Positions 1 through 64,000 of a stretch of DNA of 64,000 nucleotides are shown here, in pieces (position 1 is the stretch's first letter; the number at the start of each line of letters is the position of its first letter). The notes below the pieces were generated by a model. It did not search any database and was not told the DNA's origin. It saw only the letters and a list, made by a program, of their open reading frames with translations. Source of the DNA: Caldithrix abyssi DSM 13497 (GTDB lineage: Bacteria; Calditrichota; Calditrichia; Calditrichales; Calditrichaceae); assembly GCF_001886815.1 (NCBI RefSeq), contig NZ_CP018099.1, positions 1,486,501-1,550,500 of the forward strand. Direction: 5' to 3'. Position numbers and translations under genes: made by a program.

Positions 1-56
1 ATGCCAAACGCCGTTGTGAGAGAAAACAGTTAAGTGTTTAGAAGTTTTGAGGTAGT

Positions 57-183
57 TTTTGAACCATGATTAATACGATTACAGGATTAACTGGATTTTT
101 TTTACTCGTGTTTAAAGCGAAATTTTGTAAGCACAAAAAGCAAATCATGGAAATCCCTAAATCAAATAAATCATGGTTCAAAA
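57..183. repeat. MITE-like dispersed repeat with terminal inverted repeats
   Basis: A 127-bp non-coding element bounded by a perfect 15-bp inverted repeat: TTTTGAACCATGATT at 57-71 and its complement at 169-183. It has an AT-rich interior and no ORF. A relative with the same TTTTTGAACC ends and similar internal words (GGATTA, ATCCTG) lies at 46915-47061. The structure suggests a non-autonomous element or a dispersed intergenic repeat. No target duplication is evident. Confidence 0.5.
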
Positions 184-303
184 TTGAATGCTCACCGGCC
201 TGTCATTCATTACGGTGGGTTTTTGCGGTTTAGAACAGAAAAGTTTTCTTTAGTTTCGGCTTTGCTGCCTCAGATGTTGATCAGATAGAGTCAGGCCATT
301 GTT

Positions 304-333
304 TTTTACCAGAGGGCTGAATTTCTGGTAAAA
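304..333. terminator. symmetrical stem-loop downstream of the sulfur operon
   Basis: Perfect 10-bp stem TTTTACCAGA / TCTGGTAAAA with a 10-nt loop and A/T tracts on both sides. It lies beyond the GC-rich terminator of the minus-strand operon and may be a second or bidirectional terminator. Confidence 0.4.
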
Positions 334-378
334 CAAAAAGCGGCAGCCGCCCGGGGGGGGGATGGGCGAACCGCCGCG
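331..378 (-). terminator. intrinsic terminator of the psr-yeeE-rhodanese operon
   Basis: Read on the minus strand, a GC-rich imperfect hairpin (arms about 363-378 and 340-352) is followed by TTTTTG. It begins about 12 bp after the stop codon of the rhodanese-like gene and fits the end of the first sulfur operon. A run of nine G residues forms the loop side. Confidence 0.6.
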
Positions 379-390
379 TTAAAAGAAGGG

Positions 391-1023
391 CTAACACCCT
401 TCGTCAAATTTTGCTTTTTTCTTGTTTTTTCTTCTAAAAACAGGTTTGGAGATTTTTGTTTCGCTCTTTTGCGTTTCGTTGTTCACCAGCTTTGTACCCA
501 TCATCACCGGAGCGGCTGCCTTGCGGAATTGATAGCGAAACAATTCGTCGTCGGTGTAAAAGCCGCTTGGCCTGGCAGGATTGGTGAAAACCTGCACCCA
601 GTAATTGAGTCCGCCCTGTAAAATAAAAACGTCGTCAAAGCCGTTTTCTTTAAGAATGAGCCAGGCCTGCGAAGCCAGAGTATTGCCGTTAGAGGCCAGA
701 ATGAGAGTATTGCCCTCGGCCAGATCTTTAAGGTCTTCACTACTCAGCAGTTCCTTAACCGGAATGTGTATGCTTCCGGGAATGTGGTATTTTTCGAAAT
801 CTTCTTTAGATCGGATATCCACAACCAGAAAGCCCGGTTCTTTATTGATGATCATATGGGCCAGATCATCGGGCGTAATGTAGTAGTTGCGATGCTGCAA
901 ATCGTTTAAAAGTTGAGAGGCGTCCACGGTATGGCTGGCCATTTTATCCACCGGCGCAAAGGCTAAAATAAGGCCGAGGATAAATAACATACTAAAGCCA
1001 AAAAGTTTAGGCGAAATTTTCAT
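391..1023 (-). CDS. periplasmic rhodanese-fold protein lacking the catalytic cysteine
   Basis: 210 aa. The N-terminal 22 residues form a signal peptide or anchor. A rhodanese-like domain covers about residues 45-150, with the VVDIR strand near 67-71 and the Y-H-IPGSIHIP segment near 79-89. In active rhodaneses the loop after the central strand starts with Cys; here it reads ASNGNTLAS with Ser at about residue 111, and the protein has only one Cys, at its C-terminus. It therefore probably does not form a persulfide in the usual way and may bind or present sulfur species instead. The C-terminus is Lys-rich. The start codon overlaps the stop of the upstream YeeE gene by 4 bp, so it is the last gene of the psr operon. 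The fold is clear; the role is inferred from context. Confidence 0.8.
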   Translation of the reverse strand: MKISPKLFGFSMLFILGLILAFAPVDKMASHTVDASQLLNDLQHRNYYITPDDLAHMIINKEPGFLVVDIRSKEDFEKYHIPGSIHIPVKELLSSEDLKDLAEGNTLILASNGNTLASQAWLILKENGFDDVFILQGGLNYWVQVFTNPARPSGFYTDDELFRYQFRKAAAPVMMGTKLVNNETQKSETKISKPVFRRKNKKKAKFDEGC

Positions 1024-1613
1024 TGCTGCGGCTCCTTTCTGAATTTAGTTTCCAACCATTCGGCGCCAAGGAACATGACCAGGGCCATCAGAATTACAAA
1101 GAATGCAGTCAGTCCGGTTGGTATATTCAACCAATCCGAAACCTTTGCCGCGTCCATAAAGCCGGAATTGTACAGGCCTTCGATGAGCGGAAACATTTCG
1201 CCAAAGACCAGCATGCCGAACAAAATACCGCCCAAAAAGAAATAGGCGTCGATGCGCCCCAGAACGGCGCCAACCACTGAAGTGCCGGGGCAGTAGCCGC
1301 CAATGGCAAAACCCATTCCAAAAACCAGGCCGCCAAAGATCTGCGCGCCCAGATAAGTGGGATTGACATAAACCTTGCTTAAGTCCAGCCAGCCGAAAAG
1401 GGTTAGGTACAAAAGGCCGATCATAGCGGTCAGAATTGCGCTGAACATCACTTTTAAAACCGTCATGTCTTTAAAGTAAAATTGCAGGGCCAGCTTTCGG
1501 CTTTCGCCAAAGCCGGCGCGTTCCAGCCAGAAACCGAAACCGATGCCTAAAAGCAGAGCGATTACAAAGCTGGTTTCGGTTCCAAAATAGCCAAATTTAT
1601 AAAATGGTGCCAT
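1020..1613 (-). CDS. YeeE/YedE-family sulfur transporter half, C-terminal type
   Basis: 197 aa integral membrane protein with about five or six hydrophobic helices. It carries the YeeE/YedE motif GYCPGTSVVGA near residue 107, with the conserved Cys thought in this family to relay thiosulfate or sulfane sulfur through the membrane. Single-chain YeeE proteins are about twice this length. Here the family is split into two genes, this one with the CPG Cys and its upstream neighbour with the GCTSG Cys, so the two products probably pair. It is translationally coupled to the downstream rhodanese-like gene (ATGA overlap). Import or export of thiosulfate/sulfane sulfur for the adjacent Psr complex is inferred. 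Confidence 0.85.
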   Translation of the reverse strand: MAPFYKFGYFGTETSFVIALLLGIGFGFWLERAGFGESRKLALQFYFKDMTVLKVMFSAILTAMIGLLYLTLFGWLDLSKVYVNPTYLGAQIFGGLVFGMGFAIGGYCPGTSVVGAVLGRIDAYFFLGGILFGMLVFGEMFPLIEGLYNSGFMDAAKVSDWLNIPTGLTAFFVILMALVMFLGAEWLETKFRKEPQQ

Positions 1614-1630
1614 TTTTCACTCCATTCCGT

Positions 1631-2134
1631 TTAAATCCACTGTTTACGAACAAAATAAGCGGTTGCATAAGCGCCGGCGAACACGGCAAACATGAACGCC
1701 CAGCTACCCAGGCTGAGAGTGGCGCCGCCGGTCAGGGCCAGACCGCTGGTGCAACCACGGGCCAATCGCGCGGACCAGCCTACCAGGGCGCCGCCGACAA
1801 AGGCCAGAATCCAGCGCCCTTTTACCGAAATGTTTGGCCCTTTGCCGGTTTTGATTTTTAATCGACCGGCCAGCGCGCCGGATAAAAAACCGCCAATCAT
1901 CACGCCAATGATTTCGAACACCAGCCAGTTAGAAAGAGTGTTGGCGGCGTATTTGGAAAAATAAGGATTGGACTGCACATGGGCCGGAGCCACCAGTTTT
2001 AAAAGCCACACGTCAAAACGCATTAACGCGCCGGAAGCGCCCAGGCCGCGCCCGACCAGAACAAAGGCCAGTAGCAGAGTAAGGCCCAGTCCAATACCGG
2101 CTAAATAAGGATTCCAGAATTTTTGTTCTTTCAT
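1631..2134 (-). CDS. YeeE/YedE-family sulfur transporter half, N-terminal type
   Basis: 167 aa membrane protein with four or five hydrophobic segments and the signature RLARGCTSGLALTGG near residue 127. RGCTSG with its conserved Cys is the hallmark of the YeeE/YedE (Sul_Transp) family. It lies 17 bp upstream of the second half-protein and 13 bp downstream of psrC, so all are probably cotranscribed. Pairs of half-length YeeE proteins beside rhodaneses and sulfur oxidoreductases are common in sulfur bacteria. The substrate cannot be read from sequence. Confidence 0.85.
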   Translation of the reverse strand: MKEQKFWNPYLAGIGLGLTLLLAFVLVGRGLGASGALMRFDVWLLKLVAPAHVQSNPYFSKYAANTLSNWLVFEIIGVMIGGFLSGALAGRLKIKTGKGPNISVKGRWILAFVGGALVGWSARLARGCTSGLALTGGATLSLGSWAFMFAVFAGAYATAYFVRKQWI

Positions 2135-2147
2135 GTCGTATTTCCTC

Positions 2148-3113
2148 TTATTTTAAGCTACTTTCCATAAATTTATACAACCAGCGAGAAGATTGTCCCG
2201 CATCTACAACGATAAAACGAAAGATCAAACCGCCGATCAAAACCAGCACGGCTGTAACCGCCGAAGGAATTTTGTAGCCGCGCCATTCTAAAAGTTCATT
2301 GATAAAAGGCACCAGCAAGCCGAGCACAAATACAAACGTCCAGAAAACGGCAGTGTAAGGTCCGCCTAAAAAGAGATGGGCGGCCTCTTCGTGAACCTGT
2401 GTGCTGGCTAAAAAACCCATAAAAAGATGGATAATCAGGAACATTTCAACGGCAATCAGTCCCATATCAATTTTACTGAAAACCAGTCTTTCATGGTGAT
2501 CTCTGCTCAGCAGGATGACAAAAGCCGTTCCAGTGGATAAGCCGGATGTCAAAAACAAAGGACCCAGGATAGAAGTATTCCAGAAAGGCCGGGCGTTAAA
2601 GGCCGAGAGTAAAATACCGGTGTAAATGCCAACAATGAGCGACAGAATTATCAGCGCTCCGGCTAAAGGTCTGGCAAATTTTTTAACCTGAGCGTGGAGC
2701 CAGTCCAGCAATCCGGAATTCCAGGAGACCTGTGGAAATACATCTTTGATGAACATAAAGCTCCATAATACACTTAAGGGAAAGATAATGGCCAGCGTCC
2801 AGGCGCCCCACGACATGGGCGATTCAATGCGGAAGGTGGTAAACAGTTTCCAGGCGTAAAGCACATGGCTCAGGTCGTAAAGCAGTGCAAGCAGGCCAAT
2901 AGAAAGGAAAAAGGGGGCAAACATGGGCGCAATTTTAACGCCGGTTTTGTACTTATCGCCTTCATTTCGCAAATAGAAAAGAGCGGAAAAAAACAGCAGA
3001 CCGGCGACCAGCCCTCCCAGAAAGAGGTACAGGGGAATGGGCCAGCTCCAGGCATGAAGAACCGGATCAATTTCCGGATTCATCCGTCCTGATGTAATTT
3101 CTATTTCATGCAT
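2148..3113 (-). CDS. psrC: polysulfide/thiosulfate reductase membrane anchor, NrfD/PsrC family
   Basis: 321 aa, about eight or nine transmembrane helices. The N-terminal stretch with PVLHAWSWPIPLYLFLGG is typical of NrfD/PsrC anchors, which bind menaquinone and pass electrons to the four-cluster ferredoxin subunit. It sits directly downstream of genes for the iron-sulfur and molybdopterin subunits (21-bp gap), completing a psrABC-type complex. Quinol-driven reduction of polysulfide or thiosulfate, or the reverse, fits the sulfur-gene surroundings. PsrC, PhsC and TtrC are close relatives, so the exact substrate is inferred from neighbours. Confidence 0.88.
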   Translation of the reverse strand: MHEIEITSGRMNPEIDPVLHAWSWPIPLYLFLGGLVAGLLFFSALFYLRNEGDKYKTGVKIAPMFAPFFLSIGLLALLYDLSHVLYAWKLFTTFRIESPMSWGAWTLAIIFPLSVLWSFMFIKDVFPQVSWNSGLLDWLHAQVKKFARPLAGALIILSLIVGIYTGILLSAFNARPFWNTSILGPLFLTSGLSTGTAFVILLSRDHHERLVFSKIDMGLIAVEMFLIIHLFMGFLASTQVHEEAAHLFLGGPYTAVFWTFVFVLGLLVPFINELLEWRGYKIPSAVTAVLVLIGGLIFRFIVVDAGQSSRWLYKFMESSLK

Positions 3114-3134
3114 TATTTCAACTCCTACTTTTGA

Positions 3135-3671
3135 TTACAAAAGATAATAAACATGGGGCGTTGTTCCGGCTTCCGGAATCAACACTTTGTATTTTCTGGT
3201 GCGCAGCGCTCTGGAAATTTCACTATTGGGATCTTCCAGATCGCCAAAAATCATGGCATGCGTCGGGCAAACGCTTACGCATGCCGGATCTTTGCCCTCT
3301 TTTACGCGATGAATACAAAAGGTGCATTTATCAATATAGCCTTCCGGATGCACAAAACGCGCGTCGTAAGGACAGGATTCAATGCAGGCTTTACAGCCGA
3401 TGCAGTCATCATGCTCAACCAGCACAATGCCGCCTTCGGCGATGTGGCTGGCGCCAGTGGGACAGGTGCGCACGCAGGGCGCATCTTCACAATGATTGCA
3501 CCGCTCCGAGCGAATTTCCAGATACAATTCCGGAAAGCTGCCCGTGGTTTCCTGTACAATCCAATCGCGACAATAGCCGATCGGTACATCATTTTCTGTC
3601 TGGCAGGCCACCACGCAGTCTGCGCATCCCACACAACGTTTGGTATCTATTGCCATTGCATATCGAGGCAT
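3135..3671 (-). CDS. psrB: polysulfide/thiosulfate reductase 4Fe-4S electron-transfer subunit
   Basis: 178 aa, the typical size of PsrB/PhsB/NrfC subunits. Four cysteine groups for four [4Fe-4S] clusters are visible: CVGCADCVVAC near residue 14, CNHCEDAPCVRTCP near 58, CIGCKACIESCP near 90 and CTFC...CVSVCP near 116-135. There is no signal peptide, so it would ride out with its Tat-exported partner. The start codon overlaps the stop of psrA by one base, indicating translational coupling. It links the membrane quinone site of PsrC to the molybdenum subunit. Confidence 0.92.
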   Translation of the reverse strand: MPRYAMAIDTKRCVGCADCVVACQTENDVPIGYCRDWIVQETTGSFPELYLEIRSERCNHCEDAPCVRTCPTGASHIAEGGIVLVEHDDCIGCKACIESCPYDARFVHPEGYIDKCTFCIHRVKEGKDPACVSVCPTHAMIFGDLEDPNSEISRALRTRKYKVLIPEAGTTPHVYYLL

Positions 3672-5887
3672 CAGGCTTCCTCCTTTCTGAATGTCACAAA
3701 ATTAACGCGCATGCCCGTTCCACCCATCAAAGGATCGATTTTAACGCGCGTGATTAAGCGCTGATCATCGGCGCCTTTACCGTAAGCTCGCCTCAACCGT
3801 TTGTCGGAGTGGCCGAAACCGTGAACCATAAACACCGCGTCGTGCCTGATTCTTTCGGTCACCTTGGCCTTAACAGGCGTAGAACGAACGCCGTCCTGAT
3901 TTTCCAGAGTGATGTACTCGCCGTTTTTAATACCCCATTGCTTTGCCACCTTGCTATTGATCCACACAGTGTTCTCTTCCATCAGGTCGTGCAAATTGGG
4001 GTTGTTGGTCGTACGTCCAAAGGTGTGCATGGGCGCCCGCCCATAGAGCAGACGGTAGTAGCCTTCCGGCGGCTCTTCGTGCGCCGTGTACTGCGGAATG
4101 GGATCAAAACCGTACTCGTCCAGAATGGTGGAGTACAATTCGATTTTGCCGGTTGGCGTGGGGAATTCAAAGTCTTCGCCGTCCTCCAGGTAGAGTTTTT
4201 GCGCTTCTTCGGGCAGTAATTTGACGCCGATCTTTTTCATCTCTTCCAGACTGCTGCCAATGGCTTTAAGCTGGTAATCCAGATATTCTTCGATGGTTTT
4301 GGCCGGAAAGTAATCCTCCAGCCCAAGGCGTTTGGCCAGCTCGCGCGCCATCCAGTAAGCCGGTTTAGATTCGTATTTGGGCTCAAAGGCCGGAGCGCGC
4401 AGAGCGATGGACGGGACTCTGCCCGGCGAGAGCCGTAAATTATCGTAGCGTTCCAGATAGGTGCATTCCGGCAGAACCACGTCGGCCCAGCCGGTAATCT
4501 CTGCCGGTAGAATGTCGATGGCTACCAATAGCTCCAGATGCTGAATGGCTTCCAGCGTCTTTTCCGGCTGGGGGAGGGTCATGGGCAAATTGGTGCCGTA
4601 AACAATCCAGCCTTTAAAAGAGCATTCCCGTTCTGGCGATGGAATGGTGGCGTCGCAAATGCCGGAAGAAAGCGCCAGGTGAGCCACCGGGTATTTATTC
4701 GGAAAGGCCTTGCGCCAGTCGCGTTTGACGTTGGGAAACTTAGGAATGGGCATTTTAGGCAGATGCGCCTTACTCGGAAAGTAAAAGCCGCCGCGTCTGC
4801 CCCAGGAGCCCAACAGGGCGTTCAGAATGGCGCCGGCCCGCACGCGCTGCGTATCGTCTCCGTACCAGGTTACGTGGCGTCCGGGATGAACAATGGTCGC
4901 CGGGGCGTTTTTGGCCATTTCGCGGGCGGTTTGCCGGATAACGTGCGGCTTGATGGTGGTGATGGGATAGGCCCACTCCGGCGTTTTGTCTTTTAGGGCT
5001 TCTTTTAGCTGCTCAAAACCAAAGGTGTACTTTTTAACGTATTCTTTGTCGTAAAGCTCTTCGTAAATAATGACGTGAATCCAGGCCAGCAGCAGGGCCA
5101 GATCGGTACCCGGCTTGATGGGCAGCCAGTATTTGGATTTGCTGGCGGCTGTAGAAAAACGCGGGTCAACGGTAATCACGGTGGCGCCGTGGGCTACGGC
5201 TTCGCTGAATTCCTGCACCTGACCGTTGTGCATGTTTTCGCCAATATGGGATCCTAAAAGAACAAGGCATTTAGCGTTGATGATATCGGTTCTTTCCGGT
5301 GAACCAACGGCCTCGCCAAAAGTGAGCATGTAAGCCTCTTCGCGCGGGCCGCGACACTGGGCGTAGGAAGGGGCTGCCACATTATTCGACCCAAAGGCGT
5401 GCAAAAGTGTCTTAAAATAGGAACCGCCGGAACCATGGCTGAACAGGGCAATACATTCCGGACCGTGTTTTTGCGCAATATCTTTCATGCGCCCGGCAAT
5501 AAAATCCAGCGCTTCGTCCCAGCTTACTTCTTTAAACACCTGTTTGCCGTTCTTCTCAACGCGCAACAACGGCTTTTTCAAGCGATCGGGGTCGGTGTAG
5601 GCGCCAATGCCGCCCGTACCCCGTGGACAAAAACGTCCGCGGCTGTTGGGATCGTCAGGATTGCCGATGATTTTCCATGGTTTGCCATCCTTTTTGTACA
5701 CCCAGCCGGCGCACTTCCAGAAGCACATTTCGCAGTAGGTGGGTGTGCGCTCGATTTTTCCGTCTGCTAAAAGATTTTGTTCATCTTTGCTGTTGAATGA
5801 GGCGTACAATTTGGAACCGACCACCAGACTTCCGGCGCCGGCGCCGGCAATCTTGATGAATTCTCTTCGCTTCATTTTAGTCTTCAT
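3671..5887 (-). CDS. psrA: molybdopterin oxidoreductase catalytic subunit, PsrA/PhsA type
   Basis: 738 aa. A Tat signal is present (MKRREFIK then a hydrophobic stretch, residues 5-29). The N-terminal [4Fe-4S] site uses C52, C55, C59 and C87. The expected Mo ligand is C178 in SYAQCRGPREEAY, matching the Cys of PsrA/PhsA enzymes rather than the Ser or Asp of DMSO or nitrate reductases. The C-terminal molybdopterin-guanine-dinucleotide domain includes PMHTFGRTTNNPNLHD. With psrB and psrC it forms a periplasmic membrane-bound reductase for polysulfide or thiosulfate; tetrathionate or arsenate use is less likely but not excluded. The start overlaps the end of merR1 by 11 bp, so the regulator and enzyme share a transcript. 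Confidence 0.9.
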   Translation of the reverse strand: MKTKMKRREFIKIAGAGAGSLVVGSKLYASFNSKDEQNLLADGKIERTPTYCEMCFWKCAGWVYKKDGKPWKIIGNPDDPNSRGRFCPRGTGGIGAYTDPDRLKKPLLRVEKNGKQVFKEVSWDEALDFIAGRMKDIAQKHGPECIALFSHGSGGSYFKTLLHAFGSNNVAAPSYAQCRGPREEAYMLTFGEAVGSPERTDIINAKCLVLLGSHIGENMHNGQVQEFSEAVAHGATVITVDPRFSTAASKSKYWLPIKPGTDLALLLAWIHVIIYEELYDKEYVKKYTFGFEQLKEALKDKTPEWAYPITTIKPHVIRQTAREMAKNAPATIVHPGRHVTWYGDDTQRVRAGAILNALLGSWGRRGGFYFPSKAHLPKMPIPKFPNVKRDWRKAFPNKYPVAHLALSSGICDATIPSPERECSFKGWIVYGTNLPMTLPQPEKTLEAIQHLELLVAIDILPAEITGWADVVLPECTYLERYDNLRLSPGRVPSIALRAPAFEPKYESKPAYWMARELAKRLGLEDYFPAKTIEEYLDYQLKAIGSSLEEMKKIGVKLLPEEAQKLYLEDGEDFEFPTPTGKIELYSTILDEYGFDPIPQYTAHEEPPEGYYRLLYGRAPMHTFGRTTNNPNLHDLMEENTVWINSKVAKQWGIKNGEYITLENQDGVRSTPVKAKVTERIRHDAVFMVHGFGHSDKRLRRAYGKGADDQRLITRVKIDPLMGGTGMRVNFVTFRKEEA

Positions 5888-6326
5888 CTAAGGGCGTCCT
5901 CCAATATTTTTTCAAGATAACTTTGATATTCGCACATTGAGCGGATTCCTGATAAACCGGGCATTCCGCACAGTTTTCATTTTTACATCGTTCTCCCTTG
6001 TTTTCCACCATCCAGCAGGGAACCTGAGATTTGTAATAGGCGTCGCAGTTCAGCCGATCTTCGCTGGTGCAGGGTTTCAAATCCCAGCAGGGGATGGTGG
6101 AGAGCATTAAGCGAATACCGGCAAAGTTTAAGCCTTTCTTTTCGATCAAATCACGAATACACTCCAGACGCTGAATATCTGCCGGGGTAAAATAGCGGTG
6201 CTGCCCCTGACTTTTGATGGGGATAATCAGCCCTTCGTTTTCGTACAGGCGGATGGTGGAAACAGAGATGTTAAACATCTTTGCCACCATACCAATAGGG
6301 TAGAGCATCTTTTTTGTTTGTTTCAT
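5877..6326 (-). CDS. Cys-rich MerR-family regulator of the psr operon (merR1)
   Basis: 149 aa. The N-terminal winged-helix MerR domain (about residues 8-75) has IGMVAKMFNISVSTIRLYENEGLI, here cited in part, followed by a short dimerisation helix. The C-terminal 70 residues hold eight cysteines in the order PCW, PC, NC, PCW, RC, NC, EC and QC. This pattern is shared with the regulator heading the neighbouring SQR operon, so both probably bind a metal or Fe-S cluster or sense (per)sulfide through thiols. It is the first gene of the psr operon and overlaps psrA. An 18-bp palindrome sits 38 bp upstream within a promoter-like spacer, suggesting autoregulation. The effector is unknown. Confidence 0.85.
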   Translation of the reverse strand: MKQTKKMLYPIGMVAKMFNISVSTIRLYENEGLIIPIKSQGQHRYFTPADIQRLECIRDLIEKKGLNFAGIRLMLSTIPCWDLKPCTSEDRLNCDAYYKSQVPCWMVENKGERCKNENCAECPVYQESAQCANIKVILKKYWRTPLDED

Positions 6327-6360
6327 TTCCGTTTAAATCCTTTACCATACTCTGTAGTAA

Positions 6361-6390
6361 TTTCTACATCAATTGATGCAGGTATAGCAA
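6361..6390 (-). promoter_or_regulatory. putative promoter and MerR operator of the psr operon
   Basis: Read on the minus strand: TTGCTA (6385-6390), an 18-bp spacer, then TAGAAA (6361-6366). The spacer region carries a near-perfect 18-bp palindrome at 6364-6381 (CTACAT-CAATTG-ATGCAG on plus, one mismatch). A long spacer with an operator between -35 and -10 is the usual MerR layout. The same plan occurs before merR2. Confidence 0.6.
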
Positions 6391-6480
6391 GTAATGTGCC
6401 AGGGAAGAAAATGTAGGCGTAACAGGTTGGTTTTACTGGATTAAGTAGAATTATTCATTTTTTTACAAATGAAAAATTTC

Positions 6481-6527
6481 TTATATTTAAGAAGAAATCC
6501 CCCAAACCGATTGCGCTGTTTGGGGGA
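6481..6527 (-). terminator. intrinsic terminator of the SQR operon
   Basis: On the minus strand the perfect 10-bp stem ATCCCCCAAA / TTTGGGGGAT (6497-6527, 11-nt loop) is followed by a T-rich tract. It lies about 18 bp after the stop of the DsrE-like gene and separates the two sulfur operons. Confidence 0.8.
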
Positions 6528-6544
6528 TGGAGTGGGAAAAAGTA

Positions 6545-7015
6545 TCAGGTAAAAATTATTTGTCCGCCAGCGGCCACTTCGTAAAATTTGGCCACATTGA
6601 TGATGTCGTCAACCTCATCACAAAAATCGTCTTTGGTTAAATGGAACATATCGACCGTGGCTTTGCAGGCGTAGAGTTTTCCGCCGGCGTCGTGAATCAT
6701 TTCGATGAATTCGCTTACTGGCGGGATGTCCAGTTTTTCCATTTCCTTTTTCATCATTTTTGTGGCAAAGGCGGACATACCGGGCAAAATGCCCAGAATG
6801 GAAGGGATGTGCATTGCCGGATTGCCAACGGTGGCTACCTTCAGTTTATCCATTTTTTTCTTGATAATGGCTTCCAGGCCAAAGAAGGTAAAAAATACAT
6901 TGGCTTCAATACCTTCCATTCTGGCGCCGTTGGCCATAATCAAACCAGGGTAAACGCCTTCCAGCGAACCTTTTGAAATGATGATGGATACCTTTTTAAT
7001 TTTTTCTTCGGCCAT
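6545..7015 (-). CDS. DsrE/DsrF/DrsH-like sulfur-carrier family protein
   Basis: 156 aa cytoplasmic alpha/beta protein of the DsrE/F-like fold. KKVSIIISKGSLEGVYPGL forms the first strand and loop, and a GKLYACKATVDMF segment near residue 113 places a Cys where DsrE-type proteins carry their persulfide. A second Cys lies at DDFCDEVDD. It is the last gene of the SQR operon, 27 bp after the DsrC/TusE-like gene. DsrE and TusE/DsrC families hand sulfane sulfur to each other in the Tus relay and in sulfur oxidisers, which is the likely role here. Confidence 0.82.
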   Translation of the reverse strand: MAEEKIKKVSIIISKGSLEGVYPGLIMANGARMEGIEANVFFTFFGLEAIIKKKMDKLKVATVGNPAMHIPSILGILPGMSAFATKMMKKEMEKLDIPPVSEFIEMIHDAGGKLYACKATVDMFHLTKDDFCDEVDDIINVAKFYEVAAGGQIIFT

Positions 7016-7042
7016 GATTGGGACCTCCAGATTAATGGGTTA

Positions 7043-7360
7043 TTAAACACAGCCCTGGGGTTTGCCAAGGCCGGCGATTTTAGCCGCTTTTTTTGCCGGG
7101 CCATCCGGAAAAAGATTGTACAAATCTTTAATGGGAACGCCGCCGGCATTTTTGATTTTGCGGATTGTTGGAATGTGACCTTCTTTTTCGAATTCTTCGC
7201 GCATAAAACGGATGACCTTCCAGTGCATGTCGGTTAGTTCTTCGATGCCTTCTTCTTTGGCCAGTTCTGCGGCGATTTCTTCAGTCCAATCGGATGGATT
7301 GACTAAAAAACCATCTTCGGTTACTTCAACGGTTTTTCCTGCGATTGTTTTGCTGGGCAT
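7043..7360 (-). CDS. DsrC/TusE-family protein with only the terminal arm cysteine
   Basis: 105 aa, normal DsrC/TusE length. The family features DGFLVNPSDWTEEIA (about 17-31), MHWKVIRFMREEFEKEG and the C-terminal arm AGLGKPQGCV are present. The penultimate Cys (C104, CysA) is kept, but the position eleven residues earlier, CysB in true DsrC, is Ala (A93). A protein with CysA only cannot form the intramolecular trisulfide of dissimilatory sulfite reduction and is expected to act as a persulfide carrier, as TusE does. It sits between DUF1641 and DsrE-like genes in the SQR operon. No dsrAB is present in the window. Confidence 0.88.
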   Translation of the reverse strand: MPSKTIAGKTVEVTEDGFLVNPSDWTEEIAAELAKEEGIEELTDMHWKVIRFMREEFEKEGHIPTIRKIKNAGGVPIKDLYNLFPDGPAKKAAKIAGLGKPQGCV

Positions 7361-7396
7361 AATTGCCTCCTTTCGGTAATTTTAGGTTTAAAGTAA

Positions 7397-8074
7397 TTAA
7401 TTCTCCGGATGTTTTGGGATGGAAACATTTTTCATGAATTGCAACATGAAAAAGATTCCGCGTTTGATCTCTGGTTTATTCATCTCGCGGGCAATTTTGA
7501 GCAGCGAGATGTCTTCGGTTACATCCATGTCTAATTTTTGAAAGAAATCGAGCGCGTTGTTCACTGCGCTTAACATTTGTGGTTGCGTCATGTTTTTAAC
7601 GGTAATCAAAATGGTTGTAATGTTTTCGCGCAATAGACGCACATCTTCCACGGTAAAGCTGGTGACAACGGTATCGATTATTTTGACCGCCTCGGCGAAA
7701 AAGGCGAAGTAGCCTTTGCGGTCTAATTCATCCAGTGTTTCCAGCGCTTGTTGAAAGGCCTGTTTGCCTAAAGGACGAAGATCCTGACTGAGATCGTCAA
7801 AGCTTTGAACCTGCTGCAGCAAACGCGTTAAAGGACGTACGTTTCTCAATAACATCTTAAACAAAAAAACAAGATCACGCGTGTCAAAATGATGAGCCAC
7901 GTCCTGCAGCTCTTCCACGGCCGCGTCGAACATATCTTTGGTAATCAGAGAAAGGTCCGCCTTTAACTCTTCGATCTCGCGCGCCCTTTTTTCCTGTTCC
8001 GCCAGATGTCGCGTAATTACATCCAGCTTTTCGTTGATCTTTTGAATCTCTAATGCTAATTCTTTGTTTTCCAT
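7397..8074 (-). CDS. DUF1641 protein, SQR-associated
   Basis: 225 aa. It has an N-terminal coiled coil (residues 1-45, rich in Lys and Glu heptads) and then an all-helical domain including KMLLRNVRPLTRLLQQVQS, which matches the DUF1641 family as I recall it. DUF1641 genes are often found beside sulfide:quinone oxidoreductases or formate dehydrogenases, but the biochemical function is not known. There is no signal peptide and no Cys. The gene ends 2 bp before the SQR start on the same strand, so coupling to SQR is strong. Confidence 0.75.
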   Translation of the reverse strand: MENKELALEIQKINEKLDVITRHLAEQEKRAREIEELKADLSLITKDMFDAAVEELQDVAHHFDTRDLVFLFKMLLRNVRPLTRLLQQVQSFDDLSQDLRPLGKQAFQQALETLDELDRKGYFAFFAEAVKIIDTVVTSFTVEDVRLLRENITTILITVKNMTQPQMLSAVNNALDFFQKLDMDVTEDISLLKIAREMNKPEIKRGIFFMLQFMKNVSIPKHPEN

Positions 8075-8076
8075 GA

Positions 8077-9309
8077 TTACTGCCTCATTTTTCCTGCCAT
8101 TGACATTTGCGCTTCGATGGGGAATTCAGCCCCTTTTAATAACAGATTCCAATACACCCATCTAAACGTCATTTTGCCCCAGTGATTCATTCTTGTTTCC
8201 TGTAAAAGCGAAAAAGGTCCAACGCCCGGAAGGGGAAATTTTCCGGGCAGCGGCTCAACCTCATAGTTGAAGTCGATCAGAATGCCCTTGCCAAAGCCCG
8301 ATTCAATAAAGCAGTTAGCGTGTCCGTCAAAGTCTGGTTTTAATGGGCGTCCGTCGATATATCTTAAAATGTTTTCAAAAAGCACTTCAGACTCGAAATG
8401 AGCTACAGACCCCGCTTTAGAGCTGGGCAGGTCGGTTGCATCTCCAATGACGAAGATGTTTTCGTATTGCTTGGATTGCAGGGTGTGTTTATCGGTGGGG
8501 ATGAAGTTGAGATCATCGCCCAGGCCGGAGTTACCAATGACTTCCGCGCCCATGTTGGTGGGAATGGTGACCAGCAGGTCGTAATCGACCGCTTTTTCGT
8601 CCCAGGAATAAATTTTGTTATTGGCGCTGTCCACGCGACCGGTGTTGAAATCTGCCGTTAATTTAATGTTCTTCTTCTCTAAGAATTGACCTAAAAATTT
8701 GGCCGCAATCGGCTTGGTAAATGCGCCGGGCAGAGGGGTGACCAATTCGATTTCCACCTTATCTCTTATACCCTGCTCTGTGAAATACCAATCGGCCAAA
8801 AAGACAAATTCAAGCGGAGCCACCGGGCATTTGATGGGCATTTCCACAATATTGACCACCATCTTTCCGCCTTCCCAGAATTTCAGGAATTTGCGCAAGG
8901 CTTCGGCGCCCTTTAAGGTGTAAAAGTCAAAAATATTTTTGTGCCAGCCTTCGCCGGTCATGCCTTCGGTTTCTTCAGGCGCAATGCGGCTGCCCGTGGC
9001 AATAATCATCAAATCATAATGAATAACTTTGCCGTTGCTCAATTTGACGCGGTTATCCGCGGCTTGAATTTCTTCTATGGTAGAGACAATGACTTCTACC
9101 TCAGAAGGGAAAAAATCCCGTTTGGGTTTAATTACATCATTCCGATTGTAAATGCCAAAGGGAATGAAGAGGAAACCGGGTTGATAGTAGTGCGTTTCTT
9201 CCTGATCAACCAGGGTGATTTGCCATTCATTGGCATCGAGAACCGGCGCCAGTTTGTTGGCCATCATCGTTCCGGCAGTTCCACCGCCGAGTATTAAAAG
9301 TCGCTTCAT
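8077..9309 (-). CDS. sqr: sulfide:quinone oxidoreductase-like flavoprotein
   Basis: 410 aa. The N-terminal FAD dinucleotide motif is GGGTAG (residues 8-13). ATGSRIAPEE near 104 and VIGDATDLPSSKAGS near 287-301 are the second and third flavoprotein motifs. Only two cysteines occur, C161 (MPIKCPVAPLEF) and C333 (HANCFIESG), corresponding to the pair that bridges sulfur over the flavin; the third N-terminal Cys of type I SQR is missing. The enzyme should oxidise sulfide to polysulfide and reduce quinone at the membrane. Products could go to the DsrC/DsrE-like carriers encoded just downstream or be the substrate of the Psr complex. Confidence 0.88.
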   Translation of the reverse strand: MKRLLILGGGTAGTMMANKLAPVLDANEWQITLVDQEETHYYQPGFLFIPFGIYNRNDVIKPKRDFFPSEVEVIVSTIEEIQAADNRVKLSNGKVIHYDLMIIATGSRIAPEETEGMTGEGWHKNIFDFYTLKGAEALRKFLKFWEGGKMVVNIVEMPIKCPVAPLEFVFLADWYFTEQGIRDKVEIELVTPLPGAFTKPIAAKFLGQFLEKKNIKLTADFNTGRVDSANNKIYSWDEKAVDYDLLVTIPTNMGAEVIGNSGLGDDLNFIPTDKHTLQSKQYENIFVIGDATDLPSSKAGSVAHFESEVLFENILRYIDGRPLKPDFDGHANCFIESGFGKGILIDFNYEVEPLPGKFPLPGVGPFSLLQETRMNHWGKMTFRWVYWNLLLKGAEFPIEAQMSMAGKMRQ

Positions 9310-9329
9310 GCAAACCTCCTTAATAGCAG

Positions 9330-9788
9330 TTATTTTTGTTCTTTATGTTTGTCATCATGTCCAAAGATTACGGATTTCAATTTATTGCAATGAAAATCGA
9401 GCCGATAAACCTCACACTGACGGCAATCTTCTGTTAAACATTTTTCTCCTTTATTTCTCAAGCTCCAACAGGGCCCAAGGGCATCGTAATAGGCCGGGCA
9501 GGAGAGACAATCGTTGTCCAGGCCACCTTTAAACTCCCAGCAGGGAATAAAAGAGAAGATGCGCTTAATGCCCTGAATATTGATGCCTTCTTCGGTGATC
9601 ATCCGACGAATACAGGCAAGGCGGTCAAGATCAAAAAGGCTGTACATACGTCGCCCTGTTTCTGTTTTGTAGGGAATGATCAAGCCTTCTTGCTCATACA
9701 TGCGAATGGTTTGAACGGCAACGCCAATTTTTTTGGCGATGGTTCCAATTGTAAAAACCGGTTCGTAATATTCAATAGGATGACTCAT
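9330..9788 (-). CDS. Cys-rich MerR-family regulator of the SQR operon (merR2)
   Basis: 152 aa paralogue of the regulator heading the psr operon. The MerR HTH is at about residues 13-80 (GTIAKKIGVAVQTIRMYEQE). The C-terminal Cys arrangement PCW, DCLSCP, GPCW, KC, DC, QC and HC nearly superposes on the paralogue. It is 20 bp upstream of sqr on the same strand and so heads that operon. A perfect 22-bp palindrome lies 33 bp upstream of the start codon. A sulfide, polysulfide or redox signal is the natural guess; the protein could instead hold an Fe-S cluster. Confidence 0.85.
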   Translation of the reverse strand: MSHPIEYYEPVFTIGTIAKKIGVAVQTIRMYEQEGLIIPYKTETGRRMYSLFDLDRLACIRRMITEEGINIQGIKRIFSFIPCWEFKGGLDNDCLSCPAYYDALGPCWSLRNKGEKCLTEDCRQCEVYRLDFHCNKLKSVIFGHDDKHKEQK

Positions 9789-9819
9789 TTACCACAATGC
9801 TCCATTTTAAAACATTCAA

Positions 9820-9848
9820 AATCTACATTTTAAAATGTAGATAAGCAA
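9820..9848 (-). promoter_or_regulatory. putative promoter and MerR operator of the SQR operon
   Basis: On the minus strand, TTGCTT (9843-9848), a 17-bp spacer and TAGATT (9820-9825). A perfect 22-bp palindrome spans 9821-9842, with core CTACAT-TTTAAA-ATGTAG at 9823-9840. The half-sites, 18-bp core and distance to the start codon match those before merR1. Confidence 0.65.
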
Positions 9849-9992
9849 TATGTGTGCCAATAGAAAGATGGCGGTTTTTCAAGGTTTTGCTCCTGCCGCG
9901 CGCTAAAAATTTTCCTACATTTGAGAAATATAGAGAAATGACTTGCTAAAAATGAAAATGTATTTTGGTGGCCAACTTTTTATGTAATGGTA

Positions 9993-10019
9993 TTGACACA
10001 GATGTTAAATATATATAAC
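9993..10019 (+). promoter_or_regulatory. candidate sigma-70-like promoter for the barrel/cytochrome pair
   Basis: TTGACA at 9993-9998 matches the -35 consensus exactly. TATAAC at 10014-10019 (15-bp spacer) or TAACTT at 10016-10021 (17-bp spacer) would serve as -10. It lies about 55 bp upstream of the start codon of the beta-barrel-like gene. Confidence 0.5.
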
Positions 10020-10072
10020 TTAAAAGTGATGCATGTAACAAGTACCATGGTTTTTTAATCTAAGGAGGTAGT

Positions 10073-10780
10073 ATGGCTCGTTATCTAACCGTTTTTATTC
10101 TCATGGCTTTCTTAAGCGCCGGTTCTTTGTTTGCCGATCGCAGGAATTATGTCTGGACTTACCAATATAAAACCATGTCCGGCGGCAACACGGAGCTGGA
10201 ACTTTACCAGACGACCAGGATTTCGACACTTAATTTCTGGGAGTATCGTGTTGAGGTTGAGCATGGACTTACCGACCACTGGGATTTCTCGGTTTACCAG
10301 ATATTCAGTCAGTGGGAAGGCGAGGCATTTCAATGGGAGGCGGTGCAATTTCGTACCCGCTACCGTTTTGGAGAAGTTGGACAATATATTTTGGATCCTT
10401 TGATCTACTTTGAATATATCCGTAAAATCGATTTTAATAAACCTAATAAAATTGAATTAAGATTAATTCTGGGAAAACAACTGAATCGTTTTAATCTGGC
10501 CATGAATCCGATTTACGAATTCATGTTTGCTCCCGGTCTCGAGCATGAGTTGGGGTATGATATGGGAATTTCTTATGAGTTTTCACCCAAATTTGTGGCG
10601 GGCCTGGAGACGGTCACGCGCCTGGAATTTGAAGAGGGCGAAACCGAAATTGGCAGCTATCTGGGGCCGACGGTGTCTTTTGCTTCGGGGGAATGGTGGT
10701 ACACCATTGGCGCGCTGTTCGGACTTAACGAGCATGCGGACACGATGCGCGTTCGATTTTTGATGGGGATCGGTTTATGA
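10073..10780 (+). CDS. predicted outer-membrane beta-barrel protein
   Basis: 235 aa with a signal peptide (residues 1-21, cleavage likely after SLFA). The mature part is rich in alternating aromatic/hydrophobic strands such as FWEYRVEVEHGLTDHWDFSVY and QFRTRYRFGEVGQYIL, typical of small porin-like or transporter-like barrels, and ends in a strand with terminal Leu. A good ribosome-binding site, AAGGAGG, precedes the ATG. Its stop overlaps the start of the next gene by 4 bp, so it is coupled to a monohaem cytochrome. I do not recognise a specific family; a role in moving sulfur compounds or metals is only guesswork from position. Confidence 0.6.
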   Translation: MARYLTVFILMAFLSAGSLFADRRNYVWTYQYKTMSGGNTELELYQTTRISTLNFWEYRVEVEHGLTDHWDFSVYQIFSQWEGEAFQWEAVQFRTRYRFGEVGQYILDPLIYFEYIRKIDFNKPNKIELRLILGKQLNRFNLAMNPIYEFMFAPGLEHELGYDMGISYEFSPKFVAGLETVTRLEFEEGETEIGSYLGPTVSFASGEWWYTIGALFGLNEHADTMRVRFLMGIGL

Positions 10781-11034
10781 AGTTGAGATTACTCTGGGGG
10801 ATTAGCGTTGCGCTCGGCCTGATCTGGATTGGCTGTACGCCAAAAACGCCGTCCCGGCCGATTTCGGAAGAGGAACGTTTATTCCGTTCTAAATGCGTTT
10901 CCTGTCATAGCCTGCCGGATGTGCAGCAAAAAAGGGATTGGGAGGCCCTTTTGCAAAATCATGAAAAAAAGTTAAAGTTAAACCAGCAGCAGCGAGAGAT
11001 GTTGTTGAGATATTTTTCCTCGTTTGCACAATAA
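10777..11034 (+). CDS. small monohaem cytochrome c lipoprotein
   Basis: 85 aa. The first 20 residues form a lipoprotein signal with Cys at the lipobox (WIGCTPK). A single haem-binding motif CVSCH lies at about residues 41-45, in the local context RSKCVSCHSLPDV. A Met in REMLLRYF near residue 77 could be the distal axial ligand. The length is short for a class I cytochrome c, but the order of elements is right. Translation is coupled to the barrel gene upstream. It probably acts as an outer- or inner-membrane-anchored periplasmic electron carrier; the partner is unknown. Confidence 0.75.
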   Translation: MKLRLLWGISVALGLIWIGCTPKTPSRPISEEERLFRSKCVSCHSLPDVQQKRDWEALLQNHEKKLKLNQQQREMLLRYFSSFAQ

Positions 11035-11061
11035 CGGTTTGGGAATTAGAAAAACCAATGG

Positions 11062-11096
11062 AGGCTTTCGGTCTGTTATGGCCGGAAGCCTTTGTG
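11062..11096 (+). terminator. probable intrinsic terminator after the cytochrome gene
   Basis: AGGCTTTCGG (11062-11071) pairs imperfectly with CCGGAAGCCT (11082-11091) and is followed by TTGTGTT. It starts 28 bp after the cytochrome stop codon. Confidence 0.5.
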
Positions 11097-11139
11097 TTAA
11101 TGATACTTTGTCATTATCATTTAATAAAACGCTCAGTTA

Positions 11140-11400
11140 CACTTGTCATTCTGTGGAGCGCTTTCCACTAATGTATTTTCGAGGAGTGCAGCGACGAGAA
11201 ATCTTTTTCTTGTCATGTTTTGGGAAGATTTCTCCTCGCCCGTAGGACGGGCTCGTCGAAATGACAAAAAAGAGTAGGGCGGGCTCGTCGAAATGACAAA
11301 AAAGAGTAGGGCGGGCTCGTCGAAATGACAAAAAAGAGTAGGACGGGCTCGTCGAAATGACAGGGGAATGCCTGCGGATCAGGGTAGTCCAAATGACAGC
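11140..11400. repeat. 32-bp tandem repeat inside a non-coding stretch
   Basis: Four units of a 32-bp repeat begin at 11243, 11275, 11307 and 11339 (core GGCGGGCTCGTCGAAATGAC). The flanks (11140-11240) carry related words such as TGTCATTCTGTGGAGCG and GAGAAATCTTTTTCTTGTC, also seen near 30905. Between the cytochrome gene and the TPR lipoprotein (about 610 bp) I see only the terminator and this repeat family. Confidence 0.8.
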
Positions 11401-11645
11401 GTAGGCCGTTTTTATTAACACTTTAACCTTTCATCTCTTACACTGTTTCATCTCCACCCTCTCTTTGCGAGTAATCTTTTGAAATTTTTGGGAACATTTG
11501 ATCATTTTACAGGTATGATTTTATTTTAATTTTGGGCAAAATAACGGTGCGCCTGAATAATTTGATTTAAAACGTAACTTCTTTTAAATTTATAAGTTTG
11601 AATAAAGCCACGAAAAATCGTAATAATTTGGAGGAGAGAGTAGCT

Positions 11646-12041
11646 ATGATTAAGTCGAGAGTTCTGATACTTACGGCCATTATTTTTTCGATAATGGTTT
11701 TGGCTTGTTCTTCAAAATTGTCCGAAGAAGAATATTATGAAAAGGCAAAAGAAGCCTACAGTAAAGAACAATATACCCAGGCGCTGGATTACTTTAAAAA
11801 GATTCTGGAATATTATCCGCAGGGCAAGCGCGCGGCAGAGTCTTTATTTATGTTAGGATTTATCAACGCCAATGATCTGAAAAAATACGACGAGGCCAAA
11901 AAATATTATCAGCAATTTGTGGATAAATATCCCGATCATGAACTGGCCGACGACGCGCAATATGAGATTAAAACTCTGGGTAAAGATTTAGACGAGCTTC
12001 CATTTCTTAAGGAGATGGGCGCCGATTCAGCATCCCAATGA
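11646..12041 (+). CDS. TPR lipoprotein
   Basis: 131 aa from the ATG at 11646, chosen over the upstream in-frame start because GGAGGAGAG lies 7-15 bp before it and a lipoprotein signal follows at once (VLACSSK, lipid Cys near residue 21). The mature chain is two or three TPR-type helix pairs (EEYYEKAKEAYSKEQYTQAL; GFINANDLKKYDEAKKYY), as in BamD/YbgF-like outer-membrane lipoproteins. It is the first gene of the long plus-strand MoxR/Bat/Gld-type cluster, with a 45-bp gap to the next gene. Its scaffold role is inferred. Confidence 0.75.
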   Translation: MIKSRVLILTAIIFSIMVLACSSKLSEEEYYEKAKEAYSKEQYTQALDYFKKILEYYPQGKRAAESLFMLGFINANDLKKYDEAKKYYQQFVDKYPDHELADDAQYEIKTLGKDLDELPFLKEMGADSASQ

Positions 12042-12085
12042 GATTTCTTCATGCAAACAGCGATCGTAAAGACGGCAGTTGAAAC

Positions 12086-12994
12086 ATGAAAACGCTTGCA
12101 AACATACTCGCTTTAATATGGATTACATCAGGCCTGGTTTTTGCTTTGAACGGCGGAGCGGACTCTTTGCAGAGTGAAATACGGTTGCGAACCTATCTGG
12201 AAAACGATCGCGTCCCTTTGAATCAGGAAGTGGTTTTTAACATTGAGCTTTCATGGATTGGCGAGGTTAGCCGCTACCGCATTCTGGAATTGAGCGAGCC
12301 GGCCCTGACCAACCTGAAACTGAGGGGCAGCGGTTCAGCCAATCGCTTTTATCAGGATAAAGACAAACGGCCACACGCCGTTAAAACCATTACCTTTTAT
12401 TTTACGCCGCTGGAAATGGGCATGGCCTACATCGACGGCATAACCATAAAATATCTGGATCTGCAAACAGGCCAATCAGGTCGTTTAATTTCACAGCGGA
12501 TCGGTCTGGAAATAACCGAACCCGTAGCCAGACCGGGCGACAAAATGAATGCGGTTAAGTTAATGGTATTTGCTTTAATCGCTGCCTTTATTGCTTTTGC
12601 GCTCTTTTCATTAAAGAGATATTTTGATCAGAAAAAGCAACAGGAATTGCTGACGGAGCCGCAAAAAACCATTGAAGAAGAATTCCTGGAGAGATTAAAA
12701 AACAATGTGACGCTTTCCAGAAATCTTCCTGAAAAAAGGTTTAATGATCTGGTGGAGCTTTTAACCCAGTACTTCAGAAAACGTTTTGAATTGCCGCCAG
12801 GTAGCGAATTCTTTGAGGTTCGGCTTTTACTGGAAAAGACCAACGTTAAGCAGGAAATTTTGTCCAGACTGGAACAGTTATTTGAACGTGCCGAGTTGAT
12901 AAAATTTGCCGGTGAGCCGGTGAGCGAAAGCGAGTTGCATTTTTTTATCGACACCACGGAACTTCTTTTTACGGAAATGAATAAAAGAGAGTAA
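12086..12994 (+). CDS. BatD-like single-pass membrane protein
   Basis: 302 aa. Signal peptide (1-20), then an extracytoplasmic beta-rich domain (about 30-150: EIRLRTYLENDRVPLNQEVV, YFTPLEMGMAYIDGI), one transmembrane helix (about 157-176) and a cytoplasmic helical domain (about 195-300). The order resembles a shortened BatD (aerotolerance) protein. The cytoplasmic part resembles that of the protein encoded at 16179-17186 (ERAELIKFAG versus TMSDLIKFAR), so the cluster holds more than one diverged BatD-type gene. It precedes moxR, which commonly neighbours bat genes. Function within the complex is not established. Confidence 0.6.
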   Translation: MKTLANILALIWITSGLVFALNGGADSLQSEIRLRTYLENDRVPLNQEVVFNIELSWIGEVSRYRILELSEPALTNLKLRGSGSANRFYQDKDKRPHAVKTITFYFTPLEMGMAYIDGITIKYLDLQTGQSGRLISQRIGLEITEPVARPGDKMNAVKLMVFALIAAFIAFALFSLKRYFDQKKQQELLTEPQKTIEEEFLERLKNNVTLSRNLPEKRFNDLVELLTQYFRKRFELPPGSEFFEVRLLLEKTNVKQEILSRLEQLFERAELIKFAGEPVSESELHFFIDTTELLFTEMNKRE

Positions 12995-13189
12995 TTTCAT
13001 TTTTCTCCGGCAGAACCGGGATTTAATTATTCGATGGCGCGGACAGACTGCAAGCAGTTTGCAAGCAAGCCATTCTGCGCATAAAAAGAGCAAATTTATA
13101 TAGTATTTTCGGTTGATCCTGTCAACTGGTCTTTGAACATAGCGTTTTGGGGTTCATTCGCGCGCAGCATTAACGAAAAAGGAGGTATA

Positions 13190-14179
13190 ATGCATCCTGA
13201 CATTAAAGCGATCAATGAAAAGATAGCGCAAGAAAGCGCCTTTGTCGAAAAGATTATGGCGGAAGTGAGCAAGGTGATTGTCGGGCAAACCTACATGATT
13301 GAACGCCTGTTGATCGGCTTGCTTTCCAACGGACACATTTTGTTAGAGGGCGTGCCCGGCCTGGCTAAAACCTTAACGGTCAAAACGCTTTCACAAACCA
13401 TACAAACCAAATTTCAACGCATTCAGTTTACCCCCGATCTTTTACCCGCCGACCTGATCGGTACCTTAATTTACAATCAAAAAGACGGTCAGTTTACCAC
13501 TAAAAAAGGCCCGATTTTCAGTAACCTGATTTTAGCCGACGAAATTAACCGTTCGCCGGCCAAGGTGCAGAGCGCTCTTTTAGAAGCCATGCAGGAGCGG
13601 CAGGTAACCATTGGCGAAAATACCTTTCCCCTGGAAGAACCATTTCTGGTTCTGGCCACACAAAACCCCATTGAGCAGGAAGGCACCTATCCTCTGCCCG
13701 AAGCGCAGGTAGATCGCTTTATGCTGAAATTAAGCGTAGGCTACCCGAGCAAGGAAGAAGAACTGGAAATTATCCGCAGGCAGACCAGAAAAGAAACGGT
13801 TGAGCCACAGGCGGTCATCAGCCCACGGGAATTGATTAAAGCGCGCGATGTGGTCAAAGAAGTTTACGTGGATGAGAAAATAGAGAAATATGTGGTAGAT
13901 GTTGTGTTTGCCACGCGCTATCCGGAGGAATTCGGTCTGGATGAACTTAAAGGCCTGATCACTTATGGCGCCAGTCCGCGCGCTTCTATTTTCCTCACTC
14001 AGGCTGCCAAAGCGCACGCTTTTTTACGCGGAAGAGGCTACGTAACGCCCGAAGATGTGCGAGCCATCAGTATGGATGTTATGCGTCATCGCATCATTCT
14101 TTCGTACGAGGCCGAGGCCGAAGAATTGAGCACGGAAGACGTCATCCGCAAGGTGTTAAATCGCGTTGAAGTTCCATGA
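13190..14179 (+). CDS. moxR: MoxR-family AAA+ ATPase
   Basis: 329 aa from the ATG at 13190, which has a strong AAAGGAGG site 5 bp upstream; an earlier in-frame start lacks one. Walker A GVPGLAKT is near residues 54-61, Walker B LILADEINR is near 116-124, and the sensor segment TQNPIEQEGTYPLPEAQ is typical of MoxR. MoxR ATPases act as chaperones for VWA-domain partners encoded next to them, here the DUF58 protein and BatA/BatB. It is cytoplasmic and the central enzyme of this cluster. Confidence 0.95.
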   Translation: MHPDIKAINEKIAQESAFVEKIMAEVSKVIVGQTYMIERLLIGLLSNGHILLEGVPGLAKTLTVKTLSQTIQTKFQRIQFTPDLLPADLIGTLIYNQKDGQFTTKKGPIFSNLILADEINRSPAKVQSALLEAMQERQVTIGENTFPLEEPFLVLATQNPIEQEGTYPLPEAQVDRFMLKLSVGYPSKEEELEIIRRQTRKETVEPQAVISPRELIKARDVVKEVYVDEKIEKYVVDVVFATRYPEEFGLDELKGLITYGASPRASIFLTQAAKAHAFLRGRGYVTPEDVRAISMDVMRHRIILSYEAEAEELSTEDVIRKVLNRVEVP

Positions 14180-14219
14180 TTTTAAGATGTAAGCGAGGCA
14201 GAAAAGGTAAGATTGATCG

Positions 14220-15233
14220 ATGAATGCATGGGCTTTAATATTTACGGGGCTGGGGATTTTAATATTAAGCGGGGCCATTTTCTGGTATTGGCGCCGTTTG
14301 CGTCAGTTAGAAAAGAGCGCACAACAAATGGTGCAAAACGGTGAAAGCCAGGCCATTCCGCGCGAATTACTTAAAAAAGTCAAACAGATTGAAATCTCCA
14401 CACGCAATATTGTGAACGAAGTTTTTTCCGGAGAATACCATTCCGTTTTCAAAGGCCGCGGAATGGAATTTGCCGAAGTGCGTGAATACCAGCCCGGCGA
14501 CGACATCCGCCTGATCGACTGGAACGTTACGGCGCGCATGGGGCATCCATTTATCAAGCTGTTTCAGGAAGAGCGGGAATTGACCGTCATGTTGCTGGTG
14601 GATGTCAGTTCCAGCGGTTCGTTCGGCACAGAGAAACAACTCAAACGCGAAGTGGCCGCCGAGCTTTCCGCAGTGCTGGCCTTTTCTGCCATTAAAAATA
14701 ATGATAAGGTGGGGCTGATTATTTTTTCCGACCGCATTGAAAAATTTATTCCGCCGCGTAAGGGCAAAACACATGTTTTGCGCGTGATTCGCGAGATTCT
14801 CTTTTACAAACCGCGTGATGCCGCCACCAACATCAATGAAGCGCTTGAGTTTTTAAGTCGCGTAATCAAACGAAAGAGCACGGTCTTCTTAATTTCCGAT
14901 TTTCTGGCCGAGGATTTTAAAAAGTCGTTGCAAATTGCCAATAAAAAACACGACATCATTGCCGTTAGTATTGTGGACCCGCGCGAGGTCGCTTTGCCCA
15001 ATGCGGGAATGATCGAACTGGAAGACGCCGAAACCGGCGAAACCATTGTGATCGACACCACCAGCGGCCAGTTGCGCGATGAATTTCATATAAACGCCAT
15101 GAAGCAGCGAGAGGAATTGAAATCGCTCTTCCAGTCCATTGGCGTGGATCACATTAATATTTTTACCGATCAATCGTATGTTCAGCCCATCAATAAATTT
15201 TTTAGGATGCGGGCAAAGCGTATGGGTGCGTAA
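14220..15233 (+). CDS. DUF58 / VWA-type protein
   Basis: 337 aa. It has one N-terminal transmembrane helix (about 5-24) and then the DUF58 signature GMEFAEVREYQPGDDIRLID (about 80-100) with DWNVTARMG. A VWA-like fold follows, with MLLVDVSSSGSFG near 124-136 as a MIDAS-type DxSxS. DUF58 proteins are standard partners of MoxR, which lies 40 bp upstream. The role is presumably MoxR-dependent assembly or activation of a membrane complex. Confidence 0.92.
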   Translation: MNAWALIFTGLGILILSGAIFWYWRRLRQLEKSAQQMVQNGESQAIPRELLKKVKQIEISTRNIVNEVFSGEYHSVFKGRGMEFAEVREYQPGDDIRLIDWNVTARMGHPFIKLFQEERELTVMLLVDVSSSGSFGTEKQLKREVAAELSAVLAFSAIKNNDKVGLIIFSDRIEKFIPPRKGKTHVLRVIREILFYKPRDAATNINEALEFLSRVIKRKSTVFLISDFLAEDFKKSLQIANKKHDIIAVSIVDPREVALPNAGMIELEDAETGETIVIDTTSGQLRDEFHINAMKQREELKSLFQSIGVDHINIFTDQSYVQPINKFFRMRAKRMGA

Positions 15234-15252
15234 AATAGAGCGAGGTTTGGGG

Positions 15253-16182
15253 ATGGTGCGAAAAGCTCTGGTTGTGATGATTGCCGGAATGATTGTTTTT
15301 AGCGCGTGTCAAAAAGAAGAAAAAACGCGCATTGCCGAAAACGATGTTTTGCAACTGGCGAACGCTTATTACACCAACGGTCTTTACGAAGCGGCGGTGC
15401 GTCAATATTTGCAGTATTTAAAGGACTATCCTTTGCCGACGGGAAGGGTGGCCAACACCTATTACACCATTGGCGATATCTATTTTGAGCGCATCAAAGA
15501 TTACGAAAAGGCGCTGGAATATTATCTTAAAGTTAAATATCTCTTTCCGGAAAGTCCGCTGCAAAAAGAAGTGGGCAAAAAAATCGTGGCCTGCCTGGAA
15601 CGGCTGGAACGGTCGCAGGACGCCATGCGCATGATGCAAAGCGAAGCGGCGCTGGACACCTCCGGTTTGTCCCGGAACCGGCCGGGACAGGTGCTGGCTG
15701 AAATCGGTGAACGAAAAATCACGCAGGGCGATCTGGACTTTGAGATCAGCAAGCTGCCCCCCGCCGTTCAGGAGCAGTTTAACGATCCGCAAAAAAAGAG
15801 GGAACTTTTACAGCAATTGATTTTACAAGATTTGTTGTACGAATCGGCCAGACGGCAGGGATTGGATAAAAACAAAGAAGTGATTGAAGGCGTTTTTCAG
15901 GCCAAAAAGGCGTTGATGGCCAACAAACTGTTGCAAAAGGAATTGGCCGACAAAGTTAAGCTGGAAGAGGAAGAGCTGGAGCTGTACTACAAAGCCAATA
16001 AAGAACGCTACGCGGAAAGAGACGACAAGGGCAGGGTGATCCGTCAAAAATCGTTTGATGAAGTGCGGCAGCAGGTGGCGCAGGATCTATTGATGGAAAA
16101 ACAGCAAAAAGCCTATCAGGAGCTGGCGGAACGATTAATGAAAGCAGAAGGCGTTAAAATTTACGAGCGGCGTATTCGATGA
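15253..16182 (+). CDS. lipoprotein with TPR and SurA/PrsA-like chaperone region
   Basis: 309 aa from the ATG at 15253, where a lipoprotein signal begins (IVFSACQKE, lipid Cys near residue 20). Residues 35-120 contain TPR-like helices (NAYYTNGLYEAAVRQYLQYL). Residues 135-305 resemble the N-terminal region of SurA/PrsA-type peptidyl-prolyl isomerases (AEIGERKITQGDLDFEISKL; DLLYESARRQGLDKN), but no full parvulin domain is visible. The fusion suggests a periplasmic folding factor tethered to a TPR scaffold. It overlaps the following gene by 4 bp. Confidence 0.7.
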   Translation: MVRKALVVMIAGMIVFSACQKEEKTRIAENDVLQLANAYYTNGLYEAAVRQYLQYLKDYPLPTGRVANTYYTIGDIYFERIKDYEKALEYYLKVKYLFPESPLQKEVGKKIVACLERLERSQDAMRMMQSEAALDTSGLSRNRPGQVLAEIGERKITQGDLDFEISKLPPAVQEQFNDPQKKRELLQQLILQDLLYESARRQGLDKNKEVIEGVFQAKKALMANKLLQKELADKVKLEEEELELYYKANKERYAERDDKGRVIRQKSFDEVRQQVAQDLLMEKQQKAYQELAERLMKAEGVKIYERRIR

Positions 16183-17186
16183 GAAAACATTGCATTCTTA
16201 TTCTGGGAATATGGACTTTGCTTCTGGCATTAACCTGGGCGCAGACAGAAAATCCATCTTTAATCGAAGTTAAAGCTCAGGTGGATACGGCCACGATTAC
16301 AATTGGCGATCACATTTTGTATTCCATTATAATTGACCGCCAAAAAGATGTGCGCATTATTGAACCCGGCCAGGGGATTAACCTGGGCATGTTTGAAATT
16401 AAGGATTACAAATTTCATGAGCCCGTTAAAAAAGGCGATCACCTTATTCAGCGGTATGATTATGTGATTTCCGTTTACGATACGGGCAAATTTACCATTC
16501 CGCCCTATCCGCTGGCCTATTTCCCATCCGATTCATCAACCAAACCGGCCATCATCGAAGCGCCGGCCATCGATATCTACGTAAAAAGCGTATTAAAAGG
16601 AGAAGAAGCGCCGGAATTAAAGGATATTAAACCGCCGCTGGATATTCCTTTTAATTACCGTTTCTGGGGAATGGTGGCGGCGGCTGTTTTGATTTTGGGA
16701 ATTTTGCTTTACCTGGCTTACCGACTCTGGAAGCGCAAACAAGAAAAGGGCTATGTGTTTACACCGCCTCCGCCCGCGCCGCCGGCCCATGAGGTGGCTT
16801 TAAATGCTTTGCAGGAACTATTCGCTTCCGATTTACTCGAAAGAGAACAATTTAAAGAATTTTTTTCCAGACTGTCGGAAATTTTACGCGCCTATCTGGA
16901 AGGGCGGTATTTTATCGCCGCCTTAGAAGAGACCACCACGGAAATCATGCAAGAAATTCAGGCGCATCTGGCAGATGAATCGTTACGCAAACAACTGCAA
17001 GAAATTTTAACAATGTCAGATTTAATTAAGTTTGCCAGATACATTCCGGCCAAGGAAGAAATAGAACGTTTAAAAGAATTAAGCGTTGATTTTGTACAGA
17101 AAACAAAAATTATTTACGAAGCAGAACCTGATCATAAAGAAGTTGCAGTAACCACAGATAACCCGGAGCAGGCACAGAGAACTTAA
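16179..17186 (+). CDS. BatD/DUF4381-like membrane protein
   Basis: 335 aa. Signal peptide (1-21), an extracytoplasmic beta-rich region with VDTATITIGDHILYSI (about 35-50), a Pro-rich segment, one transmembrane helix (about 165-185) and a cytoplasmic helical domain ending in a charged tail. The topology matches the BatD-like gene at 12086 and the C-terminal half of BatD. PPPPAPPAHEVAL after the membrane helix is a flexible linker. Start and stop codons overlap the preceding gene (ATGA). It probably belongs to the MoxR-Bat complex. Confidence 0.6.
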   Translation: MRKHCILILGIWTLLLALTWAQTENPSLIEVKAQVDTATITIGDHILYSIIIDRQKDVRIIEPGQGINLGMFEIKDYKFHEPVKKGDHLIQRYDYVISVYDTGKFTIPPYPLAYFPSDSSTKPAIIEAPAIDIYVKSVLKGEEAPELKDIKPPLDIPFNYRFWGMVAAAVLILGILLYLAYRLWKRKQEKGYVFTPPPPAPPAHEVALNALQELFASDLLEREQFKEFFSRLSEILRAYLEGRYFIAALEETTTEIMQEIQAHLADESLRKQLQEILTMSDLIKFARYIPAKEEIERLKELSVDFVQKTKIIYEAEPDHKEVAVTTDNPEQAQRT

Positions 17187-17295
17187 AAATAATAGAAAAT
17201 AAAAATCTCTGTGCTCATAGTGGTGCCTCTCTGAACTTTGTGGTTAAAATAGAATGACAAAGTTTGTTGATCATCCAACAGAGGAGGAATGAGCC

Positions 17296-18231
17296 TTGAT
17301 AGACGTCAAAGGATTAACGCGTTATTACGGCGAAAAGAGGGCCATTTCAGATGTGACCTTTCATGTAAACAAAGGCGAAGTGCTGGGGTTGTTGGGGCCC
17401 AACGCCGCCGGCAAAACGACCACCATGCGCATTTTAACCTGTTACATGCCGCCCACCAGCGGTAGCGCAACGGTTGGGGGGTACGATATTTTTGAACAAA
17501 GTCTCGAAGTGCGCCGAATTACAGGCTATCTACCGGAGAATCCGCCCCTTTATACCGACATGACAGTGGACGACTACCTTACGTTTGTGGCCAAAATCAA
17601 AGGCGTCCCGCGCGATCGGCTTAAAAAAGAGGTAGATGCCGTGGTCGAAAAGGCCAGCATCGGCGATGTCCGGAAACGGATAATCGGCAAGCTGTCCAAA
17701 GGTTACAAGCAGCGCGTGGGGCTGGCTCAAAGCTTAATCAACAATCCGCAAATCGTCATTCTGGATGAACCCACCGTTGGACTCGATCCCAAACAGATTA
17801 TTGAAATTCGTCAATTGATCAAAAACCTGGGCGGCGACCATACGGTGATTCTTTCTTCTCACATTTTGCCGGAAATTGAACAGACCTGTGAACGCGTGGT
17901 GATCATCAACGAAGGTAAGGTGGTGGTGGAAGACACGGTGGAAAATTTGACCAACCGCATGCATGGCGTACAGCGCATTACCCTGCAGGTCGAAGGTACG
18001 GAAGAGGCCATTAAGCAGGCGTTGCAGCCCATTTCCGATATTCAGAAATTAGAATTCAACAGCAAAGGGAAAGACATCCGCGAAGTAATTGTAGAAACGC
18101 CCAATGACGTTCGCAAAGAGCTGGCTAAGGCCATTGTGAACAGTGGGCTTGGCCTGCTGGAGCTTTCCACCGAACGCTTTACGCTTGAGGAAATCTTCTT
18201 GCATTTGACGACCAAAGAGGAGGTGGCCTGA
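17296..18231 (+). CDS. ABC transporter ATPase, GldA-like
   Basis: 311 aa starting at a TTG codon; GAGGAGG lies 9 bp upstream and no in-frame ATG fits. Walker A GPNAAGKTT (about 34-42), signature LSKGYKQRVGLAQ (about 134-146) and Walker B IVILDEPT (about 154-161) are complete. The C-terminal extension after 220 is typical of ABC-2 ATPases of the GldA/CcmA group. It is 3 bp upstream of a six-helix permease and then a GldG-type protein. In Bacteroidota GldAFG supports gliding and secretion; here motility is not shown. Confidence 0.9.
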   Translation: MIDVKGLTRYYGEKRAISDVTFHVNKGEVLGLLGPNAAGKTTTMRILTCYMPPTSGSATVGGYDIFEQSLEVRRITGYLPENPPLYTDMTVDDYLTFVAKIKGVPRDRLKKEVDAVVEKASIGDVRKRIIGKLSKGYKQRVGLAQSLINNPQIVILDEPTVGLDPKQIIEIRQLIKNLGGDHTVILSSHILPEIEQTCERVVIINEGKVVVEDTVENLTNRMHGVQRITLQVEGTEEAIKQALQPISDIQKLEFNSKGKDIREVIVETPNDVRKELAKAIVNSGLGLLELSTERFTLEEIFLHLTTKEEVA

Positions 18232-18233
18232 AA

Positions 18234-19016
18234 ATGAGAGCGACATTAGCCATATTTCAAAAAGAATTCAAATCCTTTTTCTATTCGCCGATTGCTTATG
18301 TGATTTTGGCGCTATTTACGGCCTTAACCGGTGTGTTCTTTTACCTGTACCTTTCCAGTTTTGTGGAAGCGGCTTTTATGGACACCATCAGGGCGCAGCA
18401 ATTCCGCGTGGCGCCGCAAAAATTCAATGTGAATTTAATGCTCATTCGGCCCTACTTCTGGAACATTGCCTTGATTTCGCTTTTTACATTGCCAACCATT
18501 ACCATGCGGCTGTTCTCAGAAGAAAAACGGCTGGGCACGGTGGAGTTGTTGTACACCACGCCCATTACGCCCTTGCAGATCGTTCTTGGCAAGTTTCTGG
18601 CCGGCGTGGCCTTTTACATCGTTCTTTTACTGCCTACCATGTTTTTTCAGGGACTGCTGTTCCTTTACGGCGATCCTGAATTTTTACCGGTGCTTTCCGG
18701 CTACATAGGTCTTATTTTGCTCGGCGCGGCATTCATTTCGGTGGGGCTTTTTATTTCGACCACCACCGAAAACCAGATTATCGCAGCCATTGGCGGTTTT
18801 GGCATGTCGCTGCTGCTCTGGGTTGTTGGCTGGGGAGCCAATTTTGCCGGGCCGACCTTAAAACCCATTCTCAACTACATTTCCATTATCAATCATTTTG
18901 AAGACTTTGCCCAGGGCGTAATTGACACCAGCCATCTGGCCTATTACATCCTGTTTGTGGCCGTCGGACTTTATTTCTCGCTAAAGATGGTTGAATCGGT
19001 TAAATGGCGAGCCTGA
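18234..19016 (+). CDS. ABC-2 type permease, GldF-like
   Basis: 260 aa with about six transmembrane helices. The first residues, TLAIFQKEFKSFFYSPIAYV, are typical of GldF/NosY-like permeases, as is the RLFSEEKRLGTVELLYTTPI region near residue 95. The start lies 3 bp after the ATPase stop. With the ATPase and the GldG-type partner it should form one ABC-2 complex of unknown substrate. Confidence 0.9.
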   Translation: MRATLAIFQKEFKSFFYSPIAYVILALFTALTGVFFYLYLSSFVEAAFMDTIRAQQFRVAPQKFNVNLMLIRPYFWNIALISLFTLPTITMRLFSEEKRLGTVELLYTTPITPLQIVLGKFLAGVAFYIVLLLPTMFFQGLLFLYGDPEFLPVLSGYIGLILLGAAFISVGLFISTTTENQIIAAIGGFGMSLLLWVVGWGANFAGPTLKPILNYISIINHFEDFAQGVIDTSHLAYYILFVAVGLYFSLKMVESVKWRA

Positions 19017-19064
19017 TTTCAGGCGCAGGGAAGTTGGTGAAAATTAGAATGGAGAGACAGAACG

Positions 19065-20573
19065 ATGAAAAAAATTGAAAATATATCCGGATTGGTGGGC
19101 ATTCTGGCGTTGCTGGCCGCATTGATCTGGTATTCTATCAATCAGGTATGGCAGGCGTACCACTGGATTTTACTGGTCGTGGGCGTCGCCGGGCTGGGGT
19201 ATTTTATCTTTAACTATTACAGGAACCGGCAAAAAAAGCTTTCCAGCCGGGCTTTAAAATACGGTTCCAATGTTACGCTGCAGATCATCGTGGTGCTGGC
19301 CATTGTTTCCATGCTGGCCTTTATTTCCACCCGTCGTCATGTGCGCTTCGACTGGACGCAAAACAAGTTGTTTAGCCTTTCGGATCAAACAGAGAAAATT
19401 CTGGATAATTTGAACAAAGATGTGAAACTGATGGCCTTTTTTAAAACTTCTGAACAAAATCGGGCCAGAGATTTACTGGATGAATACAACTACCGTTCTT
19501 CGCATTTGAGCTATGAGTTTGTGGATCCGGATGAGCGGCCGGAAATTGCCAAACAGTACGGCATTCGAAAATACGGCACCATTGTTGTGGAATGCGGTTT
19601 AAAACGCGAGGTGGTGGAAAAACTGGACGAGGCCGAGTTGACCAACGCCATCATTAAAGTAACGCGCGATGAGGAAAAGGCGATCTACTTTTTAACCGGC
19701 CATGGCGAACGGTCGATTAAAGATGAGTCGGCCGAAGGATATTCCAAAGCGGCCGAAGCTATTAAAAAGGAAAACTACCTGGTCAAAGAATTGAACCTGG
19801 TACGGCGTAAAACCATCCCCGATAGCTGTACGGTGCTGGCCATTGTGGGGCCTAAAACCAATTTCTTCCCCGGCGAGTTAGACACCATCAAAAAGTTTGT
19901 GGACAACGGCGGCAAACTGTTGCTGATGGTGGATCCGGAGCATCCGGTAGAGATCGGCGAATTTGCCGCCCAATACCACGTGCAAATTGGCAACGACCTG
20001 GTGATCGACTACAGCGGAGTCGGGCAGTTGTTCGGCGCAGGGCCGGCCATGCCGCTGGTTACTTCTTATGATGAAAATCACGCCATTACCAAAGATTTTA
20101 ATATCATGACTTTCTATCCGCTGGCCTGTTCCGTAACGCCGATGGAAGACAAAGGCGGCTACACCATTACGGAGCTTTTAAAGACCTCCGGCAATAGTTG
20201 GGCCGATGTGGATTATGCCAGCGGCAAGGTGAGTTTTGATCCGCAAAAAGACAAAAAGGGCCCCATTACCCTGGGCGTGGTAGTGGAAAAATCCGCCAGC
20301 AAGCCGAAACTTTCGCTGGTTATTTTTGGGGATTCCGACTTTGCTAAAAACGGCTTTTTCACCAACCAGGGTAATATGAACCTGTTCATGAATACCGTCA
20401 ATTACCTGGCCGAAGAAGAAGACCTGATTGCCATCCGGCCCAAACAGATTGACGATCGGCGATTGACCATGACCCAGGCCGATGTTAAAGGATTGTTCTA
20501 CCTGGTTGTGATTGCCATTCCTTTGCTGGTGGTCATCATTGGCGTGGTGATTTTTATCCGTAGAAATCGTTAA
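19065..20573 (+). CDS. GldG-type ABC auxiliary protein
   Basis: 502 aa. Two or three N-terminal transmembrane segments (about 10-100), a large extracytoplasmic domain starting FDWTQNKLFSLSDQTEKIL and containing VKLMAFFKT, AIYFLTGHGE and LLMVDPEHP, then a C-terminal helix (about 478-497). This is the GldG/ABC-type uncharacterised transport family arrangement. The gene is 48 bp after the permease and precedes a DUF4340 protein, a common gene order across several phyla. It probably helps the ABC permease act on the cell envelope; the substrate is unknown. Confidence 0.88.
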   Translation: MKKIENISGLVGILALLAALIWYSINQVWQAYHWILLVVGVAGLGYFIFNYYRNRQKKLSSRALKYGSNVTLQIIVVLAIVSMLAFISTRRHVRFDWTQNKLFSLSDQTEKILDNLNKDVKLMAFFKTSEQNRARDLLDEYNYRSSHLSYEFVDPDERPEIAKQYGIRKYGTIVVECGLKREVVEKLDEAELTNAIIKVTRDEEKAIYFLTGHGERSIKDESAEGYSKAAEAIKKENYLVKELNLVRRKTIPDSCTVLAIVGPKTNFFPGELDTIKKFVDNGGKLLLMVDPEHPVEIGEFAAQYHVQIGNDLVIDYSGVGQLFGAGPAMPLVTSYDENHAITKDFNIMTFYPLACSVTPMEDKGGYTITELLKTSGNSWADVDYASGKVSFDPQKDKKGPITLGVVVEKSASKPKLSLVIFGDSDFAKNGFFTNQGNMNLFMNTVNYLAEEEDLIAIRPKQIDDRRLTMTQADVKGLFYLVVIAIPLLVVIIGVVIFIRRNR

Positions 20574-20671
20574 CATTGAAATCAGGGAACAGACAGGCGC
20601 GGGCTCTTCTGTTCCCTTTTGAATTAATTTGCTGGTGGTGCAAGTGCTACAAAAGAGGAGACGGAGCGAAA

Positions 20672-22042
20672 ATGCGCAATACGATTATTCTGGCAGTGAT
20701 CGCTATTGCTCTGGCTGCCTATGTTTATTTTGTGGAAATAAAAGGCGGCGAGCAAAAGAAAAAAGAAAAAGAGATCGCCGAAAAATTGTTTAATGTAAAA
20801 AAAGACAGCATCGATCACATCATTATTGAAAAAAACGGTACGACCTTCGAGTTTGTCAAAAAAGACGACGCCTGGCAGATCGTTCGGCCCATTAAAACCC
20901 TGGCCGATGAGTCGCCCATTAATTCCGTTTTGTACAGCCTGAGCAATACGAAAAAGATTCGCACGTTCAAGGCCGAAGGAAAGGATCTGGCCACCTATGG
21001 TCTTGGCGCTCAAAGTATTAAAGTTGTATTCTCCGGAAAGGGCGTGGCCAAGCAATGGGTGAAAATCGGCGACCGTACGCCGGTCGGCGCCAATGTGTTC
21101 GTAACCAAAGACGATTCCACCGTGGCCATTGTCGCTTCTTCCATTAAAAATACCATGGATAAATCGCTGTTCGACTGGCGCGACAAAAAAGCCATTCACT
21201 TTAAAAAGGATCAGATTAAGGAATTCACACTTAAAAACCGCCACGGTAAATTTCATTTTGTAAAAGAAGGAAACAACTGGAAATTGACCGAGCCGGTTGA
21301 AGTTAGAGGAGACAATGGCAATATTAACAGCATCTTAAATAAATTGGAATTCGGACGCATTAAATCGGTGGTGGCCGAAACGCCGGAGCATCTTTCCGAA
21401 TACGGATTAACGGCGCCGGCCATCCGCATCGAGTTGTTCTCCGGAATGGAAAAGGCCAAACTGGGTGTGTCGTTCTCGCGACTTAAAGGCAACAGGGCCT
21501 ACGGTAAAGACGATTCGCGTCCTCACATCTTTGAGGTGGATTCATTTTTTGTCAAACCCTTTAAAAAGAAATTGTACGATTTACGCGACAAGTACATCGC
21601 CAAATTTAACCGGAACAAAGCGCAGCGCATTAAGTTGTTGTTCAACAGCGAACTAATGATTTTCGAAAAAGACAGTTCCAATAACTGGGCGCTTTCTACC
21701 GGCGAAAAGGCCAAAAATTACAAAATTTCGAATTTGATCTCGCATTTGAATAATCTGAAGGTAGCGCGTTTTGTGGACGACCATCCCAAAAACCTGAAAA
21801 AATATGGTCTGGATATGCCGCGCGGACTGGTGGAAGTTTACAACGACAACGACGAAAAGATTCTGGAATTGCTGGTAGGTAAAGACCGGAATGAAGATGA
21901 ATTTTACGCCCAGGTTCCGGAGCAGAAGTCGGTTGTAACCTTTAAAAAGAGTTCATTAAAAGATATTTTCCCTGAAAAAGAAGATTTGATCGAAAAGCCT
22001 AAAGAAGAGAAAAAACAGGAAACCAAAGCCGAAGAAGAATAG
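20672..22042 (+). CDS. DUF4340 repeat protein
   Basis: 456 aa from the ATG at 20672; AGAGGAGACGGAG just upstream is the ribosome site and a transmembrane helix follows directly (residues 2-20). The rest is extracytoplasmic and holds at least three DUF4340-like repeats, each with a KDSIDHIIIEKNG-like or KAQRIKLLF-like strand, a W residue and a YGL motif (ATYGLGAQ, SEYGLTAP, KKYGLDMP). The C-terminus is a Glu/Lys-rich tail. DUF4340 genes accompany GldG-type genes; function unknown. Confidence 0.85.
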   Translation: MRNTIILAVIAIALAAYVYFVEIKGGEQKKKEKEIAEKLFNVKKDSIDHIIIEKNGTTFEFVKKDDAWQIVRPIKTLADESPINSVLYSLSNTKKIRTFKAEGKDLATYGLGAQSIKVVFSGKGVAKQWVKIGDRTPVGANVFVTKDDSTVAIVASSIKNTMDKSLFDWRDKKAIHFKKDQIKEFTLKNRHGKFHFVKEGNNWKLTEPVEVRGDNGNINSILNKLEFGRIKSVVAETPEHLSEYGLTAPAIRIELFSGMEKAKLGVSFSRLKGNRAYGKDDSRPHIFEVDSFFVKPFKKKLYDLRDKYIAKFNRNKAQRIKLLFNSELMIFEKDSSNNWALSTGEKAKNYKISNLISHLNNLKVARFVDDHPKNLKKYGLDMPRGLVEVYNDNDEKILELLVGKDRNEDEFYAQVPEQKSVVTFKKSSLKDIFPEKEDLIEKPKEEKKQETKAEEE

Positions 22043-22049
22043 GTGATTA

Positions 22050-23045
22050 ATGTTCCGATTTGCCGATCCTTATTATTTGTTGTTGTTACTTGTTCTGCCG
22101 CTAATGATCTGGTGGTACTGGCGCGGGCGCTCCAGCGCTACGGGAAAGATCATTTATTCTGATATTAAATTATTGAAGCAGGTCAAACCCAGCTTAAAGC
22201 AGCGCTTGCGTCCGGCGCTTTTTGTGTTGCGTTTGATTGCGGTAACCTTAATCATTCTGGCCCTGGCCAGGCCGCAGTCCAGCCACAAAGAAGAAGAAAT
22301 TACCACCGAAGGCATCGATATTGTGCTGACCATGGATGTTTCCACCAGTATGCTGGCGGAGGATTTCAGGCCTAAAAACAGAATCGAAGCGGCTAAAATG
22401 GTGGCCAAAGAATTCATCGAAGGGCGAAAAAACGACCGCATCGGGCTGGTGGTTTTTGCCGGAGAGAGTTTTACCCAGTGTCCGCTGACTCTGGATTACG
22501 GCGTGCTGTACCACATTCTGGACAACATGAAGGTCGCCGATCAGGAGTGGGACGGCACGGCCATCGGCATGGGCCTGGCCACGGCTATCAATCGCCTGAA
22601 GGACAGCAAGGCCAAAAGCAAGGTGATCATCCTGTTAACAGACGGGCGCAACAATCGCGGTCAGATCGATCCGATTACGGCGGCGCGCATGGCCAAAGCC
22701 ATGGGCATTCGCGTGTACACCATTGGAACGGGCACGCGCGGCACGGCCATGTACCCCATAGACGATCCGTTGTGGGGCAGGCGCTATGTGCCCATGCGTG
22801 TGGATATTGACGAAGATTTGCTGAAAGAGGTGGCCGCTATTACCGGCGGTAAATACTTTAGGGCAACCGACACCGAAAAATTGCGCGAAATTTACAAAGA
22901 GATCGGCGAAATGGAAAAAACCAAGATCGAGGTCAAGGAGTACACGCGTTACGAAGAATTTTTTGTTTACTTTTTGACCTTTGGCCTTTTGTTGCTGGTG
23001 CTGGAGCTGGTACTGGGCAACACCTATTTTAAAAAGATTCCTTAA
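22050..23045 (+). CDS. batA: BatA-like VWA membrane protein
   Basis: 331 aa. It has two N-terminal transmembrane helices (about 8-22 and 55-75), a VWA domain (about 90-290) with MIDAS residues in LTMDVSTSMLAEDF and LLTDGRNNRG, and a C-terminal helix (about 306-325). This is the standard BatA layout (Ca-activated chloride channel homologue). It begins 8 bp after the DUF4340 gene and is followed by BatB, BatC, BatD and BatE genes in the usual order. Bat proteins are linked to stress tolerance and to MoxR, but the molecular role is uncertain. Confidence 0.9.
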   Translation: MFRFADPYYLLLLLVLPLMIWWYWRGRSSATGKIIYSDIKLLKQVKPSLKQRLRPALFVLRLIAVTLIILALARPQSSHKEEEITTEGIDIVLTMDVSTSMLAEDFRPKNRIEAAKMVAKEFIEGRKNDRIGLVVFAGESFTQCPLTLDYGVLYHILDNMKVADQEWDGTAIGMGLATAINRLKDSKAKSKVIILLTDGRNNRGQIDPITAARMAKAMGIRVYTIGTGTRGTAMYPIDDPLWGRRYVPMRVDIDEDLLKEVAAITGGKYFRATDTEKLREIYKEIGEMEKTKIEVKEYTRYEEFFVYFLTFGLLLLVLELVLGNTYFKKIP

Positions 23046-23171
23046 AAAGGGAGCGCCTGAGTGGAGTTTAGTAGTTTAGAGGTTTAGGTGTTTAGGGGGG
23101 AGTATGCTAAAAAATGGCATTCCCGGTTTATGAAAAGGAAACATTTTTTAAAGAGTCAATAGAAAGCATTT

Positions 23172-24209
23172 ATGGAAGTACTCAAATTTCGATATCCGAT
23201 ATTTTTGCACGGTTTGTGGGGCGTGCTGCTGCTAATCATCTTTTTTGTGCTGATTTACCGGCATAAACAAGCGCTGCTGGAACGCTTTGGACATATTGAG
23301 ATTTTAAAGCGCATCATGCCGGGTTTTGATCGTCGGCGAATGATCTGGAAAAATGTTTTCTTTATTTTGAGCTACGCCTTTTTTGTGATTGCCCTGGCCG
23401 ATCCGCAGATTGGCACCAGGCTGGAAGAGGTGAAGCGGGAAGGCGTGGACATCATTGTCGCCCTGGATGTTTCGAACAGCATGCTGGCCGAAGACATCAA
23501 ACCCAGCCGTCTGGAAAAGGCCAAACACGAACTGGATAATTTTATTGATTTGTTACAGGGGGATCGTATCGGACTCATCGCTTTTGCCGGCATGGCGCAT
23601 CTGGTTTGTCCCTTAACGCTCGATTACGGAGCCGCCAAATTATTTTTGCAGATGATGGACACCGATTTAATTCCGGTGCAGGGCACGGCGCTTGAAGACG
23701 CCATTCGTACGGCCATCCGCTCGTTCAATCAAAAGGAGCGCAAACACAAAGTGCTGATTCTGATCACCGACGGAGAAGACCACGAAGGCGATCCGGTTAA
23801 AGCGGCCGAAGAGGCGGCAAAAGAAGGCATTATTATTTACACTATCGGAATTGGTTCGCCGCAGGGCGTTCCCATTCCCGTTTACGATCAGTATGGCCGT
23901 TCTCTGGGCTTTAAAAAAGACCGTAATGGCAATGTGGTTACCACAAAATTGGATGTTAAAACTTTGCAAAAAATCGCCTTTATTTCCAATGGAAAATATT
24001 ACATTGCTTCCAGCGGGCAGGCCGAATTGCGTAAGATTTATGATGAAATCCGAAAAATGGAAAAGAAGGAGCTGAGCTCCAGAAAATTTGCCCAGTACGA
24101 AGATCGCTACCAGATTTTTGTGATTTTAGGATTGATCTTTTTGATGCTGGAATTCTTTTTACCGGTAAGAACCAAAGTAAGGTCTGAGTATGCGCTGGCT
24201 AATTATTAA
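23172..24209 (+). CDS. batB: BatB-like VWA membrane protein
   Basis: 345 aa paralogue of BatA. Two N-terminal helices (about 12-28, 57-75), a VWA domain with ALDVSNSMLAEDI and ILITDGEDHEGDP as MIDAS elements, and a C-terminal helix (about 313-330). GTALEDAIRTAIRSF near 170 is the third metal-contacting loop. The gap to batA is 126 bp with no ORF. It overlaps the next gene by 20 bp. Confidence 0.9.
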   Translation: MEVLKFRYPIFLHGLWGVLLLIIFFVLIYRHKQALLERFGHIEILKRIMPGFDRRRMIWKNVFFILSYAFFVIALADPQIGTRLEEVKREGVDIIVALDVSNSMLAEDIKPSRLEKAKHELDNFIDLLQGDRIGLIAFAGMAHLVCPLTLDYGAAKLFLQMMDTDLIPVQGTALEDAIRTAIRSFNQKERKHKVLILITDGEDHEGDPVKAAEEAAKEGIIIYTIGIGSPQGVPIPVYDQYGRSLGFKKDRNGNVVTTKLDVKTLQKIAFISNGKYYIASSGQAELRKIYDEIRKMEKKELSSRKFAQYEDRYQIFVILGLIFLMLEFFLPVRTKVRSEYALANY

Positions 24210-24846
24210 TTTATTCCTTATTTTCCTGATCGCGCCATTGATGGCTGACAGCGTGCGCGGCAAGGTGAACAAGGGCAACGAATATTACAAGCAGGGAAAG
24301 TACGAGCAGGCGCTGGCCCAGTACCAGGACGCGCTGTTAGACGATCCATTGAATGAAACGGCTCTTTTTAACAAAGGCAATGCGCTTTACAAGTTAAAAA
24401 AATACAAAGAGGCCATTGAGGCTTACCAGAAGGTCGTAGGCAGCGAAAATTTAAACCTGAGCGCCAGAGCCTTTTACAACATTGGGAACTGTTATTTTCA
24501 GGAAAACAAGTTAAAAGAGAGCATCGAAGCTTACAAAAAGGCGCTGGAACTGAATCCGGACGATTACCAGGCCAAATATAATCTGGAATTGGCCCGCGCC
24601 AGATTGAAAGAGATGGCGGATAAGCAACAACAACAGAACAAAGATCAGAATAAACCGCCGGAGCCGTCTGAATTCGCCAAAAAGCTTAAAAAACAGGCCG
24701 AAAAACTGGTGGATCAGCGCCGTTATAAAGACGCTTACGACTTGATGATGCAAGGTTTACAAAAAGATAAAACTGTGGCTGCTTTTCAGAGTTTTATTAA
24801 ACGGATTAAGGATGTAGTAGATATTTTAGGTGGTCAGGAATTATGA
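24190..24846 (+). CDS. batC: BatC-like TPR protein
   Basis: 218 aa. Signal peptide (1-19), then TPR repeats (GNEYYKQGKYEQALAQYQDA, ALFNKGNALYKLKKYKEAIE, AFYNIGNCYFQENKLKESIE) up to about residue 135. A Gln/Lys-rich linker and a helical C-terminus follow. TPR proteins in this slot are BatC. The start lies inside the 3-prime end of batB and the stop overlaps the next start, indicating tight translational coupling. Confidence 0.82.
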   Translation: MRWLIINLFLIFLIAPLMADSVRGKVNKGNEYYKQGKYEQALAQYQDALLDDPLNETALFNKGNALYKLKKYKEAIEAYQKVVGSENLNLSARAFYNIGNCYFQENKLKESIEAYKKALELNPDDYQAKYNLELARARLKEMADKQQQQNKDQNKPPEPSEFAKKLKKQAEKLVDQRRYKDAYDLMMQGLQKDKTVAAFQSFIKRIKDVVDILGGQEL

Positions 24847-25328
24847 AGCGCATGTTGTTGGCACTGATTGTAGGCGGCGTTTTCATTCAATTCGCATCTG
24901 CGCAAAATGCCATGGAGTTTTTTCATCTGGGCGCCAATCTGTATGTGCGCGGGCAATTAGAACAGGCCATACAGGCCGTGGATCAGGGATTGCAAAAATT
25001 TCCGGATGACCCCTATCTGAGGGCTTTAAAAGAAAAGCTGGAAGAACAAAAGAAACAGCAACAGCAGCAACAACAACAGCAACAGCAAAATCAGCAAAAA
25101 CAAAAAGAGCAAAAAGAGCAGCAACAGCAGGCCAATGAAAAAAAACAGGATCAACAAAAGGATCAGCAAAAACAGCAGCAGGCGCAAACCGATCAACAAA
25201 AAAAGAAAGAGATGAGCAAAGAAGAAGCCGAACGTATTTTGCGCGCCTTAAAAGAAGAGAACAAAAAATTTAAAAAAGAACATTTGCGTGTGCCCGCCGG
25301 GCGCAAACAGGTGGAAAAAGACTGGTAA
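24843..25328 (+). CDS. Gln-rich BatC-like periplasmic protein
   Basis: 161 aa. A signal peptide (1-21), one TPR-like helix pair (FHLGANLYVRGQLEQAIQAV) and then about 65 residues of almost pure Gln, Lys and Glu (residues 63-125), including a run of 11 Gln encoded by mixed CAA and CAG codons. The C-terminal EEAERILRALKEENKKFKK resembles the tail of BatC-type proteins. Together with the preceding gene it looks like a split or duplicated BatC. The Gln-rich stretch should form a coiled coil or flexible spacer. Confidence 0.7.
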   Translation: MKRMLLALIVGGVFIQFASAQNAMEFFHLGANLYVRGQLEQAIQAVDQGLQKFPDDPYLRALKEKLEEQKKQQQQQQQQQQQNQQKQKEQKEQQQQANEKKQDQQKDQQKQQQAQTDQQKKKEMSKEEAERILRALKEENKKFKKEHLRVPAGRKQVEKDW

Positions 25329-25343
25329 AGCGGACGAAATACC

Positions 25344-27197
25344 ATGCGAAAAATGTTTAAAAATAAACGGCTAAGTTCAGCGATAATCATTGTTTTGTCC
25401 ATTTTGTTTTGGGGGAATCAACAGCTTTTTAGTCAGGACATACAAATCCGGTCGTATGTTTCTAAAAACAAAGTAGGCATTAACGAGAACTTTACCTATT
25501 CCATTGAAGTTTCCGGAAAATCGACTTCGTTGCCCGATCCTGTGGCGCCCGATTTTAAGGACTTTTACGTTCTTTCCGGGCCAAACACTTCTACCAGTAT
25601 TCAATTTGTCAATGGCCGCATGTCGGCCACCAAAGTGCACACCTATTACCTGCAGCCCAAAAAGAAGGGCCAATTAAACATTCCGCCGGCCACGGTGAAA
25701 CGAAAAGGGAAAACAATAAAAAGCAACGCCATAACCATTACCGTTGTCGATCAGCCCCAAACCGCTCAAAAGCCTTCTCGCCAGCGAAAAGCGCCTAAGA
25801 AAACGACCGACCGCGATTTGCTGGGACAGAGCATTTACCTGAAAACCGAAGTCTCTAAACGCAAGGCCTACGTGGGCGAGCAGATTGTGGTCGCTTACAA
25901 GTTATACTTCCGCGTTAACGTTAGCGGCTACGATTTTAAAAAACTGCCTTCCAATCCGGGCTTCTGGACGGAGGAGTTCGAAATGCCCGGCCAGCCGATC
26001 ATATCATCAGAAATCGTCAACGGGCTCAATTACAATGTGGCGACGATTCGCAAGATTGCCATCTTTCCCACGCAGAGCGGCGAGCTAACTCTGGAGCCCA
26101 TTTCTGTGATGGTAGAAGCGCGCGTGCAGCGCCGTTCGCGCAGCATTTTCGACAGTTTTTTTGACGATCCGTTTGGCAGGGTGGTGCAAAAAACGCTGAG
26201 CAGTAAGCCCATTAAAATTAAGGTTATGGAACTGCCGCAGGAAGGGAGACCGGCCGATTTTAACGGCGCAGTCGGCCGGTACAATCTTGACGTAAAAATC
26301 GACAAGACCGATGTTAAAACCAACGATGCCGTTTCTTTAAAGGTAACGATTGCCGGCGAGGGCAACATCAAAATGGTGAATGTGCCGGATGTGATCGTTC
26401 CGCCGGACATTGAAAAATACGATCCGAAAATCAAAACCGAACTGGACAATGTAGGCGCAAGAATCCGCGGTAAAAAGAAAGCCGAAATCATTTTGATTCC
26501 CCGCGTACCGGGCGATTTTCTCATTAAACCGCTTACGTTCAGCTATTTTGATCCGCAAACCGGAAAATACGTTACTTTAAGGAGCAAGGCGATTCCGCTG
26601 CATGTGAGCGGACAACGGGGCGTGGCGATGTCCCAACCGTTAGGAGGCGGCGCTTCTCTGGATCAGCGCTATGTGGATCTTATCGGGCGCGATATCCGCT
26701 TTATTAAGGAATTCAGTCAGTTTCAGCCGGTGGGTTACAAAATATACCGCAGTTTTAAGTTCTGGGGCCTAATCGGTTTTGGTTTTATCTTCCTGATTGT
26801 CTTTGTGCTGGTCAATGATTATCAGGCGCGTATCAGCGGAGACGAGCGTCTGGTACGCAGCCGAAAGGCCGGGCGCATGGCGGCTAAACAGCTCTCAAAA
26901 GCGCGCGATCTGTTAAAGAGCGGCGAGTACGACCAGTTTTACAGGGCCGTTAGCAATGCCCTACAGGGCTTTGTTCGCGATAAACTCAATATCGATTTGA
27001 GCGATTTTAGCACGCCCACGGTGCGCAAGCATCTGAATGAACGCAAAATCGATCCCGCAGTGGTGGACGAGTACATTGCCGTGTTAGAAGAAGCCGATTT
27101 CCGCCAGTTCGCCAATATTCCCGATTCACCAGAAGAAAGACAAAAATTTTACGATCGCGCTAAAAAAGTGTTAACCAGTTTAGAGAAGTGGATATGA
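25344..27197 (+). CDS. batD: BatD-like oxygen-tolerance protein
   Basis: 617 aa, usual BatD size. A signal peptide (about 1-30) is followed by repeated beta-sandwich domains, each starting with a strand like IQIRSYVSKNKVGINENFTY (near 33) and YLKTEVSKRKAYVGEQIVV (near 165). One transmembrane helix lies at about 468-488 and a cytoplasmic helical domain at about 505-615. It ends inside the start of batE (10-bp overlap). BatD is the presumed envelope partner of BatA/B; the shorter proteins at 12086 and 16179 share its topology. Confidence 0.88.
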   Translation: MRKMFKNKRLSSAIIIVLSILFWGNQQLFSQDIQIRSYVSKNKVGINENFTYSIEVSGKSTSLPDPVAPDFKDFYVLSGPNTSTSIQFVNGRMSATKVHTYYLQPKKKGQLNIPPATVKRKGKTIKSNAITITVVDQPQTAQKPSRQRKAPKKTTDRDLLGQSIYLKTEVSKRKAYVGEQIVVAYKLYFRVNVSGYDFKKLPSNPGFWTEEFEMPGQPIISSEIVNGLNYNVATIRKIAIFPTQSGELTLEPISVMVEARVQRRSRSIFDSFFDDPFGRVVQKTLSSKPIKIKVMELPQEGRPADFNGAVGRYNLDVKIDKTDVKTNDAVSLKVTIAGEGNIKMVNVPDVIVPPDIEKYDPKIKTELDNVGARIRGKKKAEIILIPRVPGDFLIKPLTFSYFDPQTGKYVTLRSKAIPLHVSGQRGVAMSQPLGGGASLDQRYVDLIGRDIRFIKEFSQFQPVGYKIYRSFKFWGLIGFGFIFLIVFVLVNDYQARISGDERLVRSRKAGRMAAKQLSKARDLLKSGEYDQFYRAVSNALQGFVRDKLNIDLSDFSTPTVRKHLNERKIDPAVVDEYIAVLEEADFRQFANIPDSPEERQKFYDRAKKVLTSLEKWI

Positions 27198-27964
27198 AAA
27201 AAAGAAACAAGTGGGCAACCATTCTTCTGCTTTTTGTGTTTGTGGCGGCAGGCCTGGCCCAAACAGAAGATATTCAACAGTTGTTTCGTCAGGGCAATGC
27301 GCTTTTTTCTCAAGGAAATTACCAGCAGGCCATTGAAGTTTATCAAAAAATTGTGGATGAAGGCTACGAAAGCGGCGAATTGTACTACAATCTGGGCAAC
27401 GCCTATTTTAAAATTAACCAGCTGGGGCGCGCGCGCCTTTTTTACGAAAGGGCCTTGCGGTTAATGCCGGATGACGAAGCGCTGCGCGAGAATTTGTTGA
27501 TCTTGCAAACACGTCTGCTGGATAAAATTGAAAAACCGCCTGAATTTTTCCTGACGGTGTGGTGGAAAAACCTATTGCAACTATTGCCCATGAACGCCCT
27601 TGCCTGGCTGGTGGTTGCGTTGTTCTGGCTTAGCGTACTGAGCCTCTCCTTTCATCTGTACTGGAAAAAACAAAGAAAACAACAAAAGGGCCGGGCGCTG
27701 GTGATAATCAGTTTATCGTTGTTGTTTTTTGCCAGTGTGCTTCTGACCGACAAGGCATATCGTTTTGAAAATGAGAAATATGGCGTTATATTAAAACCGA
27801 CGGTTACGGTTTACTCGGAGCCCCGCGCGGAATCCACAGAAATTTTTGTGATTCACGAAGGCCTTAAAGTAAAGGTTTTGAGAAAAAATAATGATTGGTT
27901 TGAAATTAAATTAGAGGATGGCAAAACAGGATGGTTACCGCAAAATTCCCTGGAAATTATTTGA
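27188..27964 (+). CDS. batE: BatE-like TPR/SH3 protein
   Basis: 258 aa. Signal peptide (1-19), two or three TPR repeats (FRQGNALFSQGNYQQAIEVY; GELYYNLGNAYFKINQLGRA), two hydrophobic segments (about 135-155 and 172-190), and a C-terminal bacterial SH3 domain (about 198-256: TVTVYSEPRAESTEIFVIHE, NDWFEIKLEDGKTGWLP). TPR plus SH3b is the BatE pattern. It closes the bat gene order and overlaps the following lipoprotein gene. Confidence 0.85.
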   Translation: MDMKKRNKWATILLLFVFVAAGLAQTEDIQQLFRQGNALFSQGNYQQAIEVYQKIVDEGYESGELYYNLGNAYFKINQLGRARLFYERALRLMPDDEALRENLLILQTRLLDKIEKPPEFFLTVWWKNLLQLLPMNALAWLVVALFWLSVLSLSFHLYWKKQRKQQKGRALVIISLSLLFFASVLLTDKAYRFENEKYGVILKPTVTVYSEPRAESTEIFVIHEGLKVKVLRKNNDWFEIKLEDGKTGWLPQNSLEII

Positions 27965-28527
27965 GCAAATTGTTCACTCTGCTTACAATTGTAATCGGTT
28001 TAAATTTAATTTTCGGTTGCGCCGCCGCTAAAAAAAAGGTGGCGCAGCCGGCAGCGGAAGAACGCGCCGTAACGACCTTAGACGGCAAGTTTGACGAATC
28101 ATTCGATCCGCTCAGTCTGGAAGACGACGATATCGTCATTAAACGCAACAATCGAGGAGCGAAGGCTGCGAAACCGGGGCTGGAAGCGCTTGACCTGACA
28201 GACGCTCAATCAACATCCGAAAATGAAGCCATTCCCGATTCTCTGCTTACTTACAAAGAGGTGGACGGCTTTCGCGTGCAGATTTTTGCCGGTCGGAGCG
28301 TGGAAACGGCCACCATGACCAAAAGTAAAGCGCAGCTCGATTTTGAACCGCACCGGCTGAAGGTTTATTTTATTTTTGAAGCGCCCTTTTACAAGATTCG
28401 CATTGGCGATTTTACAGATCGCAATCAGGCCGAAAGAGCCCGCGAGCTGGCCCGTAAAATCGGTTATCGCGAAGCGTTTGTGGTGCGCAGCAAGGTACGT
28501 GTGGCGGAAAACCTGGGTGGGGAGTAG
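27931..28527 (+). CDS. SPOR-domain lipoprotein
   Basis: 198 aa from the ATG, overlapping batE by 34 bp. A TTG 30 bp later (27961) would give a cleaner signal peptide (LSKLFTLLTIVIGL then FGCAAAKKK, lipobox Cys), so the true start may be there. Residues 110-195 form a SPOR-like domain (FRVQIFAGRSVETATMTKSK; APFYKIRIGDFTDRNQAERA; AFVVRSKV). SPOR domains bind denuded peptidoglycan. It is the last gene of the long cluster and is followed by a T-run and the twin-palindrome array. Confidence 0.75.
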   Translation: MVTAKFPGNYLSKLFTLLTIVIGLNLIFGCAAAKKKVAQPAAEERAVTTLDGKFDESFDPLSLEDDDIVIKRNNRGAKAAKPGLEALDLTDAQSTSENEAIPDSLLTYKEVDGFRVQIFAGRSVETATMTKSKAQLDFEPHRLKVYFIFEAPFYKIRIGDFTDRNQAERARELARKIGYREAFVVRSKVRVAENLGGE

Positions 28528-28539
28528 CGTTTTTTTTGT

Positions 28540-29161
28540 TCGCTTCGGTTTCACTCTGGGAGCGGGTGAATACGTGCCCTGAGCGTAGCCGCAGGGCACG
28601 GTTGAGGTTTTTCTGGCAAACCGCTCACTTCGACTTCGCTCAGTGAGCGGGTAAAATGCGTGCCCTGAGCGTAGCCGAAGGGCACGGTTGAACTCTCTGT
28701 CACGCCGCTCACTTCGGCTTCGCTCAGTGAGCGGGTGAATACGTGCCCTGAGCGTAGCCGAAGGGCACGATTGAACTTTCTGTCACGCCGCTCACTTCGG
28801 CTTCGCTCAGTGAGCGGGGAAAATACGTGCCCTGAGCGCAGCCGAAGGGCACGGTTGAAGTTTTTCTGTCATGCCGCTCACTTCGGCTTCGCTCAGTGAG
28901 CGGGGAAATACGTGCCCTGAGCGCAGCCGAAGGGCACGATTGAACTTTCTGTCACGCCGCTCACTTCGGCTTCGCTCAGTGAGCGGGGAAATACGTGCCC
29001 TGAGCGTAGCCGCAGGGCACGGTTGAGTTTTTTCTGGCAAACCGCTCACATCGGCTTCGCTCAGTGAGCGGGGAAATACGTGCCCTGAGCGCAGCCGAAG
29101 GGCACGGTTGAACTTTCTGTCATGCCGCTCACTTCGGCTTCGCTCAGTGAGCGGGGAAATG
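28540..29161. repeat. array of seven 83-86-bp units made of two palindromes each
   Basis: Units start at 28573, 28659, 28742, 28826, 28911, 28994 and 29079, with a decayed unit before the first. Each unit holds palindrome A (GTGCCCTGAGCG, TAGCC or CAGCC, then GAAGGGCAC) and palindrome B (CCGCTCACT, TCGGCTTCG, CTCAGTGAGCGG) separated by about 20 and 10 bp of less conserved sequence. Several A copies show the paired variant GCAGGGCAC. It fills the gap between the SPOR gene and the MATE-like gene. A 139-codon open frame on the minus strand is only the repeat read through and is not a gene. Confidence 0.9.
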
Positions 29162-29261
29162 GCCTTCATTCCAAATAAATTCCCACATTCCTTTTCATAA
29201 GCAGTTAGGCTGGAATGTAATCGCATTTTTTCCTATCTTGCGCACAAAAAAACGGTGCAAA

Positions 29262-30566
29262 ATGGAGCAGCGCTTAACATTAAAACGGATTTTTGTTTTC
29301 TGGTATCCCCTTTCGGCAACCTGGCTGATGATGGCTCTGGAAGGGCCATTTATCGCCGCGATTATTGCCCGCCTTCCGGAGCCCAAATACAACCTGGCAG
29401 CCTACGGCGTTGCTTTTGCCTTTGCCCTGATTGTTGAGGCGCCGGTCATCATGATGCTCAGCGCATCGACTGCTTTAGTGAAAGATCGGATTTCATTTGT
29501 AAAATTAAAGCGCTTTGTCTACTGGCTAAACGGCCTGATAACTGCCCTGATGCTGGTTATTCTGATTCCCGATATTTTCTATTTTTTAGCGGTCAATTTA
29601 ATGGAATTACCGCAAAAAGTAGCGGTTTTAACGCACGGCGCGTTGTGGATTTTGCTGCCCTGGCCGGCCACCATTGGTTACCGCCGTTTTTATCAGGGAC
29701 TTTTAATTCGCCACAACCTGACCAGACGCGTGGCTTACGGTACGGTCATTCGCCTGACTTCCATGATTATTGCCGGTTTGAGCGGTGCGTTAATCTTTAA
29801 ACTGCCCGGCGCCTATGTGGGAGCGCTGGCCTTAAGCACGGGCGTTACGGTTGAGGCGCTGGCCAGCCGATTGATGACCTGGCAGGTGGTTAAAAGCCTG
29901 CAACAGCAGCAAGAGACAGAAGAAACGCTTACCTACCGGAGTATTGTAAAATTTTATTATCCTCTGGCGCTCACCTCTTTAATAGCGCTGGCCGTTCAGC
30001 CGATGATCACCTTTTTTCTGGGACAGAGTCGAATGGCTCTGGAATCGCTGGCCGTGCTGCCGGTGATCAATTCGCTGGTTTTTATCTTTCGCAGCTTCGG
30101 ACTCTCTTTTCAGGAGGTGGGCATTACCTTTTTAGGTCAAAATAATGAAAATTTTAAACTGCTGCTTAAATTTGCGCTGTTGTTAATGGGCTTTGTTACC
30201 GGCTCGCTGGTGTTGATTGGATTTACGCCTTTACATGATGTTTGGTTTTTTAAACTTTCTGGACTCAACCGCGAACTCACAGATTTTGCTCGCATCCCGG
30301 TGCGCATTCTGTCGCTGCTGCCGGCCATGTCGGTTCTGCTCTCGTTTCAACGCTCCATTCTGGTAACGCATCGTAAAACCGGCCCCATTACCAGCGCCAC
30401 GGTTATTGAAGTCGGTTTAATCGCTCTTTCCTTATTTGTTTTAATTAAATATTTTGACTGGATTGGCGCAGTGGCCGCGGCCCTGGCCCTGATGATCGGT
30501 CGCAGCGCCTGTAATCTTTACCTGTTGCGACCGGTTTCAATGGCCGTCAGAAAGCATGTGGTGTAA
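29262..30566 (+). CDS. MATE/ANKH-like polytopic membrane protein
   Basis: 434 aa from the ATG at 29262. There are about twelve hydrophobic segments, starting with FWYPLSATWLMMALEGPFIA, and the pattern of two related halves (second half from about residue 225, FYYPLALTSLIALAVQPMIT) fits the MOP/MATE superfamily. The P-L-x(2)T-x(2)MMALEGP opening and LAAYGVAFAFALIVEAPVIM remind me of progressive-ankylosis (ANKH)-like bacterial proteins. No neighbour gives a substrate. It is monocistronic, between repeat-rich gaps. Confidence 0.65.
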   Translation: MEQRLTLKRIFVFWYPLSATWLMMALEGPFIAAIIARLPEPKYNLAAYGVAFAFALIVEAPVIMMLSASTALVKDRISFVKLKRFVYWLNGLITALMLVILIPDIFYFLAVNLMELPQKVAVLTHGALWILLPWPATIGYRRFYQGLLIRHNLTRRVAYGTVIRLTSMIIAGLSGALIFKLPGAYVGALALSTGVTVEALASRLMTWQVVKSLQQQQETEETLTYRSIVKFYYPLALTSLIALAVQPMITFFLGQSRMALESLAVLPVINSLVFIFRSFGLSFQEVGITFLGQNNENFKLLLKFALLLMGFVTGSLVLIGFTPLHDVWFFKLSGLNRELTDFARIPVRILSLLPAMSVLLSFQRSILVTHRKTGPITSATVIEVGLIALSLFVLIKYFDWIGAVAAALALMIGRSACNLYLLRPVSMAVRKHVV

Positions 30567-31691
30567 CGGCGAATGTCCACATATACGAATTTAAAATTAC
30601 CAATTGAGGTGGTAGGCGTATTGGTTGTATGGCTCGGACTGTTCTCCTCCACTCGATTGAAGGGGAGAGGCCCAGGCCGTGGAATCTCTGTCATCGTTTG
30701 AAGAAGTAAAGCCGCCTTTGTCCAGCGTATTTCTGTTTGGCGATTGAACTACTCTTAGTTCCGGCGCCTTGCTTTCGTTTATAGAATACTTCCCTTGAAA
30801 GATGCGTCCTGTCCTGGCGGGATTTAAAAATTTTTGTGCTGCTGGATTGGTTGAATAGTTAATTGGTTGAATGGTTGAATAGTTGATTGGTTGAATAGTC
30901 GCTAGCCTGTCATTGTGAACGGAGCGCCAGCTTCAGTCTCGAGAAATCGGGACGGAGTAAAGAATCTATACCGTCGAATGTTTAAATAGAAATTATCCGG
31001 CGTTGGCGCCCAGCACACCGTCGGAGAAAATTCTCACCTGCAAATCTTCCCCCTCTCCCCAATTTTTATTGTGATAGAAGGGAATCGAAGGGAGGAGTGC
31101 AATTGAAACTATCTTTAATTTAAAACATTCTTTGCGCCCTTTGGGACTTTTCTGAGTTCTCTGTGGTTGCTTGAAATAGTTTGTTTAATCATTTTCTGCG
31201 ATGATTGACGTAATCTGCGGGAAAATTACTTTGCACGCATTGCGGTTTATTTTAGTTATGGATTTGCTGCCTTAGGAGAGAAGGGTGAGAAGGTTATTCC
31301 ACTAAAGAACAAAAAATTTTAAATTTAAAACCCACTGGCTCGTTGTGGTTCAATAAACTCAATTGAATTCAGATTTTTTCCCTCAAAGCATGCGTTTGGA
31401 AATACCAAAAATTATGGCAGCGTTGTAAAAAAATATAGTTAAATTGTAAAAAAGTATGGAAGATCCTGATATCCAGTACTAAAATCCCTATTTGCCATCT
31501 GCTAAGGTATTTGAAAGATCATCCATGCAAAAGAGTTAAAGTTTTAATGAAAAAATCAGATTATAATTAATAACCTTTTTATTGCGTCGGGGGATTTTTA
31601 AAAATTATTTAACGCATTAATATCGGCTTGTTATTTATAACAGGCCTGGTAGCCTGTTCAATATCGTTTAATAAGTAAAAAAGGGGGGAAC
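30567..31691. other. repeat-rich non-coding gap of 1.1 kb
   Basis: No convincing gene. It holds a reversed copy of a GGAAGTATCCTA-type dispersed element (30784-30825), the 8-bp GGTTGAAT array (30844-30900), a TGTCATTGTGAACGGAGCG-type word shared with the 11.1-kb repeat, and a reversed copy (31182-31247) of the CGCAGATTACG element found at 46.7, 47.1 and 63.9 kb. A hairpin AACAGGC-N6-GCCTGTT lies at about 31640-31660, just before the secreted-protein gene. Confidence 0.7.
30844..30900. repeat. 8-bp tandem repeat (GGTTGAAT)
   Basis: About six or seven degenerate units of GGTTGAAT/AGTTGATT. The complementary strand reads ATTCAACC. The same unit in the other orientation forms arrays at 47515-47580 and 55899-55965, always in intergenic DNA. 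Confidence 0.85.
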
Positions 31692-33659
31692 ATGTTTTTT
31701 TATTTCATTTTTGTTGCCATCCTCAGTTTTTCTACCTTATTCGGTCAGACCATCGATTCGGTTCTGATTGTCAGCGATCCTGAATTTGTTTTCTCTTATA
31801 AACCAAATACCAAAAAACAGGGTACGATTACTCTAATCTGCTATGACAACTACAATCAAGCTGTTGGAGCCGATGTTCCGATTATGGTTGAAGTTGGCAA
31901 TGCCTTCTTGCAAGGCGCCACTCTTTTTAAATCGGAATTTAATTCGGATTCAACCTACAACAAATTTTATTTCAGAACGGATGGAAACGGAAAGGTCGTT
32001 ATCGATTACATTCCAGATGAATTTCTGGTTGATACTTACAGTAATATTAAAAAGAATTATCTGGCGTTAAATCCGGATGCCACCGAAGAAGAAGTTTTGA
32101 ATGAATACCGGAGATATTTCATTAGAAAGTTTTTCTTTTCCAATGTATCCTTTACCAATCCAAACGATGATCAAACGGCCTACGGTTACGGCAATATCTC
32201 TGAAAAAAAGAGCAGTGTGTTTCCTGTGCTTTATGGGTACGACAGAATAATTATCAATGGCCTGGCCCAAGAGGGTTCTCCGTATATTTTTACTGCCGAA
32301 AATTATAAAGCTCCTCCCGTCAATATAGAAATTCAGGCTCTGGATATGTTTGGTAATCCGATGCCCGCTGGCGTATTAATAATTGTTGATTGTATCTGGG
32401 GCCGCCTGTACAGCGATGCCATTATTCATAAGTCTGAATCGCAAACCAGTTATTATGTGTCGCCCCTGGAATATAATCCATCTTTTAGCGGCGGCGGCAC
32501 CTATGTGGTAAAACTAAAAGAGCAGGGGAGGGCAACTTTTCGCTATCAGCCCCCACCTACGACAATGGCGCCGTTTACACACTGGGCAAATGTCCAGTTG
32601 TCTTACAACAACTATCAAGATATGGAAGAAGCATGGAAGGCATATACCAGTAACGCCGTTATTGGATACGGACAGGGAACTTCAGTTTTTGATGAAATAA
32701 AAGGAGCAACCTGGTGGAAACCCTGGAATGACTACATGCAAACATATGCATTAGCTATTGACTCCGCGAACAGTGTTGTGCCGGCCCTTGTGGGCGTTGA
32801 CCAGATATCAATCGAGACGGAAACCGAACGCCATTTCAACTATGTTTACGCCTCGGAAAGCTATTCCGAAAAAGCAAAAATTAAGATAAAAGCTTATGAT
32901 AGTTATGGCCGGCCTGTGCCCAAAGGCGCGCCCGTGGCATTAATGCTTAATACGCGTTTTAGCGGAGGGGAAAAAGGCACAATTAGCGGGCCTGATGTTG
33001 TGGCGACAGCCTATGCCGGTTCTAAAGAGCTCTGCTTTATTGTTTTAATGGGCGAAGGCGGGGAGGCGGAAGTCGAATACCATGCGCCATTGGTGCCTTT
33101 CAGATTTGAACATTATTCAGGGGAGGATTACAAAGGTTTAACGTATGAAGAAAAATACAGCGGACTGTTCGATTTTTTTCCCGTACCTTATTATGGCTGG
33201 AGCTGGTGGGGAGATACCTTAAATCCGCCGCATTGGTTTTTTGGCTATATTTATGGTAGCTATTCCAATCCTTATGTCAATACCTTGCGCGAAAGTTCGT
33301 TCGGCGCTTTTCCCGTTCTGTTAGGACCTCAACAAGCAGAAGCCTGGTTCCATCCTTCGCGTTTAGGCCCGTCAAAATACATGGCCAGGTTAAATGTGTA
33401 TGTTAAAGATTATTTCGGAAATCCCGCGCCCAGAGGTAGCAATATTTACATTACGGTTGGCTCCGGCAAACTGAACGGCGACAAAGACGCCCTTAACGCC
33501 ATTGTTTACGGCACAAATGGCAAAGCCAGCGTCTCTTATTTTTCTCCCACCCGTTCTGTGTGGCATACCTGGTCTTACGATAAAATTCAGGTGTATCAGG
33601 ATGGAGCAGGAAGCTTTTTAAAAGAGGCTCTACTGGGATTCCTGTGGAAAAAGGTCTAA
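31692..33659 (+). pseudogene. 5-prime part of an IS-split secreted Por-sorted protein
   Basis: The reading frame of a large secreted protein runs from the ATG at 31692 (GGGGGG ribosome site, signal peptide residues 1-18) to 33625. There an ISL3 element interrupts it; the last ten codons are IS sequence ending at a stop in 33657-33659. The native part contains Ig-like or invasin-like beta domains: each block opens with DSVLIVSDPEFVFSYKPNTK-like strands and includes IEIQALDMFGNPMPAGVLI, IKIKAYDSYGRPVPKGAPV and LNVYVKDYFGNPAPRGSNI. These repeated D-x-(F/Y)-G-x-P-x-P motifs mark at least three domains. The truncated product could be exported but would lack its sorting signal. Confidence 0.88.
33618..33625. 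repeat. left target-site duplication of the ISL3 element
   Basis: TTAAAAGA directly abuts the left inverted repeat. An identical copy is at 34914-34921. Eight bp is the usual duplication for ISL3 elements. Confidence 0.92.
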
Positions 33660-34913
33660 TTTACCAAGAAAGAAAAGTATTGCTATCCTAAAATTTTCAA
33701 ATTTTCTAAAGCCTCTACCAACTGTTTTTATCTCCTGTATCTTGCCGTTCAACCATTCGGCTACTGAATTATCTATCTGATATCTTATATAGTTTAATAA
33801 GCCATCTGAATGAGCAATGAGCATTTTTGCTACTTTAATCATTTTATTTAAAGAACGTCCCTTAATATCCTGATACCATTCCGCAAAAAAGAATTTCGCA
33901 TCATTTATTGTTTCACTCCTAAAGAATTCTTTGAAGTTCTCTTTGGCCGCCCAAGCCTGGGAAGTGATAAGGTTAAGTTCTTGAATTTTTCTGAAACGCG
34001 ATAATTGCTTGTCCGTCATATTTTCCGGATTCTTTAAAAATAAATATTTACTTTTCACTAAGGTTTTATCATTAGATTTTTGTAATTTACGGGCTTCCTC
34101 TCGTCTGGTTTTATCCACTCCATCATTTAAATACTTCATTATATGAAATTTGTCATGCACTATGGAAGCATTGGGAAGCTCCTTTTGAACAGCTTTAATA
34201 AAAGCTTTCCACATATCCATACTGACCGCTTTGAGGCCCTCCTTTTGTTTCTCTGTTAATCCCTTGTTTATTAAGGAACTGGCAGAGCTTGTTGTGCGAC
34301 CTTCACTTACATCTATTACACGTCTTCTTTCACTATCGGATAATACGCTTACATAAGTATGACCTCTTTTCATACTCTTCTCATCTATCCCGATATATTT
34401 AATGTCCTCTTCCGTTCGGCGTGATAGCCCGCGTTCCACTGCTTTGCTCATTATATGATGAAGCATATCAAAGCTGATCCGTAAAAATTGTGCCGTTTTG
34501 CTCTGGTTTTTGGAGGCCAGTAATAACTCAATAGCAAAACGTTCAAATAATAAAGTCGTTCGACTCGACTTTTCTGCCCAAGGAACTTTGATCGTTTTTA
34601 CTCCGTGTTCCTTGCATTTAATGCGGGGAACTTTGCAGACAATATAGGTCTTCATTTGGCATGTATCCAAATGCCGCCAACGACGTTTTTCGCGATGATC
34701 ATAAATATCATATTCCACTTCGCATTCGGGACAAAAACCTTTTTTTGACTTATAGATAATCTCTATTTCTACTTCCTCATTCGCAATATCTAAGTCAACT
34801 TTAGACACTTCCCAGGGATGCGAAAGTCCCAAAATCTGTTTAAATAATTCTTTATCTTTCATAAACTCAATCTAAGGATTATTTTTGTTTTTCACAAAAA
34901 TCCCAGTAGAGCC
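33626..34913. mobile_element. ISL3-family insertion sequence
   Basis: A 1288-bp element. The terminal inverted repeats begin GGCTCTACTGGGATT on the left (33626) and the same, as complement, on the right (ending at 34913). GGCTCT is typical for ISL3. It has one transposase gene on the minus strand and a perfect 8-bp target duplication outside. Removing the element and one duplication copy rejoins the host gene in frame, so the insertion is recent. Confidence 0.95.
33630..34862 (-). CDS. tnp: ISL3-family transposase
   Basis: 410 aa. An N-terminal zinc-binding region (C44-x2-C47 and later C68, C76, C83-x2-H86) precedes a helix-turn-helix-like region and the DDE domain: IGIDEKSMKRGHTYVSVL with D160, KAVSMDMWKAF with D216, and a late Glu in SVAEWLNGKIQEIKTVGRGF near residue 375. 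The stop codon (TAG) lies inside the left inverted repeat. The full-length ORF without frameshifts suggests an active element. Confidence 0.95.
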   Translation of the reverse strand: MKDKELFKQILGLSHPWEVSKVDLDIANEEVEIEIIYKSKKGFCPECEVEYDIYDHREKRRWRHLDTCQMKTYIVCKVPRIKCKEHGVKTIKVPWAEKSSRTTLLFERFAIELLLASKNQSKTAQFLRISFDMLHHIMSKAVERGLSRRTEEDIKYIGIDEKSMKRGHTYVSVLSDSERRRVIDVSEGRTTSSASSLINKGLTEKQKEGLKAVSMDMWKAFIKAVQKELPNASIVHDKFHIMKYLNDGVDKTRREEARKLQKSNDKTLVKSKYLFLKNPENMTDKQLSRFRKIQELNLITSQAWAAKENFKEFFRSETINDAKFFFAEWYQDIKGRSLNKMIKVAKMLIAHSDGLLNYIRYQIDNSVAEWLNGKIQEIKTVGRGFRKFENFRIAILFFLGKLDLFPQESQ

Positions 34914-36758
34914 TTAAAAGAAAAAAAGATTAAGCTCATCGGGCCCGCCGTAAGCTGGCACGACTTTAACTTAAGCAATTTTATTCTGGGATTTGATGTC
35001 GTGGATGCCCTGACCGAATTAAATCCCCTGAAAGCGTACGGTTCTTTAAAGGAATTCGTAAATTATGCGGAGGAATCGGCAAGACAAAACCGGGAGCTTT
35101 TCAATAAAATTTTTAGTGGAACGGCAACCGACGCCGATTTTCAGGCGTATGAACAGCGCTGGCAAAATTTGGCCTGGCATATTCGTCATTTAGCCGAAAC
35201 TATCCCCAATACCAGCCTCACCGGCCCGGATCTGTCGGCAGGCGATTTGTTCAAAGGCCTGTCCACCAGCGGTATTAAACATATCCTGATTAATACCCTG
35301 CAGGAAAAATTGGTAAAAGATCCCCAGAAGAGAATGATTAAGAACTTCCTGGAATTTCATCTGAGCAAATTTTATCCGTCCGAAAAAACGACCGAAGGAA
35401 AAGCCCTGTTTAAAGTCAATTCGACTTACTCCTATCATATTCCCAAACGAATGGGTAAACTGGAATTTTTAACCGATCTGTTTACCATTCCTTCAGAAAC
35501 AGGCATGTATGAAATGTACGGTTTTAAGTTCAGATTGCATGATCTGGATAGCGTTGTGGTTAACGGCGTTGTTAATGTCGGAGATCAATGGGCTGTTGAA
35601 GGCTTTCTGATACCGGCTCGCTATTCTCTTTTTGGCTATCCTCAGCAAGCCCTTGTTTTAAGCAATGGCTTCTTTGAGATTACCGAGGTGAATAACCAGG
35701 AGGGCTACCTTGAGGGCATTACCATCGGTTATTTATTTGACGATCCGCGAATAAACCCTCTGCTGGCCTTTTCCAAAAAAGTGGGCGCCGGCGCAGACAC
35801 ATTAACCGATGTTTTTGGAACGCAGTTAATCATTCCTGAAAACGCCCTTGCAGACAGCACACATCTTTTTCTCGTCCGGACATCGCCGCCGATGCCCCTG
35901 ATCGAGGGCGATCAGAAAATCGTTCAATGGGCGCAAAACATCGGTTCCATGGCGCCCGACAGCTCCATTCAATCGGTTGCCTTTTCCATGCCGGCCAGTC
36001 TGGTTTTAATTGATTCGCTTTCAGGTGCGGCAGGCGATCCGTGGCAGGCCTATTGGTTTGACGAAAGCAATCAAACCTGGATTAAAATAACCGATGCGCA
36101 ATACCAGAACGATTCGCTCTTTACGATTTCGATTGGTAAAACAGGCGTTTATGGCGTGGCTCGCAGCGGCTCCAGACACAATGAATATCCCGTCCTCAGT
36201 TCGTTTAACGATACGACTATCGTCATGAACCGTTCGCTCGATCTACCGTTTGAAGCTTATGATCCGGAAGGGCAATCGTTAACGTTATGGGCCGAATCCA
36301 GTAAATCTGAGGTGGCAGTCAACCTCGCCGATTCTCTGTTGCATGTCGTCCCGGCCGAAAATTGGACGGGTGTGGCCACAGTGTCGCTTTTTGCCACAGA
36401 CGGACAGGATACCTCTAAAAGTAGTTTCAAACTTACGGTGATCGATTTGACCGCCATTGAAAATCTTGTTAATGTACCGCAAAAATATCTTCTGTATCAA
36501 AATTTCCCCAATCCGTTCAATAATTCCACCACCATCCGTTTTGATCTGCCGCGCGCCGGCAGGGTGAAAATAGAAATCTTTAACGCCCTGGGACAGAAAG
36601 TGCGCACCCTGTTGAGCAATCGTCTTGCTTCGGGAAGTTATCAGGTGAAATGGGATGGTACGGACGCCAGTGGTATGGTCGTCAGCTCGGGAATGTACAT
36701 TTACATCCTGCGTTCTCAGAATTTTGTGCAGCGTAAGCGCATGTTATTAATCAAATAA
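34914..36758 (+). pseudogene. 3-prime part of the IS-split protein, with Por/T9SS sorting domain
   Basis: Continuation of the interrupted gene in the same frame; from 34923 the codons are open to the stop at 36758. A GTG at 35001 is only the first start-like codon. It encodes a helical region (about the first 120 residues), beta domains and, at the end, a type IX (Por) sorting domain opening YLLYQNFPNPFNNSTTI and containing VKIEIFNALGQKVRTLL, YQVKWDGTDASG and GMYIYIL. Joined to the 5-prime part the intact protein would be 1256 aa. This half has no signal peptide and probably no expression of its own. Confidence 0.9.
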
Positions 36759-37001
36759 TGTTTGATTCTGGGTACTGTGAGTTTTGCTATCATTTCTCGT
36801 CTCCTGCCGCGGCCGGGGGCGAGCAATCTATTTTTGTTGAGGGGATTGGGCTTTTTATTGCGATGAGGCAGGCCTTTAAAAAATAACGTGTACTCTCTCA
36901 ATCTTTTTCTGCGCCTGCCCTGAGACGGCAATCATTCCACTGGCAAGCAGAGATATTTATGATTTATTTAATTTTGCCGAAAATTTTTAATAAAATATTA
37001 A

Positions 37002-37030
37002 TTGCACAAGTAGCGTTGTTAGCTTATATT
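37002..37030 (+). promoter_or_regulatory. candidate promoter of the phosphofructokinase gene
   Basis: TTGCAC (37002-37007), a 17-bp spacer and TATATT (37025-37030). It is 57 bp upstream of the ATG. The rest of the gap from 36759 is AT-rich with nothing else recognised. Confidence 0.55.
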
Positions 37031-37086
37031 TTGCGCTGTTTTTCAAAGTAGTACGGATGCAAGTTTAAAAAACTGATGAGGGAACT

Positions 37087-38184
37087 ATGAAAAAGCGAGT
37101 TTTGGTACTTACAGGCGGCGGCGATTGTCCGGGTTTGAATGCTGTAATTCGGGCTATTGTCAAAAGAGCCGCTCAGGAATACAATTGGGAAGTGTTGGGC
37201 AGCTATCAGGCGTTTAACGGTATTTTACGTGAACCAATGGAAATCATTCCTCTTGATGAAAAAAAGGTTTCTGGCATACATGTAAAAGGCGGAACCATCA
37301 TTGGAACGACCAATAAGGGCGGCCCCTTTGCCTGGCCCGTTAAAGATAAAAACGGTAAATGGATTACGGTTGATCGCTCAGACGAGTTAATCCGACGCTT
37401 GCAGTATCAGAATATTGAGGCGGTCATTAACATCGGCGGAGACGGTTCTCAGCGTATTTCGCTTGCCCTTTATGAAAAAGGATTGAATATCATCGGCGTT
37501 CCTAAAACCATCGACAATGATTTGCGAGGAACCGACTTTACCTTTGGTTTTCAGACGGCGGTTGAAATTTCAACAGACGCCGTTGACAAACTGGTCACCA
37601 CGGCCGAAAGTCACAATCGCGTTTTTATTCTGGAAGTGATGGGACGGGATGCCGGATGGATCGCCTTGCATGCGGCCGTTGCCGGCGGCGCCGAAATCTG
37701 CCTGATTCCGGAAATACCCTATGATGTCAACAAGGTGGTGGAAAAACTGCGTAGTCGAATCGTCGGCGGACGTGGGTTTGCCATTATTGTCATTGCAGAA
37801 GGCGCCAAGCCCATTGGCGGAGATGTGGTCTCCGAGCAGTCAGACGAGATCGGTTATTTGAACAAAAAACTGGGCGGGGCCGGTTTACGGCTTAAAGAGG
37901 AGCTGAAGCAGGCCGGATTCGATGAGGACATCCGCGTCACCATCCTGGGGCATTTACAGCGCGGCGGCACACCGGTGGCTTACGACCGCATTCTGGCCTC
38001 CCAATTTGGCGTCAAGGCCTTCGAAATGGTTCTCAATGAGGAATATGGCAAAATGGTTTCCTACAAACATCCCGATATTTGTTCCATTCCGCTTGAAGAA
38101 GCCGTTTCGGCCTATAATCATGTTCAGCCGGATGATCAGTTGTTGCACACCGCCCGCGGCCTGGGCATCAGCTTCGGCGATTAA
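37087..38184 (+). CDS. pfkA: 6-phosphofructokinase, group III type
   Basis: 365 aa, cytoplasmic. The N-terminal nucleotide loop is LTGGGDCPGLNAVIRA; GGDGS (117-121) and PKTIDND (139-145) frame the active site, with MGRDAGW near 195. The pair Gly at the GGDGS position and Lys in PKTIDND is a mixture: classical ATP enzymes have G/G and PPi enzymes D/K. Group III proteins with G and K are mostly ATP-dependent, so ATP is the likelier phosphoryl donor, but PPi cannot be excluded from sequence alone. The enzyme catalyses the committed step of glycolysis. It is monocistronic with its own promoter and terminator. Confidence 0.9.
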   Translation: MKKRVLVLTGGGDCPGLNAVIRAIVKRAAQEYNWEVLGSYQAFNGILREPMEIIPLDEKKVSGIHVKGGTIIGTTNKGGPFAWPVKDKNGKWITVDRSDELIRRLQYQNIEAVINIGGDGSQRISLALYEKGLNIIGVPKTIDNDLRGTDFTFGFQTAVEISTDAVDKLVTTAESHNRVFILEVMGRDAGWIALHAAVAGGAEICLIPEIPYDVNKVVEKLRSRIVGGRGFAIIVIAEGAKPIGGDVVSEQSDEIGYLNKKLGGAGLRLKEELKQAGFDEDIRVTILGHLQRGGTPVAYDRILASQFGVKAFEMVLNEEYGKMVSYKHPDICSIPLEEAVSAYNHVQPDDQLLHTARGLGISFGD

Positions 38185-38208
38185 GCCATTTCTGGAAATT
38201 ACGATTCC

Positions 38209-38246
38209 TTCCCCGGCGCTTCACAAAGAGGGCCGGGGAATTTTTA
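38209..38246 (+). terminator. intrinsic terminator of pfkA
   Basis: TTCCCCGGC (38209-38217) pairs perfectly with GCCGGGGAA (38232-38240), followed by TTTTT. It begins 25 bp after the pfkA stop. Confidence 0.85.
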
Positions 38247-38551
38247 ATCTATTGTTCACTCGATTAAATGCTTTACAACCTTTGAAAAAATAAGACGCAT
38301 CGCAAAAATCAGGCGGCAGTCTCAATGTAACTTTGATTGAATCGAGCGCAAGATTTTTTTAATCACAATCCTTTTTCGCTCAATCATTAAACCATTCAAC
38401 CAGGCATGGATTTCCCGGGCTTGCCCTCACCCGATAAAGCGGGATTCGGAAAGACAGGCAGGTGAGCATTCAACCAATAATCGACCGGCAAATTTTGCAT
38501 TCAGGCCGATTTATCTTAAATTACTTCTGTGTTTTGATCCGGAGTTTGCCA

Positions 38552-39673
38552 ATGACACACGAGGATGTTTTTCAAGAAGTTCACAATCAGATTCCCCTTA
38601 ATCGTAAGCTGACTCTTATTCATGAAAATTTGCAAAACTATCTTCCCTTTATTGATCGCATTGCCTTTGCTCTCTACGATTCCAAAACAGATATTTTGCG
38701 AACATTTCTGGTAAGCGAACCGCATGCGCATTCGCTTTGTCTTTACGAGTCGAAACTTTCCGAAGTCCCTTCTCTTTTAGCTCTCAAACATGAAAGAAGT
38801 CCGAGAATAATTGAAGATATCAGCAGGTTGTATGGTGATTCCAAAGAACATTCCCGACGAATAAAAGAGAGCGGCTACCGTTCCAGCTACACTCTGCCCA
38901 TGTTTTCAGACGAGGCGTTGCTTGGTTTCATCTTTTTTAATTCCCGTCAGAAAAGTCCTTTTCAAGGCGCCGATCTGAATTTGCTGGATCTTTATGCGCA
39001 TTTGATTTTTAGTCTGATATTGTTTGAACTCAATCAGACCAGGGTGTTGCTTTCTTCTTTGAAAACACTTAGTAAAATCATGCATTTTAAAGATCCTGAA
39101 ACGGGCGCGCACCTGGAACGCATGGCGCATTTTTCACGGATCATCGCCGCCGGCCTGGCTGCTAAAGGGAAATACCGGATAGACGATGAGTTTATTCAAT
39201 TTTTGTCAGCCTTTGCGCCGCTGCATGATATCGGCAAAATCGGCATTCCCGACGAAATTTTATTCAAACCGCAAAAACTCGAACCGCAGGAATTTCAGGT
39301 TATGAAGCAGCACACGCTAAAGGGCCGGGAGATTATCGATTTGATAATAAGCAATCTACAGGTCAAGCCAACGGCCTATGTGGAAATGCTGCGCCATATT
39401 CCCGAACTTCATCACGAAAAACTTAACGGCCGGGGCTATCCACACGGTTACGAGAAAGATCAAATTCCGCTGGAAGCGCAAATCATCGCCGTGGCCGATA
39501 TTTTTGACGCCCTGACCAGCGATCGGCCGTACAAGAAAAAATGGACAAACGAGGAAGCTTTAATTTATTTAAAAAAACATCCCTCCGAATGGAGCGCGGA
39601 AATTGTGCAGGCGTTAGAAGATAATATGTCCAAAATTGTGGAAATTCAGCAAAAGTTTAAGGACAAAGAGTAA
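38552..39673 (+). CDS. GAF plus HD-GYP domain protein, cyclic-di-GMP phosphodiesterase-like
   Basis: 373 aa from the ATG at 38552, which has GGAG 8 bp upstream; an earlier in-frame start is unlikely. The N-terminal half (about 15-170) looks like a GAF sensor. The HD-GYP domain follows, with LHDIGKIGIPDEIL (HD pair, about 226-239), H at KQHTLKGREI, HHEKLNGRGYPHGYEKD (GYP motif) and VADIFDALTSDRPYKKKW. All expected catalytic residues are present, so c-di-GMP hydrolysis is likely. There is no membrane segment. It lies 18 bp before the homocysteine methyltransferase gene, perhaps by chance. Confidence 0.88.
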   Translation: MTHEDVFQEVHNQIPLNRKLTLIHENLQNYLPFIDRIAFALYDSKTDILRTFLVSEPHAHSLCLYESKLSEVPSLLALKHERSPRIIEDISRLYGDSKEHSRRIKESGYRSSYTLPMFSDEALLGFIFFNSRQKSPFQGADLNLLDLYAHLIFSLILFELNQTRVLLSSLKTLSKIMHFKDPETGAHLERMAHFSRIIAAGLAAKGKYRIDDEFIQFLSAFAPLHDIGKIGIPDEILFKPQKLEPQEFQVMKQHTLKGREIIDLIISNLQVKPTAYVEMLRHIPELHHEKLNGRGYPHGYEKDQIPLEAQIIAVADIFDALTSDRPYKKKWTNEEALIYLKKHPSEWSAEIVQALEDNMSKIVEIQQKFKDKE

Positions 39674-39690
39674 AAAAGAGAGGAGCGTTA

Positions 39691-40581
39691 ATGGAATCTG
39701 TTCTCTTAAAACGACTATCCGCTGGCGATATTTTATTATGCGATGGCGCCATGGGAACCGAACTGCAAAAACGCGGCCTGAAACGAGGAGAATGCCCGGA
39801 ACTGATGAATATCGAACAGCCGCAAATCGTACAATCCATTTATCGGGATTATTACGCGGCAGGCTCGGATATTGTAGAAACCAATAGTTTTGGCGGAACA
39901 CGCAGCCGCCTGTCTCATTACGATTTGCAGGATCAGGCTTATCGCTTAAATAGAGAGGCCGCCCGCCTGGCAAAAGAGGTCTGCCCGGAAGGGCGTTTTG
40001 TGGCTGGCTCCATGGGCCCCACCGGCGCCATTCTGGAACCGTATGGAGAGCTGAGTGTGGATGAAGCCGTCGATCAATTTAAAGAACAGGCAGAAGCGCT
40101 GGCCGAAGGCGGCGTGGATATTTTTTTCATCGAAACGATGATTACCCTGGAAGAGATGGGCGCAGCCATCCAGGCGGTTAAATCGGTTAGCGATCTGCCC
40201 GTTGCAGCCACCTTTACGTTTGAATTAGGCCCCACGGGCATTCACACCAACTGGGGCGTGGATGTGCCCAGCGCCGTGCGCTTTTTGACAGAGCAGGGCG
40301 TGGATATTTTAGGCGCCAACTGCGGCGAAGGAATCGATGTCATTTTGCGCACCGTTCAGGAAATGCGCAAGTTAACGGATTTACCCATTCTTGCCCAGCC
40401 CAATGCCGGCCTGCCTGAAATCAAAAACGAGGTAATCGTTTACCATGAAACGCCGGAAGCGATGCGGGAGAAGATAAAAGAACTACTTGCGCTACAGATT
40501 AACATTCTTGGCGGCTGTTGCGGCACCTCTGCCAGTCACATCAAAATGATGCGCGAATTGATCGACGGTAAAGGCCAGTAA
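39691..40581 (+). CDS. cobalamin-dependent homocysteine methyltransferase domain, MetH N-terminal type
   Basis: 296 aa, matching the isolated homocysteine-binding module of MetH. The opening LLCDGAMGTELQKRGLKRGECPEL and VETNSFGGTRSRL are family signatures. Zinc ligands are C211 (GANCGEG), C276 and C277 (GGCCGTS). The cobalamin module is encoded by the next gene and no folate-binding module is present. It should transfer a methyl group from the corrinoid partner to homocysteine, giving methionine. Betaine- or S-methylmethionine-dependent activity is possible in this fold but less likely beside a corrinoid gene. Confidence 0.88.
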   Translation: MESVLLKRLSAGDILLCDGAMGTELQKRGLKRGECPELMNIEQPQIVQSIYRDYYAAGSDIVETNSFGGTRSRLSHYDLQDQAYRLNREAARLAKEVCPEGRFVAGSMGPTGAILEPYGELSVDEAVDQFKEQAEALAEGGVDIFFIETMITLEEMGAAIQAVKSVSDLPVAATFTFELGPTGIHTNWGVDVPSAVRFLTEQGVDILGANCGEGIDVILRTVQEMRKLTDLPILAQPNAGLPEIKNEVIVYHETPEAMREKIKELLALQINILGGCCGTSASHIKMMRELIDGKGQ

Positions 40582-40602
40582 AAAAATTTTTATTTTTGTA
40601 CT

Positions 40603-40631
40603 TTAGTTTTTAAATTGTTTTTAAAAACTAA
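40603..40631 (+). promoter_or_regulatory. AT-rich perfect hairpin before the corrinoid-protein gene
   Basis: TTAGTTTTTAAA (40603-40614) pairs perfectly with TTTAAAAACTAA (40620-40631) over a 5-nt loop, ending 20 bp before the ATG. It could modulate expression between the two genes. No cobalamin-riboswitch B12-box is seen. Confidence 0.4.
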
Positions 40632-40651
40632 CATGAATTGATCTACAACTT

Positions 40652-41317
40652 ATGTGCAATGACCTGTTAAAACAACTCGGCGTTTGTATTGAACGGGGAA
40701 AGGCGGACGCACAATCACCCCATCCGGCCGACCTTAAGGGCCAGCCCGGGGCCGCCGAACTGACCGCAAAATTATTATCCGCCGGCGTTGCGCCGGGCGA
40801 GATTTTGCAAAAGGCCATGATCCCGGCCATGAAACGGCTGGGCGATCGCTTCAGTCAGGGGCTGGTTTTCATTCCCGATTTGATTATTGCCGCCAAAGCC
40901 ATGAAGGCCGCCATGCAACATTTAAAGCCCTATTTTGAAGCGGGAGAGGTGCAAAAAAAAGGCACGTTTGTTCTGGGAACGGTTAAGGGCGATTTACACG
41001 ACATCGGTAAAAATCTGGTGGGTATGGTGCTGGAAGGAAACGGTTACAGGGTGATCGATCTGGGGGTTAATGTTTCCAGCGACCGTTTTTTACAGACGGT
41101 GGAGGAACATCCCGACTGTCGTGTGGGGCTGAGCGCCCTATTAACGACCACCATGCTGTACATGGATGAAATTGTTAAAACCGTGAAGAGCCATTTTCCG
41201 CAGGTGCCCATTTTTATCGGCGGCGCGCCCGTAACGCCCGAGTTCAATCAGCAGATTGGCGCCAACGGTTACTTTCCCGATCCACAACAACTGGTAAATT
41301 TCCTGGAAACAAAATAA
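40652..41317 (+). CDS. corrinoid (B12-binding) methyl-carrier protein
   Basis: 221 aa, the size of MtaC/MtbC/MttC-type corrinoid proteins. A helical cap domain (about 35-95, ILQKAMIPAMKRLGDRFSQG) precedes the Rossmann B12 domain with GDLHDIGKNLVGMVLEGNGY: D114, H116 (cobalt ligand) and G119 form the DxHxxG motif. Then SALLTTTM and FIGGAPV complete the lower-ligand pocket. It accepts methyl groups from a donor-specific methyltransferase and passes them on, here plausibly from the UroD-type protein to the MetH-type protein. Confidence 0.93.
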   Translation: MCNDLLKQLGVCIERGKADAQSPHPADLKGQPGAAELTAKLLSAGVAPGEILQKAMIPAMKRLGDRFSQGLVFIPDLIIAAKAMKAAMQHLKPYFEAGEVQKKGTFVLGTVKGDLHDIGKNLVGMVLEGNGYRVIDLGVNVSSDRFLQTVEEHPDCRVGLSALLTTTMLYMDEIVKTVKSHFPQVPIFIGGAPVTPEFNQQIGANGYFPDPQQLVNFLETK

Positions 41318-41330
41318 CCAGGGAGAATGC

Positions 41331-42185
41331 ATGATTCAATTTACCGCATTAGATATAGACCGCGCTCTTAAAATTCTGTACTTTCCTACGCCCGAGCCTG
41401 TTCTTAAGCATTACAATGCGCCTTACCTTTTAACAGAAGAGCAGGTTCGTTTTTTTCAGGAAGAAGGCTATGTTTACCTGCCCGAAGTAGTCAATAGGGA
41501 ATCGCTGGCTTACCTGCAACGCGTCATTCAGGCGGCCGTTTTACTGCGTAAAAAAGATGATGACAGGGCTCTGCACGAAAAAAGCGCCTATGAACAATCG
41601 TTTTTGCAATGCGGGTTTTTGTGCTGGGATTTTAAGCCCATTAAAGATTTTGTATTTGGTAAACGATTTGCTGGTTTGGCCAGAGACCTTTTGCAGGCAG
41701 AACATGTGCGTTTGTGGCACGACCAGGCGTTGTTTAAGGAACCAGGCGGCAGGGCAACCGACGTGCACATCGACAGCTCGTACTGGCCCATCGATCGGCC
41801 GCAACTGAGCGTCACCTTGTGGCTGGCGCTAAATCCCGTGCCGCCGGAAAAGGGTTGCCTTTATTTTTATCCCAAAAGCCACCTTTTAGAAAAACACGAA
41901 TATGTGGATATTTTTAACAAGCCTCATTTTCCACAGGCATTGAGCCGTGAAAAGCAGGTATATGTTCCGCTAAATCCTGGCGATGCCACCTTTCACAGCG
42001 GGCTTCTTTATCATGGCGCCGGCGAAAATAAGACCGATCGGATGCGTGAAGGAATGACGGTTATTTACATTGCTGATGGTCTGCGTTTTGACGCCAGCGA
42101 TGCCCGCAACCGCACGCACACTTCGTGCCAGGGCTTGGAAGATGGCGACATCATTGATACACGCTACACACCGATTTTAATATGA
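41331..42185 (+). CDS. phytanoyl-CoA dioxygenase (PhyH)-family protein
   Basis: 284 aa. The double-stranded beta-helix Fe(II)/2-oxoglutarate oxygenase fold is indicated by DVHIDSSYWPIDRPQLSVTL (HxD metal pair near residue 145), PEKGCLYFYPKSH, and FHSGLLYHGAGENKTDRMRE (distal His and 2-oxoglutarate Arg). It is 14 bp after the corrinoid gene and 8 bp before the UroD-type gene, so it is part of the same operon. An oxygenase inside a corrinoid cassette is unusual. It may hydroxylate the methylated substrate; which substrate is unknown. Confidence 0.82.
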   Translation: MIQFTALDIDRALKILYFPTPEPVLKHYNAPYLLTEEQVRFFQEEGYVYLPEVVNRESLAYLQRVIQAAVLLRKKDDDRALHEKSAYEQSFLQCGFLCWDFKPIKDFVFGKRFAGLARDLLQAEHVRLWHDQALFKEPGGRATDVHIDSSYWPIDRPQLSVTLWLALNPVPPEKGCLYFYPKSHLLEKHEYVDIFNKPHFPQALSREKQVYVPLNPGDATFHSGLLYHGAGENKTDRMREGMTVIYIADGLRFDASDARNRTHTSCQGLEDGDIIDTRYTPILI

Positions 42186-42192
42186 GGAGACC

Positions 42193-43215
42193 ATGCGCCC
42201 GGATATTTCAGTATTGATTCGAACATTGAAACGGGAGAAAGCCGCCTATGTGCCGCTTGTTGAGCTGGGCATTCATCCGCTGATTAAAGAAAAATTTTTA
42301 GGGCGGCCTATATTAAGTCTGGAAGATGAAATTGCCTTCTGGTACAGGGCCGGTTATGATTATGTAAAGTTACAACCCGGTGTAACCTTCAACCTTTCCG
42401 ACGACAAGAAGGATTCTACTTTTCAAAAAAAACTGGATGGCGCCCTGGCCTATAATTGGGCCAATGAAGGACAGGGTATAGTAACCTCGTTTGAAGACCT
42501 TGAAAAATTACGTCTGCCCGGAAAAGAAGAGATTGATTATTCGAATTTTGAGCGTGTTACCTCCCTTTTGCCAGAAGGCATGGGCGTTATTGGTCAGTAT
42601 GGCGACATCTTTACCATGACCTGGGAATTGATGGGATTTGAGGGTTTTTCGTTAGCCCTGTTCGAAAATCCAGATTTGATCAAAGAGCTCAATAATCGCC
42701 TCGGAGAGTTGGTTCTGTCCATGTTTGAATTTATGGCGCAACACGATGCGGTTGACATCCTGTGGTTTAGCGACGACATTGCTTTTAGCACCGGTTTATT
42801 GATGTCGCCGGACGTTCTCCGGCAGTATTTCTTCCCCTGGTTAAAAAGAATCGGCGAGCTGGCGCAGGCCTATGGCAAGCCGCTCATTTACCACACCGAC
42901 GGCGTGTTGTGGGATGTTTTTGAAGATATTATCGCCTGCGGCGTGGACGCCCTGCATCCCATTGAGCCCAAGGCCATGGACCTGGCGGAGGTTAAACAAA
43001 AATATGGCCAACGTCTCTGTTTGATTGGCGGCGTTGACGTGGATTTGCTGGCACGGGGCACGCCGCAAGAAGTGGAAGCGCAGGTTAAGCGCAATATTGA
43101 AATAGCTGCTTACAACGGCGGATATTGCGCGGGCTCTGGCAACAGCATTCCCGATTATATTAAATACGAAAATTACCTGGCGCTAATTGAAGCGGCCAAA
43201 AAATACGGAGAATAG
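42193..43215 (+). CDS. UroD-family methyltransferase
   Basis: 340 aa TIM-barrel protein of the uroporphyrinogen decarboxylase/MtaA-like superfamily (EDEIAFWYRAGYDYVKLQPG; MGVIGQYGDIFTMTWELMGF; HPIEPKAMDLAEVKQKYG; GGVDVDLLARGT). Thiol-methylating members use an HxC zinc site; here the equivalent reads YHTDG (H234, D236), with C312 in GGYCAGSGNSIP as the likely third ligand. The lost Cys and the neighbouring corrinoid gene favour a donor-side methyltransferase over haem synthesis, for which the typical UroD N-terminus is missing. Substrate unknown. Confidence 0.82.
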   Translation: MRPDISVLIRTLKREKAAYVPLVELGIHPLIKEKFLGRPILSLEDEIAFWYRAGYDYVKLQPGVTFNLSDDKKDSTFQKKLDGALAYNWANEGQGIVTSFEDLEKLRLPGKEEIDYSNFERVTSLLPEGMGVIGQYGDIFTMTWELMGFEGFSLALFENPDLIKELNNRLGELVLSMFEFMAQHDAVDILWFSDDIAFSTGLLMSPDVLRQYFFPWLKRIGELAQAYGKPLIYHTDGVLWDVFEDIIACGVDALHPIEPKAMDLAEVKQKYGQRLCLIGGVDVDLLARGTPQEVEAQVKRNIEIAAYNGGYCAGSGNSIPDYIKYENYLALIEAAKKYGE

Positions 43216-43224
43216 ACAGCCTTC

Positions 43225-44394
43225 ATGTTTAAAAGCGGCAACCATCGGTTTTTAAAAGGTCTGAACTGTAAACACATATTGAATTTATTGCGTACGCACC
43301 AGGGGCTTACTGCCCGCCAGTTAAGCGAACAGACCGGCCTCAAAATTGCCACGGTTCTTAATTTGTTAAAAAACCTTGAAAAGCACAACCAGGTGATTCG
43401 CAAAGAACGTGGCGCTTCCACCGCGCGCGGAGGCAAAAAACCGCTCATCTGGGATATTAATCCCCATTTCGGTCTGGCGCTGGGAGTGGAGTGGCTTTCC
43501 ACCGAACTCAGGGCGGCGCTTATCAATTTTAATTTTGAATTAATCGAGCGCAAAACGTTTGTCTTTCCCGCAAAGTTAACGGATAGCCAAAAGGTTGAAT
43601 TTTTTGTTAAAAGCATTGATGAATTTGTTGCAACGTTCAACACGCTACAGCGGCCGATTGTGGGGCTGGGCGTCGGTCTGGCTGGCATTATTGATCTGGC
43701 GGCCGGATGCGTTGTGGATTCCTTGTCCTTTCAATCCCGTAACTTTCCGCTTTTGAAGACGCTGAAAGCTTGCTTTCCCTTCCCGGTATTTCTTGACAAT
43801 GAATCCAATGTGGGAGCGCTTGGCCTGAAATGGCTATTGCCGCAGTTTTACGATAAGAGAAATCTGTTATATGTGACACTTCATCAGTGTTTTTCGGGTA
43901 TGGGAACGGGGTTCATATTTAACCATCAACTCTATCGTGGCAGGCAAAATTCAACGGGCGAATGGCCTGTACTTTTTTCTCCTTCCTTTTTTGCCAAACT
44001 TGCAAGCCAGCTGGCGCAAATACATAAAGGCCACCCATTCATCGATTTATTAAGAAACTACAACGACCTGTCTAAAATTTTTCGCGCAGCTATTGAGCTG
44101 GCTGAGCAAAACGAGCCGATTGCTCTGGAGTTTATGCGCTTCGTTTCCATGCCATTAGCCGGACGTTTACAGCTATTGATTAACCTGCTTGACCCTGAAT
44201 ATGTGGTGATTGGCGGGGATATTCTTGAGATAAGCAAATATCTCAAATCGCATCTGGAGCAACAGATTTTTAATGAGGGACTCATTGGAAAACAGAAGCT
44301 TCCGGGATTAATGTTTTCTCCATTTGGCGCTTATACCAACGCGTTGGGAGCGGCCGCAACTGTTATGGCCGATATCTACTCGCCTGATTCCTGA
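43225..44394 (+). CDS. ROK-family transcriptional regulator
   Basis: 389 aa. An N-terminal winged HTH (about 12-60, ILNLLRTHQGLTARQLSEQT) is joined to a ROK domain beginning WDINPHFGLALGVEWLSTEL, with the GLGVGLAGIIDLAAG motif and VVIGGDI near the end. The usual ROK zinc motif CxCGxxGC is not present; GMGTGFIFNHQLYRGRQNST stands in its place, so sugar-kinase activity is unlikely. It lies 9 bp after the UroD-type gene and may control the methyl-transfer cassette, perhaps in response to a carbohydrate-like ligand. Confidence 0.85.
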   Translation: MFKSGNHRFLKGLNCKHILNLLRTHQGLTARQLSEQTGLKIATVLNLLKNLEKHNQVIRKERGASTARGGKKPLIWDINPHFGLALGVEWLSTELRAALINFNFELIERKTFVFPAKLTDSQKVEFFVKSIDEFVATFNTLQRPIVGLGVGLAGIIDLAAGCVVDSLSFQSRNFPLLKTLKACFPFPVFLDNESNVGALGLKWLLPQFYDKRNLLYVTLHQCFSGMGTGFIFNHQLYRGRQNSTGEWPVLFSPSFFAKLASQLAQIHKGHPFIDLLRNYNDLSKIFRAAIELAEQNEPIALEFMRFVSMPLAGRLQLLINLLDPEYVVIGGDILEISKYLKSHLEQQIFNEGLIGKQKLPGLMFSPFGAYTNALGAAATVMADIYSPDS

Positions 44395-44407
44395 AACTGA
44401 CGAAATG

Positions 44408-44510
44408 AGAGGTTCCCACGCTACACGCCGGAAGAAAGTCAGGCCGTCAACGCCTAAAAAATTCTGCAGGAAGTTTCGGCTATTCTAAATCAACTGACCT
44501 GTTTGGAGTG
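44408..44510 (+). other. possible relic of a short coding sequence
   Basis: Downstream of the ROK gene one frame reads as protein-like text, RFPRYTPEESQAVNA, a stop, then KILQEVSAILNQLTCLE and a stop. The two pieces look like the two sides of a single helix-rich peptide broken by one nonsense codon. It overlaps the 3-prime end of the opposing kinase gene. Evidence is composition only. Confidence 0.2.
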
Positions 44511-45374
44511 ATCTTCGCGCAATTCCGCATCCAGAAATATCTCGCCAAGGTGCAGAAAAGAGGCTTGTTCCACGTCAAATTGAGGCACCAGGCAGACGCA
44601 GATTTGATCGTTGTCGTAAATTGATCGGGCAATCGCTAGGCTTACAATAAACTTTTCGTTGTCCAGAAACGCAATAATTCTGCCCCGTACATTTTGCACC
44701 GTGTAACGTTCGGGAAGTGAACCACAAAGCGTAAGATTGCTGATATCGACGACTTGCAAATCGCTGTTCTGAAAATATTCGCGAAACTTGTTCTCGCGAT
44801 ATTCTTTGCGTATGGGCATACTCCGCGGCGTAACGTATTGCGAAACAGGAATGCGTTTTAACTCGATGCCGCCTAACCGTCCCACATGTTGATTAAGCGC
44901 CTCCAATTCCTGTTCGCGTTCTACCAGAATCACAAGATCGGGTTTAATCGCTTCTATGATCGCGGCCTGAAATTCAACGGCCGCGGGGCCGGCTGAATAT
45001 CCGGAAGAATCCATTATGGTAAATTTAGCGCCTTGCTCCACAACCCTGGCATGTAGCCTTACGATGCTTAGCAAACTAAGCAGCGGCTTACGCTGAGGCG
45101 TGGTAACCCCGATAAAGCGACTGAAAACGTGTTGTGGAGAAGACAGGGAGGCGTCGTAAATCCCTGCGTTAAGAGTGGTAGGCAGTCCCAGGTTAGATTG
45201 GCCAGGATCGCAATCAATCCAGGCGACTTTTTCAATTTGTGCTAACTCCTGCACAAGAAAGCGGCTAAGCGTGGTTTTACCACAATCCGTATTCCCAACG
45301 ACATACACTGTGTGATAAGGATGGGATTTGATGTCATTGAGCAGATCATCCCAAAAAGGTTCTTTATTAATCAT
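44490..45374 (-). CDS. Clp1/Grc3-like polynucleotide 5-prime-hydroxyl kinase
   Basis: 294 aa from the ATG at 45374; a TTG four codons upstream is a less likely start. The P-loop is VVGNTDCGKTTLSRFL (Walker A at 27-35), followed by KVAWIDCDPGQSNLGLP (about 49-65), the Walker B/clasp segment specific to the Clp1/Grc3/Nol9 kinases. PRSMPIRKEYRENKFREYF near 185-203 matches the Arg-rich lid segment ending in YF. These kinases phosphorylate RNA or DNA 5-prime ends in eukaryotes and archaea; bacterial members are uncommon. The C-terminal 80 residues are a beta-rich domain with FLHLGEIFLDAEL at the end. The gene stands alone, convergent to the ROK gene. Confidence 0.82.
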   Translation of the reverse strand: MINKEPFWDDLLNDIKSHPYHTVYVVGNTDCGKTTLSRFLVQELAQIEKVAWIDCDPGQSNLGLPTTLNAGIYDASLSSPQHVFSRFIGVTTPQRKPLLSLLSIVRLHARVVEQGAKFTIMDSSGYSAGPAAVEFQAAIIEAIKPDLVILVEREQELEALNQHVGRLGGIELKRIPVSQYVTPRSMPIRKEYRENKFREYFQNSDLQVVDISNLTLCGSLPERYTVQNVRGRIIAFLDNEKFIVSLAIARSIYDNDQICVCLVPQFDVEQASFLHLGEIFLDAELREDHSKQVS

Positions 45375-45627
45375 GGTTCCAACCAACTATGTTAGTTGAA
45401 CTGACAAAATATATTCAGCAAAAACGAAATCCCTGATTTTTTAAGTCTGGTGAATCTGCTAATAAAATATACGCAATTTCAGTAAAAATACAAATCTTAT
45501 TAAAAATAAACCTCTGATGGATGAAAGCGCACAGAATGCAATAAAATGAAAAGAACATCACAAAAGGAAAGTTCATCCTCTGTTATAGCGCCTGAGGTGA
45601 AATCTGTGTCATCGGCAGAGGGGAAGA

Positions 45628-45664
45628 AAAACTTGTGGGATTTATTAGAAATCCCACAAGTTTT
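45628..45664 (-). terminator. terminator overlapping the end of the nucleotidyltransferase gene
   Basis: A perfect 16-bp stem AAAACTTGTGGGATTT / AAATCCCACAAGTTTT with a 5-nt loop. The last codons of the gene form one arm and its stop codon lies in the loop. On the minus strand it is followed by TCTTCCCC. Confidence 0.75.
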
Positions 45665-46553
45665 CAGGATATTTACCTTCGACAATCAGATCGCGAATGC
45701 TCTTTTGAACAATCGGTTTGTCTTCTTTATACGTAACGCCGAACCATTGTTCATTGGTTGGCAAAATTTTAACTTTAGCCTGATCGGTTTGAATGAGGCG
45801 ATCCAGCACCCAGGGCAGAAAAAACTCGGCTTTGGGATTGTGTCCTTTTTTTTCCAGAAAATCTTTAAAAAAGACATTCATAAATTTAAAAATAGAAGGC
45901 GTAAAGCCCATCATATTCATGGACACCATCACGCTGCCAGAAATTTCATGCTCGCCCTGGTTTTCGTCCAGGTAAACAATTTTACCGTTTTTACGGTAAA
46001 TTTTTGTTCTTTCCACAATTTTCTGCAAATAACCAGATTCATCGCTTTGACAAACGCCTCTGGAAACCGCGCCGTGATCGGAAAGAGTTTTATCCAGCCG
46101 GTAGCCGACAATCGCATATTCGGCGCTTTGATTGGATTGCGCTTTCAGAAAATCAAATAAGATGCGGTACGCCCCACGACCATAAAAATCGTCGGCATTG
46201 ATCACGGCGAACGGTTCGTCAATGGCCGGTTCGGTGACCATTACGGCGTGCGCTGTTCCCCAGGGTTTTTTCCGCTCTGACGGGACGGAAAAGCCAGATG
46301 GAATATTATCCAGCTCCTGAAAAACATAGTGCACTTCGACTTTATTTTCCAGTTTCGGATTAAACACTGCTTTAAAGTCGGCTTCCAATTCCCTGCGGAT
46401 GACAAAGACGATTTTTTTAAATCCGACTTGAATGGCGTCATAAATGGAGTAGTCTAAGATGGTTTCGCCGTTGGGCCCAAACTGATCAATTTGTTTTACG
46501 CCGCCATAACGGCTGCCCATCCCTGCGGCTAAGATTACCAGTGAAGGATTCAT
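45645..46553 (-). CDS. sugar-phosphate nucleotidyltransferase-like protein
   Basis: 302 aa from the ATG at 46553, where AGGAAAAG lies just upstream; a start 28 codons earlier adds a non-family tail. It begins with the nucleotide-binding motif LVILAAGMGSRYGGVKQIDQ (G-rich loop and Lys), then KIVFVIRREL, PWGTAHAVMV near 103 and FAVINADDFYGRGAYRILFD (metal Asp pair DD) near 118-137. This is the NTP_transferase family, as in glucose-1-phosphate uridylyl/thymidylyltransferases and choline-phosphate cytidylyltransferase-like proteins. The product sugar is unknown. Confidence 0.82.
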   Translation of the reverse strand: MNPSLVILAAGMGSRYGGVKQIDQFGPNGETILDYSIYDAIQVGFKKIVFVIRRELEADFKAVFNPKLENKVEVHYVFQELDNIPSGFSVPSERKKPWGTAHAVMVTEPAIDEPFAVINADDFYGRGAYRILFDFLKAQSNQSAEYAIVGYRLDKTLSDHGAVSRGVCQSDESGYLQKIVERTKIYRKNGKIVYLDENQGEHEISGSVMVSMNMMGFTPSIFKFMNVFFKDFLEKKGHNPKAEFFLPWVLDRLIQTDQAKVKILPTNEQWFGVTYKEDKPIVQKSIRDLIVEGKYPENLWDF

Positions 46554-46700
46554 TCTTTTCCTTTCTTTCATTTTTGCATTAAGAAATTTCTGTTCGCTTT
46601 CGGATGCTAAAATAATGGTTTGTGTTTTTGATATCAAGAAATATTACACGTCCCTGAACGATCAAAAAACTAAGGCCGCACAGCCGCAGCCAAAACCAAC

Positions 46701-46865
46701 CGCAACGCACGCAAATTAATTTTCTCGCAGATTACGCCAAACATCGCAGAAAATTATTTAACATTTAAGACAAAATCTAAACAAAACCGGCGCTATGTAC
46801 GCCCCTTCTCTTTTTTAAAGAGAAGGGGCTGGGGGATGAGTTTTTTAAACAGCACAAAAAATTTC
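46701..46865. repeat. 165-bp direct repeat, copy 1
   Basis: Identical to 47091-47255 except for one base (A at 46709 versus G at 47099). It includes the hairpin CCCCTTCTC-TTTTTTAAA-GAGAAGGGG. Words in its first part (CGCAGATTACG, CATCGCAGAAAAT) recur at 63887-63976 and, reversed, at 31182-31247. Confidence 0.93.
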
Positions 46866-46914
46866 GCATCCCGCCAGATGGGAATTTGAAATGAGCGGCC
46901 GATGAACAATTTAA

Positions 46915-47061
46915 TTTTTGAACCAGGATTTGCTTGATTTTTGGATTACCATGATTTGCTTTTTTTGCTTTTTATCTTTTTCATTAAATTTGGAGAATAA
47001 AGTCTCATGGAGTGCATAAAATCAAGGCAATCCTGTAATCCTGAAAATCAAGGTTCAAAAA
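46915..47061. repeat. second MITE-like dispersed repeat
   Basis: 147 bp with inverted ends TTTTTGAACC / GGTTCAAAAA, lying between the two 165-bp repeats. It shares its ends with the element at 57-183. Confidence 0.6.
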
Positions 47062-47090
47062 CTACCTCCAAACTTACAGGGTAGCAAAAC

Positions 47091-47255
47091 CGCAACGCGC
47101 GCAAATTAATTTTCTCGCAGATTACGCCAAACATCGCAGAAAATTATTTAACATTTAAGACAAAATCTAAACAAAACCGGCGCTATGTACGCCCCTTCTC
47201 TTTTTTAAAGAGAAGGGGCTGGGGGATGAGTTTTTTAAACAGCACAAAAAATTTC
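47091..47255. repeat. 165-bp direct repeat, copy 2
   Basis: Second copy of the near-identical 165-bp sequence, 390 bp after the first. Near identity implies a recent duplication or gene-conversion event. Confidence 0.93.
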
Positions 47256-47514
47256 AAATCCTGACCGGGCGGGATTAGATCTTCCAGAGGAAGTATCCTA
47301 AGCAAATCGGCACAATTTACGCCCGAGGGTGTCTCAAAAGCGACAATTTATAAAAAAATAGGGAAAAGTTTACAATAGCCCTCACCCCCTTTCCAAGAAA
47401 AAGAGACTAAGAGAGTGGGAAGTTGAGCGTTAGGGGTTATTTCCAACGATGTAAGTGATTTATTCGCTGGCCAGTTTCTTGCAAAGGCGAGAAAAGGAAT
47501 GGCAGCCCGGCGAA

Positions 47515-47580
47515 CATTCAACCATTCAACCATTCAACCATTCAACTATTCAACTATTCAACTCATTAACCATTCAACCA
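47515..47580. repeat. 8-bp tandem repeat (CATTCAAC)
   Basis: About eight units of CATTCAAC or TATTCAAC. It is the opposite orientation of the 30844 array and the same as that at 55899. Confidence 0.88.
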
Positions 47581-47656
47581 ACCCAGCCATGGCGGGACTA
47601 GATCTTACAGAGGAAGTATTTTAAATTGCAGCCTTTATTCCCCAAAGCGATTTGTT

Positions 47657-48739
47657 CTATTGAAGCGGATAGCCCCATTCGCTGAATGTTTTTTGCCAGA
47701 CGGTGTTAATTTTTGCCTTCCATTTTTCGTCAATCGGCGCATAGGTGTTCTTTTTGTATGGCGGCTGAGACTCCATATATGCTTGTAGGATCGGTTTGTA
47801 GGTTGGCCAGCCATCAATTTTTAATGCATCGTAAATTTGTTCAATGCCTGTCACAAAATCTTTTTCCAGATCCTCGAATTTGATTTCGACCAGATGGCCC
47901 GGTTTAATCAGCTGGCGTTCTTCAAAGTAAAAATCATACATCGCTTTGTAGCGGTTGATAATGGCTTCAATATCCTTTTCCAGATCGCGTTTTTGCATGG
48001 AAAGTTTGGCGACCGTGTTTTTGTACAAATTGACGGTGGATTGAAAGATGCGGTAAGGATCCCGTGCAATGTGAATGAATTTTGCGTCAGGAAAAATTTC
48101 CAAAAGCGTTTTAACCCTTGCCGTATGATGCGGAGATTTTAAAACCAATTGTTTTTTATAGAGCAGAGTTAGCTTTTTCAGGAAATAGACGAACCATTTT
48201 TTCCATTCCTGCCGTTCTTCTTCCGAGATGTTGTGCATGGTTAAATAGCGATCGAAATAGGCCTCGTGGATGGGGAAAGCCCATCCAATGAGAGGCGATT
48301 TTAAAGACATCAGGCTGAGTGCAAATTCATCTTCCGCAGGATCGTTGTAAGCAACCACTACATTATCCATGGGGCGCTTTTCTGGCGGGAGTTTTTCAAG
48401 TCGATCTTTAAGGAGTTTTTCGGTGATTAAAAATGTCCAGGGATTGTACACTTCATAAACATTGGGAAAGGCAAACTGTGGATCTTTGCTCAATAGTTTG
48501 TGTAATAAAGTGGTGCCGCTGCGCCAGTGTCCCAGGATAAAAACAGGCGGTTTCCGGATTTCGGTTTCTTCGATTTGTTGCCCGAATTCTTCGGCTTCCT
48601 TACGAGCGTAAATGCTATTACGAATACTGAGGATGGTTAATTTCAAACAGTTGGGGATTTGATTTAATGGTAAGTGAAACATGTTTAAGCGATAGAGTTT
48701 CCACCACTCATTTGTTTTAAGGCCTATCAAGGTTTCCAT
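47657..48739 (-). CDS. sulfotransferase-family protein
   Basis: 360 aa. PAPS-binding elements are present: the 5-prime-phosphosulfate loop PPVFILGHWRSGTTLLH (about 64-80) and the 3-prime-phosphate motif KFIHIARDPYRIFQSTVNLY near 222-241. The acidic and aromatic middle region fits the Sulfotransfer_3 group, which sulfates small molecules or polysaccharides. It has no signal peptide. It is flanked by repeat-rich gaps and has no pathway neighbours, so the acceptor is unknown. It stands close to a nucleotidyltransferase gene, loosely suggesting surface-glycan modification. Confidence 0.88.
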   Translation of the reverse strand: METLIGLKTNEWWKLYRLNMFHLPLNQIPNCLKLTILSIRNSIYARKEAEEFGQQIEETEIRKPPVFILGHWRSGTTLLHKLLSKDPQFAFPNVYEVYNPWTFLITEKLLKDRLEKLPPEKRPMDNVVVAYNDPAEDEFALSLMSLKSPLIGWAFPIHEAYFDRYLTMHNISEEERQEWKKWFVYFLKKLTLLYKKQLVLKSPHHTARVKTLLEIFPDAKFIHIARDPYRIFQSTVNLYKNTVAKLSMQKRDLEKDIEAIINRYKAMYDFYFEERQLIKPGHLVEIKFEDLEKDFVTGIEQIYDALKIDGWPTYKPILQAYMESQPPYKKNTYAPIDEKWKAKINTVWQKTFSEWGYPLQ

Positions 48740-49083
48740 TGATTCTCCAGACTTAGAAAAGTTACCTGCTCGTCCATGTTCCGGTTTTTTTAATGAGTCA
48801 ATTTAAATAAATTTTTTTTGCTTGCCAAAGCTAAAAATAAAAAGAAAAAGGAATGGTGATTTTGATCAAGTTGTAAGAAAAAAAACGAGAGCTTCCATTT
48901 AAATAAAGTTACCATTTGTCCATTGAATGCGTCGCTGTATGGGCTGTGTTAAGATTTTTGCCCAATATGGCTGACTCGTTCCTGTCCGCTCTTTGAGTCG
49001 CCCCTGCCAAAACGTTAGTGTGCCTTCTTCCTATTGACAATGACAGAGAAATTACTTGCCTGCAAACACGAACCTTGACACTC

Positions 49084-49154
49084 AACTCTTACACTCTTAC
49101 ACTCTTATACTCTTATACTCTTATACTCTTATACTCTTATACTCTTATACTCTC
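49084..49154. repeat. 8-bp tandem repeat (ACTCTTAT)
   Basis: About nine units of ACTCTTAT or ACTCTTAC, ending 45 bp before the NikR operator. The preceding 48740-49083 stretch shows no gene. Confidence 0.9.
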
Positions 49155-49199
49155 TCCCCCCTTATCCAAACAAAATTTTTTTGCCTCAAGTCGCTAACA

Positions 49200-49226
49200 G
49201 TGTTACATTGATGAAAAAAGTAACAT
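49200..49226 (+). promoter_or_regulatory. NikR operator
   Basis: GTGTTAC (49200-49206), 13 bp, GTAACAT (49220-49226): an inverted repeat matching the GTGTTAC-N13/14-GTAACAC NikR site I recall for delta-proteobacteria and Geobacter, with one mismatch. It abuts the ribosome-binding site of nikR (GGAG, 49227-49230), so NikR should repress its own operon. Confidence 0.75.
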
Positions 49227-49235
49227 GGAGCAGAG

Positions 49236-49655
49236 ATGAAAGATCCGTTGATCCGTTTCGGCGTTTCGCTGCCGGAAACTTTAATCCGGCGCTTCGACCG
49301 TTTAATAAAGGAAAAACAATATCCAAATCGTTCTGAGGCTATCCGCGACCTGATACGTAAAACGCTCATCGAAGAGGAAATCCAGAGCGATCAGGTTGTG
49401 TTGGGCGTGCTGCACATTTTGTACGATCACCATCAACGGGAACTGAGCGATAAATTGACCGATATCCAGCATGATCACCACGAGAAAATCATTTCTACCA
49501 CGCACGTTCATCTGGATCATGACAATTGTCTGGAGGTCATTTTATTAAAGGGCAAGGCCGGCGATATTAAGCACCTTGCCGATCGGCTGATCGCCATTAA
49601 GGGCGTTAAGCACGGTCAATTGTATTTAACTTCTAAAGGCAGCAACTTAAAATAA
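49236..49655 (+). CDS. nikR: nickel-responsive regulator NikR
   Basis: 139 aa, standard NikR length. The N-terminal ribbon-helix-helix (IRFGVSLPETLIRRFDRLIK, NRSEAIRDLIRK) is followed by the ACT-like metal domain. High-affinity nickel ligands align as H79, H90, H92 and C98 (HVHLDHDNCLEV), the same set as H76, H87, H89, C95 in the E. coli protein. It heads an operon of ECF transporter, TonB receptor and methyltransferase genes and has a matching operator directly upstream. Nickel as effector is therefore well supported. Confidence 0.95.
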   Translation: MKDPLIRFGVSLPETLIRRFDRLIKEKQYPNRSEAIRDLIRKTLIEEEIQSDQVVLGVLHILYDHHQRELSDKLTDIQHDHHEKIISTTHVHLDHDNCLEVILLKGKAGDIKHLADRLIAIKGVKHGQLYLTSKGSNLK

Positions 49656-49665
49656 ATTCGGATTA

Positions 49666-50424
49666 ATGGAGCTAATACTTCAACAAACGCAGAACGATCA
49701 CTGGATGGTTCGGTTGAACAGCCTGGGCAAAATGCTATCGGCCATTATCCTGATCGCCGGTATTCTGGCGCTGCCTTTCCGATCTTCTTTTCATCTTTTC
49801 TGGCTAACGGCCTGGACGTTTGCGCTGATAGCGGTGGCTCTAAGCATTAATTTCAAGTTGATCAAATATTTCAGCCGCAGCGCCGTGATGTTTTTGTTGC
49901 TGACCATCGCCCTGCCGTTTCATCCCGCTTCGGCTCAGGAGGCAGCGTGGATAAAAATCGACGGCATCGCCCTTTATCAGAGCGGCGTGCAACAACTGGC
50001 GGCTACCTTTTTAAAAGCCATGCAAATTTTAGCGGTTTCGCTGATCGTTGTGGTTACCACGCCTTACACCCGTCTGTTAAAATCGCTACAACGGTTTAAA
50101 ATTCCTGATTGGGTACTGGCCATTCTGATGTACATGTTTCGTTTGATTTTTTTAATGGAGCAGGAGATGGCGCGCATGAAGCGGGCCATAAATGCGCGAA
50201 GCGCAAAAATCGGTTTGAAAAGAAAATTGCAGATTTTAATCGCTTTTACCGGCGTGTACCTGGCGCGCCTGATGGATCGCAGCGAACGGGGCTATCAGGC
50301 CATGATCGCCCGGGGATTCCGCGGAAAAATCGAGTTCTGGGATGAGGAGTCCTGGAGCTTAAAAGATGGAATCCTGTTAGCCATTTCGGCGACCTTTTTT
50401 TTGGGGGTGGTACTATGGCGGTAA
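49666..50424 (+). CDS. ECF transporter transmembrane (T) component, CbiQ family
   Basis: 252 aa with about five or six hydrophobic segments and a coupling-helix region typical of CbiQ/EcfT: EQEMARMKRAINARSAKIGLKR (cited here in part) plus YLARLMDRSERGYQAMIARG near 203-222. These two A-R-x or R-G segments contact the ATPase. It begins 10 bp after nikR and overlaps the ATPase gene by 10 bp. Confidence 0.88.
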   Translation: MELILQQTQNDHWMVRLNSLGKMLSAIILIAGILALPFRSSFHLFWLTAWTFALIAVALSINFKLIKYFSRSAVMFLLLTIALPFHPASAQEAAWIKIDGIALYQSGVQQLAATFLKAMQILAVSLIVVVTTPYTRLLKSLQRFKIPDWVLAILMYMFRLIFLMEQEMARMKRAINARSAKIGLKRKLQILIAFTGVYLARLMDRSERGYQAMIARGFRGKIEFWDEESWSLKDGILLAISATFFLGVVLWR

Positions 50425-51158
50425 AGAGCGCGCAGGCCCTTAAGGTGGATGGACTCTCTTTTGGGTACGAGAAAGAACGGCCGGTGGTTAATGACCTTTC
50501 CTTTGCAGTGGAAGCAGGCGAGCGGGTGGGGATTATCGGCCCGAACGGCGCGGGGAAATCCACCCTGCTACTATTACTAAACGGCATATTAAAACCCTGG
50601 CAGGGAACCATTGAAGTTCTGGGCTTGCGGTCATGCGAGCAAAATCAGGAGCAGATCAAACAACGGATCGGACTGGTTTTTCAGAATCCGGAAGATCAGT
50701 TGTTTTGTCCGACCGTTTTTGAAGACGTTGCCTTCGGACCGATAAATTTTGGTTTATCCAGAGAAGAAGTAAAAATCCGCGTGACTCAGGCTCTGGATGA
50801 GGTAGGGATGACCGGTTTTGAAGAGCGTTCTACCTTAAATCTCAGTTTTGGTGAAAAAAAACTGACAGCCATTGCCACCATTCTTTCCATGAAGCCGCAA
50901 ATTGTTCTTTTAGACGAGCCAACCGGCAATCTGGACGCCATCCACCGCCGGAAAATCATTCAGTGGGTGGCGCAAAACGGGCGCACCTGTTTGATTACCT
51001 CGCACGATCTGGATATGATTTACGATACCTGTGAGCGTACGGTTGTTTTAAACCGGGGCCGAATTGTGGCCGACGGGCCCACCAGGCGCATCCTGCAAGA
51101 TAGACCATTACTCGAACAAAATGATCTTGAATTACCTTTGAGATTTCAATACCATTAA
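50415..51158 (+). CDS. ECF transporter ATPase, CbiO family
   Basis: 247 aa. Walker A GPNGAGKST (about 40-48), Q-loop in GLVFQNPEDQLFCPTVFEDV, signature LNLSFGEKKLTAIA and Walker B IVLLDEPTGNLDAIH are complete; FQNPEDQ is characteristic of CbiO/EcfA ATPases. It is the only ATPase in the operon and would act as a homodimer with the CbiQ-type T component. Confidence 0.93.
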   Translation: MAVKSAQALKVDGLSFGYEKERPVVNDLSFAVEAGERVGIIGPNGAGKSTLLLLLNGILKPWQGTIEVLGLRSCEQNQEQIKQRIGLVFQNPEDQLFCPTVFEDVAFGPINFGLSREEVKIRVTQALDEVGMTGFEERSTLNLSFGEKKLTAIATILSMKPQIVLLDEPTGNLDAIHRRKIIQWVAQNGRTCLITSHDLDMIYDTCERTVVLNRGRIVADGPTRRILQDRPLLEQNDLELPLRFQYH

Positions 51159-51174
51159 TTTGAGGAGGTATGAC

Positions 51175-53037
51175 ATGCGACGCATTTTAATCGCCATATT
51201 GTTAATTGGGTCATTTTCTGGAATACACGCCAGGCAGCAACAATCGGCGGACACCTTAGCCGTTTTTACCAGCCGTGATTCTATTGTGGTTATCGGCAAC
51301 CGTATTGCCACAAGCGTGCGCAATCTGGCTTACAGCTATCAGATTGTTTCCGGAGAAATGGTGCAACAGTTGAGCGGCCATTCTGCGCTGGAGATGGTCG
51401 ATTTAAACTTTCCGTCCGCTTATGTGCTGGAAAATAAAGCGCTGGGCTACGGCGTGGGGCCTGAGGGCGCCGGCATTTTGAATTTGCGCGGCATTGGCGG
51501 CAAACCGAACACCGGCGTTCTGGTCTTGTTAAATGGCCATCCCGATTTTATGGGGATTTTCGGGCATCCGCTGCCCGATGTTTACGGTAACGAAGATATC
51601 GAACGGATTGAAATTCTGGCCGGACCGTCTTCTACGGTATTTGGCGATCATGCCATGGGCGGTGTGGTCAATCTGGTTACTGCGCCGCAGTTTAAACATC
51701 TGGCCCGCGTTCGGGCGGAGTTCGGTTCGTTTGGCACGCAGATCTTTTCTGTTGCGCTGCAAAAGAAGATTGCCAACAACGGTTTGTTTTTTACGGCGCG
51801 CAAGCAAAAGAGCGACGGCCATATCAGTCAGACCAGCTTTGAGTCTTTGCACCTGCAGGGCGGCTGGCAGTACCAGATTAATCCCGCCTGGAAATTGTTG
51901 GTTCAGGGCCGGTATGTTCCTTACCAGTTTGACGATCCGGCCCGCGGCGAGGTGGACAGGCTGAACCTGGGCGCCTACGCAAAAATAAAACGCGGGACCG
52001 CAGAGATCAGTTTGCAGAATAACACGCAAAAATGGAAAGGCGCCTTTCAACTTTACGCTAATGCCGGGCATCACGAATTTTACGACGGCTTTAAATCCGA
52101 TGATTTTAGTTACGGTTTTTCCGCTTACCAGTTCATGCAGTATTCGGGCGCGCTGGCCTTTGCCGGCGGAATGGACGTGATTTATTACGGGGGAAAGGCT
52201 AAAAACGATTTTGCCAAATTGCCCAACGGCGCGCCCATTGTTAATCCGGACGCTCATGATCTGACCTCGGCCGGGGTTTACGGCGTGGTTTTTTACACGC
52301 CTTTGCCGCAGGTTAATTTAAAAGCCGGTTTACGTTATCAATACAATTCATTACCGTTAAATCAGATTTCACCTTTTCTGGGCGCCTCTTACACCATGGC
52401 CAATGGCCTTCATTTCTATTTAAATTACCAAACCGGTTTCAGAGCGCCCACTTTAATGGAATTGTACCTCTTTCCCTCCGCCAATCCCGAACTGAAAAAC
52501 GAAAAAGTTCAGAGCGTTGAACTGGGAACATCGTTTGCTTACAGTAAAAGCGGTCAGGTGCGCGTTGCCCTGTTTAAAAATAAAGTGCGCGATTTAATTC
52601 AGGCTTTGCCCACGTTAACGCCTCCGCCGCCAACGCGCTTTGTGAACGGCCCCCAGAGCGATCAATGGGGCGTAGAAGTGTTAATCAAACAGAAGATTCT
52701 GTCGCATCTGTTTGCTCAGATCGGTTACGGTTTTCTGGAACCCGATTTATTAACGGCCTACAATCCGAAACACCAAATCAAGTATTTACTGAGCTATCAG
52801 AAAGAGCGCTATTATTTGAATGTTTACGGAAAATTCGTTCAAAAGCTGTACGCTGGTAATAATGAAACATTGCCTTTACCTGATTATCATTTGCTAAATG
52901 TGCAGGCCGGTGTGAACGTATTTAATCTGGATTTATTTGTGCGCCTGTTGAATGCGCTGGACGAAAACTATCTATCGCGTCCCGATTTTCCGGCGCCCGG
53001 CAGACAGGTGCGCGTAGGTTTTACCTTCAGGTTGTAG
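51175..53037 (+). CDS. TonB-dependent outer-membrane receptor
   Basis: 620 aa from the ATG at 51175; the GAGGAGG just upstream is the ribosome site, so a TTG 15 bp earlier is not used. Signal peptide (1-20), a short segment resembling a TonB box (DSIVVIG, near 36-42), a plug domain (about 45-160, with GILNLRGIGGKPNTGVLVLL, ERIEILAGPSSTVFGDHAMG and GVVNLVT) and a 22-strand-type barrel ending VRVGFTFRL. It lies in the NikR operon, so transport of a nickel complex is the likely job; no metal-binding loop can be claimed. Confidence 0.9.
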   Translation: MRRILIAILLIGSFSGIHARQQQSADTLAVFTSRDSIVVIGNRIATSVRNLAYSYQIVSGEMVQQLSGHSALEMVDLNFPSAYVLENKALGYGVGPEGAGILNLRGIGGKPNTGVLVLLNGHPDFMGIFGHPLPDVYGNEDIERIEILAGPSSTVFGDHAMGGVVNLVTAPQFKHLARVRAEFGSFGTQIFSVALQKKIANNGLFFTARKQKSDGHISQTSFESLHLQGGWQYQINPAWKLLVQGRYVPYQFDDPARGEVDRLNLGAYAKIKRGTAEISLQNNTQKWKGAFQLYANAGHHEFYDGFKSDDFSYGFSAYQFMQYSGALAFAGGMDVIYYGGKAKNDFAKLPNGAPIVNPDAHDLTSAGVYGVVFYTPLPQVNLKAGLRYQYNSLPLNQISPFLGASYTMANGLHFYLNYQTGFRAPTLMELYLFPSANPELKNEKVQSVELGTSFAYSKSGQVRVALFKNKVRDLIQALPTLTPPPPTRFVNGPQSDQWGVEVLIKQKILSHLFAQIGYGFLEPDLLTAYNPKHQIKYLLSYQKERYYLNVYGKFVQKLYAGNNETLPLPDYHLLNVQAGVNVFNLDLFVRLLNALDENYLSRPDFPAPGRQVRVGFTFRL

Positions 53038-53041
53038 CAAG

Positions 53042-53560
53042 ATGTTGCAGCGCGAACTACGTCAAATTCCGTTAACGGCTTTTCTTGCGGTGGCAGGCAT
53101 CCTGCTGCCGCAAATTTTCCATTTGTTTGGCCTGGGCGCGATTTTTTTGCCCATGTTTTTGCCGGTTATGCTGGGCGGTTTAATTTTAAGCTGGCGTTTT
53201 GCCCTTTTGCTGGCTGTAATCACGCCGCTTATTTCATGGCTGTTTACCGGCATGCCCCCGCTGGTGCCGCCTGTGTTGCCCGTTCTGATCGTTGAACTAC
53301 TGGTCGTCAATGCGATTCTGTCGCTTTTGCATGTGCATTTAAAATGGAATTTATGGGCGGCACTTTTGCTGGCCATTTTAACCGATCGTTTGCTTTTGCT
53401 GGCGCTGGTTTCGGTAATTGCCCCGCTTTTTGGCTGGCGTCATCCATTGTTTTCTCTGGCTCTGGTGAGCAGTGGGTTGCCGGGTATTGCATTGCAAATG
53501 GTTGTTTTACCGTTGACGGTACGTTTGATCCGCGAACGGTGGAAACTACGATTGGAGTGA
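53042..53560 (+). CDS. small membrane protein, probable ECF substrate-binding (S) component
   Basis: 172 aa with about five or six transmembrane helices. FLPMFLPVMLGGLILSWRFA near 36-55 and GMPPLVPPVLPVLIVELLVV near 73-92 resemble the SxPMxxPV and MPPLxP patterns of small ECF S components as I recall them. The family motif has His where this protein has Phe. It lacks the N-terminal MHIPDG of CbiM/NikM, so it is not the canonical nickel/cobalt S unit. It lies between the receptor gene and a methyltransferase gene in the NikR-controlled operon. A metal or metal-ligand substrate is inferred. Confidence 0.65.
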   Translation: MLQRELRQIPLTAFLAVAGILLPQIFHLFGLGAIFLPMFLPVMLGGLILSWRFALLLAVITPLISWLFTGMPPLVPPVLPVLIVELLVVNAILSLLHVHLKWNLWAALLLAILTDRLLLLALVSVIAPLFGWRHPLFSLALVSSGLPGIALQMVVLPLTVRLIRERWKLRLE

Positions 53561-53563
53561 AAA

Positions 53564-54172
53564 ATGGCGATCAACGAAATTCAGCATTTTTTCGACCATC
53601 AGGCGCTTGGCTGGGATTACAGTTTTGATGAACAAAAACTGAAACGCCTGCGCTGGATTTTTAAACACAGGATTGGAGCGCTAAAAGGGCTGGTACTGGA
53701 TCTTGGCTGCGGAACGGGCGTGTTGCTCAAAGTATTACCGCAAGTGTTAAGCGATCGTTCGAGCCTGATTTTGGAGATGGATCTTTCTATGGCCATGCTG
53801 CATCAGGCGCAGGAAAAACGATTTGGCCTGTTGAATAAGGTCTATTTTGTGCAGGCCGATGGGCACCGCTTGCCGCTGGCAGAAAAGAGCATGAATAGCG
53901 TGGTGGCCTTTCAGGTGCTGCCGCACTTTATTGATCCCCTGCATGTATTTCAAGAGGTGTATCGCACGTTAAAAAAGGACGGACGGTTTGTAATTTTGCA
54001 CCTGATGGATCATCACAAATTAAACGCCCTACATCGTTCGGCAGGCGGGGCGGTGGAAGACCATTATTTGCCGCCGGTTGAGGAAGTGGCCGCCATGTTG
54101 GCCTCGGAAAATTTTGCCATTGATGGTTTTCTGGAAAAAGAGGATTGTTATTTGATTATTGGTCGGAAATAG
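53564..54172 (+). CDS. SAM-dependent methyltransferase (class I)
   Basis: 202 aa. Motif I VLDLGCGTGVLLKVL is near 45-59, acidic motif II follows at LILEMDLSMAMLHQAQ (about 72-87), and HRLPLAEKSMNSVVAFQVLP is the post-II core. It follows the ECF S-component gene by 3 bp with its own GGAGTG site and is the last gene of the nickel operon. It could make a metal ligand or modify a metallophore; equally it may act on an unrelated small molecule. Confidence 0.85.
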   Translation: MAINEIQHFFDHQALGWDYSFDEQKLKRLRWIFKHRIGALKGLVLDLGCGTGVLLKVLPQVLSDRSSLILEMDLSMAMLHQAQEKRFGLLNKVYFVQADGHRLPLAEKSMNSVVAFQVLPHFIDPLHVFQEVYRTLKKDGRFVILHLMDHHKLNALHRSAGGAVEDHYLPPVEEVAAMLASENFAIDGFLEKEDCYLIIGRK

Positions 54173-54296
54173 CGGAGCGCTGGCGGCCTCTTTTTTTCAC
54201 CCGCGCGTTGCAGCGCACTTTTTTCCACGATATTTTGGCATGAATCCCCAATTTCCTTAAATTAATCCCGATTGAATAAAAAATGAAACTTTAATA

Positions 54297-55772
54297 ATGA
54301 AGATACTGTACCGGTATATCATTAAAGAACATATTGGCCCCTTTGTCATGTCACTGAGCGTGATCATGTTTATTTTGTTGATGAATTTTCTGGTCAAATA
54401 CATTGGCCAGATTTTTGGCAAAGGGCTTTCGGCCTGGGTTATCATAAAACTGATTATTTTCAATCTGGCCTGGATGTTTGCCCTGGCGGTGCCCATGGCC
54501 ACGTTGGTGGCGGTGTTAATGGCTTTTGGGCGTCTGTCTTCCGACAACGAGATCACCATTTTAAAATCAAGCGGCATCAGTCTTTACCGGATAATTCGGC
54601 CTGCGTTGTTCGCCGCTTTTGTGCTCATGCTGGCCATGATCTTTTTCAATGATCGTATTCTGCCGGAATCCAACCACCAGGCCAAATTGATGTTTCGTTC
54701 CATCCGACAAAAAAAGCCCACGTTGCAATTAGAGCCGAGTATTTTTTACACCGTTGATCGGTACACGATTGTGGTCAATCGCATTGAAAAGCCGCTACCC
54801 GACGAATGGCTTGATCTGGCGAATTTACTGGGGCCGGAATACCGCGGCAAGCCGGAAACAGACCGACTGGTGGACGTTACCATTTTTGACCAGAGCGATG
54901 CAAAGGCCGACGTTACCATCACCGCCGAAGAAGGGTACATGACCTACTCACCGGCAAAAAAGAGCCTTGTGTTTACTCTGTTTCGCGGCGAATTCCACAA
55001 GATGGATCGACAAAAAACCGGCGAGTACGAACGTTCGTTGTTCGAAAAGCAGGTGGTGTACATCCCGGCCGAAGAATTTCTGTATGAGGAACGAAAAGAC
55101 ACCGATCGCAGCGATCGCGAAATGACCGTGTCCATGATGCGGCGCAAAGTGGAATATTTTAGAAATCAGATTCAAATACGCCAGAAAAACTTCACCAACA
55201 TTACCGATCAAAATTTAGCTGGTTTGCAGCGTTTGATTTTAAAAAGCGACAGCGTGCAGGCGACGTCTGTCGATTCTTTATGGGCCGGGATCAGCGAAAA
55301 TAAATGGAAGGCGGCCTATCATAAAGCAAAACGGGTGGTCGATCGCTATTATAATCAGGCCAAAACCAATACCAAATTCATCGATATGCAAAAGCGGGCG
55401 GTGAACAAATATCTGGTAGAAATTCACAAAAAATTTTCCATTCCCTTTGCCAGCATTGTGTTTGTGTTGATTGGCGCGCCGCTGGGCATTCGCGCCCGAA
55501 AGGGTAGCATGGGCGTGGGGATCAGCCTGAGCATCGGTTTTTTTCTTTTGTACTGGGTGTTTTTGATCGGCGGCGAAGACCTGGCCGATCGAGGCCTTAT
55601 TACGCCCTTCTGGGCCATGTGGGGCGCCAATATCATTGTGGGATTGGCCGGTATTTATCTGACCTGGAAAACCGTGAAAGAAACCTCGTTTATTGAGTGG
55701 GACTACTGGATAGGAAAATTGAAATTCTGGCAAAAAAAAACGGACAAAAGACAAAAAGAAACTTCTGGATAA
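54297..55772 (+). CDS. lptF: LptF/LptG-family permease (LptF type)
   Basis: 491 aa, longer than usual LptF (about 360), because of an extended periplasmic and linker region (about 125-370) including a coiled coil near 280-310. N-terminal helices at about 12-35, 55-80 and 100-120 and C-terminal helices at about 385-475 (FSIPFASIVFVLIGAPLGIR, GVGISLSIGFFLLYWVFLIG) match the YjgP/YjgQ fold. It should form the inner-membrane lipopolysaccharide extraction permease with LptG and the LptB ATPase, which is not in the window. Confidence 0.85.
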   Translation: MKILYRYIIKEHIGPFVMSLSVIMFILLMNFLVKYIGQIFGKGLSAWVIIKLIIFNLAWMFALAVPMATLVAVLMAFGRLSSDNEITILKSSGISLYRIIRPALFAAFVLMLAMIFFNDRILPESNHQAKLMFRSIRQKKPTLQLEPSIFYTVDRYTIVVNRIEKPLPDEWLDLANLLGPEYRGKPETDRLVDVTIFDQSDAKADVTITAEEGYMTYSPAKKSLVFTLFRGEFHKMDRQKTGEYERSLFEKQVVYIPAEEFLYEERKDTDRSDREMTVSMMRRKVEYFRNQIQIRQKNFTNITDQNLAGLQRLILKSDSVQATSVDSLWAGISENKWKAAYHKAKRVVDRYYNQAKTNTKFIDMQKRAVNKYLVEIHKKFSIPFASIVFVLIGAPLGIRARKGSMGVGISLSIGFFLLYWVFLIGGEDLADRGLITPFWAMWGANIIVGLAGIYLTWKTVKETSFIEWDYWIGKLKFWQKKTDKRQKETSG

Positions 55773-55898
55773 AAGCAGGCGTTTAGCCAAAAAAATAGAT
55801 TTTTAGAGTGAAAATGGAAGTAAAAGAAAAAGTAATAAAACAAAAACGAGCGCAGAATAATGATCTCAAATTTAATGACGCTGAATACGCTGCCTTTT

Positions 55899-55965
55899 GC
55901 AAACCATTCAACCATTCAACCATTCAACTATTCAACCATTCAACCATTCAACTATTCAACCATCA
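55899..55965. repeat. 8-bp tandem repeat (CATTCAAC) between lptF and lptG
   Basis: About eight units of CATTCAAC/TATTCAAC in the 214-bp gap between the two permease genes, ending about 20 bp before the lptG start. Confidence 0.9.
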
Positions 55966-55986
55966 CCCCAATAAGGCTACGCAAAA

Positions 55987-57066
55987 ATGATTAACGCACT
56001 GGATCGACATTTAATAAAACAGTTTATTATTAATTTGATTTTAGGAATCTTTGCCTGGATCATCATTTTTGTGATCGTCGATCTGATTGAGAACATTTCT
56101 AAGTTTTTGGATCGGGGAGCGTCCTTTTCACAGATTTTTTTCTATTATATTTACTATATTCCTTACATCATCAGCTTAACCTTACCGGTGGCCGTTTTGC
56201 TGAGTACGTTGTTTACCATTTCATCCATGGCCATGAACAACGAGATCGTGGCTCAGCTTTCCTCGGGCATCAGCCTTTATCGAATTTTACGGCCATTAAT
56301 CGTTCTTGCGTTGCTGATCAGCGTATTTTCATTTTTTTTCAATGAGATCACGGTTCCGCAGGCCAATCAAAAGCGGTTGGATATCAAGCGCTACCAGATC
56401 GAAAAAAAACCGCGGCCCCAGGCACAGTCGCGTTCTAATGTTTATATTCAGATTTCCACTAACGAAACCTTAAGCGCAAAATATTACAACGGAAGCAGCA
56501 AGCGGGCGGTAGAAGTGAGCATTAAAAAATTTAAAGGATCGGAATTGGTCGAGCGAATCGACGCCAAAAGCATGCAGTGGCGAGATTCAACCTGGAAGTT
56601 AATCAACGTTACGGTCCGCAGGTTTAAAGATCAGCAAGAAATACTCATCCAGCGTCCGGATACCGTGCTGGCCGGTCTGGCTGTGGTGCCGGACGACCTG
56701 GCGCTGGTGCAGAAAAAGCCAGAGGAGATGAGTTATCAGGAGCTGGTGAAGTTTATTCGTGAATTAAAGACCATTGGCGCCGATCCTAAAAAATGGATTG
56801 TCGAAAAGCATTTAAAAATTTCTTTGCCTTTTGCCAATTTTATTGTGGTCTTATTAGGGGCGCCGCTGGCTTCGAGAAAACGGCGCGGCGGCATGGGACT
56901 CAATTTTGGCCTCAGCCTGGCCATCAGTTTTACCTATTTTATCATCATTCGTGTAGGGCAGGTGCTGGGGCACAATGGTTCGCTGGATCCGCTTTTAGGC
57001 GCCTGGCTGGGGAATCTGATCTTTTTAACAGCCGGCCTCATTGCCCTGGCCAGAGTGCGTAAGTAA
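55987..57066 (+). CDS. lptG: LptF/LptG-family permease (LptG type)
   Basis: 359 aa, normal YjgQ length. MINALDRHLIKQFIINLILG is the typical start, then NEIVAQLSSGISLYRILRPL (conserved SxGxSxxRI) near 78-97, a periplasmic jellyroll (about 120-250) and C-terminal helices with LPFANFIVVLLGAPLASRKR. It would pair with the product of the upstream gene in LPS transport. Confidence 0.88.
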   Translation: MINALDRHLIKQFIINLILGIFAWIIIFVIVDLIENISKFLDRGASFSQIFFYYIYYIPYIISLTLPVAVLLSTLFTISSMAMNNEIVAQLSSGISLYRILRPLIVLALLISVFSFFFNEITVPQANQKRLDIKRYQIEKKPRPQAQSRSNVYIQISTNETLSAKYYNGSSKRAVEVSIKKFKGSELVERIDAKSMQWRDSTWKLINVTVRRFKDQQEILIQRPDTVLAGLAVVPDDLALVQKKPEEMSYQELVKFIRELKTIGADPKKWIVEKHLKISLPFANFIVVLLGAPLASRKRRGGMGLNFGLSLAISFTYFIIIRVGQVLGHNGSLDPLLGAWLGNLIFLTAGLIALARVRK

Positions 57067-57392
57067 TCGGGGCGGGCGGTAAAATCCGCGCGTAACCGGT
57101 TTAATGTGGTTGTAAAAGATTTTGCCCGATCGGACTGGTAAATTAAAAATCCACCATTTCTTATCTGAATCCACAAAGAATATTGCTGTTTTTTGAATTA
57201 AGATCAGCGATTTGGAACTGCGCTTTGCGGAATCAAAAATACATCGGATTGTTGTGTGAACTACATATCCTGCTCCGTTCCGTCTTCTACCTCAATACAT
57301 TAGAGAAAAAAATAACTTAAAAGAAAAGTAGAAAATGCAATTTTCTCTTCTTATATTACAAAAAAAGTATCTTTAAAACAGGGAGGAATTAT
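57067..57392. other. non-coding gap before the CBS-domain gene
   Basis: A 326-bp stretch with no gene. A short palindrome AGAAAAT-GCA-ATTTTCT lies at 57330-57346, about 50 bp before the CBS-protein start, and could be an operator. Nothing else is recognised. Confidence 0.4.
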
Positions 57393-57827
57393 ATGAAATC
57401 CATGCGTACCATTTTAATGCGTAAAGGGCATCAGATTTACACGATTGATCCGGAAGCAACGGTTCTTGAAGCCTTACAAAAAATGGCAGATAAGAATGTC
57501 GGCGCTTTACTGGTGGTGAAGGATGGCCAGGTGAAAGGGATTATTTCCGAACGCGATTGCGCGCGCAAACTGGACATTAAAGGCCGCTGCGCAAAGGATA
57601 CGCCGGTAAAAGACATTATGACCACCCATGTGCTGTTCCTGGATATTTCCAACACGGCGGAAGAAGCCATGGCCATTATGATCAACAAGCGTATTCGACA
57701 TCTGCCGGTTTATGAAGACAAAAAATTGGTGGGGATAATCTCTATCGGCGATGTGGTAAAAGCCATTATTGAAGATCAAAAATTTACCATTGAGCAGCTT
57801 GAAAATTACATTATGGGCACGTATTAA
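57393..57827 (+). CDS. CBS-domain-pair protein
   Basis: 144 aa consisting of two CBS domains: GHQIYTIDPEATVLEALQKM (about 13-32) with GIISERDCARKL, and MTTHVLFLDISNTAEEAMAI with GIISIGDVVKAIIED. CBS pairs bind adenine nucleotides and regulate partner enzymes or channels. It stands alone with a strong GGGAGGAA ribosome site and a terminator after it, so no partner can be named. Confidence 0.9.
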   Translation: MKSMRTILMRKGHQIYTIDPEATVLEALQKMADKNVGALLVVKDGQVKGIISERDCARKLDIKGRCAKDTPVKDIMTTHVLFLDISNTAEEAMAIMINKRIRHLPVYEDKKLVGIISIGDVVKAIIEDQKFTIEQLENYIMGTY

Positions 57828-57869
57828 ACTTACCGCTGACTCTCTTTTGGGAGGAGGCCGGGGGAAACG

Positions 57870-57895
57870 AAAGGCGTCGTTTATGACGCCTTTTC
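57870..57895 (+). terminator. terminator of the CBS-protein gene
   Basis: AAAGGCGTC-N6-GACGCCTTTT (57870-57894), beginning 43 bp after the stop codon. Confidence 0.8.
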
Positions 57896-58005
57896 ATTAT
57901 GTATTAGCAAAAGTCCGATTTGTTGCCAGGTAAAACGCCTGACCAGGCCTTACGCCACTTAATCATTCAAACATTAAATTTATAAAAAGCCGCACAAAAA
58001 TTTTC

Positions 58006-58050
58006 GCATCCCGTCAGGGAGAACCGAATCTTTCAAGGGAAGTATCCTAA
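58006..58050. repeat. GGAAGTATCCTA dispersed repeat word
   Basis: Contains GCATCCCGTCAGGG and AGGGAAGTATCCTAAA, also found (with changes) at 47265-47300, 47587-47622 and reversed at 30784-30825. Confidence 0.6.
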
Positions 58051-58067
58051 AATGTTTTGTTAAAAAA

Positions 58068-58102
58068 AAAGAGATTGGGAAAGAAAGTTTCCCAATCTCT
58101 TT
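58068..58102 (-). terminator. terminator of the nitric oxide reductase gene
   Basis: A perfect 15-bp stem AAAGAGATTGGGAAA / TTTCCCAATCTCTTT with a 5-nt loop, flanked by A and T runs on both sides, so it may stop transcription in both directions. It sits just beyond the minus-strand stop at 58110. Confidence 0.88.
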
Positions 58103-58109
58103 AAAAAAA

Positions 58110-60326
58110 TCAGGCCATCTTTTTGCTGAAGTACATTTTCTTGACCAGGTCGAATAATACCAGCGCGCCGCCCAGGATCATCATGGAATCGGGTATGATG
58201 CGAATCCACAACCAGCCTTTTAGCGGCTCCACAGCTTCTCTTAATCTGGCATAGTAATAACCAAAATCATGGGCAATCTCGGCCTGATGGAAACCAATCA
58301 CAATAGTGGGAATGGCAAAGAGCAGGACGCCAATAGTTAACAACCAGAAGCCCCATTTGGTGAGAGTGTCGTTCCATTCCAGGTTATTGGCCAGTGAGTT
58401 GGTTCTGGCGGTCATGTAAATAAAGGCCAGGGAAATATAGCCAAACGCGCCCAGCAAGGCCACGTGTCCGTGAGGCATAATCAAATAGGTGCCGTGGGAA
58501 TAGTAATTGATGGTGGGCGTATTAATGACCATGCCTAAAAATCCGGCGCCGATCCAGTTTAAGAACGCAGAGCCGGCCAGCCACATAAAAACCGTATTAA
58601 AGGCAAAACCCGATTCGGAGGCGGAAAGTTCTCTTTGTTGCTTCCAGGCCTCGATCATCAATAATGCCAGGGGCAGCGGTTCAAGCGCCGAGAAAATGCC
58701 GCCAATGGCGATCCAGTACTGATCCAGGCCCTGCCACCAGTAGTGGTGCCCTACGCCCAGCGTGCCGCTCATGGTAATTAGCGCCAGTTCGAAGAGCATC
58801 GTTTTGACCGCCACTTTGTGCGACACCAGGCCCAGGCTGACGGTAAAGAAGGCCAGAGAGCCTGCGGCAAACAATTCGAATGTCAGTTCCACCCATAAGT
58901 GAATGACCCACCAGCGGTAGTAATCGTCAACCGTAAAATTAGGCATGATTTTGTGCAGAGGCATCATGCCGGCCATGTACAGGGTGGCAATGGCAAACGC
59001 CGACCAGATGATGGTGCTGACCAGTGGATTGTTGGTGGCCGCTTTTCTGATTAAGGAGATGACCAGTAAAAACCAGAATACCAGTCCGACGACCAGGCCA
59101 ATGTCCCAGAAACGTCCCAGATTGATTAACTCGCGGCCTTCATTGCCAAACCAGAACCACACGTCGCGCATCTGGCCTGTGGCGCCCATGTACAATCCGA
59201 TGATTCCGCCCACGGCAACAACCACCAGAGCCGCCCACAAAACATCAACCAGCCAGGGGAATTTATGATCCTTGTTGGCCACCCACGGAGCAATCAGCAA
59301 ACCGCCAACCAGCCAACCGACCGCCACCCAGAGAATGGCAAGCTGCGTATGGATGGATCGTAAAACGTTAAAAGGCAATATCTCCTGAGAAATAATAAAA
59401 TCTTTTGAAGGTTCTGTGTAAAGATGGGATAAATAGCCGCCAATAATTAACTGCACTAAAAATAATCCGGCCACGATGGGAACGTATTTAAGAAGTTTTT
59501 TCTGAGATGGAAAGATGCTGGTTATTTTCATTGGTTCAGAGAGTTGGTCATGCTCGTCCTTTTTAAAAAGATATTCGTAGCTCAAAAAGATGACGAGAAT
59601 GGTAAGCGTCCATAAAAGCAAAAATTCCCATAGGGAGTAGTAATTGTTAATCCAGCTATTTCCCTGATCGACCAGCGGTTCCGGAGGCCAATCATTGGAC
59701 CAGGTTCGGTCGGTGCCTGGCCTTAGCGAAGAGGCAACCAGCTGGGACCAGTCGATAAAAGCCGCGATTTTACGCGCCTCATCCGGCCGGATCACACCGC
59801 CTGTAAAAGCGCGTTCTCTGTCGCCGTTTACCAGCAGATCGACCAGATACTCCACATTTTTCTTGTAGGCCTCGGCGGAAGCCGTGGTGTAAACGACCCG
59901 CTCTTCATTTAAGGCGGTCTCTTGATGGAAATCCTGCTTCACCCGTTCTTTTACCGCGCCCCGTTCGATTTTGGTTAAATCTTTGCCCCGTTTGCCGTAC
60001 ATCTGATAGCCATAAAAGTCGTAAAGACTCTCGGCGCGCTTATGCATAAAATCAGTCGTAAAATCGGGCCCGATGTACGCCCCCATGCCTAAAAGCGTAC
60101 CCCAGTCCATTAAATCGAACTGCTGAAAGTAGCCCTTACCTTCAATAACATCATCATAGGTATAGAGAACTTCTCCTGCTTCGGATACCACAACTTTTGG
60201 AATGGGGGGAACTTCTTTCTGCAGATTTGCCGTAAAATAGATCAGTGCGGTGACCATAAAAATGGCAAAAAACCAGAAAGTGGCGTACAACCCTTTCCGA
60301 CTCATTAAACGATCAAGTAAAGACAT
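58110..60326 (-). CDS. norZ: quinol-dependent nitric oxide reductase (qNOR)
   Basis: 738 aa single-chain qNOR. The N-terminal helix is followed by a periplasmic cytochrome c-like fold without haem motif (about 40-215), then about 13 helices of the haem-copper oxidase type. HLWVELTFELFAAGSLAFFT and GHHYWWQGLDQYWIAIGGIF carry haem and iron ligand His residues, and HGTYLIMPHGHVALLGAFGY the low-spin haem His residues. qNOR reduces NO to N2O using quinol. It lies 50 bp downstream of a hemerythrin gene. A role in detoxification or in nitrate/nitrite respiration is possible. Confidence 0.93.
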   Translation of the reverse strand: MSLLDRLMSRKGLYATFWFFAIFMVTALIYFTANLQKEVPPIPKVVVSEAGEVLYTYDDVIEGKGYFQQFDLMDWGTLLGMGAYIGPDFTTDFMHKRAESLYDFYGYQMYGKRGKDLTKIERGAVKERVKQDFHQETALNEERVVYTTASAEAYKKNVEYLVDLLVNGDRERAFTGGVIRPDEARKIAAFIDWSQLVASSLRPGTDRTWSNDWPPEPLVDQGNSWINNYYSLWEFLLLWTLTILVIFLSYEYLFKKDEHDQLSEPMKITSIFPSQKKLLKYVPIVAGLFLVQLIIGGYLSHLYTEPSKDFIISQEILPFNVLRSIHTQLAILWVAVGWLVGGLLIAPWVANKDHKFPWLVDVLWAALVVVAVGGIIGLYMGATGQMRDVWFWFGNEGRELINLGRFWDIGLVVGLVFWFLLVISLIRKAATNNPLVSTIIWSAFAIATLYMAGMMPLHKIMPNFTVDDYYRWWVIHLWVELTFELFAAGSLAFFTVSLGLVSHKVAVKTMLFELALITMSGTLGVGHHYWWQGLDQYWIAIGGIFSALEPLPLALLMIEAWKQQRELSASESGFAFNTVFMWLAGSAFLNWIGAGFLGMVINTPTINYYSHGTYLIMPHGHVALLGAFGYISLAFIYMTARTNSLANNLEWNDTLTKWGFWLLTIGVLLFAIPTIVIGFHQAEIAHDFGYYYARLREAVEPLKGWLWIRIIPDSMMILGGALVLFDLVKKMYFSKKMA

Positions 60327-60376
60327 AAATCCTCCTGTGTTAGTAAATTAAACCTGATAGTTAATGAAATACATTT

Positions 60377-60853
60377 TTAGTCCTTCCAGAATTCTGGTTG
60401 CCAGTTCTTGTTAATGGGTTTATGCGCATCATGGAGAAAAATTCCGATTACCTTTAACTGCTCCTGGGTAAGGTATTTTTCCGCCAGCTTAAAAAGAGTT
60501 CGTTCTTCAAAACGAATGTGCTGTTGTAATAGGGTTGCAAATTCGTTTAAATGCGCCTGTAAATTTCCTTCTTTTTTTTCTAAATGACGGATTATTTCAG
60601 CTAAGCGCTGGTGTTCACTTAACATTTGCCGGAGTGCTTGTTGGATTTGAGGAATGGAATTTAAGAGGATGACCAGGGTTTTCTCTTCCTGTTCAAAATG
60701 GTGTAAGAGATGATTCCTGTAAATCGATAGAACGTATTCAACAATTGGTTCCAGATCGCCGTTTTTTAAAAGCCCCTTTTTAATACGCAGGGCGATCACA
60801 AGGGCGTCGTGGTGCTCAAAGGACAATGTTTCCAGCGCTGCATGACGTTTCAT
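60377..60853 (-). CDS. hemerythrin-like domain protein
   Basis: 158 aa from the ATG at 60853 (GAGG upstream on the minus strand); an earlier in-frame start is less likely. A four-helix hemerythrin fold is indicated by SFEHHDALVIALRIKKG, HHFEQEEKTLVILLN, LSEHQRLAEIIRHLE and HIRFEERTLFKLAEKYL, giving His/Glu ligands in the HxxxE and HxxxH spacing, plus HDAHKP at the end. Such proteins bind NO or O2 at a di-iron site. It is 50 bp upstream of qNOR on the same strand, so NO handling is the likely role. Confidence 0.85.
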   Translation of the reverse strand: MKRHAALETLSFEHHDALVIALRIKKGLLKNGDLEPIVEYVLSIYRNHLLHHFEQEEKTLVILLNSIPQIQQALRQMLSEHQRLAEIIRHLEKKEGNLQAHLNEFATLLQQHIRFEERTLFKLAEKYLTQEQLKVIGIFLHDAHKPINKNWQPEFWKD

Positions 60854-60919
60854 TACGAGCCTCGAGATTTGTGTTAAAGGGTGAGTTTTAACCACCCGAT
60901 TTCTGTCCGCTGTCTTAAA

Positions 60920-60937
60920 TGCTACAACGAGGTAGCA
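60920..60937. promoter_or_regulatory. palindrome upstream of the hemerythrin-qNOR operon
   Basis: TGCTAC-N6-GTAGCA, 18 bp, about 70 bp upstream of the hemerythrin start. It may be an operator for an NO- or redox-responsive regulator. It does not match the NsrR or DNR/FNR consensus. Confidence 0.4.
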
Positions 60938-60954
60938 ATTAAATATTTTGTTAG

Positions 60955-60987
60955 ATGCCCCTTTGCATAAAAAGGGACATTTTTTTT
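60955..60987 (+). terminator. terminator-like hairpin on the plus strand without an upstream gene
   Basis: ATGCCCCTTT and AAAGGGACAT pair (one mismatch) around a 6-nt loop and are followed by eight T. No plus-strand gene lies upstream. It could end an antisense or small RNA from the hemerythrin side. Confidence 0.4.
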
Positions 60988-61076
60988 AAAAAAAATTGAA
61001 CCTGATTGTAAATTAATGTAAATAAGTAATTCTATTGAGAATGCAATGGGAGTGTAATTGTTAAAACGGAGGGATC

Positions 61077-63692
61077 ATGCGTAATCGATTAAGTTTAATG
61101 CTTATTTTTATTCTGTTTTTGCAAATGGGAATCATTAATGCCCATTCTGGCGATATTCCCAGTCCCGCTTCTTTTTTTGGCTTTCAGCCAGGCGAAGATC
61201 GTCAATTGTTCGATTACGAGCAATTAATCGCTTATTTGAAAGAAGTAGCACAGGTATCAGATCGCATAAAGATGGTTGAGGTGGGACGCACGCCGTATGA
61301 TAAACCGATTATGGTTGTTTTCATTTCCGATGCGCAGAACATTGCCAATTTAGATAAACTGAGGAAGATCAATCATGAGCTGGCCCTGAACTGGCGGTTA
61401 AAAGAAGCAGAGCAGCGCGCTTACATTGCAGAGGGAAAGGTTTTTGTTCTGGGAACGTTATCCATGCATTCCGGCGAGGTGGGGCCATCGCAGGCAGCGC
61501 CGTTAATCGTTTATGATCTGGCCACAACTCAGGATGCGCAGAAGCTGGAGATTTTAAAAAACGTGGTTTATATGATGGTGCCCAGCCAGAATCCGGATGG
61601 GATGGACATGGTTGTGCATCATTATTGGCGCTACAAAGGCACCAAATACGAAGGTTCTTCCTTACCCGGCGTTTATCATAAATATGTAGGGCACGATAAC
61701 AATCGGGATTATGTCATCCTTTCGCAAAAAGACACAAAGGCCATTGCCCGGCTGTACAACAAAACATGGCTGCCGCAGGTGGTGGTAGAAAAACATCAAA
61801 TGGGAGCGACGGGGCCGCGTTATTTTGTGCCGCCCATGCACGACCCGATTGCCGAAAACGTGGACGCCGCCATCTGGAACTGGAGCTGGATATTCGGTTC
61901 GAACATGGTGAAAGATATGACGGCGGCCGGACTGGCCGGCGTAACGCAGCACTATTTGTTTGATGATTATTGGCCAGGCTCAACAGAAACCAGCAACTGG
62001 AAGAACTGCATCAGCCTGTTAACTGAGTGCGCCAGTTGCCAGTATGCCACGCCGGTGTATGTGGAGCCAACCGAGTTAAGCGTGTACGGCAAAGGACTGG
62101 CCGAGTATAAAAAGAGCATTAACATGAGTCTGCCATGGGAAGGCGGCTGGTGGCGTTTAAGCGACATTGTGCGCTACGAGATCGAATCCACCTTATCCCT
62201 CTTAAAAACGGCTTCTTTGCACCGCGCCGAAATTCTAAAAATGCGCAATGATCTGTGTAAAAAAGAGGTGCGCCGGGGAAGGGAAGAGGCGCCGTACTAT
62301 TTTCTTTTTCCACGCAAGCAACACGATCTTTCGGAGCTGGTTGGACTGGTGCGCCTGTTGATTGAGCACAACATCCAGGTTTTTCAATTAACAAGGAATG
62401 TGGAATTTGGCGAAATTAAGGCCAGGGCCGGAGATATAATCGTGCCTTTAAGTCAGCCGTTCAGGCCTTTTGTTAAGGAGGTGCTGGAAGCGCAAGTTTA
62501 TCCCCTGCGCCATTACACACCGGGCGGTGAAATTATTAAACCCTATGATATTACCAGCTGGTCGTTGCCGTTGCACCGCGGTATTGCCTGCAAACAGATC
62601 GATGTTTTTGTTCCGCTGGATTCAAATGCGCTAAGCGCGGTTGATTCTTCGTTTTCTCTGTTTTCACAAAGTAGAGAGCCTTTTAAATACGCGCTTTTCA
62701 ATGTAAATAACAACGAGAGCTTTAAGGCGGCTTTTCAGGCGCTTAAAAACGGACATCGCGTCTTTCGCCTGAAGCAAAACCTTACATTGAATAATCGAAC
62801 CCTACCGGCAGGCAGTTTTGTGCTTGATCGCAAGGCGGAGAAAAGCGTGGAAAACCTGCTGACCGTTGCGCCTCTTTTTACGTCGGGCGAAATCAATCCG
62901 CAAATGCTTGCCGAAGTGAAACTGCCGCGCATCGTATTAATGGAAACCTATTTTCATGACATGGATGCCGGCTGGACGCGTTTTGTTCTTGATCAGTACG
63001 GGATCGATTTTGAAGTGATTCGCCCGGGTGAAGTGGAAAAAACAAAATTAAGCGCCAAATTTGATTTGATTATTTTCCCCGATGCCAGTAAAGATATTTT
63101 GATGGAAGGAAAATATAAATCGGGAAAAAATTATTACATGAGCAGTTTGCCGCCGGAATTTGCGCGGGGGATGGGCAAAAAGGGCTTTCAGAAAATTTTA
63201 AAATTTCTGGATAGCGGCGGTAAAATAATCGCCTGGGGAAGATCAACAGAATTATTCATGGGACTATTAACCATTGAAAAAGGCAAAAACAAAAAAGAGT
63301 CCTTTCAATTACCGGTGAAGAATATTGCCGGTGATTTACGAAAAAAGGGATTGTACATTCCCGGCTCTCTTTTGCGGATGAAAGTATTGGCCGACCATCC
63401 GTTAACGTACGGATTGCCCTCTGAGATTGGCGTTTTTTCTCGCGGACGCCCCGTCTTTAAAACGTCCATTCCCCGTTTTGATGTGGACCGTCGCGTAATT
63501 GGCTTTTTTCCTGAACGAAAGATTTTAACGAGTGGATACGCTGAGAATGAAAAGTTGTTAGGCAATAAAGCGGCGGCGGTGTGGATTAAAAAGAATAAAG
63601 GACAGATGTTTTTGTTGAGCTTCCAGCCGCAGTTCAGAGCATCGACGCAGGGCAGTTTTAAATTGCTGTTTAATGCGCTTTTGATGGAATAG
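61077..63692 (+). CDS. M14-family zinc carboxypeptidase-like exoprotein
   Basis: 871 aa with a signal peptide (1-22). The peptidase M14 domain (about 45-380) shows LGTLSMHSGEVGPSQAA (zinc His131 and Glu134), NPDGMDMVVHHYWRYKG near 176, and GHDNNRDY (substrate-binding Asn-Arg). The third zinc His is expected in VVEKHQMGATGPRYFVPP near 235. The C-terminal half (about 400-870) is a beta-rich or glutamine-amidotransferase-like region (FDLIIFPDAS, GGKIIAWGRSTELF). It is a likely periplasmic or secreted peptide-degrading enzyme. It is monocistronic with two terminators after it. Confidence 0.85.
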   Translation: MRNRLSLMLIFILFLQMGIINAHSGDIPSPASFFGFQPGEDRQLFDYEQLIAYLKEVAQVSDRIKMVEVGRTPYDKPIMVVFISDAQNIANLDKLRKINHELALNWRLKEAEQRAYIAEGKVFVLGTLSMHSGEVGPSQAAPLIVYDLATTQDAQKLEILKNVVYMMVPSQNPDGMDMVVHHYWRYKGTKYEGSSLPGVYHKYVGHDNNRDYVILSQKDTKAIARLYNKTWLPQVVVEKHQMGATGPRYFVPPMHDPIAENVDAAIWNWSWIFGSNMVKDMTAAGLAGVTQHYLFDDYWPGSTETSNWKNCISLLTECASCQYATPVYVEPTELSVYGKGLAEYKKSINMSLPWEGGWWRLSDIVRYEIESTLSLLKTASLHRAEILKMRNDLCKKEVRRGREEAPYYFLFPRKQHDLSELVGLVRLLIEHNIQVFQLTRNVEFGEIKARAGDIIVPLSQPFRPFVKEVLEAQVYPLRHYTPGGEIIKPYDITSWSLPLHRGIACKQIDVFVPLDSNALSAVDSSFSLFSQSREPFKYALFNVNNNESFKAAFQALKNGHRVFRLKQNLTLNNRTLPAGSFVLDRKAEKSVENLLTVAPLFTSGEINPQMLAEVKLPRIVLMETYFHDMDAGWTRFVLDQYGIDFEVIRPGEVEKTKLSAKFDLIIFPDASKDILMEGKYKSGKNYYMSSLPPEFARGMGKKGFQKILKFLDSGGKIIAWGRSTELFMGLLTIEKGKNKKESFQLPVKNIAGDLRKKGLYIPGSLLRMKVLADHPLTYGLPSEIGVFSRGRPVFKTSIPRFDVDRRVIGFFPERKILTSGYAENEKLLGNKAAAVWIKKNKGQMFLLSFQPQFRASTQGSFKLLFNALLME

Positions 63693-63727
63693 TTTTGCGG
63701 TCTGTTTCACTGATGCAGAGAATGTAG

Positions 63728-63753
63728 GCCCGGGGCAGCGCCCCGGGCTGTTT
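63728..63753 (+). terminator. first terminator after the M14 peptidase gene
   Basis: GCCCGGGGC-N3-GCCCCGGGC followed by TGTTT. Confidence 0.8.
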
Positions 63754-63766
63754 ACTCCGTGCCGAG

Positions 63767-63796
63767 AAAGGAGCGCTCTGTCAGAGCGCTCCTTTT
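63767..63796. terminator. second, symmetrical terminator after the M14 peptidase gene
   Basis: AAAGGAGCGCTCT / AGAGCGCTCCTTT, a 13-bp perfect stem with a 3-nt loop, followed by TTTTC. Confidence 0.8.
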
Positions 63797-63886
63797 CAAC
63801 TTTTTATAGACAAAAATGGATCATGGCAGAGATCCCCCAAACGCGACACCGGTGATTTAATTCCCCAAAAAGACAATAATATCCAG

Positions 63887-63976
63887 GGCCACACAGCCGC
63901 AACCAAAAACACCCGCAACTCGCGCAAATTAATTTTCTCGCAGATTACGCCAATCATCGCAAAAAATGATTAAACA
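63887..63976. repeat. third copy of the CGCAGATTACG dispersed repeat
   Basis: Resembles the start of the 165-bp repeats, including upstream GGCC(A/G)CACAGCCGCA words shared with 46674-46690. It continues to near the window end. Confidence 0.7.
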
Positions 63977-64000
63977 AAGTATTTTAAGCGACCACAGAGC

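Follow-up and report, generated by a model that had tools for sequence, protein, structure and literature searches.

In Caldithrix abyssi DSM 13497, a tight operon of five genes probably encodes a three-component corrinoid-dependent demethylase that takes homocysteine as methyl acceptor and, as its likeliest donor, a methylated sugar or sugar acid; judging from sequence, we put the probability of this reading at roughly 0.6. The operon spans positions 39691-44394 of the window, i.e., the whole 64,000-nucleotide stretch analysed here (contig NZ_CP018099.1, positions 1,486,501 to 1,550,500 of the forward strand), and the five open reading frames called in it all lie on the + strand, separated by gaps of 70, 13, 7 and 9 bp. 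Together with two upstream neighbours, they are:

37087..38184, + strand: 6-phosphofructokinase, upstream (PF00365)
38462..39673, + strand: GAF plus HD-domain protein, 17 bp 5' of HCY (PF13487/GAF)
39691..40581, + strand: HCY, single-domain homocysteine S-methyltransferase of the MetH homocysteine-module/MtgE-Bmt type (PF02574, 255 bits)
40652..41317, + strand: CORR, corrinoid carrier protein of the MtgC/MtaC type (PF02607 and PF02310)
41331..42185, + strand: PhyH, Fe(II)/2-oxoglutarate oxygenase, accessory (PF05721, 109 bits)
42193..43215, + strand: UroD1, putative donor-side methyltransferase of the UroD superfamily (PF01208, 89 bits)
43225..44394, + strand: ROK-family regulator with a winged-helix HTH (PF00480 plus HTH)

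The original prediction described a MetH-like enzyme whose homocysteine and corrinoid modules are separate genes and whose folate module is missing, and Pfam agrees on both counts: the carrier and the acceptor gene of a three-component corrinoid methyltransferase lie together in the cluster, and neither the folate domain PF00809 nor the activation domain PF02965 was found in the five-gene operon. CORR contains the sequence GDLHDIGKN (D-x-H-x-x-G) and is, by size, the sole carrier-type protein among the seven B12-binding matches in the genome. HCY has three Cys residues, C211, C276 and C277, that at least 97% of 32 relatives share and that we take to be the zinc ligands. Scans for promoters and terminators returned sites no more numerous than in shuffled sequence.

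UroD1 carries H234-T-D236 plus E258, and alignment shows that its C-terminal Cys is lost; the HxD in place of HxC reported earlier is thus confirmed, and D236 is conserved in at least 90% of 71 relatives. Under a rule that separates O- from S-methyltransferases of the UroD superfamily by their site residues (PMC10418091), the H-x-D motif and the missing cysteine would make UroD1 an O- rather than an S-methyltransferase. The AlphaFold model of UroD1 has a pLDDT of 91.8, and the best Foldseek match is 4ay7, a methylcobalamin:CoM methyltransferase. UroD1 resembles the corrinoid methyltransferases MtaA and MtbA, but with His-x-Asp plus Glu at its site. A role as HemE was considered and rejected, since the genome has its own HemE, which scores 441 bits at C1:3186433 against 89 bits for UroD1; together with the corrinoid methyltransferase as nearest structure, this makes a decarboxylase unlikely. 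A search of viral contigs found no relatives of UroD1.

Co-occurrence of the five genes was examined at 76 loci with UroD1 in other genomes, counting as neighbours genes within five genes of UroD1. CORR was found near UroD1 in 35 of these loci (0.9 expected by chance), HCY in 28 (0.3 expected) and a stand-alone PF02965 gene in 19, with about 29 loci, many of them on short contigs, having none of the three within that distance. At least five different gene orders occur among the UroD1 clusters, which stem from Calditrichota, Ignavibacteriota, Neomarinimicrobiota, WOR-3 and other groups. HCY, CORR and UroD1 thus cluster far above chance, which supports them as a conserved corrinoid methyl-transfer module.

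The claim that PhyH and ROK complete the operon did not hold up, as both are optional. ROK adjoins UroD1 in 7 of the 76 loci. PhyH has H146-x-D148, H228 and R239, all unchanged across nine homologues, and finds its nearest structures in SnoK and SnoN; however, it was rejected as a core part because congener G001 keeps only a broken piece of it (residues 17-87), a second congener (G002) lacks it, and elsewhere it adjoins muramidase (NamZ) genes, as well as MtaB. The organism is reported to be anaerobic (PMC5317091), which makes a function for an O2-dependent PhyH hard to place. The GAF plus HD gene adjoins HCY in G001 and is absent between the 6-phosphofructokinase gene and HCY in G002; it is possibly cotranscribed with the operon, without being core. 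The 6-phosphofructokinase gene, which adjoins HCY in G002, is probably a neighbour only.

The original prediction was also correct that no gene for a reductive activator of corrinoid proteins (RACE) is near, and none was found near any UroD1 locus scanned. We do not count this as a defect, since exactly one RACE is encoded elsewhere in the genome (C1:3409382-3410149, 627 aa) and relatives have a stand-alone MetH-type activator (PF02965) beside CORR in its place. A reductive activator would therefore be available to the system.

In the route that we propose, an O-methylated substrate would be held by UroD1 at a hard metal site formed by H234, D236 and probably E258, and UroD1 would pass the methyl group to the Co(I) of CORR. 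Methyl-CORR would then dock on the separate HCY, which would convert homocysteine to methionine. Such a transfer from UroD1 to HCY over CORR is very probable. Oxidised Co(I) would be restored by the single RACE and, in many relatives, by the stand-alone SAM-binding MetH reactivation domain beside CORR. ROK may sense a sugar, and PhyH would serve as an accessory oxygenase, probably on the same sugar as UroD1 or a related one. Gene content, co-occurrence, family assignments and site residues can be read from the sequences themselves, whereas the direction in which the methyl group flows, the acceptor homocysteine, the sugar donor and the activating role of RACE are inferred.

Several known systems share parts of this arrangement. 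The Ruegeria/Phaeobacter MtgB-MtgC-MtgD-MtgE system is a split methionine synthase and glycine betaine demethylase (PMC12478193; PMC12366255) that likewise makes methionine with separate homocysteine (MtgE/Bmt) and corrinoid (MtgC) subunits, different donor methyltransferases plugging into one carrier. Stand-alone counterparts of these two subunits are present here, with NCBIfam matches below the curated cut-offs (CORR scores 177 bits against MtgC_2, cut-off 370). The Mtg system differs in its donor protein, a betaine methyltransferase of the PF06253 family, and in using MtgD as the entry point for methyl-THF, whereas the operon has a UroD protein on the donor side and the genome has a complete MetH; a genome-wide search for PF00809, the domain of MtgD, found only a 391-aa protein of DHPS size and this 1250-aa MetH, and thus no folate subunit outside MetH. 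PF02965 likewise occurs only in the complete MetH. The operon shares homocysteine and B12 modules with MetH, and its relatives share the SAM-dependent activation domain too, but its modules are separate genes and UroD1 stands in place of the folate module, so that it is not a canonical MetH. Similar to the acetogen systems VdmB, OdmB, MtvB and CdmB, it pairs a UroD methyltransferase I with a corrinoid protein, and UroD1 has the fold and the ligand pattern of that group, in which Cys ligands are lost or replaced by carboxylates; those systems, however, pass the methyl group on to tetrahydrofolate via a methyltransferase II and rely on RACE for activation (PMC13222342; PMC10418091), whereas the partner of UroD1 is a homocysteine methyltransferase and a folate-type methyltransferase II is missing. 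With the methanol:CoM methyltransferase MtaABC the operon shares the corrinoid carrier type and the UroD fold, and two Calditrichota loci combine CORR and PhyH of the operon type with MtaB; the operon itself differs in having no MtaB and no sign of CoM as acceptor.

On the acceptor side, a stand-alone HCY is present in 10 of 10 Calditrichota genomes with UroD1 and in 7 of 30 without it (Fisher p 2e-5), and in 50 of 50 UroD1-containing genomes in a wider scan. A PF00809 profile search gives no stand-alone folate methyltransferase in the genome, so no folate exit is visible, and homocysteine is with good probability the main methyl acceptor of the cassette. It is very unlikely that HCY acts on its own, transferring methyl groups from betaine, DMSP or S-methylmethionine to homocysteine with no cofactor, while CORR and UroD1 form a separate methyl system in the same operon. 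Among NCBIfam models, HCY does match PRK07534 best, a betaine-homocysteine methyltransferase (264 bits, under its cut-off of 338), and the homologous Phaeobacter Bmt can use betaine and DMSP directly in vitro, with no need of a cofactor (PMC12366255), but in vivo the same Bmt serves as homocysteine subunit in a split MetH that contains a CORR (PMC12478193). Moreover, HCY and CORR adjoin each other in several arrangements, together with the MetH activation domain, and the genome would be left without an acceptor gene outside MetH. Even less likely is that the cassette serves as another methionine synthase for general use, with UroD1 replacing the missing pterin domain and taking the methyl group from methyl-tetrahydrofolate. 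UroD1 is widespread, often outside an obvious substrate locus, and the near-constant presence of stand-alone HCY in UroD1 genomes would suit such a function; against it, no folate-binding UroD of the UroD1 kind is known to us, and most UroD1 genomes already have a full MetH. Because C. abyssi has a full MetH of its own, the cassette is not its sole methionine route.

On the donor side, the donor gene varies (UroD1, UroD3, UroD4 or MtaB) while the carrier stays, a swapping that fits changing substrates and speaks against such a general synthase. In trees, CORR groups with the CORRs of UroD3 and MtaB loci (support 100/99), and the CORRs of UroD1 and UroD3 loci form one supported group. UroD3, another H-x-D UroD, forms a cassette with CORR, HCY and PF02965 in xylan loci with GH115, GH43, GH10, UxuA and an MFS transporter, a setting that fits 4-O-methylglucuronate demethylation; these sister cassettes would thus resemble 4-O-methylglucuronate demethylases. 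UroD4 forms a cassette with CORR and HCY beside NagA- and NagB-like, phosphomannose isomerase, SSF and LacI genes and the PhyH family of the operon. Some UroD1 loci also have sugar genes: PGI-like (L065, L074, L091), GlcN6P-deaminase-like (L133) or GH2/rhamnosidase-like (L096). However, UroD1 and UroD3 are only 15% identical, so the xylan setting is not directly transferable to UroD1, and because one genome (G074) carries both, their substrates probably differ. The earlier suggestion of a route to methionine, perhaps from a methylated sugar, therefore stands for homocysteine as likely acceptor in a conserved module; for the sugar it gains support from sister loci and some UroD1 neighbours, which do not pin down the sugar of UroD1, and a sugar-type methyl ether as donor has about even odds. 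It is unlikely that the donor is instead a methoxylated arene, a methyl halide or another small methyl compound, with the corrinoid-to-homocysteine route otherwise unchanged. Such substrates are used by those UroD-superfamily demethylases and dehalogenases that have been characterised (CdmB, VdmB, OdmB and MtvB; PMC13222342), the UroD1 profile matches CdmB, albeit weakly, and sugar genes are missing from the surroundings of many UroD1 loci, among them most of those in Neomarinimicrobiota and Sumerlaeota; the genes beside UroD1 in Neomarinimicrobiota (CysS, Ddl, HAD, PAP2) and in most Ignavibacteria (MatE, amino acid permease) do not point to a substrate. Yet the sister cassettes sit in sugar loci, no aromatic-degradation genes were seen beside UroD1, and SnoK and SnoN, the nearest structures to PhyH, are sugar-tailoring enzymes. 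Least likely of all are methyl-sulfur or methyl-selenium compounds, as in mlp gene clusters. The structure nearest to UroD1 is a thiol methyltransferase and some loci add UroD2, of the H-x-C...C thiol methyltransferase type, but UroD1 lacks both Cys ligands, which are near-invariant in those enzymes (PMC10418091). Like the operon, type 1 mlp clusters pair a corrinoid protein with methyltransferases of the UroD superfamily and lack a folate methyltransferase; they are defined by at least two Mlps with His-Cys-Cys sites and a clustered Ram/RACE, and are proposed for methyl-S/Se (PMC10418091). The operon, with a single H-x-D UroD, an HCY gene and no clustered RACE, falls outside that definition.

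Returning to sugar O-demethylation, a broader and more tentative proposal, to which we give slightly less than even odds, is that the FCB group has a family of corrinoid-dependent O-demethylases for sugars. Within it, UroD1, UroD3 and UroD4 would be interchangeable donor-side proteins that strip methyl ethers from plant or other glycan sugars (UroD3 from the 4-O-methylglucuronic acid of xylan) and pass the methyl group to homocysteine. The literature searched contained nothing on corrinoid- or B12-dependent sugar demethylation, and to our knowledge the anaerobic removal of sugar O-methyl ethers, e.g., of 4-O-methylglucuronic acid, is an open question. If the proposal is true, the degradation of hemicellulose would directly supply methionine, which would tie vitamin B12 to both this degradation and the methionine cycle of bacteria that are widespread and for the most part uncultured. 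The proposal would also give a testable role to genes of the UroD family that currently carry a decarboxylase annotation, and the xylan loci name a first substrate for it.

The operon at 39691-44394, in a window that covers bases 1486501-1550500 of one 4,978,541-base contig, comprises five co-directional genes separated by short gaps: HCY (a single-domain homocysteine methyltransferase), CORR (an MtgC/MtaC-type corrinoid protein), PhyH (an Fe(II)/2-oxoglutarate oxygenase), UroD1 (a UroD-superfamily protein) and ROK (an HTH regulator). A GAF/HD protein ends 17 bp 5' of HCY, and PFK lies upstream of the operon, as it does in the congener G002. Convergent to the operon, 44490-45386 (minus strand) encodes a bacterial CLP1-type P-loop protein (PF16575, 134 bits), and an ORF of similar size with a like start occupies the same place in this congener (L034:3797-4723). 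Additionally, an ISL3-like transposase gene, recognized by eye, is found about 5 kb upstream (33630-34862, minus strand).

UroD1 is distinct from HemE, which is a separate protein of this genome (441 bits), and its PF01208 match begins at residue 97. The closest PDB structure to its AlphaFold model (pLDDT 91.8) is 4ay7, the methylcobalamin:CoM methyltransferase of Methanosarcina mazei, with HemE second. When UroD1 is aligned to 4ay7 and H-x-C relatives, H234 is kept, D236 replaces Cys and the C-terminal Cys is gone; E258 is invariant. Within the UroD superfamily, S-methyltransferases carry His-Cys-Cys, and O-methyltransferases have carboxylates in place of one or both Cys, or have lost Cys (PMC10418091). 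By that rule, these residues predict that UroD1 is an O-type methyltransferase with a putative metal site. The third UroD-family gene of the genome (G000:C1:2805622-2806182; L051:9607-10665) has an HSD motif and no corrinoid gene nearby.

Nine UroD1 sequences, used as queries against GTDB species genomes, retrieved 80 loci (47-75% identity) from Calditrichota, Ignavibacteriota, Neomarinimicrobiota, KSB1, Delongbacteria, Sumerlaeota and WOR-3. Within five genes of UroD1 in the 76 readable loci, CORR occurs in 35 (about 0.9 expected by chance), HCY in 28 (about 0.3 expected), a stand-alone protein of the MetH reactivation domain PF02965 in 19, ROK in seven, PhyH in six and RACE, the reductive activator of corrinoid proteins, in none. 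The clustering p-values assume independent loci, which these are not, yet gene order varies between groups: HCY-CORR-PhyH-UroD-ROK, CORR-PF02965-UroD, CORR-PhyH-PF02965-UroD-ROK, UroD divergent from HCY-PF02965-CORR, UroD-HCY with divergent CORR, and UroD-CORR. In a hand tally from genome-level domain tables, stand-alone HCY is present in 10/10 UroD1-positive versus 7/30 UroD1-negative Calditrichota genomes and, in the wider scan, in 50/50 UroD1-positive genomes, most of which also encode full MetH.

HCY (296 aa) consists of a single PF02574 domain (255 bits) in which three Cys positions are conserved among relatives; its best NCBIfam matches, PRK07534 and PRK08645, are both under cut-off, as is MtgC_2, the closest model to CORR, which has both B12-binding domains. 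HCY is the sole acceptor enzyme encoded in the operon. In the window genome, the folate domain PF00809 is confined to MetH and a DHPS-sized protein, which leaves no folate exit of the kind that corrinoid demethylases usually have. In some relatives there is also UroD2, a thiol-methyltransferase-type protein with H-x-C...C, and thus an acceptor other than homocysteine is possible there. As for reactivation, RACE would by elimination act on CORR, because the window genome encodes one RACE, stand-alone PF02965 was not found in it, and CORR is the only one of its seven B12-binding matches of methyltransferase-carrier size. In relatives, the stand-alone PF02965 proteins (at L035:10720-11481 and at 22 other loci, mostly 230-257 aa) mostly retain the SAM motif R-x-SPGY, like RPAPGY of complete MetH, and end in C-x2-C-x4/5-C, features suggesting that they are likely SAM-dependent activators.

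H146, D148, H228 and R239 of PhyH are conserved in nine homologues and, by analogy with PhyH, are its predicted catalytic residues. The nearest solved structures (23-25% identity) are SnoK and SnoN, enzymes of nogalamycin biosynthesis that act on a sugar part. Where present in UroD1 loci and in those of MtaB (methanol:corrinoid methyltransferase), PhyH lies directly 3' of CORR. In the congener G001, a remnant between CORR and UroD1 (L033:895-1206) retains only residues 17-87 in two frames, a case of gene decay, and PhyH is absent from the G002 locus (L034). At two loci without any corrinoid gene, PhyH adjoins an Amidase_2/NamZ exo-muramidase gene, with an MFS permease near (L179:6303-8964; L180:8022-10702, Pfam-checked in the latter), an arrangement that may tie the oxygenase to the use of muropeptides or amino sugars. 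We read PhyH as a predicted accessory sugar oxygenase in a reportedly anaerobic organism.

By themselves, UroD1 loci offer only scattered hints of the donor: the ROK regulators, a PGI-like gene placed first, ahead of CORR (L065, L074, L091), a glucosamine-6-phosphate-deaminase-like gene ahead of UroD1 (L133), GH2 and rhamnosidase-like genes (L096), and the upstream PFK of the window and G002. The most informative loci are sister cassettes with other UroD proteins:

L146:481-8997; L164:2970-18989; L165; L166; L167; L168: xylan-degradation loci, GH115/GH43 with UroD3
L181:5757-9391; L182:8140-14114: UroD4, CORR, HCY and divergent PhyH

In the UroD1-negative Calditrichota genome G006, UroD3 accompanies CORR, HCY, PF02965, GH115, GH43 and an MFS transporter (L146), and a search of 297 genomes gave five UroD3 relatives (61-74% identity). 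Across the six loci, GH115 is found in four (L146, L164, L167, L168), GH43 in four (L146, L164, L166, L167), CORR with HCY in four (L146, L164, L165, L167) and PF02965 in three (L146, L165, L167); UxuA in L164 and GH10 in L166 are Pfam-confirmed. GH115 enzymes cleave (4-O-methyl)glucuronic acid off xylan, and UxuA is part of glucuronate breakdown. Therefore, UroD3 is a good candidate for a corrinoid-type 4-O-methylglucuronate demethylase feeding methionine. UroD3 has H-x-D as in UroD1, yet the two share 15% identity; since both occur in one genome, G074 (L103 and L164), UroD1 probably acts on another substrate. UroD4, CORR and HCY lie near NagA, NagB-like, phosphomannose isomerase and SSF genes, with LacI in one case, and the PhyH of these loci is 54-55% like that of the window.

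In the CORR tree, carriers from UroD1, UroD3 and MtaB loci form one supported group (100/99), which argues for a carrier retained while donors change. The MtaB loci, in Calditrichota (L044:6004-10716; L045:9695-14572), combine MtaB with the same CORR and PhyH, stand-alone PF02965 and an H-x-C UroD about 30% identical to UroD1. Two UroD3-like loci (31%; L170:347-10589, L171:8722-17295) hold HCY, a MetH-activation-like protein, RACE and genes resembling, by eye, methylene-THF reductase and pterin methyltransferase; CORR was seen in L170.

The individual pieces of this system are already known. The nearest whole system, the MtgBCDE network of marine Pseudomonadota, likewise couples a demethylase to methionine synthesis through a shared carrier, but its donor is a betaine methyltransferase and it includes a folate subunit (PMC12478193). 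In the open-access literature searched, we found no UroD-type O-demethylase donor that supplies homocysteine and is accompanied in relatives by a free-standing MetH activation domain; this is weak evidence of novelty. We rate the operon as a variant of corrinoid methyltransferase systems, with a predicted function.
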